From positions 266,408-330,407 of the forward strand of contig JAJJXM010000063.1 in the NCBI GenBank assembly GCA_024516155.1: a stretch of 64,000 nt of DNA. The letters are read 5' to 3'. How positions within the stretch are numbered: position 1 is the stretch's first letter; each line of letters begins with the position of its first letter. Made by a program: the position numbers and the translations under genes. Below the pieces are notes generated by a model that was not told the DNA's origin, made no database searches, and saw only the letters and a program-made list of their open reading frames with translations. Origin of the DNA: Pyronema omphalodes (Eukaryota > Ascomycota > Pezizomycetes > Pezizales > Pyronemataceae). Shown here piece by piece: positions 1-64,000 of this stretch.

Positions 1-15
1 TGTGCAGGGGGACGG

Positions 16-30
16 GGGTTCGAGTCATCG
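16..30 (+). promoter_or_regulatory. B-box-like element of a unit cut by the window edge
   Basis: GGGTTCGAGTCATCG matches the Pol III B box GGTTCGANTC exactly over ten bases. The same context (TTGTGCAGGGG upstream) follows the T-run in units 7 and 16, so this is the 3' part of a subfamily-e unit whose RNA region lies before the window. Confidence 0.5.
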
Positions 31-395
31 CTGTGCAATGTTTTTGATGAGTGGTCTATAATCTTTGTTTACAAACGAGTTAATGATGTACATTGATATT
101 GATATACCTGGGAATCGTAATTTTGAATTTAGGACTATTTTCCGTTCTTTACATATCTAAGGTAGGAGCAGCATTTCGAATTTGGGGTTTCTTTTTTTTT
201 TTTTTTGATTTCTTTCATTGTGCAGGTTGTCGTATTTCGGGGAGACAAGATTAGTGTGGATATATATATATCTATATATATATATACATCAAACCTGCTA
301 TCTTATTAGCAACAACGAAGCGGCTGTGTTGTTGAGTTGTGGAACAGTTGAGGCAGTGGGTGTGGTTTATATACACCTGACTCAACGAAACCATC

Positions 396-471
396 AGCAA
401 TGTTAGCTCATATAAAGGGTCTATTGAAAAAGGCGTATCCGCCTCAGATATAGCCATGGCTTCTACTTTTT
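396..471 (+). ncRNA. Unit 1, candidate Pol III RNA (subfamily c)
   Basis: TATA box 366-373, 30 nt before the AGC block. The core holds a 5-bp hairpin, AGGCG (431-435) with CGCCT (440-444), where other subfamily-c units pair AAGG with CCTT or TCTT. ATGGCTTC is followed by T5 (467-471). The downstream B box (499-513) is degenerate. Confidence 0.4.
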
Positions 472-803
472 GCAGTCTGAGGGGGTGCGGGGGTGCGTGA
501 TTTCGGATCATGGTTTGGGTGTGGCTTTTGTTGTGGTGGGATTTCGGGTTTGTTTGCGATTTGTTTGAAAGGAGTGGATCACGTAAACTACAATGAGAGG
601 AAATAATTCTTTCGAATTTGGGAATTCTTTTTATTTTCCTTTTTTCTAGATCTCGTGAAGTTGGCTGGCGGCGTGCTGGAGGTGTGTCAGTTTGAATATA
701 TATGAAACATCCCGAGGGAACGAGTAAACAACATACCATCTTTCTTGATACGCAGTTCGGGCAGAGGGGGTGGTTTATATGAAGTCATATCAAATCAACC
801 GTC

Positions 804-877
804 AGCCATTGTAGCTCATATATTGATCATTGACTTAAACCATTGCCCATGGTGACCTTCCATGGCTTCAATTTTTT
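804..877 (+). ncRNA. Unit 2, candidate Pol III RNA (subfamily a)
   Basis: TATA 774-780. The core contains hairpin ACCAT (839-843) with ATGGT (849-853). ATGGCTTCAA leads into T6 at 872-877. B-box-like GGGTTCGGATCATGG at 901-915. The core recurs in units 9, 12 and 21. Confidence 0.45.
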
Positions 878-1230
878 ACTTGATTCGTACAGAGGGACGT
901 GGGTTCGGATCATGGTTTTGGGGTAGTTTTTTTCTTGTGGTCGGCATTGTGTTTTCTGGTTTTGGGATTGAAGGGAGTGGATGATGTAAACTATAATGAG
1001 AGGGAATTATAATTTCAGATTTAGGGCTTCTTTTTATTTTTCTTGTTTCCGGAATGTCGTGATATCGTAGGCTAGCATCGTGCGAGAGGCCAGGGTGAAG
1101 GAATAGAGTGGATTATCTTGGATATGCTGACTTTAGTTTCGGCTGTGTTATTGAGTTGTGGAGTAGTTGAGTAGTTGAGGCAGTGAGTGTGGCTTATAGG
1201 TTAATATACAGCCAGCTTAAAGCAACTATC

Positions 1231-1312
1231 AGCCATCATAACTCATAGAGTACATGTCTCATCTCAAAGATACACCAGTCAAAATGGTAATCTTCGATGG
1301 CTTCAATTTTTT
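1231..1312 (+). ncRNA. Unit 3, candidate Pol III RNA (subfamily b)
   Basis: TATA-like TTAATATA 1201-1208, again 30 nt upstream. The core forms a long interrupted hairpin: AAGAT (1267-1271) and ACCA (1274-1277) pair with TGGT (1285-1288) and ATCTT (1290-1294). End stem AGCCATC with GATGGCT. T6 1307-1312. B box 1337-1351. The core recurs in units 14 and 19. Confidence 0.45.
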
Positions 1313-1648
1313 ACGTGATTTGTACAGAGGGAGCATGGGTTCAGATCATGGTTTAGGGGTGGTTTTTTTCTTGTGGTGGGCATTATGGTTTCTGGTTCTG
1401 GGATTGAAGGGAGTGGATGAAGTAAACTACAATGACAGGGAATAACCATTTCAAATTTAGTGCTCCTTTTTATTCTTTTTATTTCCAGATCTCGTGATGT
1501 CGTAGGCTAGCATCGTGCGGGAAGTCTGGGGGAAGGAATAAGGTGGATTATCTAGGATATGCTGACTTTAGTTTTAGCAACAATGAAGCGGCTGTGTTAT
1601 TGAATTGTGGAGTAGTGGTTTATATACAGTCAACCAAAACCAACTACC

Positions 1649-1729
1649 AGCCATCATAGCTCATATCGTATCCTATGGTTTCGATGGTACATTAGTGAAA
1701 ATAGTGATCTTCGATGGCTTCAATTTTTT
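1649..1729 (+). ncRNA. Unit 4, candidate Pol III RNA (diverged subfamily b)
   Basis: TATA 1619-1626. The closing stem AGCCATC/GATGGCT is kept, but the inner hairpin of subfamily b is weakened. T6 1724-1729. B box 1754-1768. Confidence 0.4.
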
Positions 1730-1904
1730 ACTTGATTTGTACAGAGGGAGCATGGGTTCGGATCATGGTTTGCGCTGTGGTTCTTGTTTCGGTGAATTGT
1801 TTTATTTCGGTTTGAGAGAGTGGATGACGTAAACCTCAATGAGAGGGAATTATAATTGCGATTTTAAATTTTTTTTTTGTGTTTGAAAATGTCTAAACCT
1901 GGCA

Positions 1905-2237
1905 AGTGCCGCCAGTCTACTGTGATTTTGATTTTAATTTTAATTTTGGTGTTGATGTTGATGTTGACGTTAATTTGAATTCGAAACCGATTATGATTAT
2001 GATTATGATGATGACATTCATTACAGTTATAACCCAGTCTGCAACAAAAACAAAAGGCGTATAATTCAGCTAAACACATAACAAAATTTATCACAGTCAC
2101 TATCCATCATAACTACAGTGTACTATATCCGGCAGTTGAGCAGTTGAATCATTGAATCATTGAATCGTCCAGGCCGTGGACGCAGTGGCGGTAGTTTAAG
2201 CAATTTAAGCAACTTAACCGGCTCAGCAGCTTAGCAG
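1905..2237 (+). repeat. Inserted module, copy 1 of 3
   Basis: A ~330-bp segment that appears in three places, each time directly before a subfamily-c unit. It holds degenerate simple repeats (TTTTGATT, GTTGATGTTGAT, GATTATGATTAT, TTGAATCA) and ends in TTTAAGCAA-type repeats. Copies at 5356-5688 and 9656-9988 differ by small indels. Confidence 0.8.
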
Positions 2238-2267
2238 TTTATATACCCCCACCTCAAGCAAAATAAC

Positions 2268-2348
2268 AGCCATCATAGCTCATATAAAAGATTAGTGAAA
2301 AAGGATTGTTTGTCTTAAGATAAAATTTGCCATGGCTTCTACTTTTTT
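2268..2348 (+). ncRNA. Unit 5, candidate Pol III RNA (subfamily c)
   Basis: TATA 2238-2245. AAGG (2301-2304) can pair with TCTT (2313-2316) with one G-U. ATGGCTTCTAC precedes T6 at 2343-2348. B box 2373-2387. Confidence 0.45.
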
Positions 2349-2634
2349 AGTCCGAGGGGGTCGGGGGTGCGGGGGTTCGGATCATGGTTTGGGTGTGTTT
2401 TTGTTTTGGTGGAACTTTTGTTTTATTTTGGAGGGAATCAATGATGCAAATGTACCTGAGGCGGAATAATAATTTCGAATTTGCTTTTCTTTGTTTTTTC
2501 TCGAGATGCAGTGAATTTTGCTGCGTTCCGACAATACGCAAGAAAGATCAGTGAGAATATACATGATATAACTAACCAGCTGGGTTGTTAGGCAGTTGAG
2601 GCGGGTTATATATTGCCAGTTAGTGGTAACTGAC

Positions 2635-2715
2635 AGCCATTACAGCTCATATCAAGTATCACTAGATGAACGGTCTATGTGTGTTTAAGGAGTTTTTCAA
2701 TGGCTTCGATGTTTT
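2635..2715 (+). ncRNA. Unit 6, candidate Pol III RNA (subfamily d)
   Basis: TATA 2605-2612 (GTTATATA). Core beginning CAAGTATCACTAGA, shared with units 15 and 22. T4 2712-2715. B box 2732-2746 has one substitution (GGGTTCCGATT). Confidence 0.4.
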
Positions 2716-3076
2716 AGTCTGAGGGGAGCGTGGGTTCCGATTATGGTTTGGGGGGTTTTTCTTTTTGTTTTGGTAAGATTCAGGATTCGGGATTCGGAGT
2801 TTTTGGTTTCTAGTTCTTGATTCTTGGAGGCGCGATTTGTATGGATGTTTCGAAGAATATGGGACTATGGAACGAAGATTCATATGAGGGGAAATGATCA
2901 CTTCGAATTTAGTTTTCTCGCTATTCCAAAGTTTTTAGACTCTGCAGCGTTCGGGCTGTCATGGAAAACGTTTAGTCTGGATATATATCAAACCTCCCGA
3001 GGAAATACTACAAAACAACTGTGTTCTTATTCAGTAGTCGGGACTGTTTATCTATAGCCAATGAGAATTGACTATC

Positions 3077-3163
3077 AGCCATCATAGCTCATACCATTTG
3101 CTCTGTCTATGTTCGCAGGAGAGATCCAGGCAAACCAAGCCAGGTTTATGGCTTCACTTTTTT
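3077..3163 (+). ncRNA. Unit 7, candidate Pol III RNA (subfamily e)
   Basis: TATA-like TTTATCTATA 3047-3056. The core matches unit 16, but the long hairpin carries two mismatches. T6 3158-3163. B box 3187-3201 reads GGGTTCGAGTC, a perfect ten-base B-box core. Confidence 0.45.
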
Positions 3164-3541
3164 GGTTGATTTGTGCAGGGGGACGGGGGTTCGAGTCATC
3201 GCTGTGGAATGTTTGTGATAAGTGATCTACAATCTTTGTTTTCAAAGGAGTTAATCATGTACAGTGATGTACCGGGAAATTGTACTTTGGAATTTAGGAC
3301 TATTTTCCGTTCTTTACATATCCAAGGTAGGAGCAGCATTTCCAATTTGGGGTTTCTTTTTTTTTTTTTTTTTGACTGCAGCTTTCCGTATTTTGGGGAG
3401 ACAAGATTAGTGTGGATATATATATATATATATACCAAACCTGCTATCTTCTTAGCAACAACGAAGCGGCTGTGTTGTTGAGTTGTGGAACAGTTGAGGC
3501 AGTGGGTGTGGTTTATATACCACCACCTCTAGCAAAACAAC

Positions 3542-3623
3542 AGCCATCATAGCTCATGTAAAAGATTATTTAAAAAGGATTGTTTGTCTTAAGATAAAAA
3601 TTGCCATGGCTTCTACTTTTTTT
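3542..3623 (+). ncRNA. Unit 8, candidate Pol III RNA (subfamily c)
   Basis: TATA 3512-3519. The core is nearly identical to unit 17. T7 3617-3623. B box 3657-3671 (GGGTTCGGTTC). Confidence 0.45.
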
Positions 3624-3980
3624 AATCCGAGGGGGTGCGGGGGTGTGGGAGTGCGGGGGTTCGGTTCATGGTTTGGGTGTGGTTTTTGTTATGGTGGGAT
3701 TTGGGTTTCGGGGTTGGTTGTTTGTTGTTTGTGGTTACTGGTTTATGGTTGAAGGTGTGGATGACGTAAACCTCAATGACAGGGAATAGTTATTTCGAAT
3801 TTAGGCCCCTTTTTTGTTTTTGTTTCCGGGATGTCGTGGAGTTGACAGCGTACTGGAGGTCTGGTAGTTTAGACATATATCAAGCATGTCAAGTAACCGA
3901 GGAAACAACATACCATCATTCTTCATAACCAGCCGAGACATCGCGGATGGTTTATATAAAGTCATCTCAAATTAACCGTC

Positions 3981-4054
3981 AGCCATTGTACCTCATATAT
4001 TGATAATTGAAATAAACCAATAACCAGGGTGACCTTCGATGGCTTCAGTTTTTT
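3981..4054 (+). ncRNA. Unit 9, candidate Pol III RNA (subfamily a, diverged)
   Basis: TATA 3951-3958. The core hairpin seen in unit 2 is degraded. T6 4049-4054. B box 4079-4093. Confidence 0.4.
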
Positions 4055-4362
4055 ACTTGATTTGTACAGAGAGGGCATGGGTTCGGATCACAGTTTGCGC
4101 TGTGGTTCTGGTTTCGGTGGATCGTTTTATTTTGGTTGGAGAGAGTGGACGATGTAACTATAACTGAGGCGGAATAATGATTTCGAATTTGGAGTTTTAT
4201 TTTCTTTTTTCGAGATGTCGTAAACGTTGCAGATTTCCCGCGGTCTATAAGAAAGATCGGTCAGAAGGTACATCAAATATCATAACTTCCTAGCAACAGC
4301 GAACAGAATGTGCTGTTAGGTAGTTCAGGCGGGTTATATACTGCAACTAAGCACGGATTAGC

Positions 4363-4450
4363 AGCCATCATAGCTAATATAGAAGCATTACTAAAAGAAC
4401 GTTCTGTGTGTCAACTCATGGATGTAATACTTCAATGGCTTCAGTTTTTT
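4363..4450 (+). ncRNA. Unit 10, candidate Pol III RNA (subfamily f)
   Basis: TATA 4333-4340. A long inner stem: GAAG (4382-4385) and ATTAC (4387-4391) pair with GTAAT (4424-4428) and CTTC (4430-4433), with a C-A mismatch between. T6 4445-4450. B box 4466-4480. Confidence 0.45.
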
Positions 4451-4714
4451 GGTCCGGGGGAGCGTGGGTTCGGAACATGGTTTGGGTTGTGTTTTGTTCT
4501 TGGGGTGGGGTTTGTGGTTTGTAGTTTTTGTTTTTTGGAGGCGCGATTCGTTTGGATATTTTATGGAATATAGTACGTATGTGGTGAGGATGGATGCCAG
4601 CGGGAAGCATCATTTTGAATTTGAACTTCGTTTTTGGTTTCGAAACTTTCCAACCCGTCAAGTGTTGTTAGGAGGCCAGGGCAGGTTATATACGACTAGT
4701 CGTTTCAAACGAAC

Positions 4715-4803
4715 AGCCATCATAGCTCATATCATATGTGACAAAAAAGACAAGGATCATATGCGGTAAAGATACTAGGTTATTGTTATGGCTTCAAATT
4801 TTT
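4715..4803 (+). ncRNA. Unit 11, candidate Pol III RNA (single-member core g)
   Basis: TATA 4685-4692. The core is unique in the window; two CATATG copies could pair. T5 4799-4803. B-box-like 4820-4834 (GGATTCGGTTC). Confidence 0.4.
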
Positions 4804-5104
4804 AGTCTGAGGGGAGCGTGGATTCGGTTCATGGTTTGCGCTGTGGTTGTTGTTTTGGTGGGATGTTTTGTTTTGGTTTGAAGGAGTGGATGATGTAAAC
4901 TAAAATGAGGGGAAATTATAATTGCGATTTTGAACTTTTTTTTTTGTGTTCGACAATGTCTAAACCTGGCAAGGTGCCGCCAGTCAGGGGCTAAGTTCAG
5001 TCTGGAATATATCAAACATCCCGAGAAAAGAACATACTGTCTGTCTTAATAAGAAGTTTGGGCAGAGGAGGTGGTTTATATACAGCCAACAAACAACAAA
5101 TATC

Positions 5105-5178
5105 AGCCATTGTAGCTCATATATTGATAATTGAAATAAACCATTGCCCATGGTGACCTTCCATGGCTTCAATTTTTT
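5105..5178 (+). ncRNA. Unit 12, candidate Pol III RNA (subfamily a)
   Basis: TATA 5075-5082. Core as in unit 2 with the ACCAT/ATGGT hairpin intact. T6 5173-5178. B box 5203-5217. Confidence 0.45.
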
Positions 5179-5355
5179 ACTTGATCTAGCCCGGGGAGGT
5201 GTGGGTTCGGATCATGGTTTGAGCTGTGGTTGTTGTTTCGGTGGAATATTTTATTTTGGGCTGAAGGGAGTGCATGATGTAAACTAAAATGAGGGGAAGA
5301 TATAATTGCGATTTTAAACATTTTTTGATGTTTGACAATGGCTAAACCTGGCAAC

Positions 5356-5688
5356 GTGCCGCCAGTGTACTGTGATTTTCATTTTAATTTTGGGGTTGAT
5401 GTTGATGTCGATGTTGATTTGAATTCGAATCCGATTATGATTATAATTATGACTATGATGATGACATTGATTACAGTCATAACCCAGTCTACAACAAAAA
5501 CAAAAGGCATAGAATTCAGCTAACCACATAACGAAACTTATCACAGTCACTATCCATCCTAACTACAGTGTACTATATCCCGCAGTTGAGCAGTTAAATC
5601 ATTGAATCGTTGAATCGTCCATGCCGTGGACGCAGTGGCAGTAGTTTAAGCAATTTAAGCAATTTAAGCAATTTCAGCAGCTTAGCAG
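5356..5688 (+). repeat. Inserted module, copy 2 of 3
   Basis: Same ~330-bp module as 1905-2237, again ending directly before a subfamily-c unit (unit 13). Confidence 0.8.
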
Positions 5689-5718
5689 TTTATATACCCC
5701 CACCTCAAGCAAAACAAC

Positions 5719-5795
5719 AGTCATCATAGCTCATATGAAAGATTATTTGAAAAGGATTGTCTGCCTTAAATGTAGCGATGGCTTCTACTGTTTTT
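5719..5795 (+). ncRNA. Unit 13, candidate Pol III RNA (subfamily c)
   Basis: TATA 5689-5696. AAGG (5752-5755) pairs with CCTT (5764-5767), fully Watson-Crick where unit 5 has a G-U. T5 5791-5795. B box 5813-5827. Confidence 0.45.
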
Positions 5796-6054
5796 AGTCT
5801 GAGGGGGTACGTGGGTTCGGTTCATGGTTTGTGTGTAGTTTTTGTTTTGTCCTCTGTCTCTAAGATGGTAAACTGGGAGTTTTATTTTCATTTTTTCTAG
5901 ATCTCGTGAAGTTGACTGGCGGCGTGCTGGGGGTCTGGCAGTTGAGATATATATCAAGCATGTCAAGTAACCGAGTAAACAACATATTGTCTGTATGAAT
6001 AAGCAGCTTGAGCGGAGGGGGTGGTTTATATACAGCCAGCTTAAACCAAATATC

Positions 6055-6135
6055 AGCTTTCATAGCTCATAGAGGACTTTCAGATTTCAAAGATACACCA
6101 GTTAAAATGGTAATCTTCGATGGCTTCGATTTTTT
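6055..6135 (+). ncRNA. Unit 14, candidate Pol III RNA (subfamily b)
   Basis: TATA 6025-6032. The inner AAGAT/ACCA/TGGT/ATCTT hairpin is as in unit 3. The 5' block is AGCTTTCATAGCTCATA, which weakens the end stem. T6 6130-6135. B box 6160-6174. Confidence 0.45.
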
Positions 6136-6450
6136 ACTTGATTTGTACAGAGAGAGCATGGGTTCGGATCATGGTTTGTGCTGTGGTTCTTGTTTCGGTG
6201 AATCGTTTTATTTTGGTTTGACAGAGTGGATGATGTAAACGAAAATCAAAGGGAATAAGAATTGCCAGTTTAGGGTTTCTTTTTTTCGGTTTTGTTTTCG
6301 GGATGTCGTAAACTTTGCAGTTTTCCCGCGGTTTATAATAAAGATCGGTCAGAAAATACATCAATTATACTAACTTCTTAGCAACAGCGAACAGCCTGTG
6401 CTGTTGGGCAGTTGAGGCGGGTTATATATTGCAAGTCAGTACGAATCCAT

Positions 6451-6531
6451 AGCCATTATAGCTCATATCAAGTATCACTAGAATAACGGTCTATGTACGT
6501 TTATAACGCTTTGCAATGGCTTCGATTTTTT
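6451..6531 (+). ncRNA. Unit 15, candidate Pol III RNA (subfamily d)
   Basis: TATA 6421-6428. Core as in units 6 and 22. T6 6526-6531. B box 6548-6562. Confidence 0.4.
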
Positions 6532-6888
6532 AGTCCGAGGGGAGCGTGGGTTCGGATCATGGTTTGGGGTTTTTTTCTTTTTGTTTTGGTGGGATTCTGG
6601 ATGCGGGCTTTTTGGTTTCTGGTTCTTGATTCTTGTGGGCGCAATTTGTATGGATGTTTCGAGGAATATGGGAGTATGGAACAAAGATTCATATGAGGGG
6701 AAACGGTCATTTGGAATTTATTTTTCTTGCTATTCGACAGTTTTTGAGCTCTGCAGCGTTCCGGCTGTCAGGGAAAATGTTTAGTCTGGATATATATCCA
6801 ACCTTCCGAGAAAATACAACAAAACAACTGTGTTGTTGTTGTTGAGTAGTCGTGACTGTTTATATATCGCCAACGAGAACCAACTATC

Positions 6889-6975
6889 AGCCATCATAGC
6901 TCATATCTTTTGCTCTGTCTATGTTCGCAGGAGAGAACCAGGCAAACCAAGCCTGGTTTATGGCTTCACTTTTTT
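6889..6975 (+). ncRNA. Unit 16, candidate Pol III RNA with perfect 8-bp hairpin (subfamily e)
   Basis: TATA 6859-6866. AACCAGGC (6936-6943) and GCCTGGTT (6951-6958) form a perfect stem over a 7-nt loop, next to the 3' ATGGCTTC strand, where a tRNA would carry its T arm. T6 6970-6975. B box 6999-7013 has the perfect core GGTTCGAGTC. Confidence 0.5.
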
Positions 6976-7354
6976 GGTTGATTTGTGCAGGGGTCCGGGG
7001 GTTCGAGTCATCGCTGTGCAATGTTTTTGATAAGTGGTCTATACTCTTTGTTTCCACAGGAGTTAATGATGTACATGGACATTGATATACCTGGGAATCG
7101 TACTTTTGAATTTGGGGCTCTTTCCCGTTCTTTACATATCTAAGGTAGAAGCATCATTTTGCATTTGGGGTTTCTTTTTTTTTTTTTTTTTTGACTGCAG
7201 CTTTCCGTATTTCGGGGAGACAAGATTAGTGTGGATATATATATATATCAAACATGCTATCTTCTTAGCAATAACGAAGCGGCTGTGTTGTTGAGTTGTG
7301 GAACAGTTGAGGCAGTGGGTGTGGTTTATATACCACCACCTCTAGCAAAACAAC

Positions 7355-7436
7355 AGCCATCATAGCTCATATAAAAGATTATTTAAAATGGATTGTTTGT
7401 CTTAAGATAAAAATTGCCATGGCTTCTACTTTTTTT
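7355..7436 (+). ncRNA. Unit 17, candidate Pol III RNA (subfamily c)
   Basis: TATA 7325-7332. Near-copy of unit 8. T7 7430-7436. B box 7461-7475. Confidence 0.45.
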
Positions 7437-7752
7437 AATCCGAGGGGCGCGTGGGTGCGGGGGTTCGGATCATGGTTTGGGTGTGTTTTTTGTTTTGGTG
7501 GAATTTCTGTGTGGTTGTGGAGGAGGTTAATGATGTAAATGTACCTGAGGCGGAATAATGATTTCGAATTCGCTTTCCTTTGTTTGTTCTCAAGAAGCAG
7601 TAGATTTCGTAAAGAGCCGCTAGTCTGGGAATCACGACAAAGATTAGTTTGGATATACATCAAGAAATATCCTAACTTCGAAGCATGAACGAACCGGCTG
7701 TGTTGTTAGGCAGCTGAGGCAGGTTGTATACTGCAAGTCAATACGAATCCAT

Positions 7753-7800
7753 AGCCATTATAGCTCATATAAAAGAGATCATAACCTCATGAGCTGAGTA
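7753..7800 (+). ncRNA. Unit 18, truncated candidate RNA
   Basis: Degenerate TATA (GTTGTATA 7723-7730) and the AGCC/TAGCTCATA block are present at 30-nt spacing. The core, ATGGCTTC and T-run are missing, and the sequence runs into the promoter region of unit 19. Confidence 0.3.
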
Positions 7801-7914
7801 GTGTCGAGTAGTTGGGACAGCTTGAGGCAGTGGTAGTGGTGGTTGGGGTTTACGCAGCTTGAGCAGCTTGATCAGCTTGAGCGGTTTATTCACAGCCAAC
7901 TCAAACCACCTATC

Positions 7915-7995
7915 AGCCATCATAGCTCATAGAAGACGATCTGATTACAAAGATACACCAGTTAAAATGGTAATCTTCGATGGCTTCGGTTTTTT
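7915..7995 (+). ncRNA. Unit 19, candidate Pol III RNA (subfamily b)
   Basis: TATA-like TTTATTCA 7885-7892, 30 nt upstream. Subfamily-b hairpin intact. T6 7990-7995. B box 8020-8034. Confidence 0.4.
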
Positions 7996-8295
7996 ACTTG
8001 ATTTGTACAGATCGGGCATGGGTTCGGATCATGGTTTGGGTTATTTCTTTTGGTGTGGTGGGATTTGTTGCGTAGTTTGAAGAGCGGCTATCATGGGGAC
8101 GTATACGAGGGGAAATAATCATTTCAAATTTGGATTTTTTTCAAGATGCAGTGAATTTTGCAGCTTTCCGCCAGTCTGGTATAAATTTAAGTCTGGATGT
8201 ATATGTCCAATACCCTATCTTCGAAGCATCAACGAACCGGCTAGGTTGTTAGGCAGCTGAGGCAGGTTTCATACCGCAAGTTAGCAGGGATTGAC

Positions 8296-8370
8296 AGCCA
8301 TCATAGCTCATATAGGTTGAAAAAGGATAATCTGCCTTAGATAAAAGTTGCGATGGCTTCTACTTTTTTT
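8296..8370 (+). ncRNA. Unit 20, candidate Pol III RNA (subfamily c)
   Basis: Weak TATA (GTTTCATA 8266-8273). The core keeps AAGG pairing with CCTT. T7 8364-8370. The B box at 8388-8400 is degenerate (GGGTTTGGATCC). Confidence 0.35.
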
Positions 8371-8654
8371 AGTCCGAGGGGGTGCGTGGGTTTGGATCCT
8401 TGTTTCGGTGTGGTTTTTGTTATGGTGGGATTGGTGGTTGCTGGTTTGAAGGGTGTGGAGGATGTAGATGAAAATGTGGAATAATCGTAATTGTGAATTT
8501 GAGCGTTGTGTTTGTTTTTTCAAGGTGTCGTGAAGTTTGCAGCGTACCGACAAATTATATTACAAACATCCCGAGTCAACAACATACAGTCTGTCTTGAT
8601 AAGCAGCCGAGACATCGCAGATGGTTTATATAAAGTCATCTCAAATGGACCGTC

Positions 8655-8728
8655 AGCCATTGTAGCTCATATATTGATCATTGAGATAAACCATTGCCCA
8701 TGGTGACCTTCCATGGCTTCAATTTTTT
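8655..8728 (+). ncRNA. Unit 21, candidate Pol III RNA (subfamily a)
   Basis: TATA 8625-8632. ACCAT/ATGGT hairpin intact. T6 8723-8728. B box 8753-8767. Confidence 0.45.
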
Positions 8729-9036
8729 ACTTGATTTGTACAGAGAGGGCATGGGTTCGGATCATGGTTTGGGTGTGTTTTGTTTTGTTTTGGTGGAAGT
8801 TTTGTGTGGTTGTGGAGGGAGTTAATGATGTAAATGTACCTGAGGCGGAATAAGGATTTCGAATTTGCTTTCCTTTTTTTCTCTGGAAATGTAGTGAATC
8901 TTGCTGCGTTCCGACAATACGCGAGAAAGAGCAGCGAGAATATACATGATATATCCTGACTTCTAAGCAACAGCGAACCTGCTGGGTTGTTGGCAAGCTG
9001 GGGGAGGTTATATACTGCCAGTTGGTGGATAGCAAC

Positions 9037-9117
9037 AGTCATTATAGCTCATATCAAGTATCACTAGAGGAACGGTCTATGTGTGTTTAAGGAGTTTTTC
9101 AATGGCTTCGATTTTTT
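9037..9117 (+). ncRNA. Unit 22, candidate Pol III RNA (subfamily d)
   Basis: TATA 9007-9014. Core as in units 6 and 15. T6 9112-9117. B box 9134-9148. Confidence 0.4.
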
Positions 9118-9455
9118 AGTCCGAGGGGAACGTGGGTTCGGATCATGGTTTGGGTTATGTTTTTGGGGTGGTGGGGTTTGTTATGATGGGATTTGGGGTT
9201 GCTAGTTTTTGGTTTCTGGTTGAAGGGAGTGGAGGATGTAAACAACAATCAAAGGGAATCATAATTTCGAATTTAGGGATTCTTTTTTTTCTTTTCATTT
9301 CCGGGATGTCATGGAGTTGACCGAGTGCTAAAGGTCTGGCAGTTTAGATATATATCAAACATCTCAAGTAACCGAGAAAACAACATACCATCTTTCTTGA
9401 TACGCAGTTTGAGCGGAGGGGGTGGTTTATATACAGCCAGCTTAAAGCAAATATC

Positions 9456-9495
9456 AGCCATCATAGCTCATAGAGTACTGTCTGATTTATATTTT
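9456..9495 (+). ncRNA. Unit 23, internally deleted candidate RNA
   Basis: Good TATA (9426-9433) and 5' block, but most of the core and ATGGCTTC are deleted; only T4 (9492-9495) and a B-box-like 9518-9532 follow. Probably non-functional. Confidence 0.3.
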
Positions 9496-9655
9496 ACTTG
9501 ATTTGTACAGGGGGCGTGGATTCGGATCATGGTTTGCTCTGTGGTTGTTATTTCGGTGGAATGTTTTATTGTTGGCTGAAGGGAGTGCATGATGTAAAGT
9601 AAAATGAGGGGAAATTATAATTGCGATTTTGAACTTCTTTTTGTGTTTGAAGATA

Positions 9656-9988
9656 CGTGCCGCCAGTGTACTGTAATTTTCATTTTGATGTTGGTGTTGG
9701 TGTTGACGTTGATGTTGATTTTGACTCGAATCCGATTATGATTATGATTATGATGATGACATTGATTACAGTTATAACCCAGTCTACAGCAAAAAAAAAA
9801 AGGCATATATTCCAGCTAACCACATAACAAAACTTATCACAGTCACTATCTATTATAACTACAGTGTACTATATCCCGCAGTTGAGCAGTTGAATGAATC
9901 ATTGAATCGTTGAATCGTCCAGGCCATGGACGCAGTGGCAGTAGTTTAAGCAACTTAAGCAATTTAAGCAATTTATGCAGCTTGGCAG
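9656..9988 (+). repeat. Inserted module, copy 3 of 3
   Basis: Third copy of the ~330-bp module at 1905-2237, ending directly before unit 24 (subfamily c). Confidence 0.8.
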
Positions 9989-10018
9989 TTTATATACCCC
10001 CACCTCAAGCAAAACAAC

Positions 10019-10093
10019 AGCCATCATAGCTCATATAAAAGATTATTTAAAAAGGATTGTTTGTCTTAAGACGAAAATTGCCATGGCTTCTTT
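10019..10093 (+). ncRNA. Unit 24, candidate RNA lacking its T-run (subfamily c)
   Basis: TATA 9989-9996. Core intact, but only TTT follows ATGGCTTC, too short for normal Pol III termination. B box 10119-10133. Confidence 0.3.
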
Positions 10094-10450
10094 AGTCCGA
10101 GGGGGTTCGGGGGTTCGGGGGTTCGGATCAGGGTTTCGGGGTGGGTTTTTTTCTTGTGGTGGGATTTGGGGTTTCTGGTTTCTGGTGGGATTTGTGGTTT
10201 TTGGTTTGAAGGGAGCGGTTTGAAAGAGTGGATGACGCAAACTACAATGAGAGGGAATAATAATTTCGAATTTAGGGATCCTTTTTTTTGTTTTTGTTTC
10301 CGGGTTGTCGTGGAGTTGGCTGGCGGCGTGCTGGAGGTCTGGCAGTTTGGATATATATCAGACATCCCAAGTCAATAACACACAGTCTGTCTGAATAAGC
10401 AGTTTGAGCGGAGGGGGTGGTTTATATAAACCCAACTTGAACCAAATATC

Positions 10451-10510
10451 GGCCACTATAGCTCCTATGGTATTTCATGTACACAGCTCACCGCCATGGC
10501 TGTCGATTTT
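10451..10510 (+). ncRNA. Unit 25, diverged candidate RNA
   Basis: TATA 10421-10428 at the usual 30-nt spacing, 5' block GGCCACTATAGCTCCTA, short core, ATGGCTGTCGA then T4 (10507-10510). The inverted-repeat element at 10554-12156 has inserted about 40 bp downstream. Confidence 0.3.
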
Positions 10511-10572
10511 GGCAGGAGGGACGTGGATGCAAGTCGTGATTTGTGCGGTGTTTCCCTGTGGTACAAAAAAAA

Positions 10573-10968
10573 GGTGTTTAATCAAACCACACTTTAAACC
10601 ACAAAAGGTGTTTAATTCAAACACCCACAAAATTCATTTACTAAACACCTCTTTAAACACCTACTAAACACCTTTAAACACCTACTAAACACCTCTTTAA
10701 ACACCTACTAAACACCTCTTTAAACACCTACTAAACACCTTTAAACACCTACTAAACACCTCTTTAAACACCTACTAAACACCTTTAAACACCTACTAAA
10801 CACCTCTTTAAACACCTACTAAACACCTTTAAACACCGATTTAAACACCGATCCAAACACCTTTAAACACCTTTAAACACCGATCTAAACACCTACTAAA
10901 CACCTTTAAACACCGATTTAAACACCTTTAAACACCTTTAAACACCGATTTAAACACCTTGCACAATA
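10573..10968. repeat. AAACACC direct array
   Basis: Dozens of TTTAAACACC, TACTAAACACC and CGATTTAAACACC words in mixed order fill about 400 bp. The spacing is about 10-12 bp but irregular. It is not a canonical fungal telomere repeat. Confidence 0.9.
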
Positions 10969-10999
10969 GTGGTTTGATCAAGCACCTCAGATATTTTTT

Positions 11000-11670
11000 A
11001 AATGTTTTAAATTAATTACTAAACCACTCGCTCATTATATAACATGTCTCTAGCTATTGCCAGGTCCTCTATCTATACATACAGGAACCTCCCACCTCCC
11101 TCCTCACCCCTCTTACTCCTGCTCCTGCTCTCTGTATAGTACCATTCGCTTTGTGCCTTTTTTAATTGACCCTTACATATGCTGGAATCATGGATCGCTT
11201 CAATAAATAGACTTAGGTTTTCTGAGCATCCTGTTTGTCTGGTTAGCATTGTAGATATTTGTGGGGTTGGTTTGCAGTACTTGACTCAGCGAGTATCTAG
11301 AAGTTCATATCCCCCCCCCCCCCACCCCTCTCTCCCTTTTGTCTCTCCGGTGGCGTATGGTGTATGAACTAGCAAATTCTGTAGAGGGACAAACATTTGA
11401 CATGAGGAAAAACTTACAGTCAAACAAGACGGAAAGATGGAGGTGGAGAAACAAGTGAATGAAATGGATGAAGAACGAGGAACAACAACGGCAGAACGAA
11501 CAGAACATAAGGAAGGGATGCGCACTAAGGCAATATCCACTTCCATCAACAAACATAAGCAGAACACAGCTCTACAGTTTAAAACTGAATGTTCAGTAGA
11601 ACACTGCAGGGTGATTTATATGAACCATGGAAAAGCCATCCCTAGGAAGTGGACTGTAGATGTTTATTTG
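11000..11670. other. Unassigned interior of the TIR element
   Basis: It contains CT-rich stretches, a C10 run near 11312 and an open frame at 11437-11694 (plus) with no recognised motif. It may be captured genomic DNA. No gene is called. Confidence 0.4.
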
Positions 11671-11718
11671 AACATCAGAGGACAGTTCAAATAAACCCCG
11701 AAGAATAAGCGAAGAAGA

Positions 11719-12120
11719 AGGTGTTTATTTGAACACCCCTAGGGTGTTTAAATAAAGACCGAAGAATAAGCGAAAAAGAAGGTGTTTATTTAAACATCCT
11801 TAAACACCCCTAGGATGTTTAAATAAACACCGAAGAATAAGCGAAAAAGAAGGTGTTTATTTAAACACCCCTAGGGTGTTTAAATAAACCCCTCAAAAAA
11901 AAAAATCAAGGTAGTTGTTTAACTAAACAACGCTGGGTGGTTTAGCTAAACACCGTAAATGACACTAAACAACTTCGGTGTTTAGGGGTGTTTAACTAAA
12001 CACCTTTAAACAACGATGGGTGGTTTAGCTAAACACCTTAAATCAGACTAAACAACTTTGGTGTTTAGGGTGTTTAACTAAACACTTTCGGTGTTTAGCT
12101 AAACCACGAAGGTGTTTGAA
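11719..12120. repeat. Palindromic GGTGTTTA / TAAACACC array
   Basis: Three tandem units of about 60-70 bp (from 11719) each pair GGTGTTTATTT with AAATAAACACC-like arms around CCCCTAGGG, separated by GAAGAATAAGCGAAAAAGAA. A further set to 12120 uses TTTAGCTAAAC arms. Strong cruciform or hairpin potential. Confidence 0.8.
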
Positions 12121-12475
12121 CTAAACCACTGTCACTCGTTTTCTTGTACCATAGGGTGTTTCTTGGTGTGGAATTTGGAGTTTGTGGTTTGTGGTTTGTG
12201 GTTTGTGGTTTGTGGTTTGTGGTTTGTGGTTTTTGGTTTTTGGTTTGCAGGGAGAATGTAGTGAGGATGGATAGGAGGGGAATTATAATTGCGTATTTGG
12301 TGTTTCTTTCCTTTTGTTTTCCTCGACATGTCGTAAACGTTGCAGCTTTTCCGCGGTCTATAATAAAGATCGGTCAGATGATACATCAATTACACTAACT
12401 TCTTAGCAACAGCGAACAGCCTGTGTTGTTAGGAAGCTGAGGCGGGTTATATACTGCAAGTTAGCATGGATCATC

Positions 12476-12563
12476 AGCTATCCTAACTCACATAGAAGCA
12501 TTACTACAAGAACGTTCTATGTTTAACCTCATAGAGGTAATAATTCAATTACTTCAGTTTTTT
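12476..12563 (+). ncRNA. Unit 26, candidate Pol III RNA (subfamily f)
   Basis: TATA 12446-12453. Core related to unit 10, keeping ATTAC/GTAAT pairing. ACTTCAG then T6 at 12558-12563. The downstream GGGTTCGCATCC (12579-12590) is one base from a full B box. Confidence 0.4.
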
Positions 12564-12857
12564 GGTCCGGTGGAGCATGGGTTCGCATCCCAGTTTGTGC
12601 GATGTTTTTGTTTTGGTGGAACTTTTGTCTTATTTTGGAGGACATCAATGATGCAAACGAACAGGAGGCGGAATTATAATTGCGAATTTGCTTTCCTTTT
12701 TCCTCTGGAGATGCAGTGAATCTTGCTGCGTTCCGACAATACGCGAGAAAGATCAGCGAGAAAATACATGATTGTCCTGACTTCTAGGCAGCAACTAACC
12801 AGCTGGGTTGTTGGGAAGCCAGAGCAGATCATTTACTTCAGGTTAGCCCGGACTAAC

Positions 12858-12930
12858 AGCCATCATAGCTCATATAAAATACGTTTTGGCAAATGATTGT
12901 AATTGTAGTTTGGCATGGCTTCAAACTTTT
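12858..12930 (+). ncRNA. Unit 27, candidate RNA without TATA
   Basis: The AGCCATCATAGCTCATA block and ATGGCTTC are present, T4 12927-12930, B box 12946-12960. The TATA position (12828-12835) has decayed. Confidence 0.3.
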
Positions 12931-13200
12931 GGTCCGGAGAAGCGTGGGTTCGGATTATGGTTTGGGTGGATTTTCTGTGGTGGGATTTGTGATGTAGATG
13001 GATATGAGGGGGAATCGCATTTTGGATTATTCTTTTGTGTGCTCGAAAATGACTAAACCTGGCAGCTTACTGAAGGACCCGGATAGATTTCAGTCTGGAT
13101 ATATATATCAAGAAATATCCTAACTTTGAAGCATCAACGAACTGTCTGGATCGTTAGGAAGCTGATGGATGCTATATTCCGCAAGTCAGTGATGATTGAT

Positions 13201-13283
13201 TGCCATCATAGCTCATATAAAATGTTTATCTAAAAAAAAAGTGCACATCGGCAAAACTCATTGGGGAACGACTTCAATGTTTT
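13201..13283 (+). ncRNA. Unit 28, decayed candidate RNA at the array end
   Basis: GCTATATT at 13171-13178, TGCCATCATAGCTCATA at 13201, a decayed 3' block (ACGACTTCAATG) and T4 13280-13283. No clear B box. Last unit before the LINE. Confidence 0.3.
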
Positions 13284-13606
13284 GGTTCGAGGGGTGCGTG
13301 GCTTCATATGATGTTTCGACGCATGGTTCGAAGCATGGTTTGTACTGGTTCTTGTGATTCTGGTTTTTGGTTTGAAGGGGGGATCACTCGCACATGGTAT
13401 TACAGTTGAACTTGAACGCCACCAATCACCCCACCTCATTCGTCCTCGTGACTCGATTAAAATTTCATACTCCTCTACCGCCATCCGGGTACACGCCACT
13501 GCAACGCTAATAAAACACCACGTTTTTCGCTTAATTATCCTAATCGGGAAGTCGGAGACAACTCTCACGGCTTCACGAATACCACCCTCCGAGGCCCGTG
13601 GCTCCC

Positions 13607-14246
13607 ATGAAGCCTCCCCCCCCTCCGCGGTTCGGCCTCACCTCCGATATGCGCATGTTCGGTGGCAGCAACTCATCCCGAGTCTCCACGCCTGCCCCTG
13701 CCGCCGAAGACAACGTGCTTGGGTCCCCCGTACCCGGCACCCCCACGCGTCCCAGCAAAGACTCCCCCTCCGCTGCCCCAGGATCAGGTTGGTCCTCGGG
13801 GAGCTCCCTTTCTTCGTGCCCCAGCACGGTGAAGAAACGCGCACACGTTGCGGCCTTCGGGTCGCTCGTGCAAAGCGAACTCCGTTCCGCCCCCGCGGTA
13901 GGCTCCCAGGCGTCTCCTCATGTTAGCGTGTCCCTGATGGACAAGCTGTCGCAGCGCCTCGCTGCTGCGGAGGAACGCTTGAAGGCTCTGGAGGAGCAAT
14001 TACGTCTCCAGGAAGCCCGCCTGTGCTCGTGCCCACAGGCAAACCCCGCGACGTCGACCCAGTCTCCCGCCCTTCGCCAGCCCCACCTTGCTGGCACCCA
14101 GCAGTCTGATCAGGCAGAGAAAACCAGAACTACCGCAGTTGTCGTCGGCATGCCCAGGGCTGCCCCCATACTCTCCTTCCCCGCCCTCCCGCGTGCGTCC
14201 AAGCTCACCGCGGCCCAGTCCTACGCTGCAAAGCTCCGTAGCAACC
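13607..14246 (+). pseudogene. LINE ORF1, N-terminal part
   Basis: Starts at ATG 13607. Pro/Ser-rich N terminus, then a heptad-like coiled coil (residues about 110-140, starting MDKLSQRLAAAEERLK), as expected for a LINE nucleic-acid-binding ORF1 protein. The frame runs to 14246, where the family-1 Gypsy is inserted after ...LRSN. The right-hand part is one base out of frame; an indel in the poly-C tract at about 20669-20690 is the likely cause. An upstream in-frame GTG at 13598 is not needed. Confidence 0.75.
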
Positions 14247-14776
14247 TGTCAGGGAACTAGGAACGGACGTTCAAAGAACAGACTGAACACTACCGGCAAG
14301 GGGGACTAGGCGGGTTCCAGGACGGGGAATCGGAAAGACAAGGACCGAAGTGCACGGCAGACGGACGGCACACGAAACAGGGACAGGGACAAGGACAAGA
14401 ATGACGTGGGACTGGAAGGAGAAGTCTTCATTAAGGACAAGGGAAAGACACAAGACGTTCGATGGAGAACTCGACAACGGGGAGGCAAGCCTCCTTATGT
14501 ACAAAGGGGCGGCCAGCACTCTTGCTGGGCCGTCATCCAAAATCGCTACATGAAAGCTTCCGTTCTCCATCAATTCACCTGCGACGCCACAGCGCTCCAG
14601 CTCATGGTACGTCATCCATCATCAATCAGTCTATCAACCACAACGGCACGGCACACACAACAACACAACGACAACACAACACAACACGGCAAGACAACGG
14701 CACGATGTCGACAACAACAACGACAACATAATGATGACGCAACAACACAACGGCTCGTCAGCCGTGTGCCGTGACA
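14247..14776 (-). repeat. Family-1 3' LTR
   Basis: 530 bp. On the minus strand it begins TGTCACGGCACACGG and is preceded by a purine-rich tract (GGGGGGTAC) that would serve as polypurine primer. Confidence 0.9.
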
Positions 14777-14779
14777 GTA

Positions 14780-15030
14780 CCCCCCCGTTAGGATCGAGTT
14801 CCTACGAGAGGAGAAGGTTTGTCTGGGTATAACTGATGGAATTTCTCAGCGGCCTCAGTTTCGGATAGGTTTGTTTCCGTTTCCCAGGTTGGAGAGTCAT
14901 GGTCGGTCCACTTGACGAGGTACTGCAGGTTTTCTCTTGACCAACGGCTATCCAGAATTTCATCCACGAACCATTCTTCCTCGCCGTCTACTACTACCGG
15001 TAGGGGCGGTGGGATAATCTGGCCAGGGAG
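14780..15030 (-). CDS. Chromodomain of family-1 pol, in the -1 frame
   Basis: In the frame -1 to the main pol ORF the sequence reads ...VVVDGEEEWFVDEILDSR... QYLVKW ... TWE, a chromodomain core with the expected aromatic and acidic positions. The main pol frame stops at 14994 after HHRTFPVSLLNP. The same frame relation exists in the copy at 63601-63846, so the break is not unique to this copy. The domain would bind modified histone tails and steer integration. Confidence 0.7.
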
Positions 15031-18000
15031 GGGGTCCGAACTGGGTTTAGTAGGGACACGGGGAAGGTCCTATGATGTTTCATGTTCTCCGGTATATCCA
15101 ATTCATAGGCGTGGGATCCAATGGGCCGTAACACGGTGAAGGGGCCTAGGTGTTTGTTTTCCAGTTTCTTTGAGGGGCGGCGGGTTCTGAGGTTGCGGGC
15201 GTCCAGCCATACTAGGTCTCCTGGTTTGAAGACCGGCGCGGGGAGTCGGGAATTGTCGGCGGCCTCTATGTGGCGGGCTTGGGCGTATTTCATTTCAGAA
15301 CGTAAGACGTCATGGATGTGTGACATCCTTTCCGCTACCTCGTTCGCTTTCACTTCTTCAGGATTATCTGTCCTGATTTCCAATTCGAAGGAGCATTTGG
15401 GGTGTCGGCCGTATATAGCGTAGAACGGAGACAGCGACGTTGTATCCGATACTTGGTTATTTGCAGCAAATTCTGCCAGTGGTAAAAATTTCTTCCAGTC
15501 ATCTTGTAAATAACAGACGTACGCGCGGAGATATTGCTCTGTAACCGCGTTGATTCTTTCTGTTTGGCCATCGGTCTGGGGGTGGAAGGCCGTGCTCGTG
15601 GCAATCTCGATACCCATGCAATTTGCCAGGTGTTTCCAGAAGTGGGCCACAAATTGCGGGCCGCGGTCGGACACTACTGTGTCTGGCAGGCCGTGTAGTT
15701 TGAATACGTTTTCCAGGAAGAGTTGCGCGAAGCCTTCTGCGTCTATCGTGGAGTGACAGGGCACCAAATGCCGCTGTTTCGTGAGTCGGCAAACGATCGC
15801 ACATATTGCGTCGAAGCCTTCTGATGTCGGTAGTCCAGTAACAAAGTCCACAGATATATTCTGCCACGGGTGGTGCGGGACCGGTAGGGGTTTCAAGGTT
15901 CCATAGGGTGCGTGGCGGGTAGCTTTTGTTCTTTTACAAGTGTGGCAATTTCGGACGAATTGGTCCACATCTTTTCTCATCGACGGCCAGTAATAATTCC
16001 TGGCGAGGAGTTCGAAAGTCTTTGCACGGCCCGGGTGTCCCATGGTGGGGGGGTCGTGGTGATCTTGTAGTAGTTTCAATCGTAGTTTGTCCAGCGCGGG
16101 GACATAGAGGCAGTCTCGGTAGTGCAATCTGTTTTCCAACACGGAGCAATCGGCGAGTGATATGTCCTTACAGATTTGTGTACCGTCTTCCAGCATTCCC
16201 AACACTCGGTTGGGGAATGAATCTGTCTTGTAGCCTTCTTTAAACAGGAGGTCCACTTCGGAGGGTGCAAGTTTCATGGGCGGGGTCATGCACAACTGGA
16301 AGTTTTGTGGCTTTAGAACAGCTTGCTGATTCGCTAGTATGCGTTCGTCTCCCTCTCCCGGGAGGTCGGCGGCTCGTCTTGTCAGGGCGTCCGGTTTTCC
16401 TCCCAACGTTCCCGGTCGATAGGTGATCACAAAGTTGAACCGAGACAGGAATTCGGACCAGCGTGCTTGTCGTCTGTTTAGTAGCTTTGTCGTCATAAAG
16501 TATTCGAGATTCTTGTGGTCTGTCAATACTTTTATAGGGAAGGCGGAGCCCTCCAAGTGGGGACGCCATTCCTCGAAACAACGAACTATTGCCAGTAGTT
16601 CTTTGTCATAGATCTCATAGTTGCATTCTGCCGGGGAATGCTTTTTGGAATAAAACGCGACGGGGTGTAATACGTTATCGTCGTCGTATTGTGATAAAAC
16701 TCCAGCAGACACATAGTCAGATGCGTCTGTTTCTACTACAATCGGTTTCTCGTAGTCGAAGTGCTTGAGAATCGGTGCTGATGTAAATGCGTCCTTCAGT
16801 CGGTCGAAGGCGCTTTGCTGATCTTCACCCCAGGTAAAGGGGATTGCTTTACCATCTTTCTTTTTGGTCAGAGCCGTCAGAGGGGAGACCACTTTTGAGT
16901 AGTCTTTGATAAATCTTCGGTAGAAATTCGCGAAACCCAGGAACTCTTGGACCTGTTTCAAATTGGTTGGTTCCTTCCAATCTCTGACTGTGGCTACTTT
17001 GGAATCCATGATGCGCGCGCCGTCGCGGCCGATGTTGTAGCCCAGGTACTGTACTTCTGCCTTAGCAAACTTACACTTTTCTGGCTTCAAGTGCAGTTTT
17101 TCTTGTTTGAGTCGTTCCAAGATCTTTCGGACGTGTGCGGTGTGATCGGGCTTTGTTTCAGAGAATACGAGAATATCGTCCAAGTATGCCGTACAAAACT
17201 GGTCCAGGTATGGTCTCAGGACATCATTTATAAATGCCTGGAAATCGGCAGGCGCGTTGGTGAGCCCAAAGGGCATCACTTTCGACTCGAATAGGCCGTA
17301 CCTTGTGCGGAAGGCCGTCTTCCATTCTTCGCCCTCTGCCATTCTGATAAGGTTATAAGCGCTGCGGACATCTAGGGTCGTGAAGTATTGAGCTTTGGAA
17401 AGATTCATCATCGTTTCCTGTATCAATGGCAGCGGGTACCGGTTCTTCTCGGTACCTTCATTCAGTCTTCGGTAATCGACGCATAGGCGTAGGGATCCGT
17501 CTGATTTTTTCACGAATAATATCGGCGAGGCGGCTGATGATTGGGAGCGTTGTATAAATCCTTTCTCCAAATTCTCATCGAGCCACGCTTTCAGCGTCTG
17601 CAACTCGTTGCGTGACAGCGAGTATAGCGGACCAAAGGGGGGGACGAATCCCTCTTTCAGTGGGATCTTGTGGTCGTAGGGTCGGTGTGGGGGGAGTTCC
17701 TTCGCGTTGACCTCCTTGAATAAATCGAGGTAGTCATGGTACTCTTCGGGGATCATGTCTTTCAGTTCCTCATCCGTGAGGGGGGGCTTGTCTTGTAGGG
17801 CGACGGTGATCTCGTCCAACGATAGCGAGAACACTGTCAGGCTTTCGTCTTCTACCATTTCTTTGAAGTCGGAGATGGTTAGACTTGAGATCGCTATTGG
17901 GGGTTCGTCCGGGGGGTCGGGGACCAAGTCTTCTAACTCCGGCATGGGTGTTGTGTCGGGCTCGTGGACAGCGGGAGGGGGCCTCGAGTCCAGGACCTCG

Positions 18001-18510
18001 ACACCGGTTGTGCTTACAGGCAACGGGGTGCAGTTCCTTAGGCAGTATTGGGAGTCGAAGCTTACAGTGTTGGAACTGAAGCTTATTGTTACGTCGTGTT
18101 TCTTCAACCAGGGGATGCCCAACACCACCGGGTAGTGACCCAACTTGGTGACGAACATGGGAAGGGTTTCCGAGTGACCATTGATGGTACACTCTACTTG
18201 GGCGAGGTGTGTGATTTTTCCTGAGGATATGGGGCGGCCGTCGATAACTTCGACCGTTCGGGCGGTGGGTAGGGGGGTTAGAGGGAGTTTGTGATGGCGG
18301 GCGAAATTGCGGTCAACAAAGGCGATACCAGTGGCGCCGCAGTCAACGAGCGCTACTGTTTTCACGGAGCGGTTATTGGAAAACAAGGAGCAAGAGAGAA
18401 CAAGGTGTTTGCATTCTAACTTTCCAGTAAAACTTGCGCCCGATAATAGCAATGTATCAGCAATAATTTTCCCACCAGCGGCAGAGCCATCTTCTTGCAG
18501 CTGGTTTATT
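14994..18510 (-). CDS. pol: Family-1 pol: protease, RT, RNase H, integrase
   Basis: An open frame of 1,152 codons (14994-18452), extendable upstream to the slippery site. Protease active site DCGATG lies near residue 37 of the listed ORF. The RT begins around residue 265 and carries LDVRSAYNL and the catalytic YLDDILVFS. RNase H has ETDASDYV and DKELLAIV. Integrase has an HHCC zinc region (H-DPPTMGHPGR...NCHTCKRTK) and the DDE positions SVDFVTGLP, VSDRGPQF and PQTDGQTERIN. There are no internal stops. It is expressed in the -1 frame relative to gag, probably by frameshifting at GGGAAAA (minus strand, 18512-18518). Confidence 0.92.
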
Positions 18511-20084
18511 CTTTTCCCGACACCTCTTCTTCATTATCCAATAATTCCACGCTCGCCACTTTAACATTCGTCTTGGCGGGGCACGACGCAGCCATGTGGC
18601 CGAGGCCACCGCAGTAGAGGCAACGTCCTTCTGACAGGCGGGTCGCGCGTTCCTGTGCCGACAGTTTCTGACGGGGTCCCTAGGCAGGGGTTTGCTTGCT
18701 GGAGGAGGCGGTGGTGGCTTGGGTAGCGGGGGTGGGGCGACTGGTGGCGGGGGTGGCGGCGGTAGTGGGTTTAACTTGGCCGCGGTTGGTACGCAGCTTG
18801 CGGAGGTTCTCAAGTGCTCTCAATTGGGAGTCCAATTTTTGGCACTGGTCAACAGATTCGTGCATCGTAGCGGTGGGAGGGGCGCCAACCAACTTTTCGT
18901 GCAACTCGAGGGACAGGCCGTTACGCAGAGCATCCATGGTGGCGGCTTCATCCCAGCCTAATTCTGCGACCAGGTGGGAGAACTCTGCATAATAGTCTGA
19001 AAATTCGCGGTTGTTTTGTCGGAGATTTTGTAGTTTGAAACGAGCCGTTGCGCGCTCGTCCGGGTCTCCAAAGGTACGCTGTAAGATTTTAATGACGTCC
19101 TCGACGTCGTTGAGGGCCCAGCGGTTGCCATGTTCCTTGATATAAGGAAGAATCTGATCCAAGGCGCGTCCGCGGAGGCGGCCCATGGCATAAGAAATCC
19201 GCTTGTGAGGGGTTGGGAAGCGTAGTTCGTCGCTCACCAACTTGATGCGAAGCAAGGAGACAAAGCGGCGAAGGTCCTCCCTGTTGGACCCATCGAAGGT
19301 TGGCGGATCCGAAATTTTGCCTCCGGTAACGCGGATGCCAGGGGAGGCGAGTAGCGCGTTGATGATTTCACGCTGGCGGGTGAGCTCCTTCTCGTAGTAG
19401 TGAATTTCATTCGTATCTGCTTGTTCCTCCAGGGTTAGGAGGATTTCGGGGTCTCGGGGGGGAAGTCTTGGAACTGGTGCGATTATAGCGGGGGCGGGGG
19501 CTGCGGCTGCGGCTGTGGTAGGGGGTGCGGCGGTTCACGGCACTGTTTCTGGGCCATTTGGATAAACCTGGACGGAGCCAGTCTGGATAACGACAGGGGG
19601 AATGGGGGCAGGGGTGGGAGCTTCCGGAGCGCGGGAGGCGACAGGGCTGGAGACCCGAGTGCTGTTACGGGAGCCGGGGGTTTCCGCGAGGTCGTTTAAG
19701 AGGTAGCCCGTGGGATGGTCTTGGGCGTCTAGGATGGATTGCGCGAGTTGTTTGGTGAAAGTAAGCGGTTCATGGCCGTCAGGGAACTGGGTCATGGAGG
19801 CAGCGTTCACGATTTGCTGCCAGTGTTCTTCGTCGATAAGTTTAACGTGCATTCTGGCGGGCTCGGAGGATTGGCTTGAGTCTAATGGTGTGGCGGACGT
19901 GCTCCTGGTAAGTGTAGTCCTGGAGTTCCCAGCGGACCACAAGGTAGCAGTGATTTTCTGCTCTTCGGATGGTTCTCCGCACTGCGCCAGCGGATCGGGC
20001 GGAAATCCCGAAGGTCTCGTTTACGGTGTGAGTTTCCATGGCTTGTTTTAGGGCGTGTGTCCAAGCAGAACCGGTGGGGTTCAT
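18506..20084 (-). pseudogene. gag: Family-1 gag, broken
   Basis: The likely start is ATG at 20084 (MNPTGSAWTHALKQAME...), only about 35 nt inside the 5' LTR. The Ty3/Gypsy gag core lies at 18680-19255 (FGDPDERATARFKLQNLRQ; YYAEFSHLVAELGW). It is followed by a CCHC knuckle, CLYCGGLGHMAASC (near 18590), and ends Ser-Gly-Lys-Glu-stop at 18506-18508. Damage: a frameshift around 19890, an in-frame TGA near 19533 (probably from CGA) and TAG near 18681. Gag would form the particle and package RNA. Confidence 0.8.
18512..18518 (-). promoter_or_regulatory. Putative -1 frameshift site G-GGA-AAA (family 1)
   Basis: On the minus strand gag reads TCG GGA AAA GAA TAA. A -1 slip on GGGAAAA enters AGA ATA AAC CAG..., which is open and continuous with pol. 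It has the canonical X-XXY-YYZ form in the correct phase, just before the gag stop. Confidence 0.6.
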
Positions 20085-20119
20085 GCGTGTTGGTTGAATA
20101 ATTATTCGATCGAACGTAG

Positions 20120-20649
20120 TGTCAGGGAACTAGGAACGGACGTTCAAAGAACACACTGAACACTACCGGCAAGGGGGACTAGGCGGGTTCCAGGACGGGG
20201 AATCGGAAAGACAAGGACCGAAGTGCACGGCAGACGGACGGCACACGAAACAGGGACAGGGACAAGGACAAGAATGACGTGGGACTGGAAGGAGTAGTCT
20301 CCATTAAGGACAAGGGAAAGACACAAGACATTCGATGGAGAACTCGACAACGGGGAGGCAAGCCTCCTTATGTACAAAGCGGCGGCCAGCACTCTTGCTG
20401 GGCCGTCATCCAACATCGCTACATGAAAGCTTCCGTTCTCCATCAATTCACCTGCGACGCCACAGCTCTCCAGCTCATGGTACGTCATCCATCATCAATC
20501 AGTCTATCAACCACAACGGCACGGCACACACAACAACACAACGACAACACAACACAACACGGCAAGACAACTGCACGATGTCGACAACAACAACGACAAC
20601 ATAATGATGACGCAACAACACAACGGCTCGTCAGCCGTGTGCCGTGACA
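20120..20649 (-). repeat. Family-1 5' LTR
   Basis: 530 bp, nearly identical to 14247-14776. Followed outward by the duplication CAACC (20650-20654). Confidence 0.9.
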
Positions 20650-20654
20650 CAACC

Positions 20655-21769
20655 TCCCCGAGCTCCGCCCCCCGCCCCCCCCCTCCGGCGTGGCAGCTTG
20701 TGCCCTCACGTAGACAGCAGAAGGCCCCCCAACGCCCCCCTAACTTCTCCGCCCCCGAGAAAAACCTTGCCGCTGAAGATCGCCGCATGATCTTCATCCG
20801 CCAGGAAGGCGCCCGATCCCCCTTAAAACCAGACCAGGATTTCACGGCCGCCATTAACGTCTGCTTGCACCTCCGCGGTGCACCCCACTTCCACCGCTTG
20901 GCCCGGGTCTCCAGGAACTCGAGGGGAACGATCACGGCCACCACCAACCCGGGTGTGAGAGCGGACACACTGATCTGGTGTTACCGCAACGAGATCCTAA
21001 ATGCTATCCGCGAGGTTGATCGCTTTGTGGTGGACGTCAAACCCATGGACAAGTGGGTCAAGCTGAAAGTCCATGCCGTCCCCCTCAATCGTTTTCTGGG
21101 TAGAGGTAGGAATGGTCTGCAAAAGCTCGAGCTTGAGTTACAAGCCAACGACGACCAGCTCGAGGTCATCCCGGGTGCTCGTTGGTTGGGCAGCAGACGG
21201 CGCATTCGTGAGCGCTTCGAACAGGGCGAAATTCAGTCGTCCTCGGCGGTCTTTTCAGTGAAGGGAACCCCCGCTGCAGGGATGCTTATCGCTCGGGGAG
21301 CTCTCCTAGGATCCTCCCGCTACCGAGTCGAGCTCTTCAACCACGATGGCCCCGACAGTCAGTGCTGGGGCTGCCCAAAGTGGGGACACATTCGGGAAAA
21401 ATGTCAAACCCCTAAGCTCCTCCGATGCCGTTTTTGTGGTCAGCACCACGCTTCGGAACAACACCAGTGCGGCATGATAGCATGCTCCACCTCCATGGGA
21501 CTCCTGTGTCAGCACTCGAAAGGGTCTGCTCGTTGTGTTAACTGCAAAGGCGATCACTACGCAAATGCACGCCACTGCCCCTCCCGCCTCGAAGCCTTCG
21601 CCCTGGCCCGCCAGCGTCGTCAGATGTCCTCCTCCTCGGATCAAGCTCCCCCTGCAGCGCAGAACTCACAACCCCAGGCAGACCCCTCCTCTACTGCCTC
21701 CAGCGACCCAGTTGAACCCTCAACCACGGAGAACACATCGGCCCATTCCACCCCACGTCCTGCAACCAC
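20655..21769 (+). pseudogene. LINE ORF1, central part with CCHC knuckles
   Basis: Continues ORF1 after the family-1 insertion. It begins in a C-rich Pro-coding stretch, then a conserved region (AINVCLHLRGAPHF ... TLIWCYRNEILNAI), then three Cys/His knuckles: CWGCPKWGHIREKC, CRFCGQHHASEQHQC and CVNCKGDHYANARHC. This is typical of fungal I/Tad-type LINE ORF1, which binds the element RNA. It ends at ...RPAT, where the family-2 Gypsy inserted; the reading resumes at 29932. Confidence 0.8.
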
Positions 21770-22566
21770 TATCAGAATCCGTAGCCACGGTTACTGAGGA
21801 CAGGCAGCGCGGGTGTTTCGGCGGCGAGGAGGGCGGCGGCGGTTTAGGTAAGGCTGGTAGGTTGGGAATGGGCAAGGGTTTGGCTGGGAAATCACAGGTG
21901 AGGTTCGGAGAGATGGGGATATCACAAGGGAACTTTTGTAGATAGGATTATAGTAAATAGAAACTTGATTGCGTGAAGAAATAAACTACATACAAATTTC
22001 CTCCTCTTATACTTGCTCTTTCATGACTCGTGACTCAGCATTCTCCGCCAGCGGAGAATGCTCTCAATGCTAACCGCCGTGATAACTACATACATGACCA
22101 ACATTCCCCACCATTGCCAACCGCCGTAATTCCAAATAAGAAAACAAGGGAACAATACATACCAAAAGATAACTACCTTGCTAACCGCCGTAATTCCAAA
22201 TAATAATAAAGAAAGAGTACATACCAAAAGAGATAACTACCTGGCTAACCGCCGTGATTCCAAATAATAAAGAAAGAGTACATACCAAAAGAGATAACTA
22301 CCTGGCTCACCGCCGTAACTCCAACTACATGAGAGATAAGTAGAAGATTCCAACATTTTCCTAGCCGCTGTGATACCTAAAATAAATTCAAACAATAAAT
22401 AACTCCTAACATATGAAAATCCCCGGCAAGGGGCCCAGCCCCTTGCCCTAACCCTATCCCTATCACTTCATGATGGGGTAGCAGGTTGCTAGGGTGATGG
22501 CAACCACCCATAGCCCTGCGGTGGTGACGGCGGAGGCCAGGAGCATGTCACGGGAGCGTTGTGACA
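21770..22566 (-). repeat. Family-2 3' LTR (797 bp)
   Basis: It contains several ACCGCCGT repeats (CGGCGGT on the coding strand), an inverted repeat GCATTCTCCGC/GCGGAGAATGC, and TGACTCGTGACTCA. The first 104 bp (coding sense) contain the end of ORF3. Preceded internally by the polypurine tract GGAGGGGGGGGCTTA. Confidence 0.9.
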
Positions 22567-23529
22567 TAAGCCCCCCCCTCCAGGCCGAGACTCTGGCGAG
22601 GCCGTAGGCAGTCCCCAACGCGGGCCTCCGGATGGGGGACCGTCCCCGATACCGCCTTCCCCGACGTCGGCGACGTACGTCATCCTGGGTGATGTCCTCG
22701 AGGACATAAGGCGGTATTTGCTCTTGTTGGTGTCCTAAGGGGGGCGCCGTTATTTGTTCTTGTTGGTGCCCTAAGGAGAACGGGGGTATTTGATCTTGTT
22801 GGTGCCCGGAGGCGGGGGGCTCCGGGGGATCCGAACAAGGGGCGAATGTCAGGTCGTTGGTTGGTCGGCAGTCGACGGTGGGGAGATGCTGTTCCGGCTC
22901 CGCTGTCTGATAGAAAGACAGGTTGATCGCCACCTTCTGGTGGTCCGAGGGTCCGGTCATCATAATCACTGGGAGTTGGTGTCGGATCGTATGGATGGTG
23001 GGGTCCTCTGATTCCAGTTCGCAGGGACGGGTGGTTCGTTTTCCTGATTTTCCGTAGGGACGGGAGGTTCCTTTCCTGTCTGGGGCTCGTCCTTGCAGGG
23101 TGGGATCGTTGCCTGGGTCTCCGTCGGGGCTTTCCATCCCCTGATGCCGCATCTCTGGTCGTGTCCGTCTTTGTTGACCAAGAATTTGCACAGGTTGCAG
23201 AGTCTCTTTCCTTTTTGCCATGCCTTGCAGGCTTTTTGCGGTGCCATCCTTCAGTGTCGGATCACCCATTCTAACTCGGGGTCATGTAACTGCCCGCAGC
23301 CACATGATGTTTTTATGCGTGCTGCAACTGCTTGCGCCACCGCTGGGAAATGATAGTTGTTTAGTTTGGATTGGAGGTGAATGGAGCAGGAGTCGTTGTT
23401 GCAGAACGACCAGTGTAGTTCTGCGTGCGGGATCGTGGGGTGGGGGGATTTCTTTTCTGCCGGAGGAGTAGGGGTTCGGTACCAGCCCACAGAGGACGGG
23501 GGGTCCTCAGAATTCGTTCTATCATCCAT
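22463..23529 (-). pseudogene. Family-2 ORF3 (envelope position), two lesions
   Basis: ATG at 23529 shares its A with the pol stop TAA (23529-23531). The N terminus has a Cys/His cluster (HWSFCNNDSCSIH, then CGCGQLHDPE). The second part has CNLCKFLVNKDGHDQRC. A TGA at 23251, where the C copy has CGA, and a frameshift near 23025 break it. The C-terminal half keeps three GHQQ-x-QI repeats, an Arg-rich stretch and a final hydrophobic segment (LLASAVTTAGLWVVAITLAT) encoded in the LTR. Family unknown. Confidence 0.6.
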
Positions 23530-26500
23530 TACAGCTGTGGGGCAGGTTTATTAGGGTACCTGCGGTGGAATTGGGTGATGGCGTCTGGGGAGTTTTGGAA
23601 ATTGTCGGCGGGGTACCAGGTCGTATCGGGGTTGTGGAAACCAGTCCTCTTGACTCGATATTGGATCTGTCCCCGATGGCGTCGAGGATCCACTATCTCT
23701 TCAACTTCCCACTCTTCCTCGTCGTCGAGGATAATCGGTAGCGGAGGGGTCTGAATATGGCCTGGGATGGTGGTCGAAGTAGGTTGAGACTGTTCTAGCA
23801 GGGAGATGTGAAATACTGGATGGATCTTTGCGTTTGGGGGGAGGTCCAGCTTATAAGCTCGCGACCCTACCTTAGACAAGATGGTGTAGGGGCCCAATAG
23901 CTTGTAATCGAGCTTGTTGGAGGGTCGGGTGGTTTTCAAATTCTTCCTCTTCCGCCAGACCCGATCTCCCACTCGAAGGAACGGATCCGGATGTCGATGC
24001 CGGTTCGCCTGTTTTGCATGAGCAGTCTGGGCATAGTGGACCTCTGCCCTCAGATCCTCGTGAAGTCGGTTGAGGGCGCCAACATATTTGGAGACCTCGG
24101 GGTTTCCTTCCGCGACTTCACCCAGCGGTTGGGTAAAACAGGGATGATATCCGTAATTCGCGAAGAAGGGGGACACCTTGGTCGTTCCTGAGCGGGAGTT
24201 GTTGTAGCAGAACTCCGCAATAGGAAGGAGTTGGTTCCAATTGTTCTGTTGGTAGTTACAATACGCCCTGAGGTATTGCTCGAGGATCGCATTGACCCTC
24301 TCTGTCTGTCCGTCGGACTCTGGGTGAAACGCCGTACTCAGGTTCCTCGAGGTCCCCATTGCCTCCATAACCCTCTTCCAGAACTGAGAGGTAAATAAGG
24401 ACCCCCGGTCCGAGATGCTGCTGCTGGGGAGTACGTGGGCCCGTACTTCATGTGTGAGAAACCCGTCCGCAAGTGCCCTGGGCCCCATAGTGTCCTTACA
24501 TGCTACGAAGTGCGCCGTCTTCGTCAAGCGGTCCACAATCACCCATATCGTATTCATTCCCCCATCTTCCGGAAGACCTGTGATACAATCCATGGAGATG
24601 GATTCCCATGGTCTTTCTGGAATCTGTAACGGTCGTAAGAGACCGAAAGGGGCGTGCTTAATGTGCTTGATACGTCTACAGGTATCACAGTAGTCGACAT
24701 ATCTAGTCACATACTGTCGTTGTTGTGGCCAATAAAAATTTCGGCTGACCAACTCCAAGGTCCTTGCCCTTCCCGGATGCCCCGCGGCTTGGGAGTCGTG
24801 ATGTTGTCGTAGAATTTGTAACCTCAGGTTGTCGTCATCAGGGACCCATATCCATCCCTCGTATAGGAGTAACCCATCTTTTACCTCGCATAACCCCAAG
24901 GAGACCCTATTGTCTCGGGTTATCCCTTCCCGAAGTTTGCGGATTACCTCCTGAAGTTCTGTATAGGTCTCTGTCTTCTTCCAAATTTTGGTGATGAGGG
25001 GGGTGTCCGGGGTGAGTTCGTATCAATTGTGTCCCGTTCACATGAAAGACTTCCTGGGGGTGGAGGACTCGGCTCTGATTCTGCCGGTGCTTCATCTCCC
25101 CTTCCCAGGGAGAGTCTCCTGACTCTCGGGACAATATGTCGGGTTTTCCTGCCAATCTCCCTGGTCGATACGTGATCGTGAAGTCATAGTTAGCCAGTTG
25201 TTCCGCCCATCGGGCCTGTCGGAGGTTGAGGTCCCTCTTCGTTTGCCAATACTCTAGGTTTTTATGGTCTGACAGTATCCGGATACTGTGTTTTGTCGAT
25301 TTGCAGTATGTTGACCATTTGTCTAATGCTTCCACTATGGCCAGGACCTCCTTATCGTGGATGTCATAATTGAGCTCCGCTTCTTTTAATTTTCTTGAAA
25401 AATAGGCAAGGGGGTGCAGTACGTTGGAGTCGTCGGGTTGTGATCAGACTGCCCCGATGGCATAGTCTGAGGCGTCCGTTTCCAGGGTGAGTGGCCGATC
25501 CGGGTCGAAATGTTGCAGGATCGGTTGGGATATCATTGCCGTTTTGAGTTGTTCAAAGGCCCGTTGTGTCTCGTCCTTCCATTCCCAGGGTACCTGTTTT
25601 TTCGTCAATCGTGTCAATGGCGTGGTGATGTTGCTGAAATCCCGGATGAATCGACGGTAGAAATTGGCGAACCCCAGGAAACTCTGGACTCCCCTCACAT
25701 TTACCGGTTCCTTCCATTCCTTAACCGCTCTAATTTTCTCGGGGTCCATTTGCAAGCCTGTGGGGGAGATGATGTATCCCAGGTATTCCGTCTTTTTCGT
25801 GTGGAATTCACATTTCGAGGGTTTCAGGGTGAGTCCTACGTCCCTTAACCTCTCCAGGACCATGCGGACGTGTTTCCGATGCTCCTCCATATTATCCGAG
25901 TAAATCAATATGTCGTCGAGATAGGCGATGCAAAAGATGTCGAGGTAATCACTTAAGACTTCATTCATCCACCGTTGAAACGAAGCTGGAGCATTTGTTA
26001 AGCCAAACGGCATCACCAAATACTCGTATAGACCGTACTTGGTACGGAACGCAGTCTTCCATTCATCTCCTGTGGCTATTCGGAGGTTATGGTATGCATC
26101 TCGCACATCCAACTGGGTACAGATCCTGGCGTTGGAAAGTCTATCCAACGCTTCCCTCATCAGCGGGAGTGGGGTGCGATCTTTGATTGTGATTTCGTTG
26201 AGTCGTCGGTAGTTGACGCATAACCGTAAGGTACCATCCTTTTTCTTAACGAAATGGATTGGGACTCCCGCTGGAGACGTCGACCGTCGGACCCAACCCC
26301 TTCTTTCATTCTCTTCCAAGTAATCCCTCAATACTCGCAGGCGTTCCTCATCGAGGGCTCGCAGGGGTTCGAACGGCGGAATCTTTCCTTCCATCAAGGG
26401 GATTTGGTGGTCATGATGTCGGTGCGGAGGCAACCCTACCGCCTCCTTTTCCCTGAATACGGAGAGGTAATCTCTATATTCTGCTGGATTATTCCTTCCA

Positions 26501-27998
26501 GGGAATCATGTTTGTTCTTCCCCGCTCGGATTATTGTACTTGCGAGTTCCAATTCCTCGGAAGTGGCAATTGATTTGGCGGGAGCATTTTCCCAGTTCCC
26601 CGGTTCTTTCTGGTTGGCTGGCGCAGTAGCGATTGATTTGGCGGGAGCGGGTTCCCAGTTCCCCGGTTCCTGCTCGTTGGCTGGCGCTTGCGGGGGTTGT
26701 GTCAGGGAACTAGGAACGGACGTTCAAAGAACACACTGAACACTACCGGCAAGAGGGACTAGGCAGGTTCCGGGACGGGGAACGGCAGGACAAGGACCGA
26801 AGTGCTCGTCAGACGGACGGCACACAAAACAGGAACAGGGACAAGGACAAGAGTGACGTAGGACTTGGGAGAAGAAGTCTTATATTAGGAGCAAGGAGAA
26901 GACACAAGACGTTCGATGGAGAATCTCGACAACGGGGAGGCAAGCCTCCTTATGTACAAAGGGGCGGCCAGCACTCTTGCTGGGCCGTCATCCAACATCG
27001 CTACCTGAAGCTTCCGTTCTCCATCAATTCACCTGCGACGCCACAGCTCTCCAGCTCGTGGTACGTCATCCATCATCAATCAGTCTCTCAGTCACGACGG
27101 CACGGCACACACAACAACACAACAACACAACAGCAACACAACACAACACGGCAAGACAACGGCACGATGTCAATCAACAATCACGACAACATAATGATGA
27201 CGCAACACAACGGCTCGTCAGCCGTGTGCCGTGACAGGTTGCCGCGAAGCGCACTGAGGCGAGTCGGGATCGCCCTCGGTGGATTCCGCGCGCCTAGATC
27301 CCTGCACGCTTTCCATATCCTCGTTCTCTGACTCTTCCACTTCTTCTCCTTCTTCATGCTCTCCTATACTTTCTCCCCAAATCTCTTGGATGCGATGCTC
27401 ATCTTCCTCATCCGTCTGGAGCATCTCTTCCGGCCCTTCCATACCATAGTCGTGCTCCGCTTCCTCATGTATCCGTCGATTATATTCTTTTTCCGCCCCT
27501 CGTTCCGACACGGTCGTGGCATGGGGTGAGGTAGGAAAACAGTTCTTTCCACATTTTTCGGAGTTGAAGACAATCCTCCCCTCCTTCCAGTCGATGCTGG
27601 GATTGTGTTTGCGCAACCACGGCAGTCCCAGGATAATAGGTGTGTTGCCAATGGTAATACAGTGGAGCCTAATCTCTTCGCTATGGTCGTTGATCACCAT
27701 GGTCACCATGGCATCGTGGGTTACTGGGCCCCCATCCAATTCCCGTCCATCTACACCGAGAAGCTTTCGTGGGGTTAATTTTTTCGCGCAGGGCAATCCC
27801 TGCTGTCTCACGTATTTTCGATCCATGAAATTCTCCGTGGCCCCGCAGTCGATCATGGCCGTTGTGTGGTATTCTTTCTTATTTCGTCCGATGAATTTTA
27901 CTCGCAGGATAATCTTTTCGTTTCTTCCGTATGGTCCTACACTCGATATTCTATCCGCCGGTCCTGCCGTGGTTGAACTGGTGGGCGCCAGTTGCCCC
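23529..27998 (-). pseudogene. pol: Family-2 pol in copy B, split and broken
   Basis: Protease part 27242-27856 has MIDCGATENF and GLPWLRKHNP, then an acidic linker and two repeats of an EPGNWEPAPAKSIAT-type motif on either side of the solo LTR. RT (25444-26694) has LDVRDAYHNL and [15 protein letters not shown] at about 25442 (TGC in copy D) precedes RNase H (24907-25335). A one-base insertion near 25020 shifts the frame before integrase (23529-24899), which has the HHCC zinc region, ISDRGSLF and HPESDGQTERV, and ends in the chromodomain EEEWEVEEIVDPR. Confidence 0.85.
26700..27236 (-). mobile_element. Family-1 solo LTR inside family-2 pol
   Basis: 537 bp, TGTCAGGG...CCGTGACA, flanked by GGTTG at 26695-26699 and 27237-27241. 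Removal restores the family-2 pol linker seen in copies C and D. Third nesting level: LINE, family-2 element, solo LTR. Formed by LTR-LTR recombination. Confidence 0.9.
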
Positions 27999-28017
27999 AG
28001 GAATCCACCTTGACCTT

Positions 28018-29074
28018 TTATTCCTGGGGACTCTCTTCTCCCGACGTCTCACCGAGTCCCTCTTTTACCAATGTAGTTTCCGCCGGTCTGAATAATTTCT
28101 TACTTAGGCACTTCGCAGCGTAGTGTCCCACATTCCCACAGTTAAAACATTCGTTATTCCGCTTCCGCCTATCCTCCTCCATCCTATCCCTTGGTTTCAG
28201 TCGACGAGTGGAATCTAATTCCATTGGTTTGGGGTCTGAGAGTCGAGAGTCGTGTCCCTGCCCCTTAAGGTGGGGGTGGTGATAGAATTGAGGTTCATAT
28301 CGGGTCCTCAGGGTTCGGAAATTGAATAGTCGGTTGTCTAACGCTATGGCCTTGTTGGCGAATTCCGTGAGGTCCGTTGGTCGTTCGTCAAGGAGTGCTA
28401 ACTGTCGTTGGACGTCTGTGTTTAGTCCATCACTGAATTGATCGATGTAGGTTTCGTCATTATATCTTAAGTCGGATTTGATTCTTTGAAATTCGGCCCA
28501 GTATGCAGCGGCGGATCGCGCGCCCTGCCTGATCATCTTGAACTTTCTTCTTGCTACTTCTTTTCAGTCGGCTTCCCCGAAGGCCCTACTGACAGCGTTC
28601 TTGAAGGCCTCCCAGGTCGTGTTTACGCTTTTCCCCTCCTTGATGGACGGCTCGATCCATGCCAAGCGTTACCTCTGCAGCGGGAGCTCGCATAGTTTAC
28701 ATTTTTTTGTTCGGTGTCGAACCTATTCCCTTCACAATTGAACTTCAGTTCGCATTGCGTCAGGAATGCCCTCAGCTTGGTTCTTTCCCCGTAGTACAGC
28801 TCCGGGTCTTCCACCTTGGGGTTACTGTTTGTCGTGGGGCGATGGAGTTGGATGAGGATCTGGTTCAACTGCTCCTGGGTCATCGTGACAGGAGTGACAA
28901 GTCCCAATCCTGCCGGGGTCGCCATTTCCGCAGGGTTGTCGGTAGTGGTATGGGCAGTTCGGGGGATTCGGGGGTCTGTGGTCTGGATGGTTGTTCGGGG
29001 GTCACTGGGCTTGCCGATCCGGTCGGTTCTTGTTCGATATGTTCTCCGAGCTCTTTTAGCTGAAAGGACGCCAC
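28018..29074 (-). pseudogene. gag: Family-2 gag in copy B, broken
   Basis: Homologous to the intact 352-codon gag at 56618-57676. The N-terminal part (MASFQLKELGEH) begins at GTG, not ATG. A frameshift in the N-terminal region and others around 28540-28640 split the ORF. The knuckle CFNCGNVGHYAAKC is present. The slippery site is mutated to GGGAGAA. Confidence 0.8.
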
Positions 29075-29083
29075 TGTGTGCGC

Positions 29084-29152
29084 CTACTTCTGGGTTTTCT
29101 GGGTTTTCTGGGTTTTCTGGGTTTTCTGGGTTTTCTGGGTTTTCTGGGTTTT
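29084..29152 (-). repeat. 9-bp minisatellite in the family-2 leader (7 copies)
   Basis: GGGTTTTCT repeated about seven times between the 5' LTR and gag. Copy C has about two and copy D about six, so the tract changes length between copies. Confidence 0.85.
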
Positions 29153-29190
29153 CCTTCCGCGTTGGGTGTCGTACACAGGACGCAATCAAA

Positions 29191-29926
29191 TATCAGAATC
29201 CGTGTCCACGGTTACTGACGACAGGCAGCGCGGGGGTTTCGGCGGCGAGGAGGGCGGCGGCGGTTTAGGTAAGGCTGGTAGGTTGGGAATGGGCAAGGGT
29301 TTGGCTGGGAAATCACAGGTGAGTTTCGGAGAGATAGGGATATCACAAGGGAACTTTTGTAGATAGGATTATAGTAAATAGAAACTTGATTGCGTGAAGA
29401 AATAAACTACATACAAATTTCCTCCTCTTATACTTGCTCCTTCATGACTCGTGACTCAGCATTCTCCGCCTGCGGAGAATGCTCTCAATGCTAACCGCCG
29501 TGATAACTACATACATGACCAACATCCCCCACCATTGCCAACCGCCGTAATTCCAAATATGAAAACACGGGAACAATACATACCAAAAGATAACTCCCTT
29601 GCTAACCGCCGTAATTCCAAATAATAATAAAGAAAGAGTACATGCCAAAAGAGATAACTACCTGGCTAACCGCCGCAACTCCAACTACATAAGAGATAAG
29701 TAGAAGATTCCAACATTTTCCTAGCCGCCGTGATACCTAAAATAAATTCAAATAATAAATAACTCCTAACATATGAAAATCCCCGGCAAGGGGCCCAGCC
29801 CCTTGCCCTAACCCTATCCCTATCACTTCATGATGGCGTAGCAGGTTGCTAGGGTGATGGCAACCACCCAGAGCCCTGCCGTGGTGACGGCGGAGGCCAG
29901 GAGCATGTAACGGGAGCATTGTGACA
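29191..29926 (-). repeat. Family-2 5' LTR (736 bp)
   Basis: Matches 21770-22566 except for one missing ~60-bp internal repeat unit and scattered substitutions. Confidence 0.9.
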
Positions 29927-29931
29927 ACCAC

Positions 29932-29989
29932 GGCATCTGACCTAGATGCTATGGTGGATGCCGAAGTGCCGGATGACTCCCAATGCTGA
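29932..29989 (+). pseudogene. LINE ORF1, C-terminal end
   Basis: Last codons of ORF1 (…TASDLDAMVDAEVPDDSQC) after the family-2 insertion, ending TGA 29987-29989. ORF2 begins at ATG 29983, so the frames overlap as ATGCTGA, which suits termination-reinitiation. Confidence 0.7.
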
Positions 29990-32900
29990 AGTGCCTTACG
30001 GTACTTCAAACAAATTGCCGAAAGAGCGGTGAGGCTCTGACGGCGGTGATGGAGAGCGGTCTCGCTCTAGGGGCGGATGTGGTTTTGGTTCAGGAACCCC
30101 CGATGTTCCAAGGCTGGCGTCATCCAGCCTATGAGTTCCTGTGGGGAGGAAGGGTCCTGACGGGGAGAAGTAGGAATTCGGCGTGGCAGCTTCGTCCACG
30201 AGAGGACTTAGCTGCGCCCGGGGAAGGTGACCTCCAGGTGCTGGATGTCACATGCAGAGGTCATAAACAATTACGCATTGTGAATGTTTATGACGCTCCG
30301 CCAACCGACGATGGAGTGCGCCCTGCACGCAACGCGGACTGGCGCAGGATTATAGGACGGGACACTATTCTAGCTGGCGATTTGAATGCTCACAGCAGAA
30401 GGTGGAACCCCCTGTGCGAGAGACCACTCCATCATCAGTTCTTGGAGGATCCGATGGACTCATTCGATCTCCGCTATGTCGGTGATGGGAAAGAAACCCA
30501 CACCAAAACGGGCCAGATCCGACATAGCGTGATCCCCTTAGTCCTGACGACGATGGAACTGGAAGCCCACGTGGCTGCGAAGCCCCTCGACGACCCGAAC
30601 CACTCCACAACGTCCCATCATGAAGCGCTGATCTGGAAGGTGGACTCTGTGACGGTCCCGGAGGACTTCCACGCCCCGACTAGAGGATGGGCGCTAGGAG
30701 AATGGCTGGAGAGTGACGACGGAGCGCAGAAAGCGGCGTTAGATTATCGCCATCGAAGCGAACGCAGACCGCTCCTGTCTGATCACTGCTCCGGGAACGA
30801 CGTCGAGGAAGAGGTTTTTTGGGTGCGTCAACAGTTGGTAGACATGCTGAACACTCATGCTAGGAAGATCCCAATCACCGCTCGCTCTAAAAAGTGGTGG
30901 CACCCCGACGTAAAGGCAGCACGCAGTGAGTATGGCCGGAAACGGAGGGCAGCCAAATGAGGCCAGTCCACCACAGACGAAGAACACCGCCTACGCAACG
31001 CCTACCTCAGCACCCAGCGTCGCCACAAGCGAGAGTGTTGGGTTTCGTTCCTAGAGGGAGCCAACGGGGAAGTGGTCTGGAAAGTTCTTCGAGCAACCAT
31101 ACCGCCACATGCTGCGGTGGTTGGATCTCTCGAGGACGAGCAGGGCAATCAGGCTGACGAGGAGGACGCCAAACGTCGGATGCTCGCTGACGTTTCCTTT
31201 CCCCCCCCTAATCCATACCCCGGTCACAGTGGCAACGCAGGTCCCCCAGGACGCGGATTCCTCCGAGTGACCCAAGAACTGGTCTCCGATTCGATCCACG
31301 GTCAGAGCAACTCCAAAGCTTTGGGTGGTGATGGGTTAGGAGTACCTATCATTAAGGCACTCATGAGATGGGACCCTGAACGGGTGACCTCCATTGTCTA
31401 TCATTGCGTGCGGCTAGGATTCCACCCAGGCGACTGGAAAACTGCCAAAGGAGTCTGTATCTCCAAACCGGGAAAGACTTCTTACCGCAAAGCAAAAAGT
31501 TTCCGCATCATCTCCTCGTTGAGCTGTCTGGGAAAGTTGGTTGAAAAGGTCGTTGCCACCCTCATCGCGGAGGAAGCCGAGAGGTTGAACGCCTTTCACG
31601 CTGGACAATCTGGTGGAAGAAGAGGTCGCTCCCCCGTCGACGCCGCGCCTGTCTTAATCGAGGCGGTGGAATTCGCTTGGGAAAAGCAGAAAATCGCGGG
31701 AGCTTTAATGATGGACGTCAAAGGGGCCTTCCCCACTGTTAATCGAGATTGTCTCATGCAAAAAATGCGGCGAGCAGGCATGGATGAGTGCTATGTTCTG
31801 TGGGTGTCTTCGTTTATGAGCGACCGTAGGGTCGAAATATCACTCGGGGGCGAATCAGGAACACCCAGCGAGACGAACACCGGCCTCCCCCAAGGATCCC
31901 CCGTGTTCCCAGTCCTCTTCCTGATCTATATAGCTGACCTCGCCGATTATGTGGAGTCCAGAGTCCCCGACGTCACAGGCCTGTCGTTCGTCGATGACGT
32001 GACCTGTATCGTAACCGGTGACTCTGCTCGGGAGGTCTCCGACAAGCTTGAACGTGGTGCGAACGCATGTTCGTGGTGGGCCTCTACCAACGCAGTGGTA
32101 TTTGAAAAACAAAAGACAGAGGCTATGCTCTTTTCTTGACGGAGAGGAGAGGCTAACCCTGACAAGGTCACAATCTCGGTAGGCCCTCACCAGATCCCTT
32201 TGGCCTCGACAGCCATCCGTTGGCTCGGCTTTTGGCTCGACCCAAAGCTTACCCTTAACCACCATCACCAAAAGTCGTTAACCAAAGCCAGACAACAGCA
32301 TGCTCGTCTTGCGAGGCTTTGTCGTGCTCAGGGACTTCCTCCGGGGAGCACTGCCAACTTACAAAAAGCGGTGGTCCAGTCAGTGGCTATGTATGGCGCT
32401 GAGATCAACGCAGTCCGGCGCCTAAAAGGCAAAAGCTCGGGACGCACTGCCCGTCTGCAACTGCTCCTCAACAAGCAAGCACGAGCGGTCACGGGTTGCT
32501 TCAAAACGACTCCACTCGGCTTCTTAATGGCTGAAAGCGCCGTACGTCCAGCGGAAGCACTCATCAAGGGCTGAGAAGCAAAATTTAGGTCACGCCTTCT
32601 CACACGTCCCCGCCCCGCCCCCCCTCGACCGGCGCCAAACCATCCCCAACCGTTGCGGCTATCACTCGGCTGCTTAAACGTACGGAAAAGGCGCGCGGGT
32701 TCGAAGCAGTCGCAAAAGTAACGGTCCCCGACCACTTCCGTCGCTTCCCCGTGGTAATCACACCCAGGGCTGAAGCTGAAACTTTCGCCCGGAACTGGAC
32801 AAATCTCACATCCACGACATGCATCTGGACAGATGGCTCTCGAATGGAGGGACACACGGGAGCGGGAGTTGTCCGCTACATCAACGGTGCCTTTCGTTCT

Positions 32901-33757
32901 TCCCAGCACGACTTGGGCCGTCATACAGAGGTCTGTGACGCTGAGCTCTACGCCATTCGGCGAGGTCTCAAGGAGTTCCATTCCAACCACTTCTGGGACC
33001 CCAACTCGAATACCAAAGGGATCGTTTTTTCAGACGCCCAAGCTGCCATCAAGCGTCTGGAGACTGATACCCCCAGTCCTGGCCAAGAGCTCGCCAAACT
33101 TATTTCGCTCAAAGCCTACGACCTTCTCTTTGATTCCGGCATCGACGTGGAATTCCATTGGATTCCGGGTCACAGTGACATCCCCGAAAACGAGGAAGCG
33201 TGACGAGTAGCGAAGGAAGCGTCGAACATCGGTGCAACTCCCTTATGCTCAAACGGTGTGACGACCCGGTGTGTGCTGTCCCAGCGTGGGCTTCCCTGGC
33301 GCACCTCAACCGGATCGCAACGGAAACAACATCAACCATCACTCGTTGATGGATCAGGCAACAAACAGCGACCAGCCGTTCCTTCCGCCCCCGCCAAAGA
33401 TGGGGAATCCGCCTCGAGCTGGTTTCCCTCCCCAAACGTCGAGGAGCTGTGTTCCTCCAGCTTGCTTCAGGCCACGCTCTCATCGGCACCCATCTGGTGC
33501 GCGTTAAGAAAAAGGAATCGGACCGGTGCTGGTGGTGCCAGTCGGACAAAAGACAAACCAGAGGCCACCTCTTCGGAGAATGCCCCCGCTGGCGTAAGGA
33601 ATTCACGGCGTTGAAAGAGGAGGTTGAGAGAATAAGGGGACGAAGGGGGAGGCCGAGAGGAAGGCTAAAGGTGGTGGACTTGTTTAGGGACGATCGACTC
33701 ACGAAAGCGATCTTGGAAATTTTATCTGCAACGGAGATAGGCAGAAGATATGTATAG
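29983..33757 (+). pseudogene. LINE ORF2: endonuclease, RT, RNase H, CCHC
   Basis: N-terminal AP-like endonuclease: VLQTNCRKS, VLVQEPPMF, AGDLNAHSRRWNP, TSHHEA. The RT at 31072-32139 has DVKGAFPTVNRDCL, LPQGSPVFPVLF and FVDD. RNase H at about 32751-33203 has WTDGSR, CDAELYAIRRG, FSDAQAA and HWIPGH. The C-terminal knuckle CWWCQSDKRQTRGHLFGEC is the Tad1-type ending. In-frame TGA at 30958, 32137 and 32572 and at the RNase H end (about 33201); frameshifts in the C-rich tract near 32610 and after 33203. Would nick target DNA and prime reverse transcription; this copy is dead. Confidence 0.88.
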
Positions 33758-34099
33758 GCACGGGTAGAAGGGCCAGCTGCTTGGAGGGCGAACTGAAATC
33801 TTTTCATTACTTTTCTTTTGATGTTGACGATTTTTTCTTTTTTTTTCTTTGGTTACAAGAGGGGAATACGTGAGCGATACTGGGGACTGACAGGTTTCGG
33901 CTGGGGTTAGGACTTTTTGTTTCTTTTTTGTTTCTTTATTTACTTATCTTTTCAGGGGACGTCACGGGGAGCAGGAGATTGGGGAGCCTCTTTAGGTGGT
34001 CTCGGCCACGAGGACAGGAAAAACGGATTTAGTTTCCCGCATAGGCCTTAAAGGCCTCGAACGGTGTATGATTAAAATCAAATCAAATCAAATCAAATC
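33758..34099 (+). other. LINE 3' UTR and (AAATC)n tail
   Basis: No ORF. The end carries a short inverted repeat (CCTTAAAGG) followed by CTCGAACGGTGTATGATT and about five AAATC units, then the target duplication. Shortened relatives of this tail occur at 35295-35346 and 38657-38711. Confidence 0.8.
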
Positions 34100-34112
34100 T
34101 ACCGCCATCCGG

Positions 34113-36655
34113 AAGACCTCTCAAACAACCTCAACCGACATCCCCCCATCTCTCAACCTTAACACCGCTGATTCTGGAGCTCCTTCAAAATGCTTGCTCG
34201 CTGCACACCTCCTAGTCGAATACCTAAATCTATACAACAGATTTCTGCGCGCATTGATCTTACCGCACATCCAAATTACTTAATAACCTGGAATGCGGCT
34301 TCGACGCGTCGTTGTTGATCGCCGCTCCGAATATTCAATTGACGATTATGTTTCACCGGTAGCACCACCGTTTATCACGAGCTTGTTCATAACACTACTA
34401 TAAGCCGTCCGAAATATCCACCAAAGTATCGTCCGACGACTGGTCCAAGGCGTAAACACCCCACCACCCACCCGTCAACTGTCCGGAATGACAGCCCATG
34501 CTTACAAACACTAACACCAATCGGCCACCACCTAGAAGCACATGCCAAAACGTGGTCTTCGAACATGAAGGTATCCAGTACATCCATGAACTTGAATTTT
34601 AACTATGATTTTTATTCCTATCTTTGGGCAGGTATCTTGCCCCTGGATCTGGAACCTGAACCGGTCAATGACGGGAGTTGGGTGCAGAACCATGTCGTCA
34701 GGAACACATCAAGGACGCGCATGATAACTTATACTGCTTCTGAAGGGGCTTGTGGTAGAAAGTACAAAGGAATGAAGAGCTTGAGACCCCTGGAGGTACG
34801 CACCCTTGAGATGACTTGCGAAGGCAAGCTCATGATATCGCCTTTGTACTATGGCTTGGTGCAAGGTGATCATAGTATTGGACGTTCTGGCCTATTTGTG
34901 TGTATTTCGCTATTCTGATGCTGATATTAGTCCTGAAACTATGCAGGAAATCATGAAGGTAGGGCTGCGTTGCGTTAGTATATATTCCCAACCAACTCGG
35001 GCTTGATCTTGTCTCGCATCCGCTGTTTTGGTATCCTTATTTCAAGAATCATTCAGCATCAATTCGACACATATCATTTGCAGATTCTCAGGAACCAAGA
35101 ACCATTGCTGGATTCCGAGTTGTTATAAAGCGGTACCCCGATAATGAAAATGCATATCCCCCGCTGCCATCCCAACTCCAGGTTCAGAGAACACATTTTC
35201 CGCCGTCAAAGTTCCTCATCTTATGCCCGATATCGTTCGAACGACGACAATCATGATCATGATTGGTTCACAACCAGAACTACCGACGATTACTTACGTC
35301 ATAACCTTAAGGTTGGGAACGTTCAAGAAAATCAAATCAAATCAAATACCGACGATTACTAGTCCCCCTTCTATCATCAACTAAATTCCCATCCATCCTC
35401 CTCAACCTGCTCAACCCCATCAAACTCCACCTCCTCCACCTCGTTCTCGTCGGACAATTTCTCTTCCTATCAATGCGAATCCGAACAATGGTACAAGGCT
35501 GACACCGCTGGCTACGACAATAAGAACTGAAACACTTCGACTCTCAATATGGTAGACTACTGCATCGTCTAACTCATACGAATCCAGCGAAGGCCATGTC
35601 TCATAGAATACAGAAGCTAAGCCAGCCATTAGTCGTCGAAACTCACTACCGAATACTGTCAAGGACCGTGGGAGCAATGTTCGTTTTGATGAGACAATTG
35701 TTAGCGCTGAGATTACATATAACAGAACATGGTGGGAGGCGCAAGTCATACTTAATATACTGTACCTTGAGCCGGCCGAGTGCGATGTACTTTCTTGAGG
35801 ACGCGTGGACAAGCCACTATTAGGAAGCAGCAGAAGGACTAAATACTTGCCAGGGGTATTTAACGAAGATGTAAAGGAGTATGGATATATGGGAATGTGC
35901 GCTGTGAGCATTGGGAACGGGTTATGTTGAAAGTCCCAGAAAGAATAAGGCTGGCTTGGAGGTTGTGGGGGGATGGGATGCTGAGAGTTAAGATTGCATG
36001 AGAGGGATACTGGCAATGCCAGAGGACATTTGGACAGAATGCAGCGAATTGGAGTGTGACAGGAACGCACCTGAGGAGGTTGCGGGGGAGCAAATGTGAT
36101 AAGACAGGGTTGAAAATCTTCTTGTTGTTTATTGGACAAAGGTGGTTCTACGTGATTCATGGGTAAGTAATATGATAAACTGCCGTAGTGAGCTCTTACT
36201 TGATCTTTCCCTTCGCCAAAAAATGCGATATACTCGTACCTTTGATTTGGTTGCGGTATCTGACGCTTGAAGCGCTCCGAAAGCCTTTGTGTGATGGTCG
36301 GAATACCTACCTCTTGGCTTCCCTGTTTATGAATCACTTTTCCAACTGCATACGGAAAGATATTTCTGTCTGACATCAACAACACAAAGCCTTTGGTGTT
36401 TCTCTGGCTTGGAGTTCACCGGGACGACTTTGAAAAACGCTCAGACATAGAGCGTGGTTATATCATTCCACCTCCACAAAGTTTCCCCCCACACACGACT
36501 CCAGCGCCTGCGATGCTCACAACGCGACAGGCAACTCGATTTATCACAACACCGCTTTCTCTGGACATCCCTCCTGTTTATCACCAGGACATAATCCGGC
36601 ACATAAGCGCAGTGAGGCATCAATTCAACGTCACTGGACGATTATCTTAGTAAGC
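34113..36655 (+). pseudogene. Decayed multi-exon gene, not recognised
   Basis: Plus-strand frames look protein-like but are broken. 35084-35250 reads ...PRTIAGFRVVIKRYPDNE. 35400-35790 is Pro/Ser/Thr-rich, then ETIVSAEITYNRTWWEAQ. 35880-36162 reads WERVMLKVPERIRLAWRLW ... GYWQCQRTFGQNAANWSV. 36360-36650 reads KPLVFLWLGVHRDDFEKR. Splice-like signals occur, e.g. GTAAGT at 36163-36168. Nonsense codons (TAA, TAG, TGA) sit where CAA, CAG or CGA would fit. No family was recognised. The 321-codon minus-strand frame over 35420-36385 is probably a shadow. Confidence 0.35.
35295..35346 (+). mobile_element. 52-bp LINE tail insertion with 14-bp target duplication
   Basis: TACCGACGATTACT flanks both sides (35281-35294 and 35347-35360). 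The insert has the palindrome AACCTTAAGGTT and three AAATC-type units, like the LINE 3' end. An extremely 5'-truncated retrotransposition event. Confidence 0.8.
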
Positions 36656-36659
36656 TTCT

Positions 36660-37241
36660 GCCTCCTGCGTGGCCAAATGTTTGTGCACCCGCACACTCCG
36701 TTTGTGACGATCAGTTCCAGGGGATAACGGTTTACATCCTGTGAGACTTCTGGTTCCATACCATGGGTTTCAGTCGGATTCGGTATCGTGTGCTCTTTCC
36801 ATTCCTCGCGTGGTCAGACAACCTCACTCCGCTCCACATTTTTCCAGGCCCTTGTTTTTGCTGAACATCTGATTTTGGGCCATTGATGAACCATCACTAA
36901 CATTTCCAAAGTAAATACCAGGACCTCCGCAATTTCTCGCAGATTTGTTTTCTGCTCCACCCGACCACCGGTACCACTTCTTCAGTTGCCAAATTTGGCA
37001 AATACACCCATAAGACAACAATGTCAAGATTGCAAAGCTTATCTACATCATCCAACTGTGGACATTTATGTCACGCGAGAATTGTAATGCCATCCGACTC
37101 AGATTTGATGTCTTTCTTCTCCCATGGACTACCACTGCATCAGGTCGACAGAGTAACGCTGAATCACCAAGGGATGACTGTTGATGTCTCTTCTTTGCCT
37201 GTAGACCGCGTGTTGCTGAAGGACCTTAGTTGCAGATGTTT
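36660..37241. other. Unassigned sequence
   Basis: No recognised gene. Short open frames only, no splice-consistent coding pattern that I could support. Confidence 0.4.
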
Positions 37242-37418
37242 AGAGTTGCAGTGCGCCTGAGGCCTTACATCCTAGGTGGGGGTGGGGGTCAGTCCTCTGC
37301 ATATCTTCACATCTTTCTCTGCTAGTCTTGCTCTACTTACTCATCGATATAGTCCGGCTCCACCTCTACGTTTCTGTCCTCTCCATTCTTCTCATGACTT
37401 TCGACAGGTTATGAGCCC
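37242..37418 (+). mobile_element. Copia LTR and primer-site remnant
   Basis: 37242-37406 aligns with the 161-bp Copia LTR at 47932-48092 (GTGCGCCTGAGGCC near the start, TTTCGACA at the end). It is followed by GGTTATGAGCCCTTGCG (37407-), the same primer site. No internal coding follows, so this is an old 5' fragment. Confidence 0.75.
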
Positions 37419-38358
37419 TTGCGCCCTCTAATGCACATGAAACTTGAAGAATCATGGTTTAAACACACATCCTTTCGTTCCTCAATTTCTGAAGGGTGGT
37501 TGGTAATGGTCTTGCCCTCAGGCTTGAGTTGTTACTTGGTGATAATCCTGATTCTTACAACATGTCTGAATAGGTTGGAATATGACAGAACGAGACTCTG
37601 GACAAGCCATTTTCCACATTCAGCAATGTTTTACTTTATCGGCCCACCGGGACCATAGCTGACAAGGGCCAGACTGCATTTCATCAGGATATTAGTATAC
37701 ATGGGGAGATAATTGAAACACTGATCCATCGGAATTGCTTAGATGCCGTTAGAAACAAGGACCAGAAATGCGAGCGAACATCTCAGATGGTTTCCAAAAG
37801 GCATCCCTTGAACTCCTGCTTCAACAGCTGGCCCTCAAACTATCACTCCATGTACACCTATCCAATGAAACGTGGGTTTCCATGGATCCCAGGCTCAGCA
37901 ATAAAACCACAGCGGCCGCTGAGACTATACTACACATGTGGCTACGACCACCCCATACAAATCACATGACACAACACCAGAGTTTCAACAACCACACCCT
38001 GCTATCCCGACACCCTGTGGTACATTAGATTGTTATGAATATATGCCATCAGTGCATAAGTTTATCCCATGATGGCAATAATATGTCCTTCCATTACCCC
38101 TTACCTACCCCTTATCTACCCCATACCTAGCCAGTATCTCAACACTGTTTATGCCAGAACTGGCATATCCTAACCTCACATTACCCGCGGCTCAACTCCT
38201 CAAATTTCATTTGCCATATATTTTGGGCCCAGGCTTATTTGTGATGTATTGCATCGGCCATCTCATTTATAAGTCCTGTCATGCCTTGTGTTATTTGCTA
38301 TGGTTTTTATCACTTGTCTTATTGAATATTGGTTTTGTCACTCATCTTAGTTCCAATT
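37419..38358. other. Unassigned AT-rich sequence
   Basis: No gene recognised. Near 38090-38130 there are short TACCCCTTA/TACCCCATA repeats. Probably decayed repeat DNA. Confidence 0.4.
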
Positions 38359-39137
38359 GAGGGCAAGTTTGGTGGTACGGAATACGCCGTAGTACACGGT
38401 AATTTATGGAGATACATAGAAATTTGTATTTTCCGCGCCTTTTTCGGGCCTGTACACAGGGACAAGATTACAATGTATTTGACCTGTTTTTATATTCCAC
38501 CCAACCCCTAAATACATGTCATGTACCATGGAGTATCACAGAGAACAAGAACGAGCAAAACGTTCCACCACCACCACTAAACCGAATGAAGCAACGCGAC
38601 CCAAAGAAATTACCGTAACAGTCACCGTGACATCGCCAAATGTGAGGCCGTGATGAGATTGTCATAACCTATCGGTTGGGAACATAAATGAGAATATTAT
38701 TATTATTATTATGAGGGCGTGATGAAAAGCATTTCCACACATCTTCAACCATCAGTCCCCAATTACATCTCGACAAATCATGCAAAACCATTGACAGCTG
38801 GGACTTGATGTTGTCAAACACGCTCCGCGATTCCTGATGATGCATGTGTGTATAGGCGACCGCATTGATAGGGGAAAGTTGATGGTGACTTCAGAAGGTC
38901 AACATGTTTGGAATACCAGATGGTTGGTTGTTGCTGTATGGAATGGGGCTGTAGAAAGCACCTTGTGGGTAGAACCCACCGGTCCTAACAGGCGCTGTCT
39001 ACAGCTATACTCGCTCCGCGAAACCATTTTTCCTAGCGCTAAATACATGGTATTTATGTAGCATGGTACAAGGACCTAACCTTGTCTACGGGCAATGTTT
39101 GAACCACAATGTATTTTCCACCGCCAAACAGGCCCTG
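38359..39137. mobile_element. Possible old DNA transposon with imperfect TIRs
   Basis: The left end GAGGGCAAGTTTGGTGGT and the reverse complement of the right end CAGGGCCTGTTTGGCGGT match in 14 of 18 positions. No convincing target duplication and no transposase. A small LINE insertion lies inside. Confidence 0.35.
38657..38711 (+). mobile_element. 55-bp LINE tail insertion with near-perfect 14-bp duplication
   Basis: TGAGGCCGTGATGA (38643-38656) and TGAGGGCGTGATGA (38712-38725) flank an insert containing CATAACCTATCGGTTGGGAAC (cf. 35300-35320) and an (ATT)n tail. A second ultra-short retrotransposition product. Confidence 0.75.
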
Positions 39138-39402
39138 ATTTTACTGTCTTCATTACACAATTTCTGATATTGAAGGCTCACTGCAGAGTATTGTTATCTC
39201 AATTTCTTCTTTCCAGAAAAAGAATATCGCTCGATGTATAACAATATATATCATGATGATGATTGATCATGAAATGTAAACCGGGGATCCAGGATATATG
39301 CGCAGCGGGGTAACTCTGACATTGCCGAAAGAAACAAGAAAAGCAATAATTCCAAGAGGAGGAATTATGTTGTCTCAAGGGGATTCTTGCAAAGGAATGT
39401 AG

Positions 39403-39932
39403 TGGCACGGCACACGGCTGACGAGCCGTTGTGTTGTCGCGTTGCCGTTGTGTTGCTGTTGTCGTTGTGTTGTTGTTGCCATTGTGTCGTTGTGCCGTGT
39501 GGTGTTGTGTTGTGTGCCGTGCCGCTGAAGTGATGATCAATTGATGATGGATGACACAACACGAGCTGTAGGAGCTGTGGCGTTGCAGGTTGGATGATGG
39601 AGAACGGAAACCGAATTATGTAGCGATGTTGGTTGACCGCCCAGAAAGCGTGCTGGCCACCCCTTTGTGCATAATGAGGCTTGCCTCCCCGCTGACTGAG
39701 TTCTCTATCGAACGTCTTGTGTCTCTTTCCTGACCTTTAATAAGATTCCCTAATCTCTTAGTCGCAAAGACTCACGTCACTCTTGTCCCTGTCCTTGTCC
39801 TTGTTCAGTGTTCCGACTGTCCGTCGCACACTTCGGTTCTTGTGCCTCTGTTCCGGCTCCCGGAGCCCAGTCTAGTTCCCTTTCGGGTAGTGTTCAGTGT
39901 GTCCCTCAAATGTCTGTTCGTAGTCCCTGACA
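39403..39932 (+). mobile_element. Family-1 solo LTR, diverged
   Basis: 530 bp, opposite orientation to copy A, TGGCACGGCACACGG...GTCCCTGACA, flanked by TGTAG at 39398-39402 and 39933-39937. More diverged than the other family-1 LTRs. Confidence 0.88.
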
Positions 39933-39937
39933 TGTAG

Positions 39938-40430
39938 CGGTGATAACGGTGATAAGTTCAAACACTCCTGCATATCTCAGGAAGCTTTTTGAGAGTATTG
40001 ATCCTGTCTCCTGGTGGTTTCTGGAAGAGGCACGACTGGAGGTACTTTATTCATTAAGGTACGTTATGAAGTTGATGTTGTCAGGTATCGATTCGGGAAG
40101 AATACGACAACCCCTTATGGGATGCGTTGCTGTATGCGGGACAGATGTGATTGCATTGCTGAATGGTGGCTTCTTTGTGTGAGTACCTTTGTGTTACACC
40201 CTATATTGTGTGAGTATAGAAAAGGTGACATGTATAACATTTAGAAACATGGCAAACTCGACAGGAGAATGCATCATAAGGTTAGTATCCCGGGCCGGAA
40301 CCCGTTGAGGAGCTCCAGCTAGCCACGTGATGTGATTCATGACTTGCCAAGAGGACGTCACGAGGATTCAGGCCCGAGGCGTCGCTACCTGTTATTCACT
40401 GTCAGTTCAGGAGGGCCACAGATGGAAGGT
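39938..40430. other. Unassigned sequence between two LTRs
   Basis: Several short open frames on the plus strand, no recognised motif. Possibly a remnant of decayed coding DNA continuous with 38.8-39.4 kb. Confidence 0.35.
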
Positions 40431-41219
40431 GTCACAACGCTCCCGTGACATGCTCCTGGCCTCCGCCATCACCACCGCAGGGCTATGGGTGGTTACCATC
40501 ACCCTAGCAACCTGTTATGCAATCATGAAGTGATAGGGATAGGGTTAGGGCAAGGGGCTGGGCCCCTTGCCGGGGATTTTCATATGTGAGGAATCATTCA
40601 TTATTTGAGCTTATTTTAGGTATCACGGCGGTTGGGCAAATGTTGGAATCTTTTACTTATCTCTTATGTATTCGGAGTGCCGGCGGTTAGAAAGGTAGTT
40701 ATTTTTTTTTTGTATGTATTGTTTCGTTCGTATTTGGAATTACGGCGGTTAGCAAGCTATCTTCTGGTATGTTCTGTTTCTTTATTATTATTTGGAATTA
40801 CGGCGGTTAGCAAGGTAGTTATCTTTTGGGGATGTATTGTTCCCTTGTTCTAGTATTTGGAATTACAGCGGTTGGCAGTGGTGGGGATGTTGGTCATGTA
40901 TTTAGTTATCATGGCGGTTAGCATTGGAGCATTCTCCGCCGGCGGAGAATGCTGAGTCACGAGTCATGAAGACACAAGTATAAGAGGAGGAAATTTGTAC
41001 GTAGTTTATTTCTTCACGCAATCAAGTTTCTATTTACTATAATCCTATCTACAAAAGTTCCCTTGTGACATCTCCATCTCTTCTCAACTCACCTGTGATT
41101 TCTCAGCCAAACCCTCGCCCATTCCCAACCTCCCAGCCTTACCTAAGCCGCCGCCGCCCCACTCGCCACCGAAACCCCGTGCTGCCTGTTGTCAGTAACC
41201 GTGGATACGGATTCTGATA
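40431..41219 (+). repeat. Family-2 5' LTR (789 bp) of copy C
   Basis: Carries the CGGCGGTTAGC repeats, the GCATTCTCCGC inverted repeat near 40926 and TGAGTCACGAGTCA. The LTR copy of the ORF3 C terminus is also readable. Confidence 0.9.
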
Positions 41220-41290
41220 TTTGATTGCGTCCTGTGTAAGACACCCAACGCGGAACGAAAACCCAGAAAACCCAGAAATAGACGCACACA

Positions 41291-42468
41291 GTGGCGTCCT
41301 TTCAGCTAAAAGAGCTTGGAGAACATATCGAACAAGAACCGACCGGATCGGGAAGCCCAGTGACCCCCGAACAACCATCCAGACCGCAGACCCCCGAATC
41401 CCCCGAACTGCCCCATACCTCCACCGATGACCCTGTGGAAATGGCGACCCCGGCAGGATTAGGACTTGTCACTCCGGTCACAATGACCCAGGAGCAATTG
41501 AACCAGATCCTTATCCAACTCCATCGCCCCACGTCAAACAGTAACCGCAAAATGGAAGACCCAGAGTTGTTCTATGGGGAAGGAACCAAGCTGAGGGCTT
41601 TCCTGACGCAATGCGAACTGAAGTTCAATTGCGAAGGGAATAGGTTCGACACCAAACAAAAAAAGGTAAACTATGCGAGCTCCCGATGCAGAGACAACGC
41701 TTGGGCATGGATCGAGCCGTCCATCAAGGAGGGGAAAAGCGTATACACAACCTGGGAGGCCTTCAAGACCGCTGTCAGTAGGGCTTTCGGGGAAGCCGAC
41801 TCAAAAGAAGTAGCAAGAAGAGAGTTCAAGATGATCAGGCAGGGCGCTCGATCCGCCGCTGCATACTGGGCCGAATTTCAAAGCATCAAACTGACTTAAG
41901 ATATAATGACGAAACCTACATCGATCAATTCGGTGATGGACTAAACACAGACGTCCAACGACAGTTAGCACTCCTCAAGGAACGACCAACGGACCTCACG
42001 GAATTCGCCAACAAGGCCATAGCGTTAGACAATCGACTATTCAATTTCCGAACCCTGAGGACCCGATATGAACCTCAATTCTATCACCACCCCCATCTTA
42101 AGGGGCAGGGACACGACTCTCGACTCTCCGACCCCGAACCGATGGAATCAGATTCCACTCGTCGACCGAAACCAAGGGATAGGATGGAGGAGGATAGGTG
42201 GAAGCGGAATAACGAATGTTTTAACTATGGGAAGGTGGGACACTACGCTGCGAAGTGCCCAAGTAAGAAATTATACCGAGCGGCGGAAACTTCCTTGGTA
42301 GAACAAGGACTCGGGGAGACGTCGGGAAAAGAAAGTCCCCAGGAACAAACGAACAAGGTGGATTCCTGGGGCAACTGTCGCCCACCAGTTCAACCACGGC
42401 AGGACCGGGGGATAGAATCCCGAGTGTATGACTATACGGAAGAAAAGAAAAGATTATCCAGCGAGTAA
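41291..42468 (+). pseudogene. gag: Family-2 gag in copy C
   Basis: Begins at GTG 41291 like the other copies; the first in-frame ATG is 50 codons later. A deletion near 41888 shifts the frame. The zinc knuckle is CFNYGKVGHYAAKC, with the second Cys changed to Tyr. The slippery site GGGAAAA is kept at 42324-42330, but the gag TAA stop has become CAA, so the frame runs on. Confidence 0.8.
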
Positions 42469-45400
42469 AAATAATCGGACGAAATAAGAAAGAATACCAC
42501 ACAACGGCCATGATCGACTGCGGGGCCACGGAGAATTGTAAAGATCGGAAATACGTGAAACAGCAGGGATTGACCTGCGCGAAAAAGTTAACGCCACGAA
42601 AGGTTCTCGCTGTAGACGGACGGGAATTGGATGGGGGCCCAGTAACCCACGATGCCATGGTGACCATGGTGATCAACGACCATAAGGAAGAAATTGGGCT
42701 TCACTGTATTACCATTGGCAACGCACCCATTATTCTGTGACTGCCTTGGTTGCGGAAACACAATCCCAGCATCGACTGGAAGGAGGGAAGGATTGTCTTC
42801 GATTCCGAAAGATGCGGAAAGAACTGCCTTCCTACCTCACCCCATGCCACGACCGTGCCAGAACGAGGAGCGGAAAAAGAACATAATCAACAGATACATT
42901 AGGAAGCGGAGCACGCCTATGGTATGGAAGGGCCGGAAGATGTGCTCCAGACGGATGAGGAAGATGAGCTTCGCAACCAAGAAATTTGGGAAGGAAGTAT
43001 AAGAGAGGATGAAGAAGGAGAAGAAGTGGAACAGTCGGGGAACAAGGATATGGAAAGCGTACAGGGATCTAGGCGCGCGGAATCCACCGAGGACGATCCC
43101 GACTCGCCTCAGTGCGCTTCGCGGCAACCCCCGCAAGCGCCAGCCAACCAGGAAGAACCGGGGAACTGGGAACCCGCTCCCGCCAGATCAATCGCTACTG
43201 CACCAGCCATCCAGAAAGAACCGGGGAACTGGGAACCCGCTCCCGCCAAATCAATTGCCACTTCCGAAGAATTGGAACTTGCGGGTACAATAACCCGAGC
43301 GGCGAAGAACAAACATGATTCCCTGGAAGAAATAATACCAGCCGAATATACAGACTATCTCTCCGTATTCAGGGAAAAACAGGCGGTAGGGTTACCTCCG
43401 CACCGACATCATGACCACCAAATCCGAATGATGGAAGGAAAGATTCCGCCGTTCGAACCCCTCCCAGCCCTCGATGAGGAACGCCTGCGAGTATTGAGGG
43501 ATTACTTGGAAGAGAATGAAAGGAGGGGTTGGGTCCGACGGTCGACGTCTCCAGCGGGAGCCCCAATCCATTTCGTCAAGAAAAAGGATGGTACCTTGCG
43601 GTTATGCGTCGACTACCGACGACTCAACGAAATCACAATCAAGGATCGCACCCCACTCCCGGTGATAGGGGAAGCGTTGGATAGACTTTCCAACGCCAAG
43701 ATCTATATCAAGTTGGATGTGCGAGATGCATACCATAACCTCCGAATAGCCACAGGGGATGAATGGAAGACTGCGTTCCGTACCCAGTACGGTCTATAGA
43801 AATATTTGATAATGCCGTTTGGCTTAACAAATCCTCCAGCATCGTTTCAACGATGGATGAATGAAGTCTTAAGTGAGTACCTCGACATCTTTTGCATCGC
43901 CTATCTCGACGACATATTGATTTACTCGGATAATATGGAGGAGCATCGGAAACATGTCCGCATGGTCTTGGAAAGGTTGAGGGACGTAGGACTCACCCTG
44001 AAACCCTCAAAATGTGAATTCCACACCAAGAAGACGGAATACCTGGGATACATCATATCCCCCACGGGGTTGCAGATGGACCCCGAGAGACGTAGGGCGG
44101 TGAAGGAATGGAAGGAACCGGGAAATGTGCAGGGAGTCCCAAGTTTCCTGGGGTTCGCCAATTTCTACCGACGATTCATCCGGGATTTCAGCAAGATCAC
44201 CACACCATTGACATGATGAACGAAAAAATAGGGACCCTGAGAATGGAACAACGAGACACAGCGAGCTTTCGAGCAACTCAAAACGGCAATCATATCCCAA
44301 CCGATCCTGCAACATTTCGACCCGGATCGGCCACTCACCCTGGAAACGGACGCCTCAGACTATGCCATCGGGGCAGTCTGCTCACAACCCGACGACTCAA
44401 ACGTACTGCACCCCCTTGCCTATTTTTCAAGAAAATGAAAAGAAGCGGAGCTCAATTATGATATCCACGATAAGGAGCTCCTGGCCATAGTGGAAGCATT
44501 AGACAAATGGTCAACATACTGCAAATCGACAAAACACAGTATCCGGATACTGTCAGACCACAAAAACCTGGAGTATTGGCAAACGAAGACGGACCTCAAC
44601 CTCCGACAGGCCCGATGGGCAGAACAACTGGCTAACTACGACTTCACCATCACGTATCGACCAGGGAAGTTGGCAGGAAAACCCGACATATTGTCCTGAG
44701 AGTCAGGAGACTTTCCCTGGGAAGGGGAGATGAAGCACCGGCAAAATCGAAGCCGAGTCCTCCTTCCCCAGGAAGTTTTTCATGTGAACGGGACACAATT
44801 GATAAGTCTCACCCCGGATACCTCCCTCCTCACCGAAATTCGGAAGAAGACGAAAACCGATCCAGAAATCCAGGAGGTAATCCGCAAACTTTGGGGAGGA
44901 ATAACTTGAGACAATAGGGTCCCCTTGGGGTTATGCGAGGAAAGAGATGGGTTACTCCTATACGAGGGATTGATATGGGTCCCTGATAACAACAATCTGA
45001 GGTTACAAATCCTACGACAACGTCACGACTCCCAAGCCGCGGGGCATCCGGGAAGGGCATGGACCCTGGAGTTGGTCAGCCGGAATGTTTACTGGCCACA
45101 ACAACGACAGTATGTGCCTCGATATGTCGACTACTGTGATACCTGTAAACGTATCATACCCATTAAGCACGCCCCCTTCGGTCTCTTACGACCATTACAG
45201 ATTCCAGAAAGACCATGGGAATCCATCTCCATCGATTTTATCACGGGTCTTCCAGAAGATGGGGGAATGAACACGATATGGGTGATCGTGGACCGCTTGA
45301 TGAAGATGGCCCACTTCGTAGCATCTAAGGAGACTATGGGGCGTAGGGCACTCGCGGACGGGTTCCTCACACATGGGGTACGGGCCCACGGGCTCCCCAG

Positions 45401-46295
45401 CAGCAGCATCTCGGACCGGGGGTCCTTATTCACCTCTCAGTTCTGGAAGAGGGTTATGGAGGCAATGGGGACCTCGAGGAACCTGAGCACGGCGTTCCAC
45501 CCAGAGTCCGACGGACAGACAGAGAGGGTCAATGCGATCCTCGAATAATACCTCAGGGCGTATTGTAACTACCAACAAAACAATTGGAACCAACTCCTTC
45601 CAATGGTGGAGTTCTGCTACAACAACTCCCGCTCAGGAACGACCAAGGTGTCCCCCTTCTTTGGGAATTACGGATATCATCCCCATTGTACCCAGCCGCT
45701 GGGTGAAGTCTCGGAAGGAAACCCCGAGGTCTCCAAATATGTTGGCGCCCTCAACCGACTTCACGAGGACCTAAGGGCACAGGTCCACTATGCCCAGACT
45801 GCTCATGCAGAACAGACGAACCGGCATCAACACCCGGATCCGGTCCTTCGAGTGGGAGATCGGGTCTGGCTGAAGAGAAAGAATGTGAAAACCACCCGAC
45901 CCTCCTACAAGCTCGACTACAAGCTATTAGGTCCCTACACCATTTTATCTAGGGTAGGGTCGCGAGCTTATAAGCTGGACCTCCCCCCAAACGCAAAGAT
46001 CCATCCAGGATTTCACATCTCCCTGCTAAAACCGTCTCAACCTACTTCGACCACCATCCCAGGCCATATTCAGCCCCCTCTGCAACCGATTATCCTCGAC
46101 GACGAGGAAGAGTGAGAAGTTGAAGAGATAGTGGATTCTCGACGCCATCGGGGACAGATCCAATATCGAGTCAAGTGGACTGGTTTCCACGACCCCGATA
46201 CGACCTGGTACCCCGCCGACAATTTCCAAAACTTCCCCAACGCCATCACCCAATTCCACCGCAGGTACCCTAATATACCTGCCCCACAGCTGTAA
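42331..46295 (+). pseudogene. pol: Family-2 pol in copy C, many stops
   Basis: Protease MIDCGATENC near 42510. RT at 42924-44216 with LDVRDAYHNL and [11 protein letters not shown]. RNase H at about 44300-44699. Integrase 44925-45548 and 45603-46115 with the HHCC and DDE motifs. Chromodomain near 46080-46250. Stops include CGA-to-TGA at 44697, CAA-to-TAA near 45547 and TGG-to-TGA near 46112, plus frameshifts near 42738, 42900, 43798 and 44215. The pol stop TAA (46293-46295) overlaps the ORF3 ATG. Confidence 0.82.
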
Positions 46296-47359
46296 TGGAC
46301 AACACAATGAATTCTGAGGACCCCCCGTCCTCTTTGGGCTGGTACCGAACCCCTACTCCTCCGGCAGAAAAGAAATCCCCCCACGCCACGATCCGCACGC
46401 AGAACTACACTGGTCGTTCTGCAACAAAGACTCCTGCTCCATTCACCTCCAATTGAAACTAAACAACAATCACTTCCCAGCGGTGGCACAAGCAATTGCG
46501 GCGCGCATAAAACAATCATGTAGCTGCGGGCAGCTACATGATCCCGAGTTAGAATGGGTGATCCGACACCGAAGGATACCCGCAAAAAGCCTGCAAAGCA
46601 TGGCAAAAAGGAAAGAGACTCTGCAACGTGTGCAAGTTCTTGGTCAACAAAGACGGACACCACGAGAGATGCAGCATCAGGGGATAGAAACCCGCGACGG
46701 AGACCCAGACAACGATCCCACCCTCCAAGGACAAGCCCCGAGACAGGAAAGGAACCTCCCTTCTCCACGGAAAATCGGGAAAACGAACCACCCCGTCCCC
46801 ACGAACTGGAATCAGAGGACCCCACCATCCATACGATCCGACACCAACTCCCAGTGATTATGATGACCGGACCCTGGGACCACGAGAAGGTGGCGATCAA
46901 CCTGTCTTTCTATCAGACAGCGGAGCCGGAACAGTATCTCCCCACCGTCGACTGCCGACCAACCAACGACCTGACATCCGCCCCTTGTTCGGATCCCCTG
47001 GAGCCCCCCGCCTCAGGGCACCAACAAGATCAAATACCCCCGTTCTCCTTCGGGCACCAACAAGAACAAATAACGGCGCCCCCCTTAGGACACCAACAAG
47101 AGCAAATACCGCCTTATGTCCTCGAGGACATCACCCGCGACGTCGTACGTCGCCGACGTCGGGGAAGGCAGTATCGGAGACGGTCCCCCATCCGGAGGCC
47201 TTCTTTGGGGACTGCCTACAGCCTCGCCGAGTCTCGGCCTGGACGGGGCGGCTTATGACACAACGCTCCCGTGAAATGCTCCTGGCCTCCGCCGTCACCA
47301 CCGCAGGGCTATGGGTGGTTACCATCACCCTAGCAACCTGCTACGCCATCATGAAGTGA
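46295..47359 (+). pseudogene. Family-2 ORF3 in copy C
   Basis: ATG 46295 overlaps the pol TAA by one base. Small deletions shift the frame near 46387 and later. The CSCGQLHDPELEW-like cluster, GHQQ repeats (about 47010-47120) and the LTR-encoded hydrophobic C terminus (to TGA 47359) remain readable in separate frames. Confidence 0.6.
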
Positions 47360-47931
47360 TAGGGATAGGGTTAGGGCAAGGGGCTGGGCCCCTTGCCGGG
47401 GATTTTCATATATTAGGAGTTATTTATTATTTGAATTTATTTTAGGTATCACGGCGGCTAGGAAAATGTTGGAATCTTCTACTTATCTCTTATGTAGTTG
47501 CAGTTGCGGCGGTTAGCCAGGTAGTTATCTCTTTTGGTATGTACTCTTTCTTTATTATTTGGAATCACGGCGGTTAGCCAGGTAGTTATCTCTTTTGGTA
47601 TGTACTCTTCCTTTCTTATTATTTGGAATTACGGCGGTTAGCAAGGTAGTTATCTTTTGGTATGTATTGCTCCCTTGTTTTCTTATTTGGAATTACGGCG
47701 GTTGGCAATGGTGGGGGATGTTGGTCATGTATGTAGTTATCACGGCGGTTAGCATTGAGAGCATTCTCCGCAGGCGGAGAATGCTGAGTCACGAGTCATG
47801 AAGGAGCAAGTATAAGAGGAGGAAATTTGTATGTAGTTTATTTCTTCACGCAATCAAGTTTCTCTACAAAAGTTCCCTTGTGACATCTCCATCTCTTTGA
47901 AATTCACCTGTGATTTCCCAGCCAAACCCTC
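47256..47931 (+). repeat. Family-2 3' LTR of copy C, first part
   Basis: TGACACAACGC... to ...CCAAACCCTC. Interrupted here by the Copia element; continues at 53378. Confidence 0.88.
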
Positions 47932-48092
47932 TGTTGAAGTGCGCCTAAGGCCCTAGTGCTTAGGTGGAGGTGGACCACTCTCTATGTATAGGCACTCGCT
48001 TGCCCGTCTATGCCTGACTCTTTACGCTCGTTAATACATTCGGTCACCACCTCCACTTTCTTCTTCTCCTCGTGCCTGTGAGACCTTCGACA
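47932..48092 (+). repeat. Copia 5' LTR
   Basis: 161 bp. TATA-like TATGTATA near 47984. Confidence 0.9.
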
Positions 48093-48104
48093 GGTTATGA
48101 GCCC
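48093..48104 (+). promoter_or_regulatory. Primer binding site, initiator tRNA-Met half type
   Basis: GGTTATGAGCCC is complementary to the anticodon arm of initiator tRNA-Met (GGGCTCATAACC), not to a tRNA 3' end. This matches the half-tRNA priming known for Drosophila copia. The same site follows the LTR fragment at 37407. Confidence 0.75.
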
Positions 48105-48196
48105 TTGCGTAACCGCTACTCTTACCGATATCCTTTATTAGTCATAAATTATATTATTTCTTCACTTTCCCCTTAATTTTAATCACTCTCTCCACG

Positions 48197-49111
48197 ATGT
48201 CCGACGAAGTCCAAGAACCAACTGCCCTGAAGTGCCCAATCCTGACGGTCGCCAATTATGCGCAGTGGAAGGACCCCATCCACTTTATCTTGGCCGGGAA
48301 AAGCGCCTGGAATATCGTGAACGGGAAGGAGACGCGCCCTGCTGGCGGCACCAGCCAACAAGCTCAGAGGGATCTCCAATACTTCGATGAAAGGGCGGCC
48401 AGAGCTACCCAGATCATATTTGACCACTGCCACATCACCTGCCGCAGGGTCATCACCGGACTCGACAACCCACGGGAGATGTGGCTAAAACTCGAAGCCC
48501 GGTTTGATAACTCGAAAACAAACTCTGGACGAAGAAACCTCTGGATTAAGTTCTGGAGATCAAAGCCTAACCCCGGGCAGTCCATGTCGAAATGGATAAC
48601 TGATCTCCTCAATATTCAGGCTCCACTTACCGGTACAGTTTTAGATATCAGCGACACTGCGCTGGTTAATTATGTTATTGCAAATCTCCCCGACTCCTAC
48701 GGAGTTACAAAACACGAGCTCGCGAAACTTGACAATATTGCAGTTGACGAGCTCCAGAAGATCCTGCACGACCACGAACATATGTGGGAAGCCACCCTAG
48801 GATCCCCGAAGGGCGAGGCGCATGCTACACCGACCAAGTGGTGCGACCACTGTAAACGCTCTAGCCACAACACGAAGGAATGCTACGCAAATCGCAACAA
48901 CAACAAACGCGCAGCATCCTCAAGCGCCGGACCGTCCAGACCTACTAAAACTTCGAAAAAGGAGGATGTCCAATGCCACTACTGTACAAAGAAGGGGCAC
49001 GTTGCGACAGAGTGCAAGCTCAGATCTTCGGCTACCGCCATACGCGAGCGGTACAAGCTTCGCTCCAGTGCGAAAATTGCGGAATTAGACAACACTGATC
49101 TCGGTATTTGA
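48197..49111 (+). CDS. gag: Copia gag
   Basis: 304 codons ending in TGA (49109-49111), with the downstream protease in the same frame. The N terminus (YAQWKDPIHFILAGKSAW) and middle (MWLKLEARFDN ... ANLPDSY) have the Copia gag fold signature. Two zinc knuckles are present: CDHCKRSSHNTKEC and CHYCTKKGHVATEC. The TGA is followed by CTC. It may be a mutation or a readthrough stop; typical Copia elements have none here. Confidence 0.85.
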   Translation: MSDEVQEPTALKCPILTVANYAQWKDPIHFILAGKSAWNIVNGKETRPAGGTSQQAQRDLQYFDERAARATQIIFDHCHITCRRVITGLDNPREMWLKLEARFDNSKTNSGRRNLWIKFWRSKPNPGQSMSKWITDLLNIQAPLTGTVLDISDTALVNYVIANLPDSYGVTKHELAKLDNIAVDELQKILHDHEHMWEATLGSPKGEAHATPTKWCDHCKRSSHNTKECYANRNNNKRAASSSAGPSRPTKTSKKEDVQCHYCTKKGHVATECKLRSSATAIRERYKLRSSAKIAELDNTDLGI

Positions 49112-50729
49112 CTCGGGAACTCCAGCACCTCCCTAACAGCGCAAGTCTTGATCGCCACAGACTCGTCCGCTGAGACACACACATGGGTGCTCGACTCTGG
49201 TGCAACGCACCATTTTTGTAATGATAAATCTGCTTTTCTTATTGATTCTTTAGCTACTTGCAAGTCCATCAACATTCGCTTAGGTGACAATAGTACAGTC
49301 ACGACCAACACCTACGGAAAAATCATACTCAATAATCTCTTTCAAATTTCTGCACTATACGTTCCCACGTTTCGACTCTCCCTTTTCTCCCTGCCTCTCT
49401 TTGACAAAAGGGGGTGGAAAATTACTATGGCGGACGGTACTTGTACTGTGAAAGACAAGACATCCAAAACAATCATTCTCGCTCGCATGAAGGACAATCT
49501 TTACAGATGGACAGCAGACGCCATTAAGGAGGACCACGACGCCCTGATAACCACTGGTTCTGGTGCAGGCGTTGACATTAACTGTATCCCCTCCTCGACC
49601 CGAACAATATCATCGAATGAACGAACAAGTGCAGACGTTGACTTTACGCGTCCAAGCGACAAAGACCTTCGAACAGCACATAGACAGTCTTTCCGCCTTG
49701 AACCAACAAGCAATTTCGAGATGTGGCACAGGTGACTGGCCCACCTCAATACCGAGTCCTTGTCTAAAATCATTAATTCGACTGATAAAACTACAACATC
49801 AGATCATCTCCAGTCCTGCACAACGTGCATACAGGCCAAAAACCGACAGTCCTTTATCCGATTACCAACCGAACGTGCGAGCAAGCCTTTCGAACTTGTC
49901 CACTCAGATGTCTGCGGCCTGATGTCGACTCCGTCGATCAGCCAACGACGGTAGTATATCATCTATATTGATGACTTCAGTCGCTTTGCCAAGGTTTACT
50001 TTCTGAAATCAAAATCCACAGACGCGGTACTACCGGTATTCCAAGCATACAAAGCGTGGATTGAATCTCAAGGACATAAGATTCATCGTTTCAGGTGTGA
50101 TAATGGCACAGGGGAATTCAATAATCAACAGTTCTGTTCTTTCCTGGCGAAAAGCGGTATCTCGTTCGAACCCTCACCACCCTTCACACAGCATAAGAAC
50201 GGAACAGCCGAGCGATTCATTCAGACAATCAACGGCAAAGCACGTTCCATGCAGCTAGACGCCCAAGTTCACCATCGCTTCTGGGCTGAGGCTGTTAACA
50301 CAGCGGTGTACCTTCACTCGATATCTCCAACTAGGACGCTCAAAGGCTGGCTAAGTCCTCATGAGGCCCTGTTTCACAGGCCGCCTCAGCTGCTACACCT
50401 TCGAAGATTCGGTTGCACGGTCTTCAAGCATATACCGAAGGAGCAGAGGACAGACAAGAACTGGAGCGCACGCGCGTCACACAGTATGATGGTTGGATAC
50501 ACGGATTCGTCAAAGATTTGGCGCATCTATGATTTCAATTCACGCTCTGTCGTGCGCGCTTCCAACGTCGTTTTCTTAGAGGACAATAATGCTTTGGATT
50601 CTGAAGGACGTCCCAATACATCAGAGGAAATCATCAAGGCAATATCTGACTGTTTCCCTGATATCGTTGAAGGGGGTGATGAGAATGCGTCAGCGCTCAT
50701 ATCACATGAGATAGACGCCCTCATTCAGA
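49112..50729 (+). pseudogene. pol: Copia protease and integrase, exon 1 of pol
   Basis: Same frame as gag. Protease motif VLDSGATHHFCND near 49186. Integrase zinc region WHR-LAHLN ... CTTCIQAK. Catalytic positions HSDVCG, RCDNGTGEF and HKNGTAERF. Stops at 49733 (TGA, in place of an Arg codon) and 49952 (TAG). The frame stays open to LIQSMYK-stop at 50743, but a better reading splices at 50729 into the RT exon. Confidence 0.82.
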
Positions 50730-51122
50730 GTATGTACAAATGACCACCCCAACTTTTTTCCGCGTCACCGCTGTAGGACCTCTCACGGCCACACGGTATA
50801 GTCTTTATCACATTATCTTCGAGTCGGATCAGCCTTCATGCTGACTCACTCTAACTATACATTGACAATTCTGTCTTGAATGTCACTGTCCCGATCAGCC
50901 TCCATGCTGTCCGGACTACTCTTGCTAGGCCAATATGCCACACACTGATTATCATCAGTTCAAGGATACTTATCCTGGAATTTTATCCGATTAACACTCC
51001 GCTGTGCATCTCCTCACGAGATTCTGCCACGGAATCCCTGTCTACTGCATTCCCTTGTTTCTCAAATTTCTTTCTCTACTGCTCTGATAATCACTTCTCT
51101 GAACTAACATCCTAATTCTCAG
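50730..51122 (+). other. Intron-like interval between integrase and RT
   Basis: Donor A|GTATGT at 50730, branch-like ACTAAC at 51103-51108, acceptor CTCAG ending 51122. Length 393 nt with stops in the pol frame. Splicing joins ...LIQ-N-ASNDMNSLS in frame. These match fungal intron consensus signals. Confidence 0.55.
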
Positions 51123-52965
51123 ATGCTTCTAATGACATGAATTCACTGTCCCTACGCGACGAGCGACTGAAGGCCAACAAACTAAACAAGTCCCGCTACG
51201 AAGACATTGATGTTGACGACGCCCTGGCCTCGGCCTTTTTTGCCAAAGCAACTATAGACGATCCCGACGAGGCCATAGGTCCTGATTTACTTGACGGCGA
51301 CCCGACCTCTTACACCGCAGCAATGAAGAGCGCCGACCGGGACAACTGGAGAACTGCGATGCAAGAAGAATGGAACTCTTTACTGATAAACGAAACCTTC
51401 CAGGCCTTCAAATCAAATGACAATGCAGAACATCTCCGACCAGTGTCATCGCCTGATGCATTCGACAATCAGACATCCTACAGCGGCATCACTGTTCCCT
51501 TTGGATGCAAGCCCTTGAAGTGTCGATGGATTTACAAAACCAAACGCAACATTGACGGCAGCACAAAGTTCAAGGCCCGACTGGTTATAAAGGGTTATGA
51601 ACAAGTTCCGGGAATTGATTATGATGAGACATATGCACCTGTCTCCAAGCTAAGTACTCTACGTTACTTGCTAAGCTTATCTGCAACCAGGGGGTGGTCA
51701 GTCGACCAAATGGATGTTGTCACGGCCTTCCTCAACCCAGCCATTGACAACGACAGGACTTTCATGTCCATGCCTCCTGGCATCGAATGGCTCGATAAAC
51801 GTCTATCAAAAACATCGACGGTCCGCCTGCTGAAAGCCCTGTACGGCCTAAAACAGGCACCCCGATTATGGTGGGCCCAGATTAATGACTTCCTCATGAA
51901 CCAAGGTTTCCGACAGGCACACACCGACTCCAACCTCTACCTCATGAAGGACGCATTTCTGCTCTTATATGTCGACGATATCTTGATCTTCAATCTGACA
52001 AAACAGAGGATGGGCGACAACATCAAGAAGGCCCTCAGTGCTCGCTTCAAAATAACAGATCTCGGAAAAGCGACTCGTTTTCTCGGCCTCGAACTCGAAT
52101 ACTTGCCTGACGGAAGCATTGCCATCTCGCAGAAGCATTACATTGAGGGGTGATTGCCAGATACGGTCTTCTTGAGGCCGCACCCACCTCTTCCCCAATG
52201 GACATTCATGTTGATCTTGAGAATACTGACTGCGAAGACAAGACCACTGATGAACAGCAAAAACGCCTGTATCTATCAATGGTTGGATCACTGATGTACG
52301 CAGCAATCGGAACTCGTCCTGACATCGCCTTCGCCGTGACTGCCCTCAGCCGATACAATCAGTCGCCTCTAGCAATGCACATGACCGCTGCCAAAAGGGT
52401 CATCCGATACTTGAAAGGTACGAAAAATTTGTCGATTATCTACAAGCGTAACCACGACATACCGCAGGACTGTTTGCGACTCTTCTCCGACAGCGACTGG
52501 GCCGGCAGTACAGCCGATCGGAAAAGCATCGGGGGGTGCGTAGTCCTTGCGCCAGGAGCGGACGGGCCGATCCACTGGAGATCAAAGAAGCAGTCCGTCA
52601 TCGCCCTCTCCACTCCTGAAGCCGAGTACATTGCATGCAGCAATGCGACCCGTGAAGCGATCTGGTTCCGCCTATTGATGGACGACACCGAAGCCTGGGA
52701 TAACAAAGTGCCGACCTCGGTCCGTTGCGACAACATGGGAGCACTTCGCCTCCTTCAGACCGGCGTCATCAAGGCGAAAACAAAACACATCGATGTGAAG
52801 TTTCACCACTCGATCGACGAAGCTAGAAAGGGAACGGTATCGTTCGAATACATTGCGTCCAAAGAAAATGTCGCAGATATCCTCACTAAACCGCTCCCTG
52901 GAACAACACACGCGTTGGCCGTGAAACTTTTAGGGATGGAAACGCTGAGTGGTAATAATGATTAA
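51123..52965 (+). pseudogene. pol: Copia reverse transcriptase and RNase H
   Basis: RT: CRWIYKTKRNIDG, FKARLVIKGYEQ, YAPVSKLSTLRYLLS, catalytic YVDDILIF, then KITDLGKATRFLGLE. A one-base deletion at about 52150 (GGGGATGATT in the expected form, GGGGTGATT here) shifts into the RNase H frame 52150-52965, which has GSLMYAAIGTRPDI, FSDSDWAGSTADRKS and ADILTKPLPG. The order integrase before RT is diagnostic of Ty1/Copia. Confidence 0.88.
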
Positions 52966-53211
52966 TGGGTTTGGTTTGAATGAATAAGTGTGTGTTGTGA
53001 TTGAAGTATGGCTGCTGATTGCTGATTATGATGATGATTGAATTGTGTTGTTTTCTATTTGGGTTGTTCTTCTTATGGGTTTTTACTTCTTCTTTTATGG
53101 ATAATTGGGTATTTTCTTTTTCTATGGTATTGTTCTTGTTTTTCTGTTATGATGGATTGTTATTTCTTCTTATTATTATGTTTGTAGCACCCGTCCTTAG
53201 ACGAGGGGGTG
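52966..53211 (+). other. Copia 3' untranslated region and polypurine tract
   Basis: T-rich, non-coding, ending in ACGAGGGGGTG directly before the 3' LTR. This is the likely plus-strand primer. Confidence 0.7.
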
Positions 53212-53372
53212 TGTTGAAGTGCGCCTGAGGCCCTAGTGCTTAGGTGGAGGTGGACCACTCTCTATGTATAGGCACTCGCTTGCCCGTCTATGCCTGACTC
53301 TTTACGCTCGTTAATACATTCGGTCACCACCTCCACTTTCTTCTTCTCCTCGTGCCTGTGAGACCTTCGACA
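53212..53372 (+). repeat. Copia 3' LTR
   Basis: 161 bp. Differs from the 5' LTR only at GCCTGAGG versus GCCTAAGG as far as I can see. Confidence 0.9.
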
Positions 53373-53377
53373 CCCTC

Positions 53378-53480
53378 GCCCATTCCCAACCTCCCAGCCT
53401 TACCTAAGCCGCCGCCGCCCCACTCACCGCCGAAACCCCGCGCCGCCTGTCGTCAGGAACCGTGGATACGGATTCGGATA
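53378..53480 (+). repeat. Family-2 3' LTR of copy C, second part
   Basis: Continues the LTR after the Copia element, ending GGATTCGGATA. Confidence 0.85.
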
Positions 53481-54380
53481 AATGAGAACGAGGATCAACT
53501 TACCTCCTGGGTGTCCATTACCCATGAGAAAAATACAGATGATGCTGATGGAGACCGAAGACACTGGTGAAGGGTTCCCGCCTTATACTTGAGGTTGTGT
53601 TCCACCAAGTATAGCTGCCTGAGGGCTTTCAAGAGGAGGAAATGCTGATGACATTGCAAGGCAGACGAATGAGATCATCCTAGATCTCGGTTCCGTGGAT
53701 GGCTGGCCAGGAGTTAAAGCAGAGTCTAGTCAGTCAACACGAGCGGAGGTCAGGACAAGGGTCAGGATTGCTTTGGCATGTGATGACGGCCTGCAGCAAG
53801 GGACACCACTCAGGAAACTGTTGGGCGGAACGGATATGCCGCGACCTTAGGCCAATAACCACCAACTGCAAGATAAGACGGTGTTTGCGTAAACACCAGG
53901 GTGTGGCTGAGCGCAAGTGCACGCAGGTGGGGCAGTCACGGCATCACACAGGAATGTGACGGGGCAGTGCGCTGCCGTAGGGCATGGTATGCATTATGAT
54001 AGATTCTTAAACCCGCAATCCAGATTCTCCAGGGAGATCTATGATCAAGACCAATCATAAGATATATAACTCACATGTCATTATCTGAGGAGTCATTGCA
54101 TCATGAGCTCAAGTGGAGTAGCCCTCCACTAGGCCCTCGACCCCAATACCTGATTGGATGGTGTGGTAGCACGGTGAGGAATGTCAAGGACTTATCTGAC
54201 ATGCGGGTCTTTTTCTGCAAGTGAGCAATAAATATAATTGCGCATGCAGCATGATGCCAGCATCAGCACATTTGTCAAAGGATCGACTCACGTCTTATCT
54301 CCTAGACGCAGTTTGGAAGTTTGTTCCCTTGAGAAGTCTGGGTGAACTTGTAGACGAAGGTCTATAAATCACCCTAAGTC
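53481..54380. other. Unassigned sequence before LINE ORF1
   Basis: No recognised gene. On the minus strand CAGGAG|GTAAGT near 53500 resembles an exon end. The right part may be the 5' UTR of the LINE whose ORF1 follows. Confidence 0.35.
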
Positions 54381-55389
54381 TTGCCACCCTGTCCTCCAAG
54401 ATTACAAACTTCCTCTCTTGCAACGTCGTTGCCATTCTACACCAATACCTCAGGACGAGGCCATTCAGTTTATTCGGCCTGTAATTCATTAATTCACTTC
54501 TCGGTCAAAGGTTGCACAGCCTCCTCCTCTGCTTTTACCCTTTCGCTTTCCGCTTTGCTTGGGAACATCATGTGCCGGGACAAACTGTCCAGTTTTTTAC
54601 AAGAACCACAGCAACAACAGCAACGCGCTGCCTCTGCTAACCCTTACGCCTCCCCGACCCAGCACTCTCGGTCCGGGATGTTCTCTCCTACGCCTTCTCA
54701 CTTCAGAACCCCGGCACCCCAACGCATTCTTGCTACCGCCACTAGCTCCCCTTGCAAGTGCCTCAATGACACTGCCCCGGACAACACCAACCGCCCCACC
54801 ATATTCGACACTATAACCTCCACCTTGCTGAACCACATTCTTGGCCGCTTCGACCGCATGAGAAACGCCTTTATCAACCCTCTGAACGCCAGTGCCAAGC
54901 ACATCGCCCAGCTCAAACGCGACGTCGACGGACTCACCAATCAGATCCGTAAACTCCAGCTCACCAACACCAAGACACCCTGAACAGCACCAGCTGAGCA
55001 GAGCCGTTCAACTACCTCTGCGGCCACCTCTGTTGTACCCCTGTATCAGCCCACCCCCCTTCATGACTCCACCAACATCTGGTACAATGGAACGTCCCTT
55101 GTTTCCAAGCTTCCTGTGGCTGCCGCCAAAAAACCGTTCACCATTGTTCAGGTGAAGAAAATGAAGGCCTTCACCACCCTGATCCCAACGGCCCTCCGAC
55201 ATGTTGACCGCCAGGTCATTATAACCTCTGAGGGAAACGTTACCAACCTTGAGTGTACGGCCGACGAGGTACTTGCTGCAATCACCAAGGCGTTAGGGAC
55301 TCTGCTGATATCACTCTACCCGACTTCACCCTTGCACGTATCGCCGGCAACAACCGTCTTGTGCTTACCACCAACCCTAACTATCGAGG
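54381..55389 (+). pseudogene. ORF1 of a second LINE
   Basis: An open frame at 54381-54983 with Gln/Ser/Pro-rich N terminus and a helical region (LGRFDRMRNAF ... AQLKRDVDGLTNQIRKL) that may form a coiled coil. After the stop at 54981, frames at 55116-55300 (FTIVQVKKMKAFTTLIPTAL, VIITSEGNVTNLECTADE) and 55300-55388 (ADITLPDFTLARIAGNNRLV) resemble the middle of a LINE ORF1. The family-1 LTR cuts it at about 55390. Not closely similar to the first LINE. Moderate certainty. Confidence 0.5.
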
Positions 55390-55714
55390 TGCATGAACAG
55401 AAGTTCGAGGGACACGCTTGAACACCACCAGGGGGGTCAAGACTAGGCAAGGCTGAGGGAGCCGAGACGGAGGAACAAGGACCGAAGTGCTCAACGAACG
55501 GTCGGCACAGAAAACACGGACAAGGACAAGTACAAGAGTGACGTAGGTCTGAGGTGAGAAGAGACTGTGATTCCTATAAGAGGGACAGGAAGAAGCACAA
55601 GACGTTCGATGGAGAACTACAACGACAGGGAGGCAAGCCTCCTTATGTCCAGAAAGCAGCCAGCACTCTTGCTGGGCCGTCAACCAACATCGCTACATGA
55701 TCTGGCTTCTGTTC
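55390..55714 (-). repeat. Family-1 LTR of copy E, first part
   Basis: Aligns with the outer ~325 bp of the family-1 LTR (GTTCGAGGGACACGCTTGAACACC, GACCGAAGTGCTC, GCCTCCTTATGT, CTTGCTGGGCCGTC). Interrupted at 55714 by the family-2 element; resumes at 63386. Exact outer end uncertain by a few bases. Confidence 0.82.
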
Positions 55715-56510
55715 TGTCACAACGCTCCCGTGACATGCTCCTAGCTCCGCCGTCACCACCGGAGGGCTATGGGTGGTTGCCATCACCCTAGCAACCTGCT
55801 ACGCCATCATGAAGTGATAGGGATAGGGTTAGGGCAAGGGGCTGGGCCCCTTGCCGGGGATTTTCATATGTTAGGAGTTATTTATTATTTGAATTTATTT
55901 TAGGTATCACGGCGGCTAGGAAAATGTTGGAATCTTTTACTTATCTCTTATGTAGCTGGAGTTACGGCGGTTAGCCAGGTAGTTATCTCTTTTGGTATGT
56001 ACTCTTTCTTCATTATTTGGAATCACGGCGGTTCGCCAGGTAGTTATCTCTTTCGGTATGTACTCTTTCTTTATTATTATTTGGAATTATGGCGGATAGC
56101 AAGGTAGTTATCTTTTGGTATGTATTGTTCCCTTGTTTTCTTATTTGGAATTACGGCGGTTGGCAATGGTGGAGGATGTTGGTCATGTATGTAGTTATCA
56201 CGGCGATTAGCATTGAGAGCATTCTCCGCAGGCGGAGAATGCTGAGTCACGAGTCATGAAGCAGCAAGTATAAGAGGAGGAAATTTGTATGTAGTTTATT
56301 TCTTCACGCAATCAAGTTCCTATTTACTATAATCCTATCTACAAAGGTTCCCTTGTGATATCCCCATCTCTCCGAAACTCAGCTGTGATTTCCCAGCCAA
56401 ACCCTTGCCCATTCCCAACCTACCAGCCTTACCTAAACCGCCGCCGCCCTCCTCGCCGCCGAAACCCCCGCGCTGCCTGTCGTCAGTAACCGTGGATACG
56501 GATTCTGATA
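55715..56510 (+). repeat. Family-2 5' LTR of copy D
   Basis: The region 55905-56215 holds five or six ~60-bp-spaced repeats built from ACGGCGGTTAGC and AGGTAGTTATCT. A hairpin and promoter block follow (see next entry). Confidence 0.92.
56219..56274 (+). promoter_or_regulatory. LTR promoter block: hairpin, AP-1/Gcn4-like sites, TATA
   Basis: GCATTCTCCG and CGGAGAATGC (56219-56242) form a 10-bp inverted repeat. Next come TGAGTCA (56243-56249) and an overlapping-type GAGTCA (56251-56256), then TATAAG (56269-56274). TGASTCA is the Gcn4/AP-1 consensus. The block is present in all family-2 LTRs, so it is likely the core promoter; this is inferred. Confidence 0.55.
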
Positions 56511-56547
56511 TTTGATTGCGTCCTGTGTACGACACCCAACGCGGAAC

Positions 56548-56605
56548 GAAAACCCAGAAAACCCAGAAGACCCAGAAAACCCAGAAAACCCAGAAAACCC
56601 AGAAG
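56548..56605 (+). repeat. 9-bp minisatellite in the leader (about 6 copies)
   Basis: AAAACCCAG-type repeats between the 5' LTR and gag, with one unit GAAGACCCAG. Same tract as at 29084-29152. Confidence 0.85.
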
Positions 56606-56617
56606 TAGGCGCACACA

Positions 56618-57676
56618 GTGGCGTCCTTTCAGCTAAAAGAGCTCGGAGAACATATCGAACAAGAACCGACCGGATCGGCAAGCCCAGTGACCCCCAAACA
56701 ACGATCCAGTCCACAGACCCCCGAATCCCCCGAACTGCCCCATACCTCTACCGACGACCCTGCGGAAATGGCGACCCCGGCAGGATTGGGACTTTTCACT
56801 GCAGTCACGATGACCCAGGAGCAGTTGAACCAGATCCTCATCCGACTCCATCGCCCCACGACAAACAGTAACCCCAAGGTGGAAGACCCGGAGCTGTACT
56901 ACGGGGAAAGAACCAAGCTGAGGGCATTCCTGACGCAATGCGAACTGACGTTCAATTGTGAAGGGAATAGGTTCCACACCGAACAAATAAAGGTAAACTA
57001 TGCAAGCTCCCGCTGCAGAGGTAACGCTTGGGCATGGATCCAGCCGTCCATCAAGGAGGGGAAAAGCGTATACACGACCTGGGAGGCCTTCAAGACCGCT
57101 GTCAGTAGGGCTTTCGGGGAAGCCGACTCAAAAGAAGTAGCAAGAAGAAAGTTCAAGATGATCAGGCAGGGCGCGCGATCCGCCGCTGCGTACTGGGCCG
57201 AATTTGAAAGAATCAAATCCGACTTAAGTTATAATGACGAAACCTCCATCGATCAATTCAGTGATGGACTAAACACGGACGTCCAACGACAGTTAGCACT
57301 CCTTGACGAACGACCAACGGACCTCACGGAATTCGCCAACAAGGCCATAGCGTTAGACAACCGACTATTCCATTTCCGAACCCTGAGGACCCGATATGAA
57401 CCTCAATTCTATCACCACCCCCACCTTAAGGGGCAGGGACCACACTCTCGACTCTCCGACCCCGAGCCAATGGAATTAGATTCCACTCGTCGACCGAAAC
57501 CAAGGGATAGGATGGAGGAGGATAGGCGGAAGCGGAATAACGAATGTTTTAACTGTGGGAAGGTGGGACACTACGCTGCGAAGTGCCCAAGTAAGAAATT
57601 ATTCAGACCGGCGGAAACTACATTGGTAGAAGAGGGACTCGGTGAGACGTCGGGAAAAGAGAGTCCCCAGGAATAA
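56618..57676 (+). CDS. gag: Family-2 gag, intact
   Basis: 352 codons from GTG 56618; an in-frame TAG lies just upstream and the first in-frame ATG is 56768. The N-terminal frame before that ATG (FQLKELGEHIEQEPTGS) is conserved in copies B and C, suggesting it is translated. The Ty3/Gypsy gag core includes LRAFLTQCELTFNCEGN and WEAFKTAVSRAFGEADSKEV. Zinc knuckle CFNCGKVGHYAAKC near residue 310. Ends SGKESPQE-stop. Confidence 0.9.
   Translation: MASFQLKELGEHIEQEPTGSASPVTPKQRSSPQTPESPELPHTSTDDPAEMATPAGLGLFTAVTMTQEQLNQILIRLHRPTTNSNPKVEDPELYYGERTKLRAFLTQCELTFNCEGNRFHTEQIKVNYASSRCRGNAWAWIQPSIKEGKSVYTTWEAFKTAVSRAFGEADSKEVARRKFKMIRQGARSAAAYWAEFERIKSDLSYNDETSIDQFSDGLNTDVQRQLALLDERPTDLTEFANKAIALDNRLFHFRTLRTRYEPQFYHHPHLKGQGPHSRLSDPEPMELDSTRRPKPRDRMEEDRRKRNNECFNCGKVGHYAAKCPSKKLFRPAETTLVEEGLGETSGKESPQE
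57652..57658 (+). promoter_or_regulatory. Putative -1 frameshift site G-GGA-AAA (family 2)
   Basis: Gag codons TCG GGA AAA GAG. A -1 slip gives AGA GAG TCC CCA GGA ATA..., open into pol. The stop of gag lies 15 nt further on (57674-57676). Copy C keeps the heptamer; copy B has GGGAGAA. Confidence 0.6.
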
Positions 57677-60600
57677 AAGGTCAAGGTGGATTCCTGGGGC
57701 AACTGTCGCCCACCAGTTCAACCACGGCAGGACCAGCGGATAGAATATCGAGTGTAGGACCATACGGAAGAAACGAAAAGATTATCCTGCGAGTAAAATT
57801 AATTGGACGAAATAAGGAAGAATACCACACAACGGCCATGATCGACTGCAGGGCCACGGAGAATTTTATAGATCGAAAATACGTGAGACAGCAGGGATTG
57901 CCCTGCGCGAAAAAATCAACCCCACGAAAGGTTCTCGCTGTAGACGGACGGGAATTGGATGGGGTCCCAGTAACCCACGATGCCATGGTGACCATGGTGA
58001 TCAACGACCATAGGGAAGAGATTAGGCTCCACTGTATTACCATTGGCAACGCACCCGTTATCCTGGGACTGCCTTGGTTGCGGAAACACAATCCCAGCAT
58101 CGACTGGAAGGAGGGAAGGATTGTCTTCAATTCCGAAAAATGCGGAAAGAACTGCCTTCCTACCTCACCCCATGCCACGACCGTGTCGGAACGAGGGGCG
58201 GAAAAAGAATATAATCGACGGATACATGAGGAAGCGGAGCACGCCTATGGTATGGAAGGGCCGGAAGAGATGCTCCAGACAGATGAGGAAGATGAGCTTC
58301 GCATCCAAGAGATGTGGGGAGAAAGTATAGGAGAGGATGAAGAAGGAGAAGAAGTGGAAGAGTCGGAGAACGAGGATATGGAAAGCGTACAGGGATCTAG
58401 GCGCGCGGAATCCACCGAGGGCGATCCCGACTCGCCTCAGTGCGCGCGGCAACCCCCGCAAGCGCCAGCCAACCAGAAGGAACCGGGGAACTGGGAACCC
58501 GCTCCCGCCAAATCAATCGCTACTGCGCCAGCCAACCAGAAAGAACCGGGGAACTGGGAAACCGCACCTGCCAAATCAATTGCCACTTCCGGGGAATTGG
58601 AACTCGCAAGTACAATAATCCGAGCGGGGAAGAACAAACATGATTCCCTGGAAGGAATAATACCAGCAGAATATACAGATTACCTCTCCGTATTCAGGGA
58701 AAAGGAGGCGGTAGGGTTGCCTCCGCACCGACATCATGACCACCAAATCCCCTTGATGGAAGGAAAGATTCCGCCGTTCGAACCCCTGCGAGCCCTCGAT
58801 GAGGAACGCCTGCGAGTATTGAGGGATTACTTGGAAGAGAATGAAAGAAGGGGTTGGGTCCGATGGTCGACGTCTCCAGCAGGAGCCCCAATCCATTTCG
58901 TTAAGAAAAAGGATGGTACCTTACGGTTATGCGTCAACTACCGACGACTCAACGAAATCACAATCAAAGATCGCACCCCACTCCCGCTGATAGGGGAAGC
59001 GTTGGATAGACTTTCCAACGCCAAGATCTATACCCAGTTGGATGTGCGAGATGCATACCATAACCTCCGAATATCCACAGGAGATGAATGGAAGACTGCG
59101 TTCCGTACCAAGTACGGTCTATACGAGTATTTGGTGATTCGGTTTGGCTTAACAAATGCTCCAGCTTCGTTTCAACGGTGGATGAACGAAGTCTTGAGTG
59201 ATTGACTCGACATCTTTTGCATCGCCTATCTCGACGACATATTGATTTACTCGGATAATATGGAGGAACATCGGAAACACGTCCGCATGGTCCTGGAGAG
59301 GTTAAGGGACGTAGGACTCACCCTGAAACCCTCGAAATGTGAATTCCACACGAAAAAGACGGAATACCTGGGATACATCATCTCCCCCACAGGCTTGCAA
59401 ATGGACCCCGAGAAAATTAGGGCGGTTAAGGAATGGAAGGAACCGGTAAATGTGAAGGGAGTCCGGAGTTTCCTGGGGTTCGCCAATTTTTACCGTCGAT
59501 TCATCCGGGATTTCAGCAAGATCACCACGCCATTGACACGATTGACGAAAAAACAGGTACCCTGGGAATGGAACGACGAGACACAAAGGGCCTTTGAACA
59601 ACTCAAAACGGCAATGATATCCCAACCGATCCTGCAACATTTCGACCCGGATCGGCCACTCACCCTGGAAACTGACGCCTCAGACTATGCCATCGGGGCA
59701 GTCTGCTCACAACCCGACGACTCCAACGTACTGCACCCCCTTGGCTATTTTTCAAGAAAATTAAAAGAAGCGGAGCTCAATTATGACATCCACGATAAGG
59801 AGCTCCTGGCAATAGTGGAAGCATTAGACAAATGGTCAACATACTGCAAATCGACAAAACCCAGTATCCGGATACTGTCAGACCATAAAATCCTGGAGTA
59901 TTGGCAAACGAAGAGGGACCTCAACCTCCGGCAGGCCCGATGGGCGGAACAACTGGCTAACTATGACTTCACGATCACGTATTGCCCATGGAAGTTGGCA
60001 GGAAAACCCGACATATTGTCCCGAGAGTCAGGAGACTCACCCTGGGAAGGGGAGATGAAGCACCGGCAGAATCGAAGCCGAGTCCTCCTCCCCCAGGAAG
60101 TCTTTCATGTGAACGGGACACAATTGATACGACTCACCCCGGACACCCCCCTCATCACCAAAATTCGGAAGAAGACGGAGACCGATACAGAACTTCAGGA
60201 GGTAATCAGCAAACTTCGGGAAGGGATAACCCGAGACAATAGGGTCCCCTTGGGGTTATGCGAGGAAAAGGATGGGTTACTCCTATACGAGGGATTGATA
60301 TGGGTCCCTGATGACGACGACCTGAGGTTACAAATTCTACGACAACATCACGACTCCCAAGCCGCGGGGCATCCGGGAAGGGCAAGGACCTTGGAGTTGG
60401 TCAGCCGAAATTTTTATTGGCCACAACAACGACAGTATGTGACTAGATATGTCGACTACTGTGATACCTGTAGACGTATCAAGCCCATTAAGCACGCCCC
60501 CTTCGGTCTCTTACGACCGTTACAGATTCCAGAACGACCATGGGAATTCATCTCCATGGATTTTATCACAGGTCTTCCGGAAGATGGGGGAATGAATACG

Positions 60601-61620
60601 ATATGGGTGATTGTGGACCGCTTGACGAAGATGGCGCACTTCGTAGCATGTAAGGACACTATGGGGCCCAGGGCACTTGCGGACGGGTTTCTCACACATG
60701 TGGTACGGGCCCACGGACTCCCCAGCAGCATCATCTCGGACCGGGGGTCCCTATTCACCTCTCAGTTCTGGAAGAAGGTTATGGAGGCAATGGGGACCTC
60801 GAGGAACCTGAGTACGGCGTTTCACCCAGAGTCCGACGGACAGACAGAGAGTGTCAATGCGATCCTCGACCAATATTTCAGGGCGTATTGTAACTACCAA
60901 CAGAACAATTGGAACCAACTCCTTCCTATGGCGGAGTTCTGCTACAACAACTCCCGCTCAGGAACGACCAAGGTGTCCCCCTTCTTCGCGAATTACGGAT
61001 ATCATCACCGTTTTACCCAACCGCTGGGTGAAGTCGCGAAAGGAAACCCCGAGGTCTCCAAATATGTTGGCGCCCTCAACTGACTTCACGAGGATCTGAG
61101 GGCAGAGGTCCACTATGCCCAGACTGCTCATGCAGAACAGGTGAACCGGCATCGACACCCGGATCCGGTCCTTCGAGTGGGAGATCGGGTCTGGCTGAAG
61201 AGGAAGAAGGTGAAAACCACCCGACCCTCCAACAAGCTCGATTACAAGCTATTGGGCCCCTACACCATCTTGTCTAAGGTAGGGTCGCGAGCTTATAAGC
61301 TGGACCTCCCCCCAAACGCAAAGATCCATCCAGTATTTCACATCTCCCTGCTAGAACCGTCTCAACCTACTTCGACCACCATCCCAGGTCATATTCAGCC
61401 TCCTCCGCTACCGATTATCCTCGACGACGAGGAAGAGTGGGAAGTTGAAGAGATAGTGGATTCTCGACATCATCGGGGACAGATCCAATATCGAGTCAAG
61501 TGGACTGGTTTCCATGACCCCGATACGACCTGGTACCACGCCGACAATTTCCAAAACTCCCCCGACGCCATCACCCAATTCCACCGCAGGTACCCTAATC
61601 AACCTTCCCCACATCTCTAA
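57659..61620 (+). pseudogene. pol: Family-2 pol in copy D: protease, RT, RNase H, integrase, chromodomain
   Basis: One frame throughout, with TGA at 59203-59205 (a Tyr codon in copy B, just before the RT catalytic LDIF..YLDD) and at 61081-61083 (CGA in copies B and C). The protease reads MIDCRATEN: the Gly of DCGAT is changed to Arg, probably inactivating. RT has [11 protein letters not shown]. RNase H has [12 protein letters not shown] and [10 protein letters not shown]. Integrase has HHDSQAAGHPGR ... CDTCRRIK, MDFITGLP, ISDRGSLF and HPESDGQTE. The chromodomain near 61435-61560 reads EEEWEVEEIVDSR ... YRVKWTGF. Ends TAA 61618-61620. Confidence 0.92.
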
Positions 61621-62687
61621 TGGACGATAGAACGAATTCTGAGGACCCCCCGTCCTCTTTGGGCTGGTACCGAACCCCTACTCCTCCGGCAGAAAAGAAA
61701 TCCCCCCACCCCACGATCCCGCACGCAGAACTACACTGGTCGTTCTGCAACAACGACTCCTGCTCCATTCACGTCGAATCAAAAGTAAATAACAATCATT
61801 CCCCAGCGGTGGCGCAAGCAATTGCGGCACGCATAAAAAAGTCATGTAGCTGCGGGCAGCTACATGACCCCGAGTGAGAATGGATGATCCGTCACGGAAG
61901 GATGGACCCGCAAAAAGCCTGCAAAGCATGGCCAAAAGGAAAGAGACTCTGCAACGTGTGCAAATTCTTGGTCAACAAAGACGGACACGACCAGAGATGC
62001 GGCATCAGGGGATGGAAACCCCCGACGGAGACCCAGGCAACGATCCCACCCTGCAAGGACGAGCCCGAGACAGGAAAGGAACCTCCCGTCCCTACGGCAA
62101 ATCAGGAAAACGAACCACCCCGTCCCCGCGAACTGGAATCAGAGGACCCCACCATCCATACGATCCGACACCAACTCCCAGTGATTATGATGACCGGACC
62201 CTCGGACCACGAGAAGGTGGCGATCAACCTGTCTTTCTATCAGACAGCAGAGCCGGAACAGCATCTCCCCACCGTCGACTGCCGACCAACCAACGACCTG
62301 ACATCCGCCCCTTGTTCGGATCCCCTGGAGCCCCCCGCCTCAGGGCACCAACAGGATCAAATACCCCCGTTCTCCTTGGGACACCAACAAGAACAAATAA
62401 CGGCGCCCCCCGTAGGACACCAACAAGAGCAAACACCGCCTTATGTCCTCGAGGACATCAACCAGGACGTCGTATGTCGCCGACGTCAGGGAAGGCAGTA
62501 TCGGGGATGGTCCCCCATCCGGAGGCCCGCGTTGGGGACTGCCTACGGCCTCGCCGGAGTCTCGGCCTGGAGGGGGGGGCTTATGTCACAACGCTCCCGT
62601 GACATGCTCCTGGCCTCCGCCGTTACCACCGCAGGGCTATGGGTGGTTACCATCACCCTAGCAACCTGCTACGCCATCATGAAGTGA
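61620..62687 (+). pseudogene. Family-2 ORF3 in copy D, one in-frame TGA
   Basis: 355 codons from ATG 61620 (its A is the last base of the pol stop) to TGA 62685-62687 inside the 3' LTR, interrupted only by TGA at 61875-61877, where copies B and C have a Leu codon. Order: Cys/His cluster HWSFCNNDSCSIH; CSCGQLHDPE; CNVCKFLVNKDGHDQRC (CX2CX8HX3C); a Pro/Glu-rich region; HTIRHQLPVIMMTG; three GHQQ-x-Q repeats; an Arg-rich stretch; a ~25-residue hydrophobic segment before the final Lys. The position is that of an envelope gene, but there is no signal peptide. Function unknown. Confidence 0.65.
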
Positions 62688-63380
62688 TAGGGATAGGGTT
62701 AGGGCAAGGGGCTGGGCCCCTTGCCGGGGATTTTCATATATTAGGAGTTATTTATTATTTGAATTTATTTTAGGTATCACGGCGGCTAGGAAAATGTTGG
62801 AATCTTCTACTTATCTCTTATGTAGTTGGAGTTACGGCGGTTAGCCAGGTAGTTATCTCTTTTGGTATGTACTCTTTCTTTATTATTTGGAATCACGGCG
62901 GTTAGCCAGGTAGTTATCTCTTTTGGTATGTACTCTTTCTTTATTATTATTTGGAATTACGGCGGTTCGCAAGGTAGTTATCTTTTGGTATGTATTGTTC
63001 CCTTGTTTTCTTATTTGGAATTACGGCGGTTGGCAATGGTGGGGGATGGTGGTCATGTATGTAGTTATCACGGCGGTTAGCATTGAGAGCATTCTCCGCA
63101 GGCGGAGACTGCTGAGTCACGAGTCATGAAGGAGCAAGTATAAGAGGAGGAAATTTGTATGTAGTTTATTTCTTCACGCAATCAAGTTTCTATTTACTAT
63201 AATCCTATCTACAAAAGTTGCCTTGTGATATCCCCATCTCTCCGAAACTCAGCTGCGATTTCCCAGCCAAACCCTTGCCCATTCCCAACCTGCCAGCCTT
63301 ACCTAAACCGCCGCCGCCCTCCTCGCCGCCGAAACCCCCGCTCTGCCTGTCGTCAGTAACCGTGGATACGGATTCTGATA
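62584..63380 (+). repeat. Family-2 3' LTR of copy D
   Basis: Nearly identical to the 5' LTR; the hairpin near 63087 has one arm mismatch. Encodes the last ~34 residues of ORF3 at its 5' end. Confidence 0.92.
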
Positions 63381-63385
63381 TGTTC

Positions 63386-63581
63386 TCCATCATCGAACCT
63401 GCGACGCCACAGCTCACACCGGTCGTGGTATGTCATCCATCATTGAATCAATCATCAAGTCCAACACGGCACGGCACACAACAACAACAACACAACGGCA
63501 ACAAGAACAACACAACGGCAACAACGACCCAACGGCAACACAACAACACAACACTTCGGCTCGTCAGCCCTGTGCCCGTGA
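63386..63581 (-). repeat. Family-1 LTR of copy E, second part
   Basis: Resumes the LTR after copy D (CTCCATCATCGAACCTGCGACGCC...) and ends CCGTGACA. Together with 55390-55714 it totals about 520 bp. Confidence 0.85.
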
Positions 63582-64000
63582 CAGTACCCCCCCGTTAGGG
63601 TCAAGTTCCTACGACAGGAGATGGTTTGTCTGGGTACAGCTGATGAAAGCGTTCAGTGGCCTCGGACTCCGATGGATTAGTTTCGGGTTCCCAAGTCGGG
63701 CAATCGTGGCCTGCCCACTTGACAAGGTACTGCAGGTTTCCTCGTGACCAACGACTGTCCAAGACTTTGTCGACCAACCATTCTTCTTCACCATCCACCA
63801 CTACGGGTAAGGGCGGTGGGATTATCTGTGCAGGGAGGGGTCCCAAGGAGCCGGGTACTGTAGTGAGACAGGGAAGGTCCTATGGTGTTTCATCGTATCT
63901 GGGATATCCAACTCATGGGGGTATGATCCAATGGGGCGGACAATGGTAAGGGGGCTAGGGTGTTGATTTCCTAGTTTCTTCGATGGGCGGGCGGGTTCTC
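63582..64000 (-). pseudogene. pol: 3' end of family-1 pol (copy E), cut by window edge
   Basis: The minus-strand frame entering at 64000 reads IVRPIGSYPHELDIPDTMKH ... FPVSLQYPAPWDPSLHR-stop. The chromodomain (63601-63846; GEEEWLVDKVLDSR, YLVKWAGHD) is in the -1 frame to it, exactly as in copy A. Polypurine tract GGGGGGTAC adjoins the LTR. Confidence 0.75.

Follow-up and report, generated by a model that had tools for sequence, protein, structure and literature searches.

Identity of the repeated units

The question raised by this locus is whether the short units repeated at its start are genes for small RNAs made by RNA polymerase III (Pol III), and of what kind. The window analyzed was a 64,000-nucleotide stretch of a Pyronema omphalodes contig. 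Among the 120 RPB2 matches listed of 7986, the named one with the highest identity was from Orbilia oligospora (92% over 88%), and the one with the best E-value was a Marasmius record at 79%. The original prediction had placed about 28 units of Pol III-like layout here, and this was confirmed. The window holds 28 units, degenerate ones included, from 396 to 13201 and all on the same strand, as its share of an array of 39 tandem units over 21 kb (C193:258504-279608) that begins 8 kb upstream. The 5' block AGCCATCATAGCTCATA, with up to 3 mismatches, was found 26 times in the window and on the plus strand only, far above the mean of 0.07 (maximum 1) in 100 dinucleotide shuffles.

In a complete unit, a TATA string some 28 bp upstream precedes AGCCATCATAGCTCATA. 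A core 40-56 nt long separates this from the 3' block ATGGCTTC, which is followed by a T-run and, 24-44 nt downstream of the block, by a B-box-like motif. The distance from 5' block start to 3' block end is 65-81 nt, and the median unit-to-unit spacing is 420 bp. The signal set was counted as full when a unit had TATA in -40..-18, ATGGCTTC without mismatch, at least 4 Ts in the T-run and the B-box-like motif. It was displayed by 29 of the 39 array units and 19 of the 28 window units, so that the statement that every unit has the same order was too strong. Exact ATGGCTTC was present in 23 of the 28 window units. The nine incomplete ones start at 7753, 7915, 8296, 9456, 10019, 10451, 12476, 12858 and 13201. 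Retroelement-like frames, judged by eye, adjoin the array. The window units are as follows.

Unit 1, 396..463, +, A4 core, full set, B-box-like motif with 2 mismatches
Unit 2, 804..869, +, F core, full set, B-box-like motif at 901-918
Unit 3, 1231..1304, +, C core, full set, TATA at -37, fold z -3.35
Unit 4, 1649..1721, +, E core, full set
Unit 5, 2268..2339, +, A core, full set
Unit 6, 2635..2707, +, D core, full set, T-run of 4
Unit 7, 3077..3155, +, B core, full set
Unit 8, 3542..3613, +, A core, full set
Unit 9, 3981..4046, +, F core, full set
Unit 10, 4363..4442, +, G core, full set
Unit 11, 4715..4795, +, H core, full set
Unit 12, 5105..5170, +, F core, full set
Unit 13, 5719..5785, +, A2 core, full set
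Unit 14, 6055..6127, +, C core, full set
Unit 15, 6451..6523, +, D core, full set
Unit 16, 6889..6967, +, B core, full set, fold z -2.72
Unit 17, 7355..7426, +, A core, full set
Unit 18, 7753..7769, +, 5' block alone, 3' block not found
Unit 19, 7915..7987, +, C core, without TATA string in -40..-18
Unit 20, 8296..8360, +, A3 core, without TATA string in -40..-18, fold z -2.70
Unit 21, 8655..8720, +, F core, full set
Unit 22, 9037..9109, +, D core, full set
Unit 23, 9456..9472 (5' block), +, C-like core start, without true 3' block
Unit 24, 10019..10090, +, A core, without T-run of 4 within 18 nt past 3' block
Unit 25, 10451..10503, +, short, degenerate, without B-box-like motif
Unit 26, 12476..12492 (5' block), +, G-like core, degenerate 3' block
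Unit 27, 12858..12922, +, I core, without TATA string in -40..-18
Unit 28, 13201..13217 (5' block), +, 3' end degenerate

Promoter and terminator signals

A TATA string was located in -40..-18 in 36 of the 39 array units, most beginning at -29 or -28, and a T-run followed by an extragenic B-box-like motif is part of the full set in 29. The segment TAGCTCA at +9 fits the first half of the A-box consensus; it is a half match, with the GG missing. Both U6 genes of the genome that scored above the Rfam cut-off have a B box, GGTTCGATCC, some 18 nt beyond the T-run, and one of them has no TATA string in the 80 bp upstream. Among nine tRNA genes examined, six displayed TATA in -45..-16, versus 5.5% of 30-nt windows from the repeat-rich part of the window. 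The B-box pattern GTTCGAAYCATGGAT, with one mismatch allowed, occurred at 11 places (reversed-pattern control 4). Four of these were at known family loci, and the fetched sequence of the other seven had no unit in front. The predicted Pol III-type layout is supported by these sequences.

Searches for known RNA families

No Rfam family was detected at gathering score in the whole window, so that the lack of a match to a known RNA family is supported. At E up to 5, positions 1-13400 gave 14 weak matches, all under gathering, and 10 of these fell within a repeat at 11.7-12.1 kb. One match, to a worm snoRNA model (20 bits against a gathering score of 48), lay on the opposite strand and overlapped unit 23 in its 5' block. 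ARAGORN found no tRNA and no cloverleaf in the window. The units also show no D-arm partner, anticodon or T arm. A search of the genome for Ro60 (TROVE) gave no match, with signal from one of 14 control genomes, and a search for major vault protein (MVP shoulder), as a test of vault RNA identity, gave none, the control genomes being likewise silent. Few fungal Pol III gene families are known beyond tRNA, 5S, U6 and some other standard RNAs. In the open-access literature searched, no fungal family of this kind was found apart from the Neurospora milRNAs.

Pairing of the unit ends and folding

The complementary ends noted originally are present. Of 38 array units scored, 13 displayed 7/7 pairs, 23 six pairs and two five pairs. 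Among 200 shuffles per unit, seven pairs were reached by 0-5 and six pairs by 24-101, so the six-pair stems are not notable individually. At sites outside the array, 5 of 16 paired 7/7 and 11 of 16 had fewer than seven pairs. Compensatory stem pairs among these 7/7 sites were AGCCAAG/CTTGGCT (C167) and AGCTATA/TATAGCT (C195, two neighbouring copies).

The units might instead be Pol III-made precursors of microRNA-like RNAs, such as Neurospora milR-1 to milR-4. The major Neurospora milRNAs are likewise described as Pol III-dependent, with T-runs and TATA-like elements, in the text consulted (PMC3547838). However, no common hairpin was found among 16 folded sequences; fold z was between -1.31 and +0.45 for 12 of them and below -2.6 for only four. 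We regard this origin as very improbable.

Relatives outside the array

A whole-unit query of the genome gave 36 matches, all inside the array. With at most 2 mismatches, the 5' block occurred at 57 places (reversed-pattern control 8), of which 34 lay within the array and 23 elsewhere. Inspection of 15 of the outside places identified eight family members and seven places without a unit. A variant 5' block occurred at 50 places (control 9), of which 19 were new and outside the array; among 17 inspected, two were without a unit. The relatives on C157, C167, C168, C195, C200, C211 and C193:179k were found via the 5' block alone. The outside relatives retained TATA-like and B-box-like motifs with varying completeness. 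Divergent relatives on other contigs mainly retained the signals, and a few had compensatory end-stem changes. On C19 a related group was also seen; it is carried by a repeat of 4.3 kb and lacks a T-run ahead of the B box. Pattern scans of viral and prokaryotic contig collections gave no match.

A dispersed tRNA-derived SINE was rejected, as whole-unit and core queries (cores A, B and D) matched the array only and no scattered copies of one consensus were seen. The original prediction had named a single, uniformly decaying SINE as the case against it. When tested, this case failed.

Constraint on the cores

Comparison between core subfamilies took in 34 of the 39 units (478 pairs). Identity was 0.91 in the 5' block, 0.84 in the B-box motif, 0.72 in the TATA segment and 0.49 in the core, which equals the shuffled value of 0.49. 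The segment -100..-56 was also at shuffled level. Identity of the 3' block was 1.00, a value that is partly circular because the exact 3' block was used to delimit the array units. The presence of many different cores is supported by sequence.

Six subfamilies, with 28 of the 39 units, were compared internally. Of their 286 core columns, 50 were variable (17%) and none was gapped. In contrast, 272/600 upstream flank columns were variable and 104/600 gapped, and 330/693 downstream columns were variable and 138/693 gapped (far flanks 45-48% variable and 17-20% gapped; Fisher p 1e-16 and 1e-19). This contrast is carried by A, C, D and F, because the downstream spacer of subfamily B (27/109 columns variable) is little worse kept than its core (11/54) and E is a single recent pair. 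The proposal that selection spares the core was therefore wrong. Judged by sequence, the units are a set of distinct constrained sequences and not one RNA with a free core, although gene conversion of a gene-sized segment would give a similar core contrast.

Gene conversion also enters a somewhat unlikely alternative, in which the array is a functionless cluster of pseudogenes, a tandem satellite in decay that stems from an old tRNA- or U6-like gene and whose copies stay alike through recent duplication and conversion. Its tandem order and fairly regular spacing, the 10 incomplete units among 39, the B spacer and the group carried in the C19 repeat all fit such a satellite. It does not account well for A, C, D and F, which keep core and signals but not far spacers, for the gap-free core columns, or for compensatory stem changes at two unlinked loci.

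Cores that vary between constant ends and promoter, with retroelement-like frames beside the array, could also belong to guide or antisense RNAs pairing with specific target RNAs or with the nearby retroelements. However, when cores A, B and D (of A to I) were queried against the whole genome, neither strand gave a match beyond the array at E up to 10; the initial search step let through only 30, 5 and 6 candidates, so that short matches could have escaped. For ten cores, no exact match exceeded the shuffle maximum in 345 kb, both strands counted. Guide function appears quite unlikely. The longest complementary word was 7 between different cores and 10 within one core.

The well-kept B-box-like motif and the bordering retroelement-like sequence are also what arrayed TFIIIC-binding sites would offer as a chromatin boundary beside a repeat-rich region, a function of the DNA alone. 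The terminal stem, the T-run and indel-free, subfamily-specific cores would be needless for that role, and we give it a very small chance.

Comparison with known systems and proposed mechanism

In dictyostelid Class I RNAs, according to the source consulted, the two ends of the RNA are joined by a short stem, a conserved motif lies beside the 5' strand of this stem and the remainder varies in sequence and structure (PMC7919456). The same text gives 18-39 predicted genes per species, many with a downstream T-run, places a DUSE upstream at about 60 nt from the start, gives the RNAs of D. discoideum a length of 42-65 nt and reports no such RNA outside Dictyostelia (PMC7919456). The array units share the general design only, namely terminal stem, adjacent conserved motif and variable remainder; they differ in TATA at -28, a half A box, a downstream B box and a length of 65-81 nt. 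By this analogy, Class I RNAs are the nearest working counterpart and are not taken as homologues. Yeast SNR6 is described with TATA at about -30, an A box, a terminator and an extragenic B box at an A-to-B distance of 202 bp (PMC9136082). The array units likewise have TATA and a T-run followed by a B-box-like motif, with a half match to the A box, whereas A-to-B is about 85-110 bp in complete units and the product is not U6.

The reading that we favour, and hold to be reasonably probable, is that the array represents an undescribed family of Pol III small non-coding RNAs (about 70-95 nt) of a filamentous ascomycete, with an SNR6-like promoter; transcription and function are deduced from sequence. 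TATA at about -28 would place TFIIIB, and TAGCTCA at +9 with the B box past the 3' block would place TFIIIC, a promoter layout of the yeast U6 type. The RNA may start at or near AGCC and end in the T-run. Its ends would pair as a 6-7-bp, tRNA-acceptor-like stem with TAGCTCA beside the 5' strand, a step supported by the compensatory changes at two outside loci. Stem and A-box segment would form a handle common to all units, for a hypothetical shared RNA-binding protein. The cores would define separate RNA species, each of about ten cores possibly giving the particle its own partner, as in the Class I design. Copies would arise by tandem duplication, and old copies would diverge into new cores or decay.

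If true, this would add a new test case for small-RNA family diversification, namely a large family in which the handle is constant while the cores are constrained and mutually unrelated. It would also suggest more than one origin of the Class I design. It is conceivable, if unlikely, that the array forms a lineage-specific fungal RNA regulatory system, in which one protein binds the stem and A-box segment common to dozens of Pol III RNAs and the cores, as they duplicate and diversify, serve as exchangeable specificity modules, a counterpart of Class I RNAs of independent origin.

Other small RNAs compared

In Y RNAs and stem-bulge RNAs the ends pair and the loops vary. Both Y RNAs and the stem-bulge RNAs of nematodes are described as small stem-loop RNAs with several genes in the texts consulted (PMC4450293, PMC4726728). 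The array differs from both, as its genome has no Ro60/TROVE match and the array no Rfam match at gathering. The 5' end of tRNA-Lys(CUU) matched the units at 11 of 17 positions, barely above the other tRNAs compared (9-10). Like the units, this tRNA begins (A)GCC....TAGCTCA and finishes GGC-T.

Array extent and organization of the units

The genome searched comprised 60.8 Mb in 232 contigs, with the window located at C193:266408-330407 (C denotes a contig). Among the 120 RPB2 matches listed, Orbilia oligospora was the named organism with the highest identity to an RPB2 exon of this genome (92%), on which basis the fungus was taken to be an ascomycete. The putative small-RNA genes were arranged in a tandem array.

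C193:258504-279608, array of 39 units, 28 at the left end of the window (all on the + strand) and 11 upstream of it

The 5' block, allowing at most three mismatches, occurred 26 times in the window against 0.07 times in shuffles. A typical unit consisted of TATATA, 22 bases, AGCCATCATAGCTCATA, a core of 40-56 nt, ATGGCTTC, 2-5 bases, a run of T4-T7 and a B-box-like motif near GGTTCGGATCATGG, located 24-44 nt past the 3' block. The complete set of elements was identified in 29 of the 39 array units, including 19 of the 28 in the window. The median spacing was 420 bp, interrupted by two gaps of 3.9 and 2.0 kb.

An insertion of about 1.6 kb interrupts the array at window positions 10554-12156, about 50 bp beyond the degenerate unit 25. 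It looks like a terminal-inverted-repeat element, with ends CCCTGTGGTAC and GTACCATAGGG inverted with one mismatch and an interior of AAACACC-type repeats. The 3.9-kb gap, between the units at C193:259372 and 263306 (locus L002), starts with CCCTATGGTACAT and finishes with ATGTACCATAG; since these inverted ends are similar, a related element was probably inserted there too. Window positions 14994-62700 contain many open frames whose translations, inspected by eye, resemble those of Ty3/gypsy, copia and LINE elements.

Promoter type and comparison with U6 and tRNA genes

Two U6 genes scored above the Rfam cut-off, and both displayed a T-run followed about 18 nt later by GGTTCGATCC, an extragenic B box. 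The same order is that of the yeast U6 gene SNR6 (PMC9136082). One of the two U6 genes had a TATA at about -25, while the other had no TATA string within 80 bp upstream. Three further U6-like sequences (loci L017, L018 and L019) reached 29-35 bits, under the family cut-off of 44, and are perhaps pseudogenes.

Among nine tRNA genes (one from ARAGORN, eight chosen out of 63 matches), six had a TATA in -45 to -16, compared with 5.5% of 30-nt windows in the repeat-rich part of the window. In a tRNA gene, the position of the units' TAGCTCA is that of the opening half of the A box. The tRNA-Lys(CUU) gene, which starts with (A)GCCTCGCTAGCTCA and ends with GGGGCT, is a tempting candidate parent, although its likeness to the 5' block (11/17) scarcely exceeds that of other tRNAs (9-10).

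Conservation between and within core subfamilies

Six groups of cores, A (including variants A2-A4) to F, were distinguished, plus the singletons G, H and I. When 12 array cores and six outside cores were aligned in 153 pairs, ten pairs gave z >3: six between A-type cores, C-E, C-F, D-G and one from outside the array. Some groups thus descend from an older common ancestor, and for most no relation was detectable.

Between subfamilies, 34 of the 39 units were compared in 478 pairs, leaving out five degenerate units and treating A and its variants as one subfamily. Identity reached 0.91 for the 5' block, compared with 0.84 for the B-box motif and 0.72 for the TATA segment; the value of 1.00 for the 3' block is partly circular because this block served to delimit the units. 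Core identity (0.49) equaled the mononucleotide-shuffled value, far spacers gave 0.51, and the first 45 bases beyond the B box were slightly conserved (0.66 vs 0.60 shuffled).

Within six subfamilies (28 units, MAFFT alignments), 50 of 286 core columns were variable and none gapped, compared with 272 variable and 104 gapped of 600 columns far upstream and 330 and 138 of 693 far downstream (Fisher p 1e-16 and 1e-19, taking columns as independent and with phylogeny uncorrected). Subfamilies A, C, D and F showed the contrast clearly. For subfamily B, variability in the downstream spacer (27/109 columns) was scarcely above that in the core (11/54), and E consists of a single recent pair whose upstream side is almost unchanged. 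Between the 3' block and the B box, conservation was about that of the core (28/138 variable columns, p 0.5). The conserved segment thus extends approximately from TATA through B box and comprises the whole gene. Gene conversion of the same segment would produce a similar picture and may account for it.

Relatives outside the array

A whole-unit query of the genome yielded 36 matches, none beyond the array, and queries with cores B and D found only the five members of group B and six of group D. The units were therefore rejected as copies of a SINE. Variants of the 5' block, used as queries, identified at least the relatives at C157:58.6k, C168:291k, C193:179.5k, C211:1016k, C211:1056k, C195 (two), C200 and C167. 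No pairing of the six outside cores compared with array cores exceeded z 3. Most outside relatives had a TATA or near form and a B-box-like motif (e.g., GGTTCGAATCATGG); the TATA was poor at C211:1056k and the B box at C200. The T-run before the B box was absent from both C195 copies, C211:1071k and the C135 and C154 copies, and ends were weak at C157:56.5k, 57k and 59.1k and C193:179.9k. Copies of a repeat of about 4.3 kb on C19 (locus L024, C19:1-9500) or 4.5 kb on C46, found also at loci L025, L026 and L028, contain a divergent unit relative (AGCCATAATGGCTGATG) with TATA and B box, likewise lacking the T-run before the B box.

End stem and folding

Pairing of the AGCCATC-type 5' end with the GATGGCT-type 3' end was scored in 38 array units. 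All seven pairs formed in 13 (0-5 of 200 shuffles each); six formed in 23, which 24-101 of 200 shuffles equaled, so that these are not notable singly. Among 16 outside sites, five had seven pairs (C168, C211:1016k, C195 twice and C167), five had six and six had five or fewer. Relative to AGCCATC/GATGGCT, both strands were changed at C167 (AGCCAAG/CTTGGCT, matched by 0/200 shuffles) and in both C195 copies (AGCTATA/TATAGCT, 1/200 and 0/200), which lie 355 bp apart and were counted as a single event. Among 16 folded sequences, four fell below z -2.6 (B, C, A3 and C211:1016k) and the other 12 lay between -1.31 and +0.45; neither a common inner structure nor a milRNA-like hairpin was seen in them.

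Nature of the family

The units are rather probably a family of small RNAs made by Pol III, in which a common handle would bind one protein and each type of core its own partner. Sequence tests underlie the promoter motifs, stem and core constraint, whereas transcription, exact ends, protein and partners are inferred. The weak spacer contrast in subfamily B and the shuffle control of the six-pair stems slightly lower our confidence. A guide role found no support in the whole-unit, core B and core D genome queries or in core word matches in 345 kb. Y RNAs are a disfavoured reading, as the genome contained no TROVE match. Dictyostelid Class I RNAs (PMC7919456) are built in a similar way: their ends form a common stem, a conserved motif adjoins its 5' strand, the rest is variable, and the genes number in the tens and have T-runs; that study found none outside Dictyostelia. 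The units share this design, gene number and T-runs, but promoter, size and organism differ; we therefore regard them, by comparison, as analogous to Class I RNAs and not as members.
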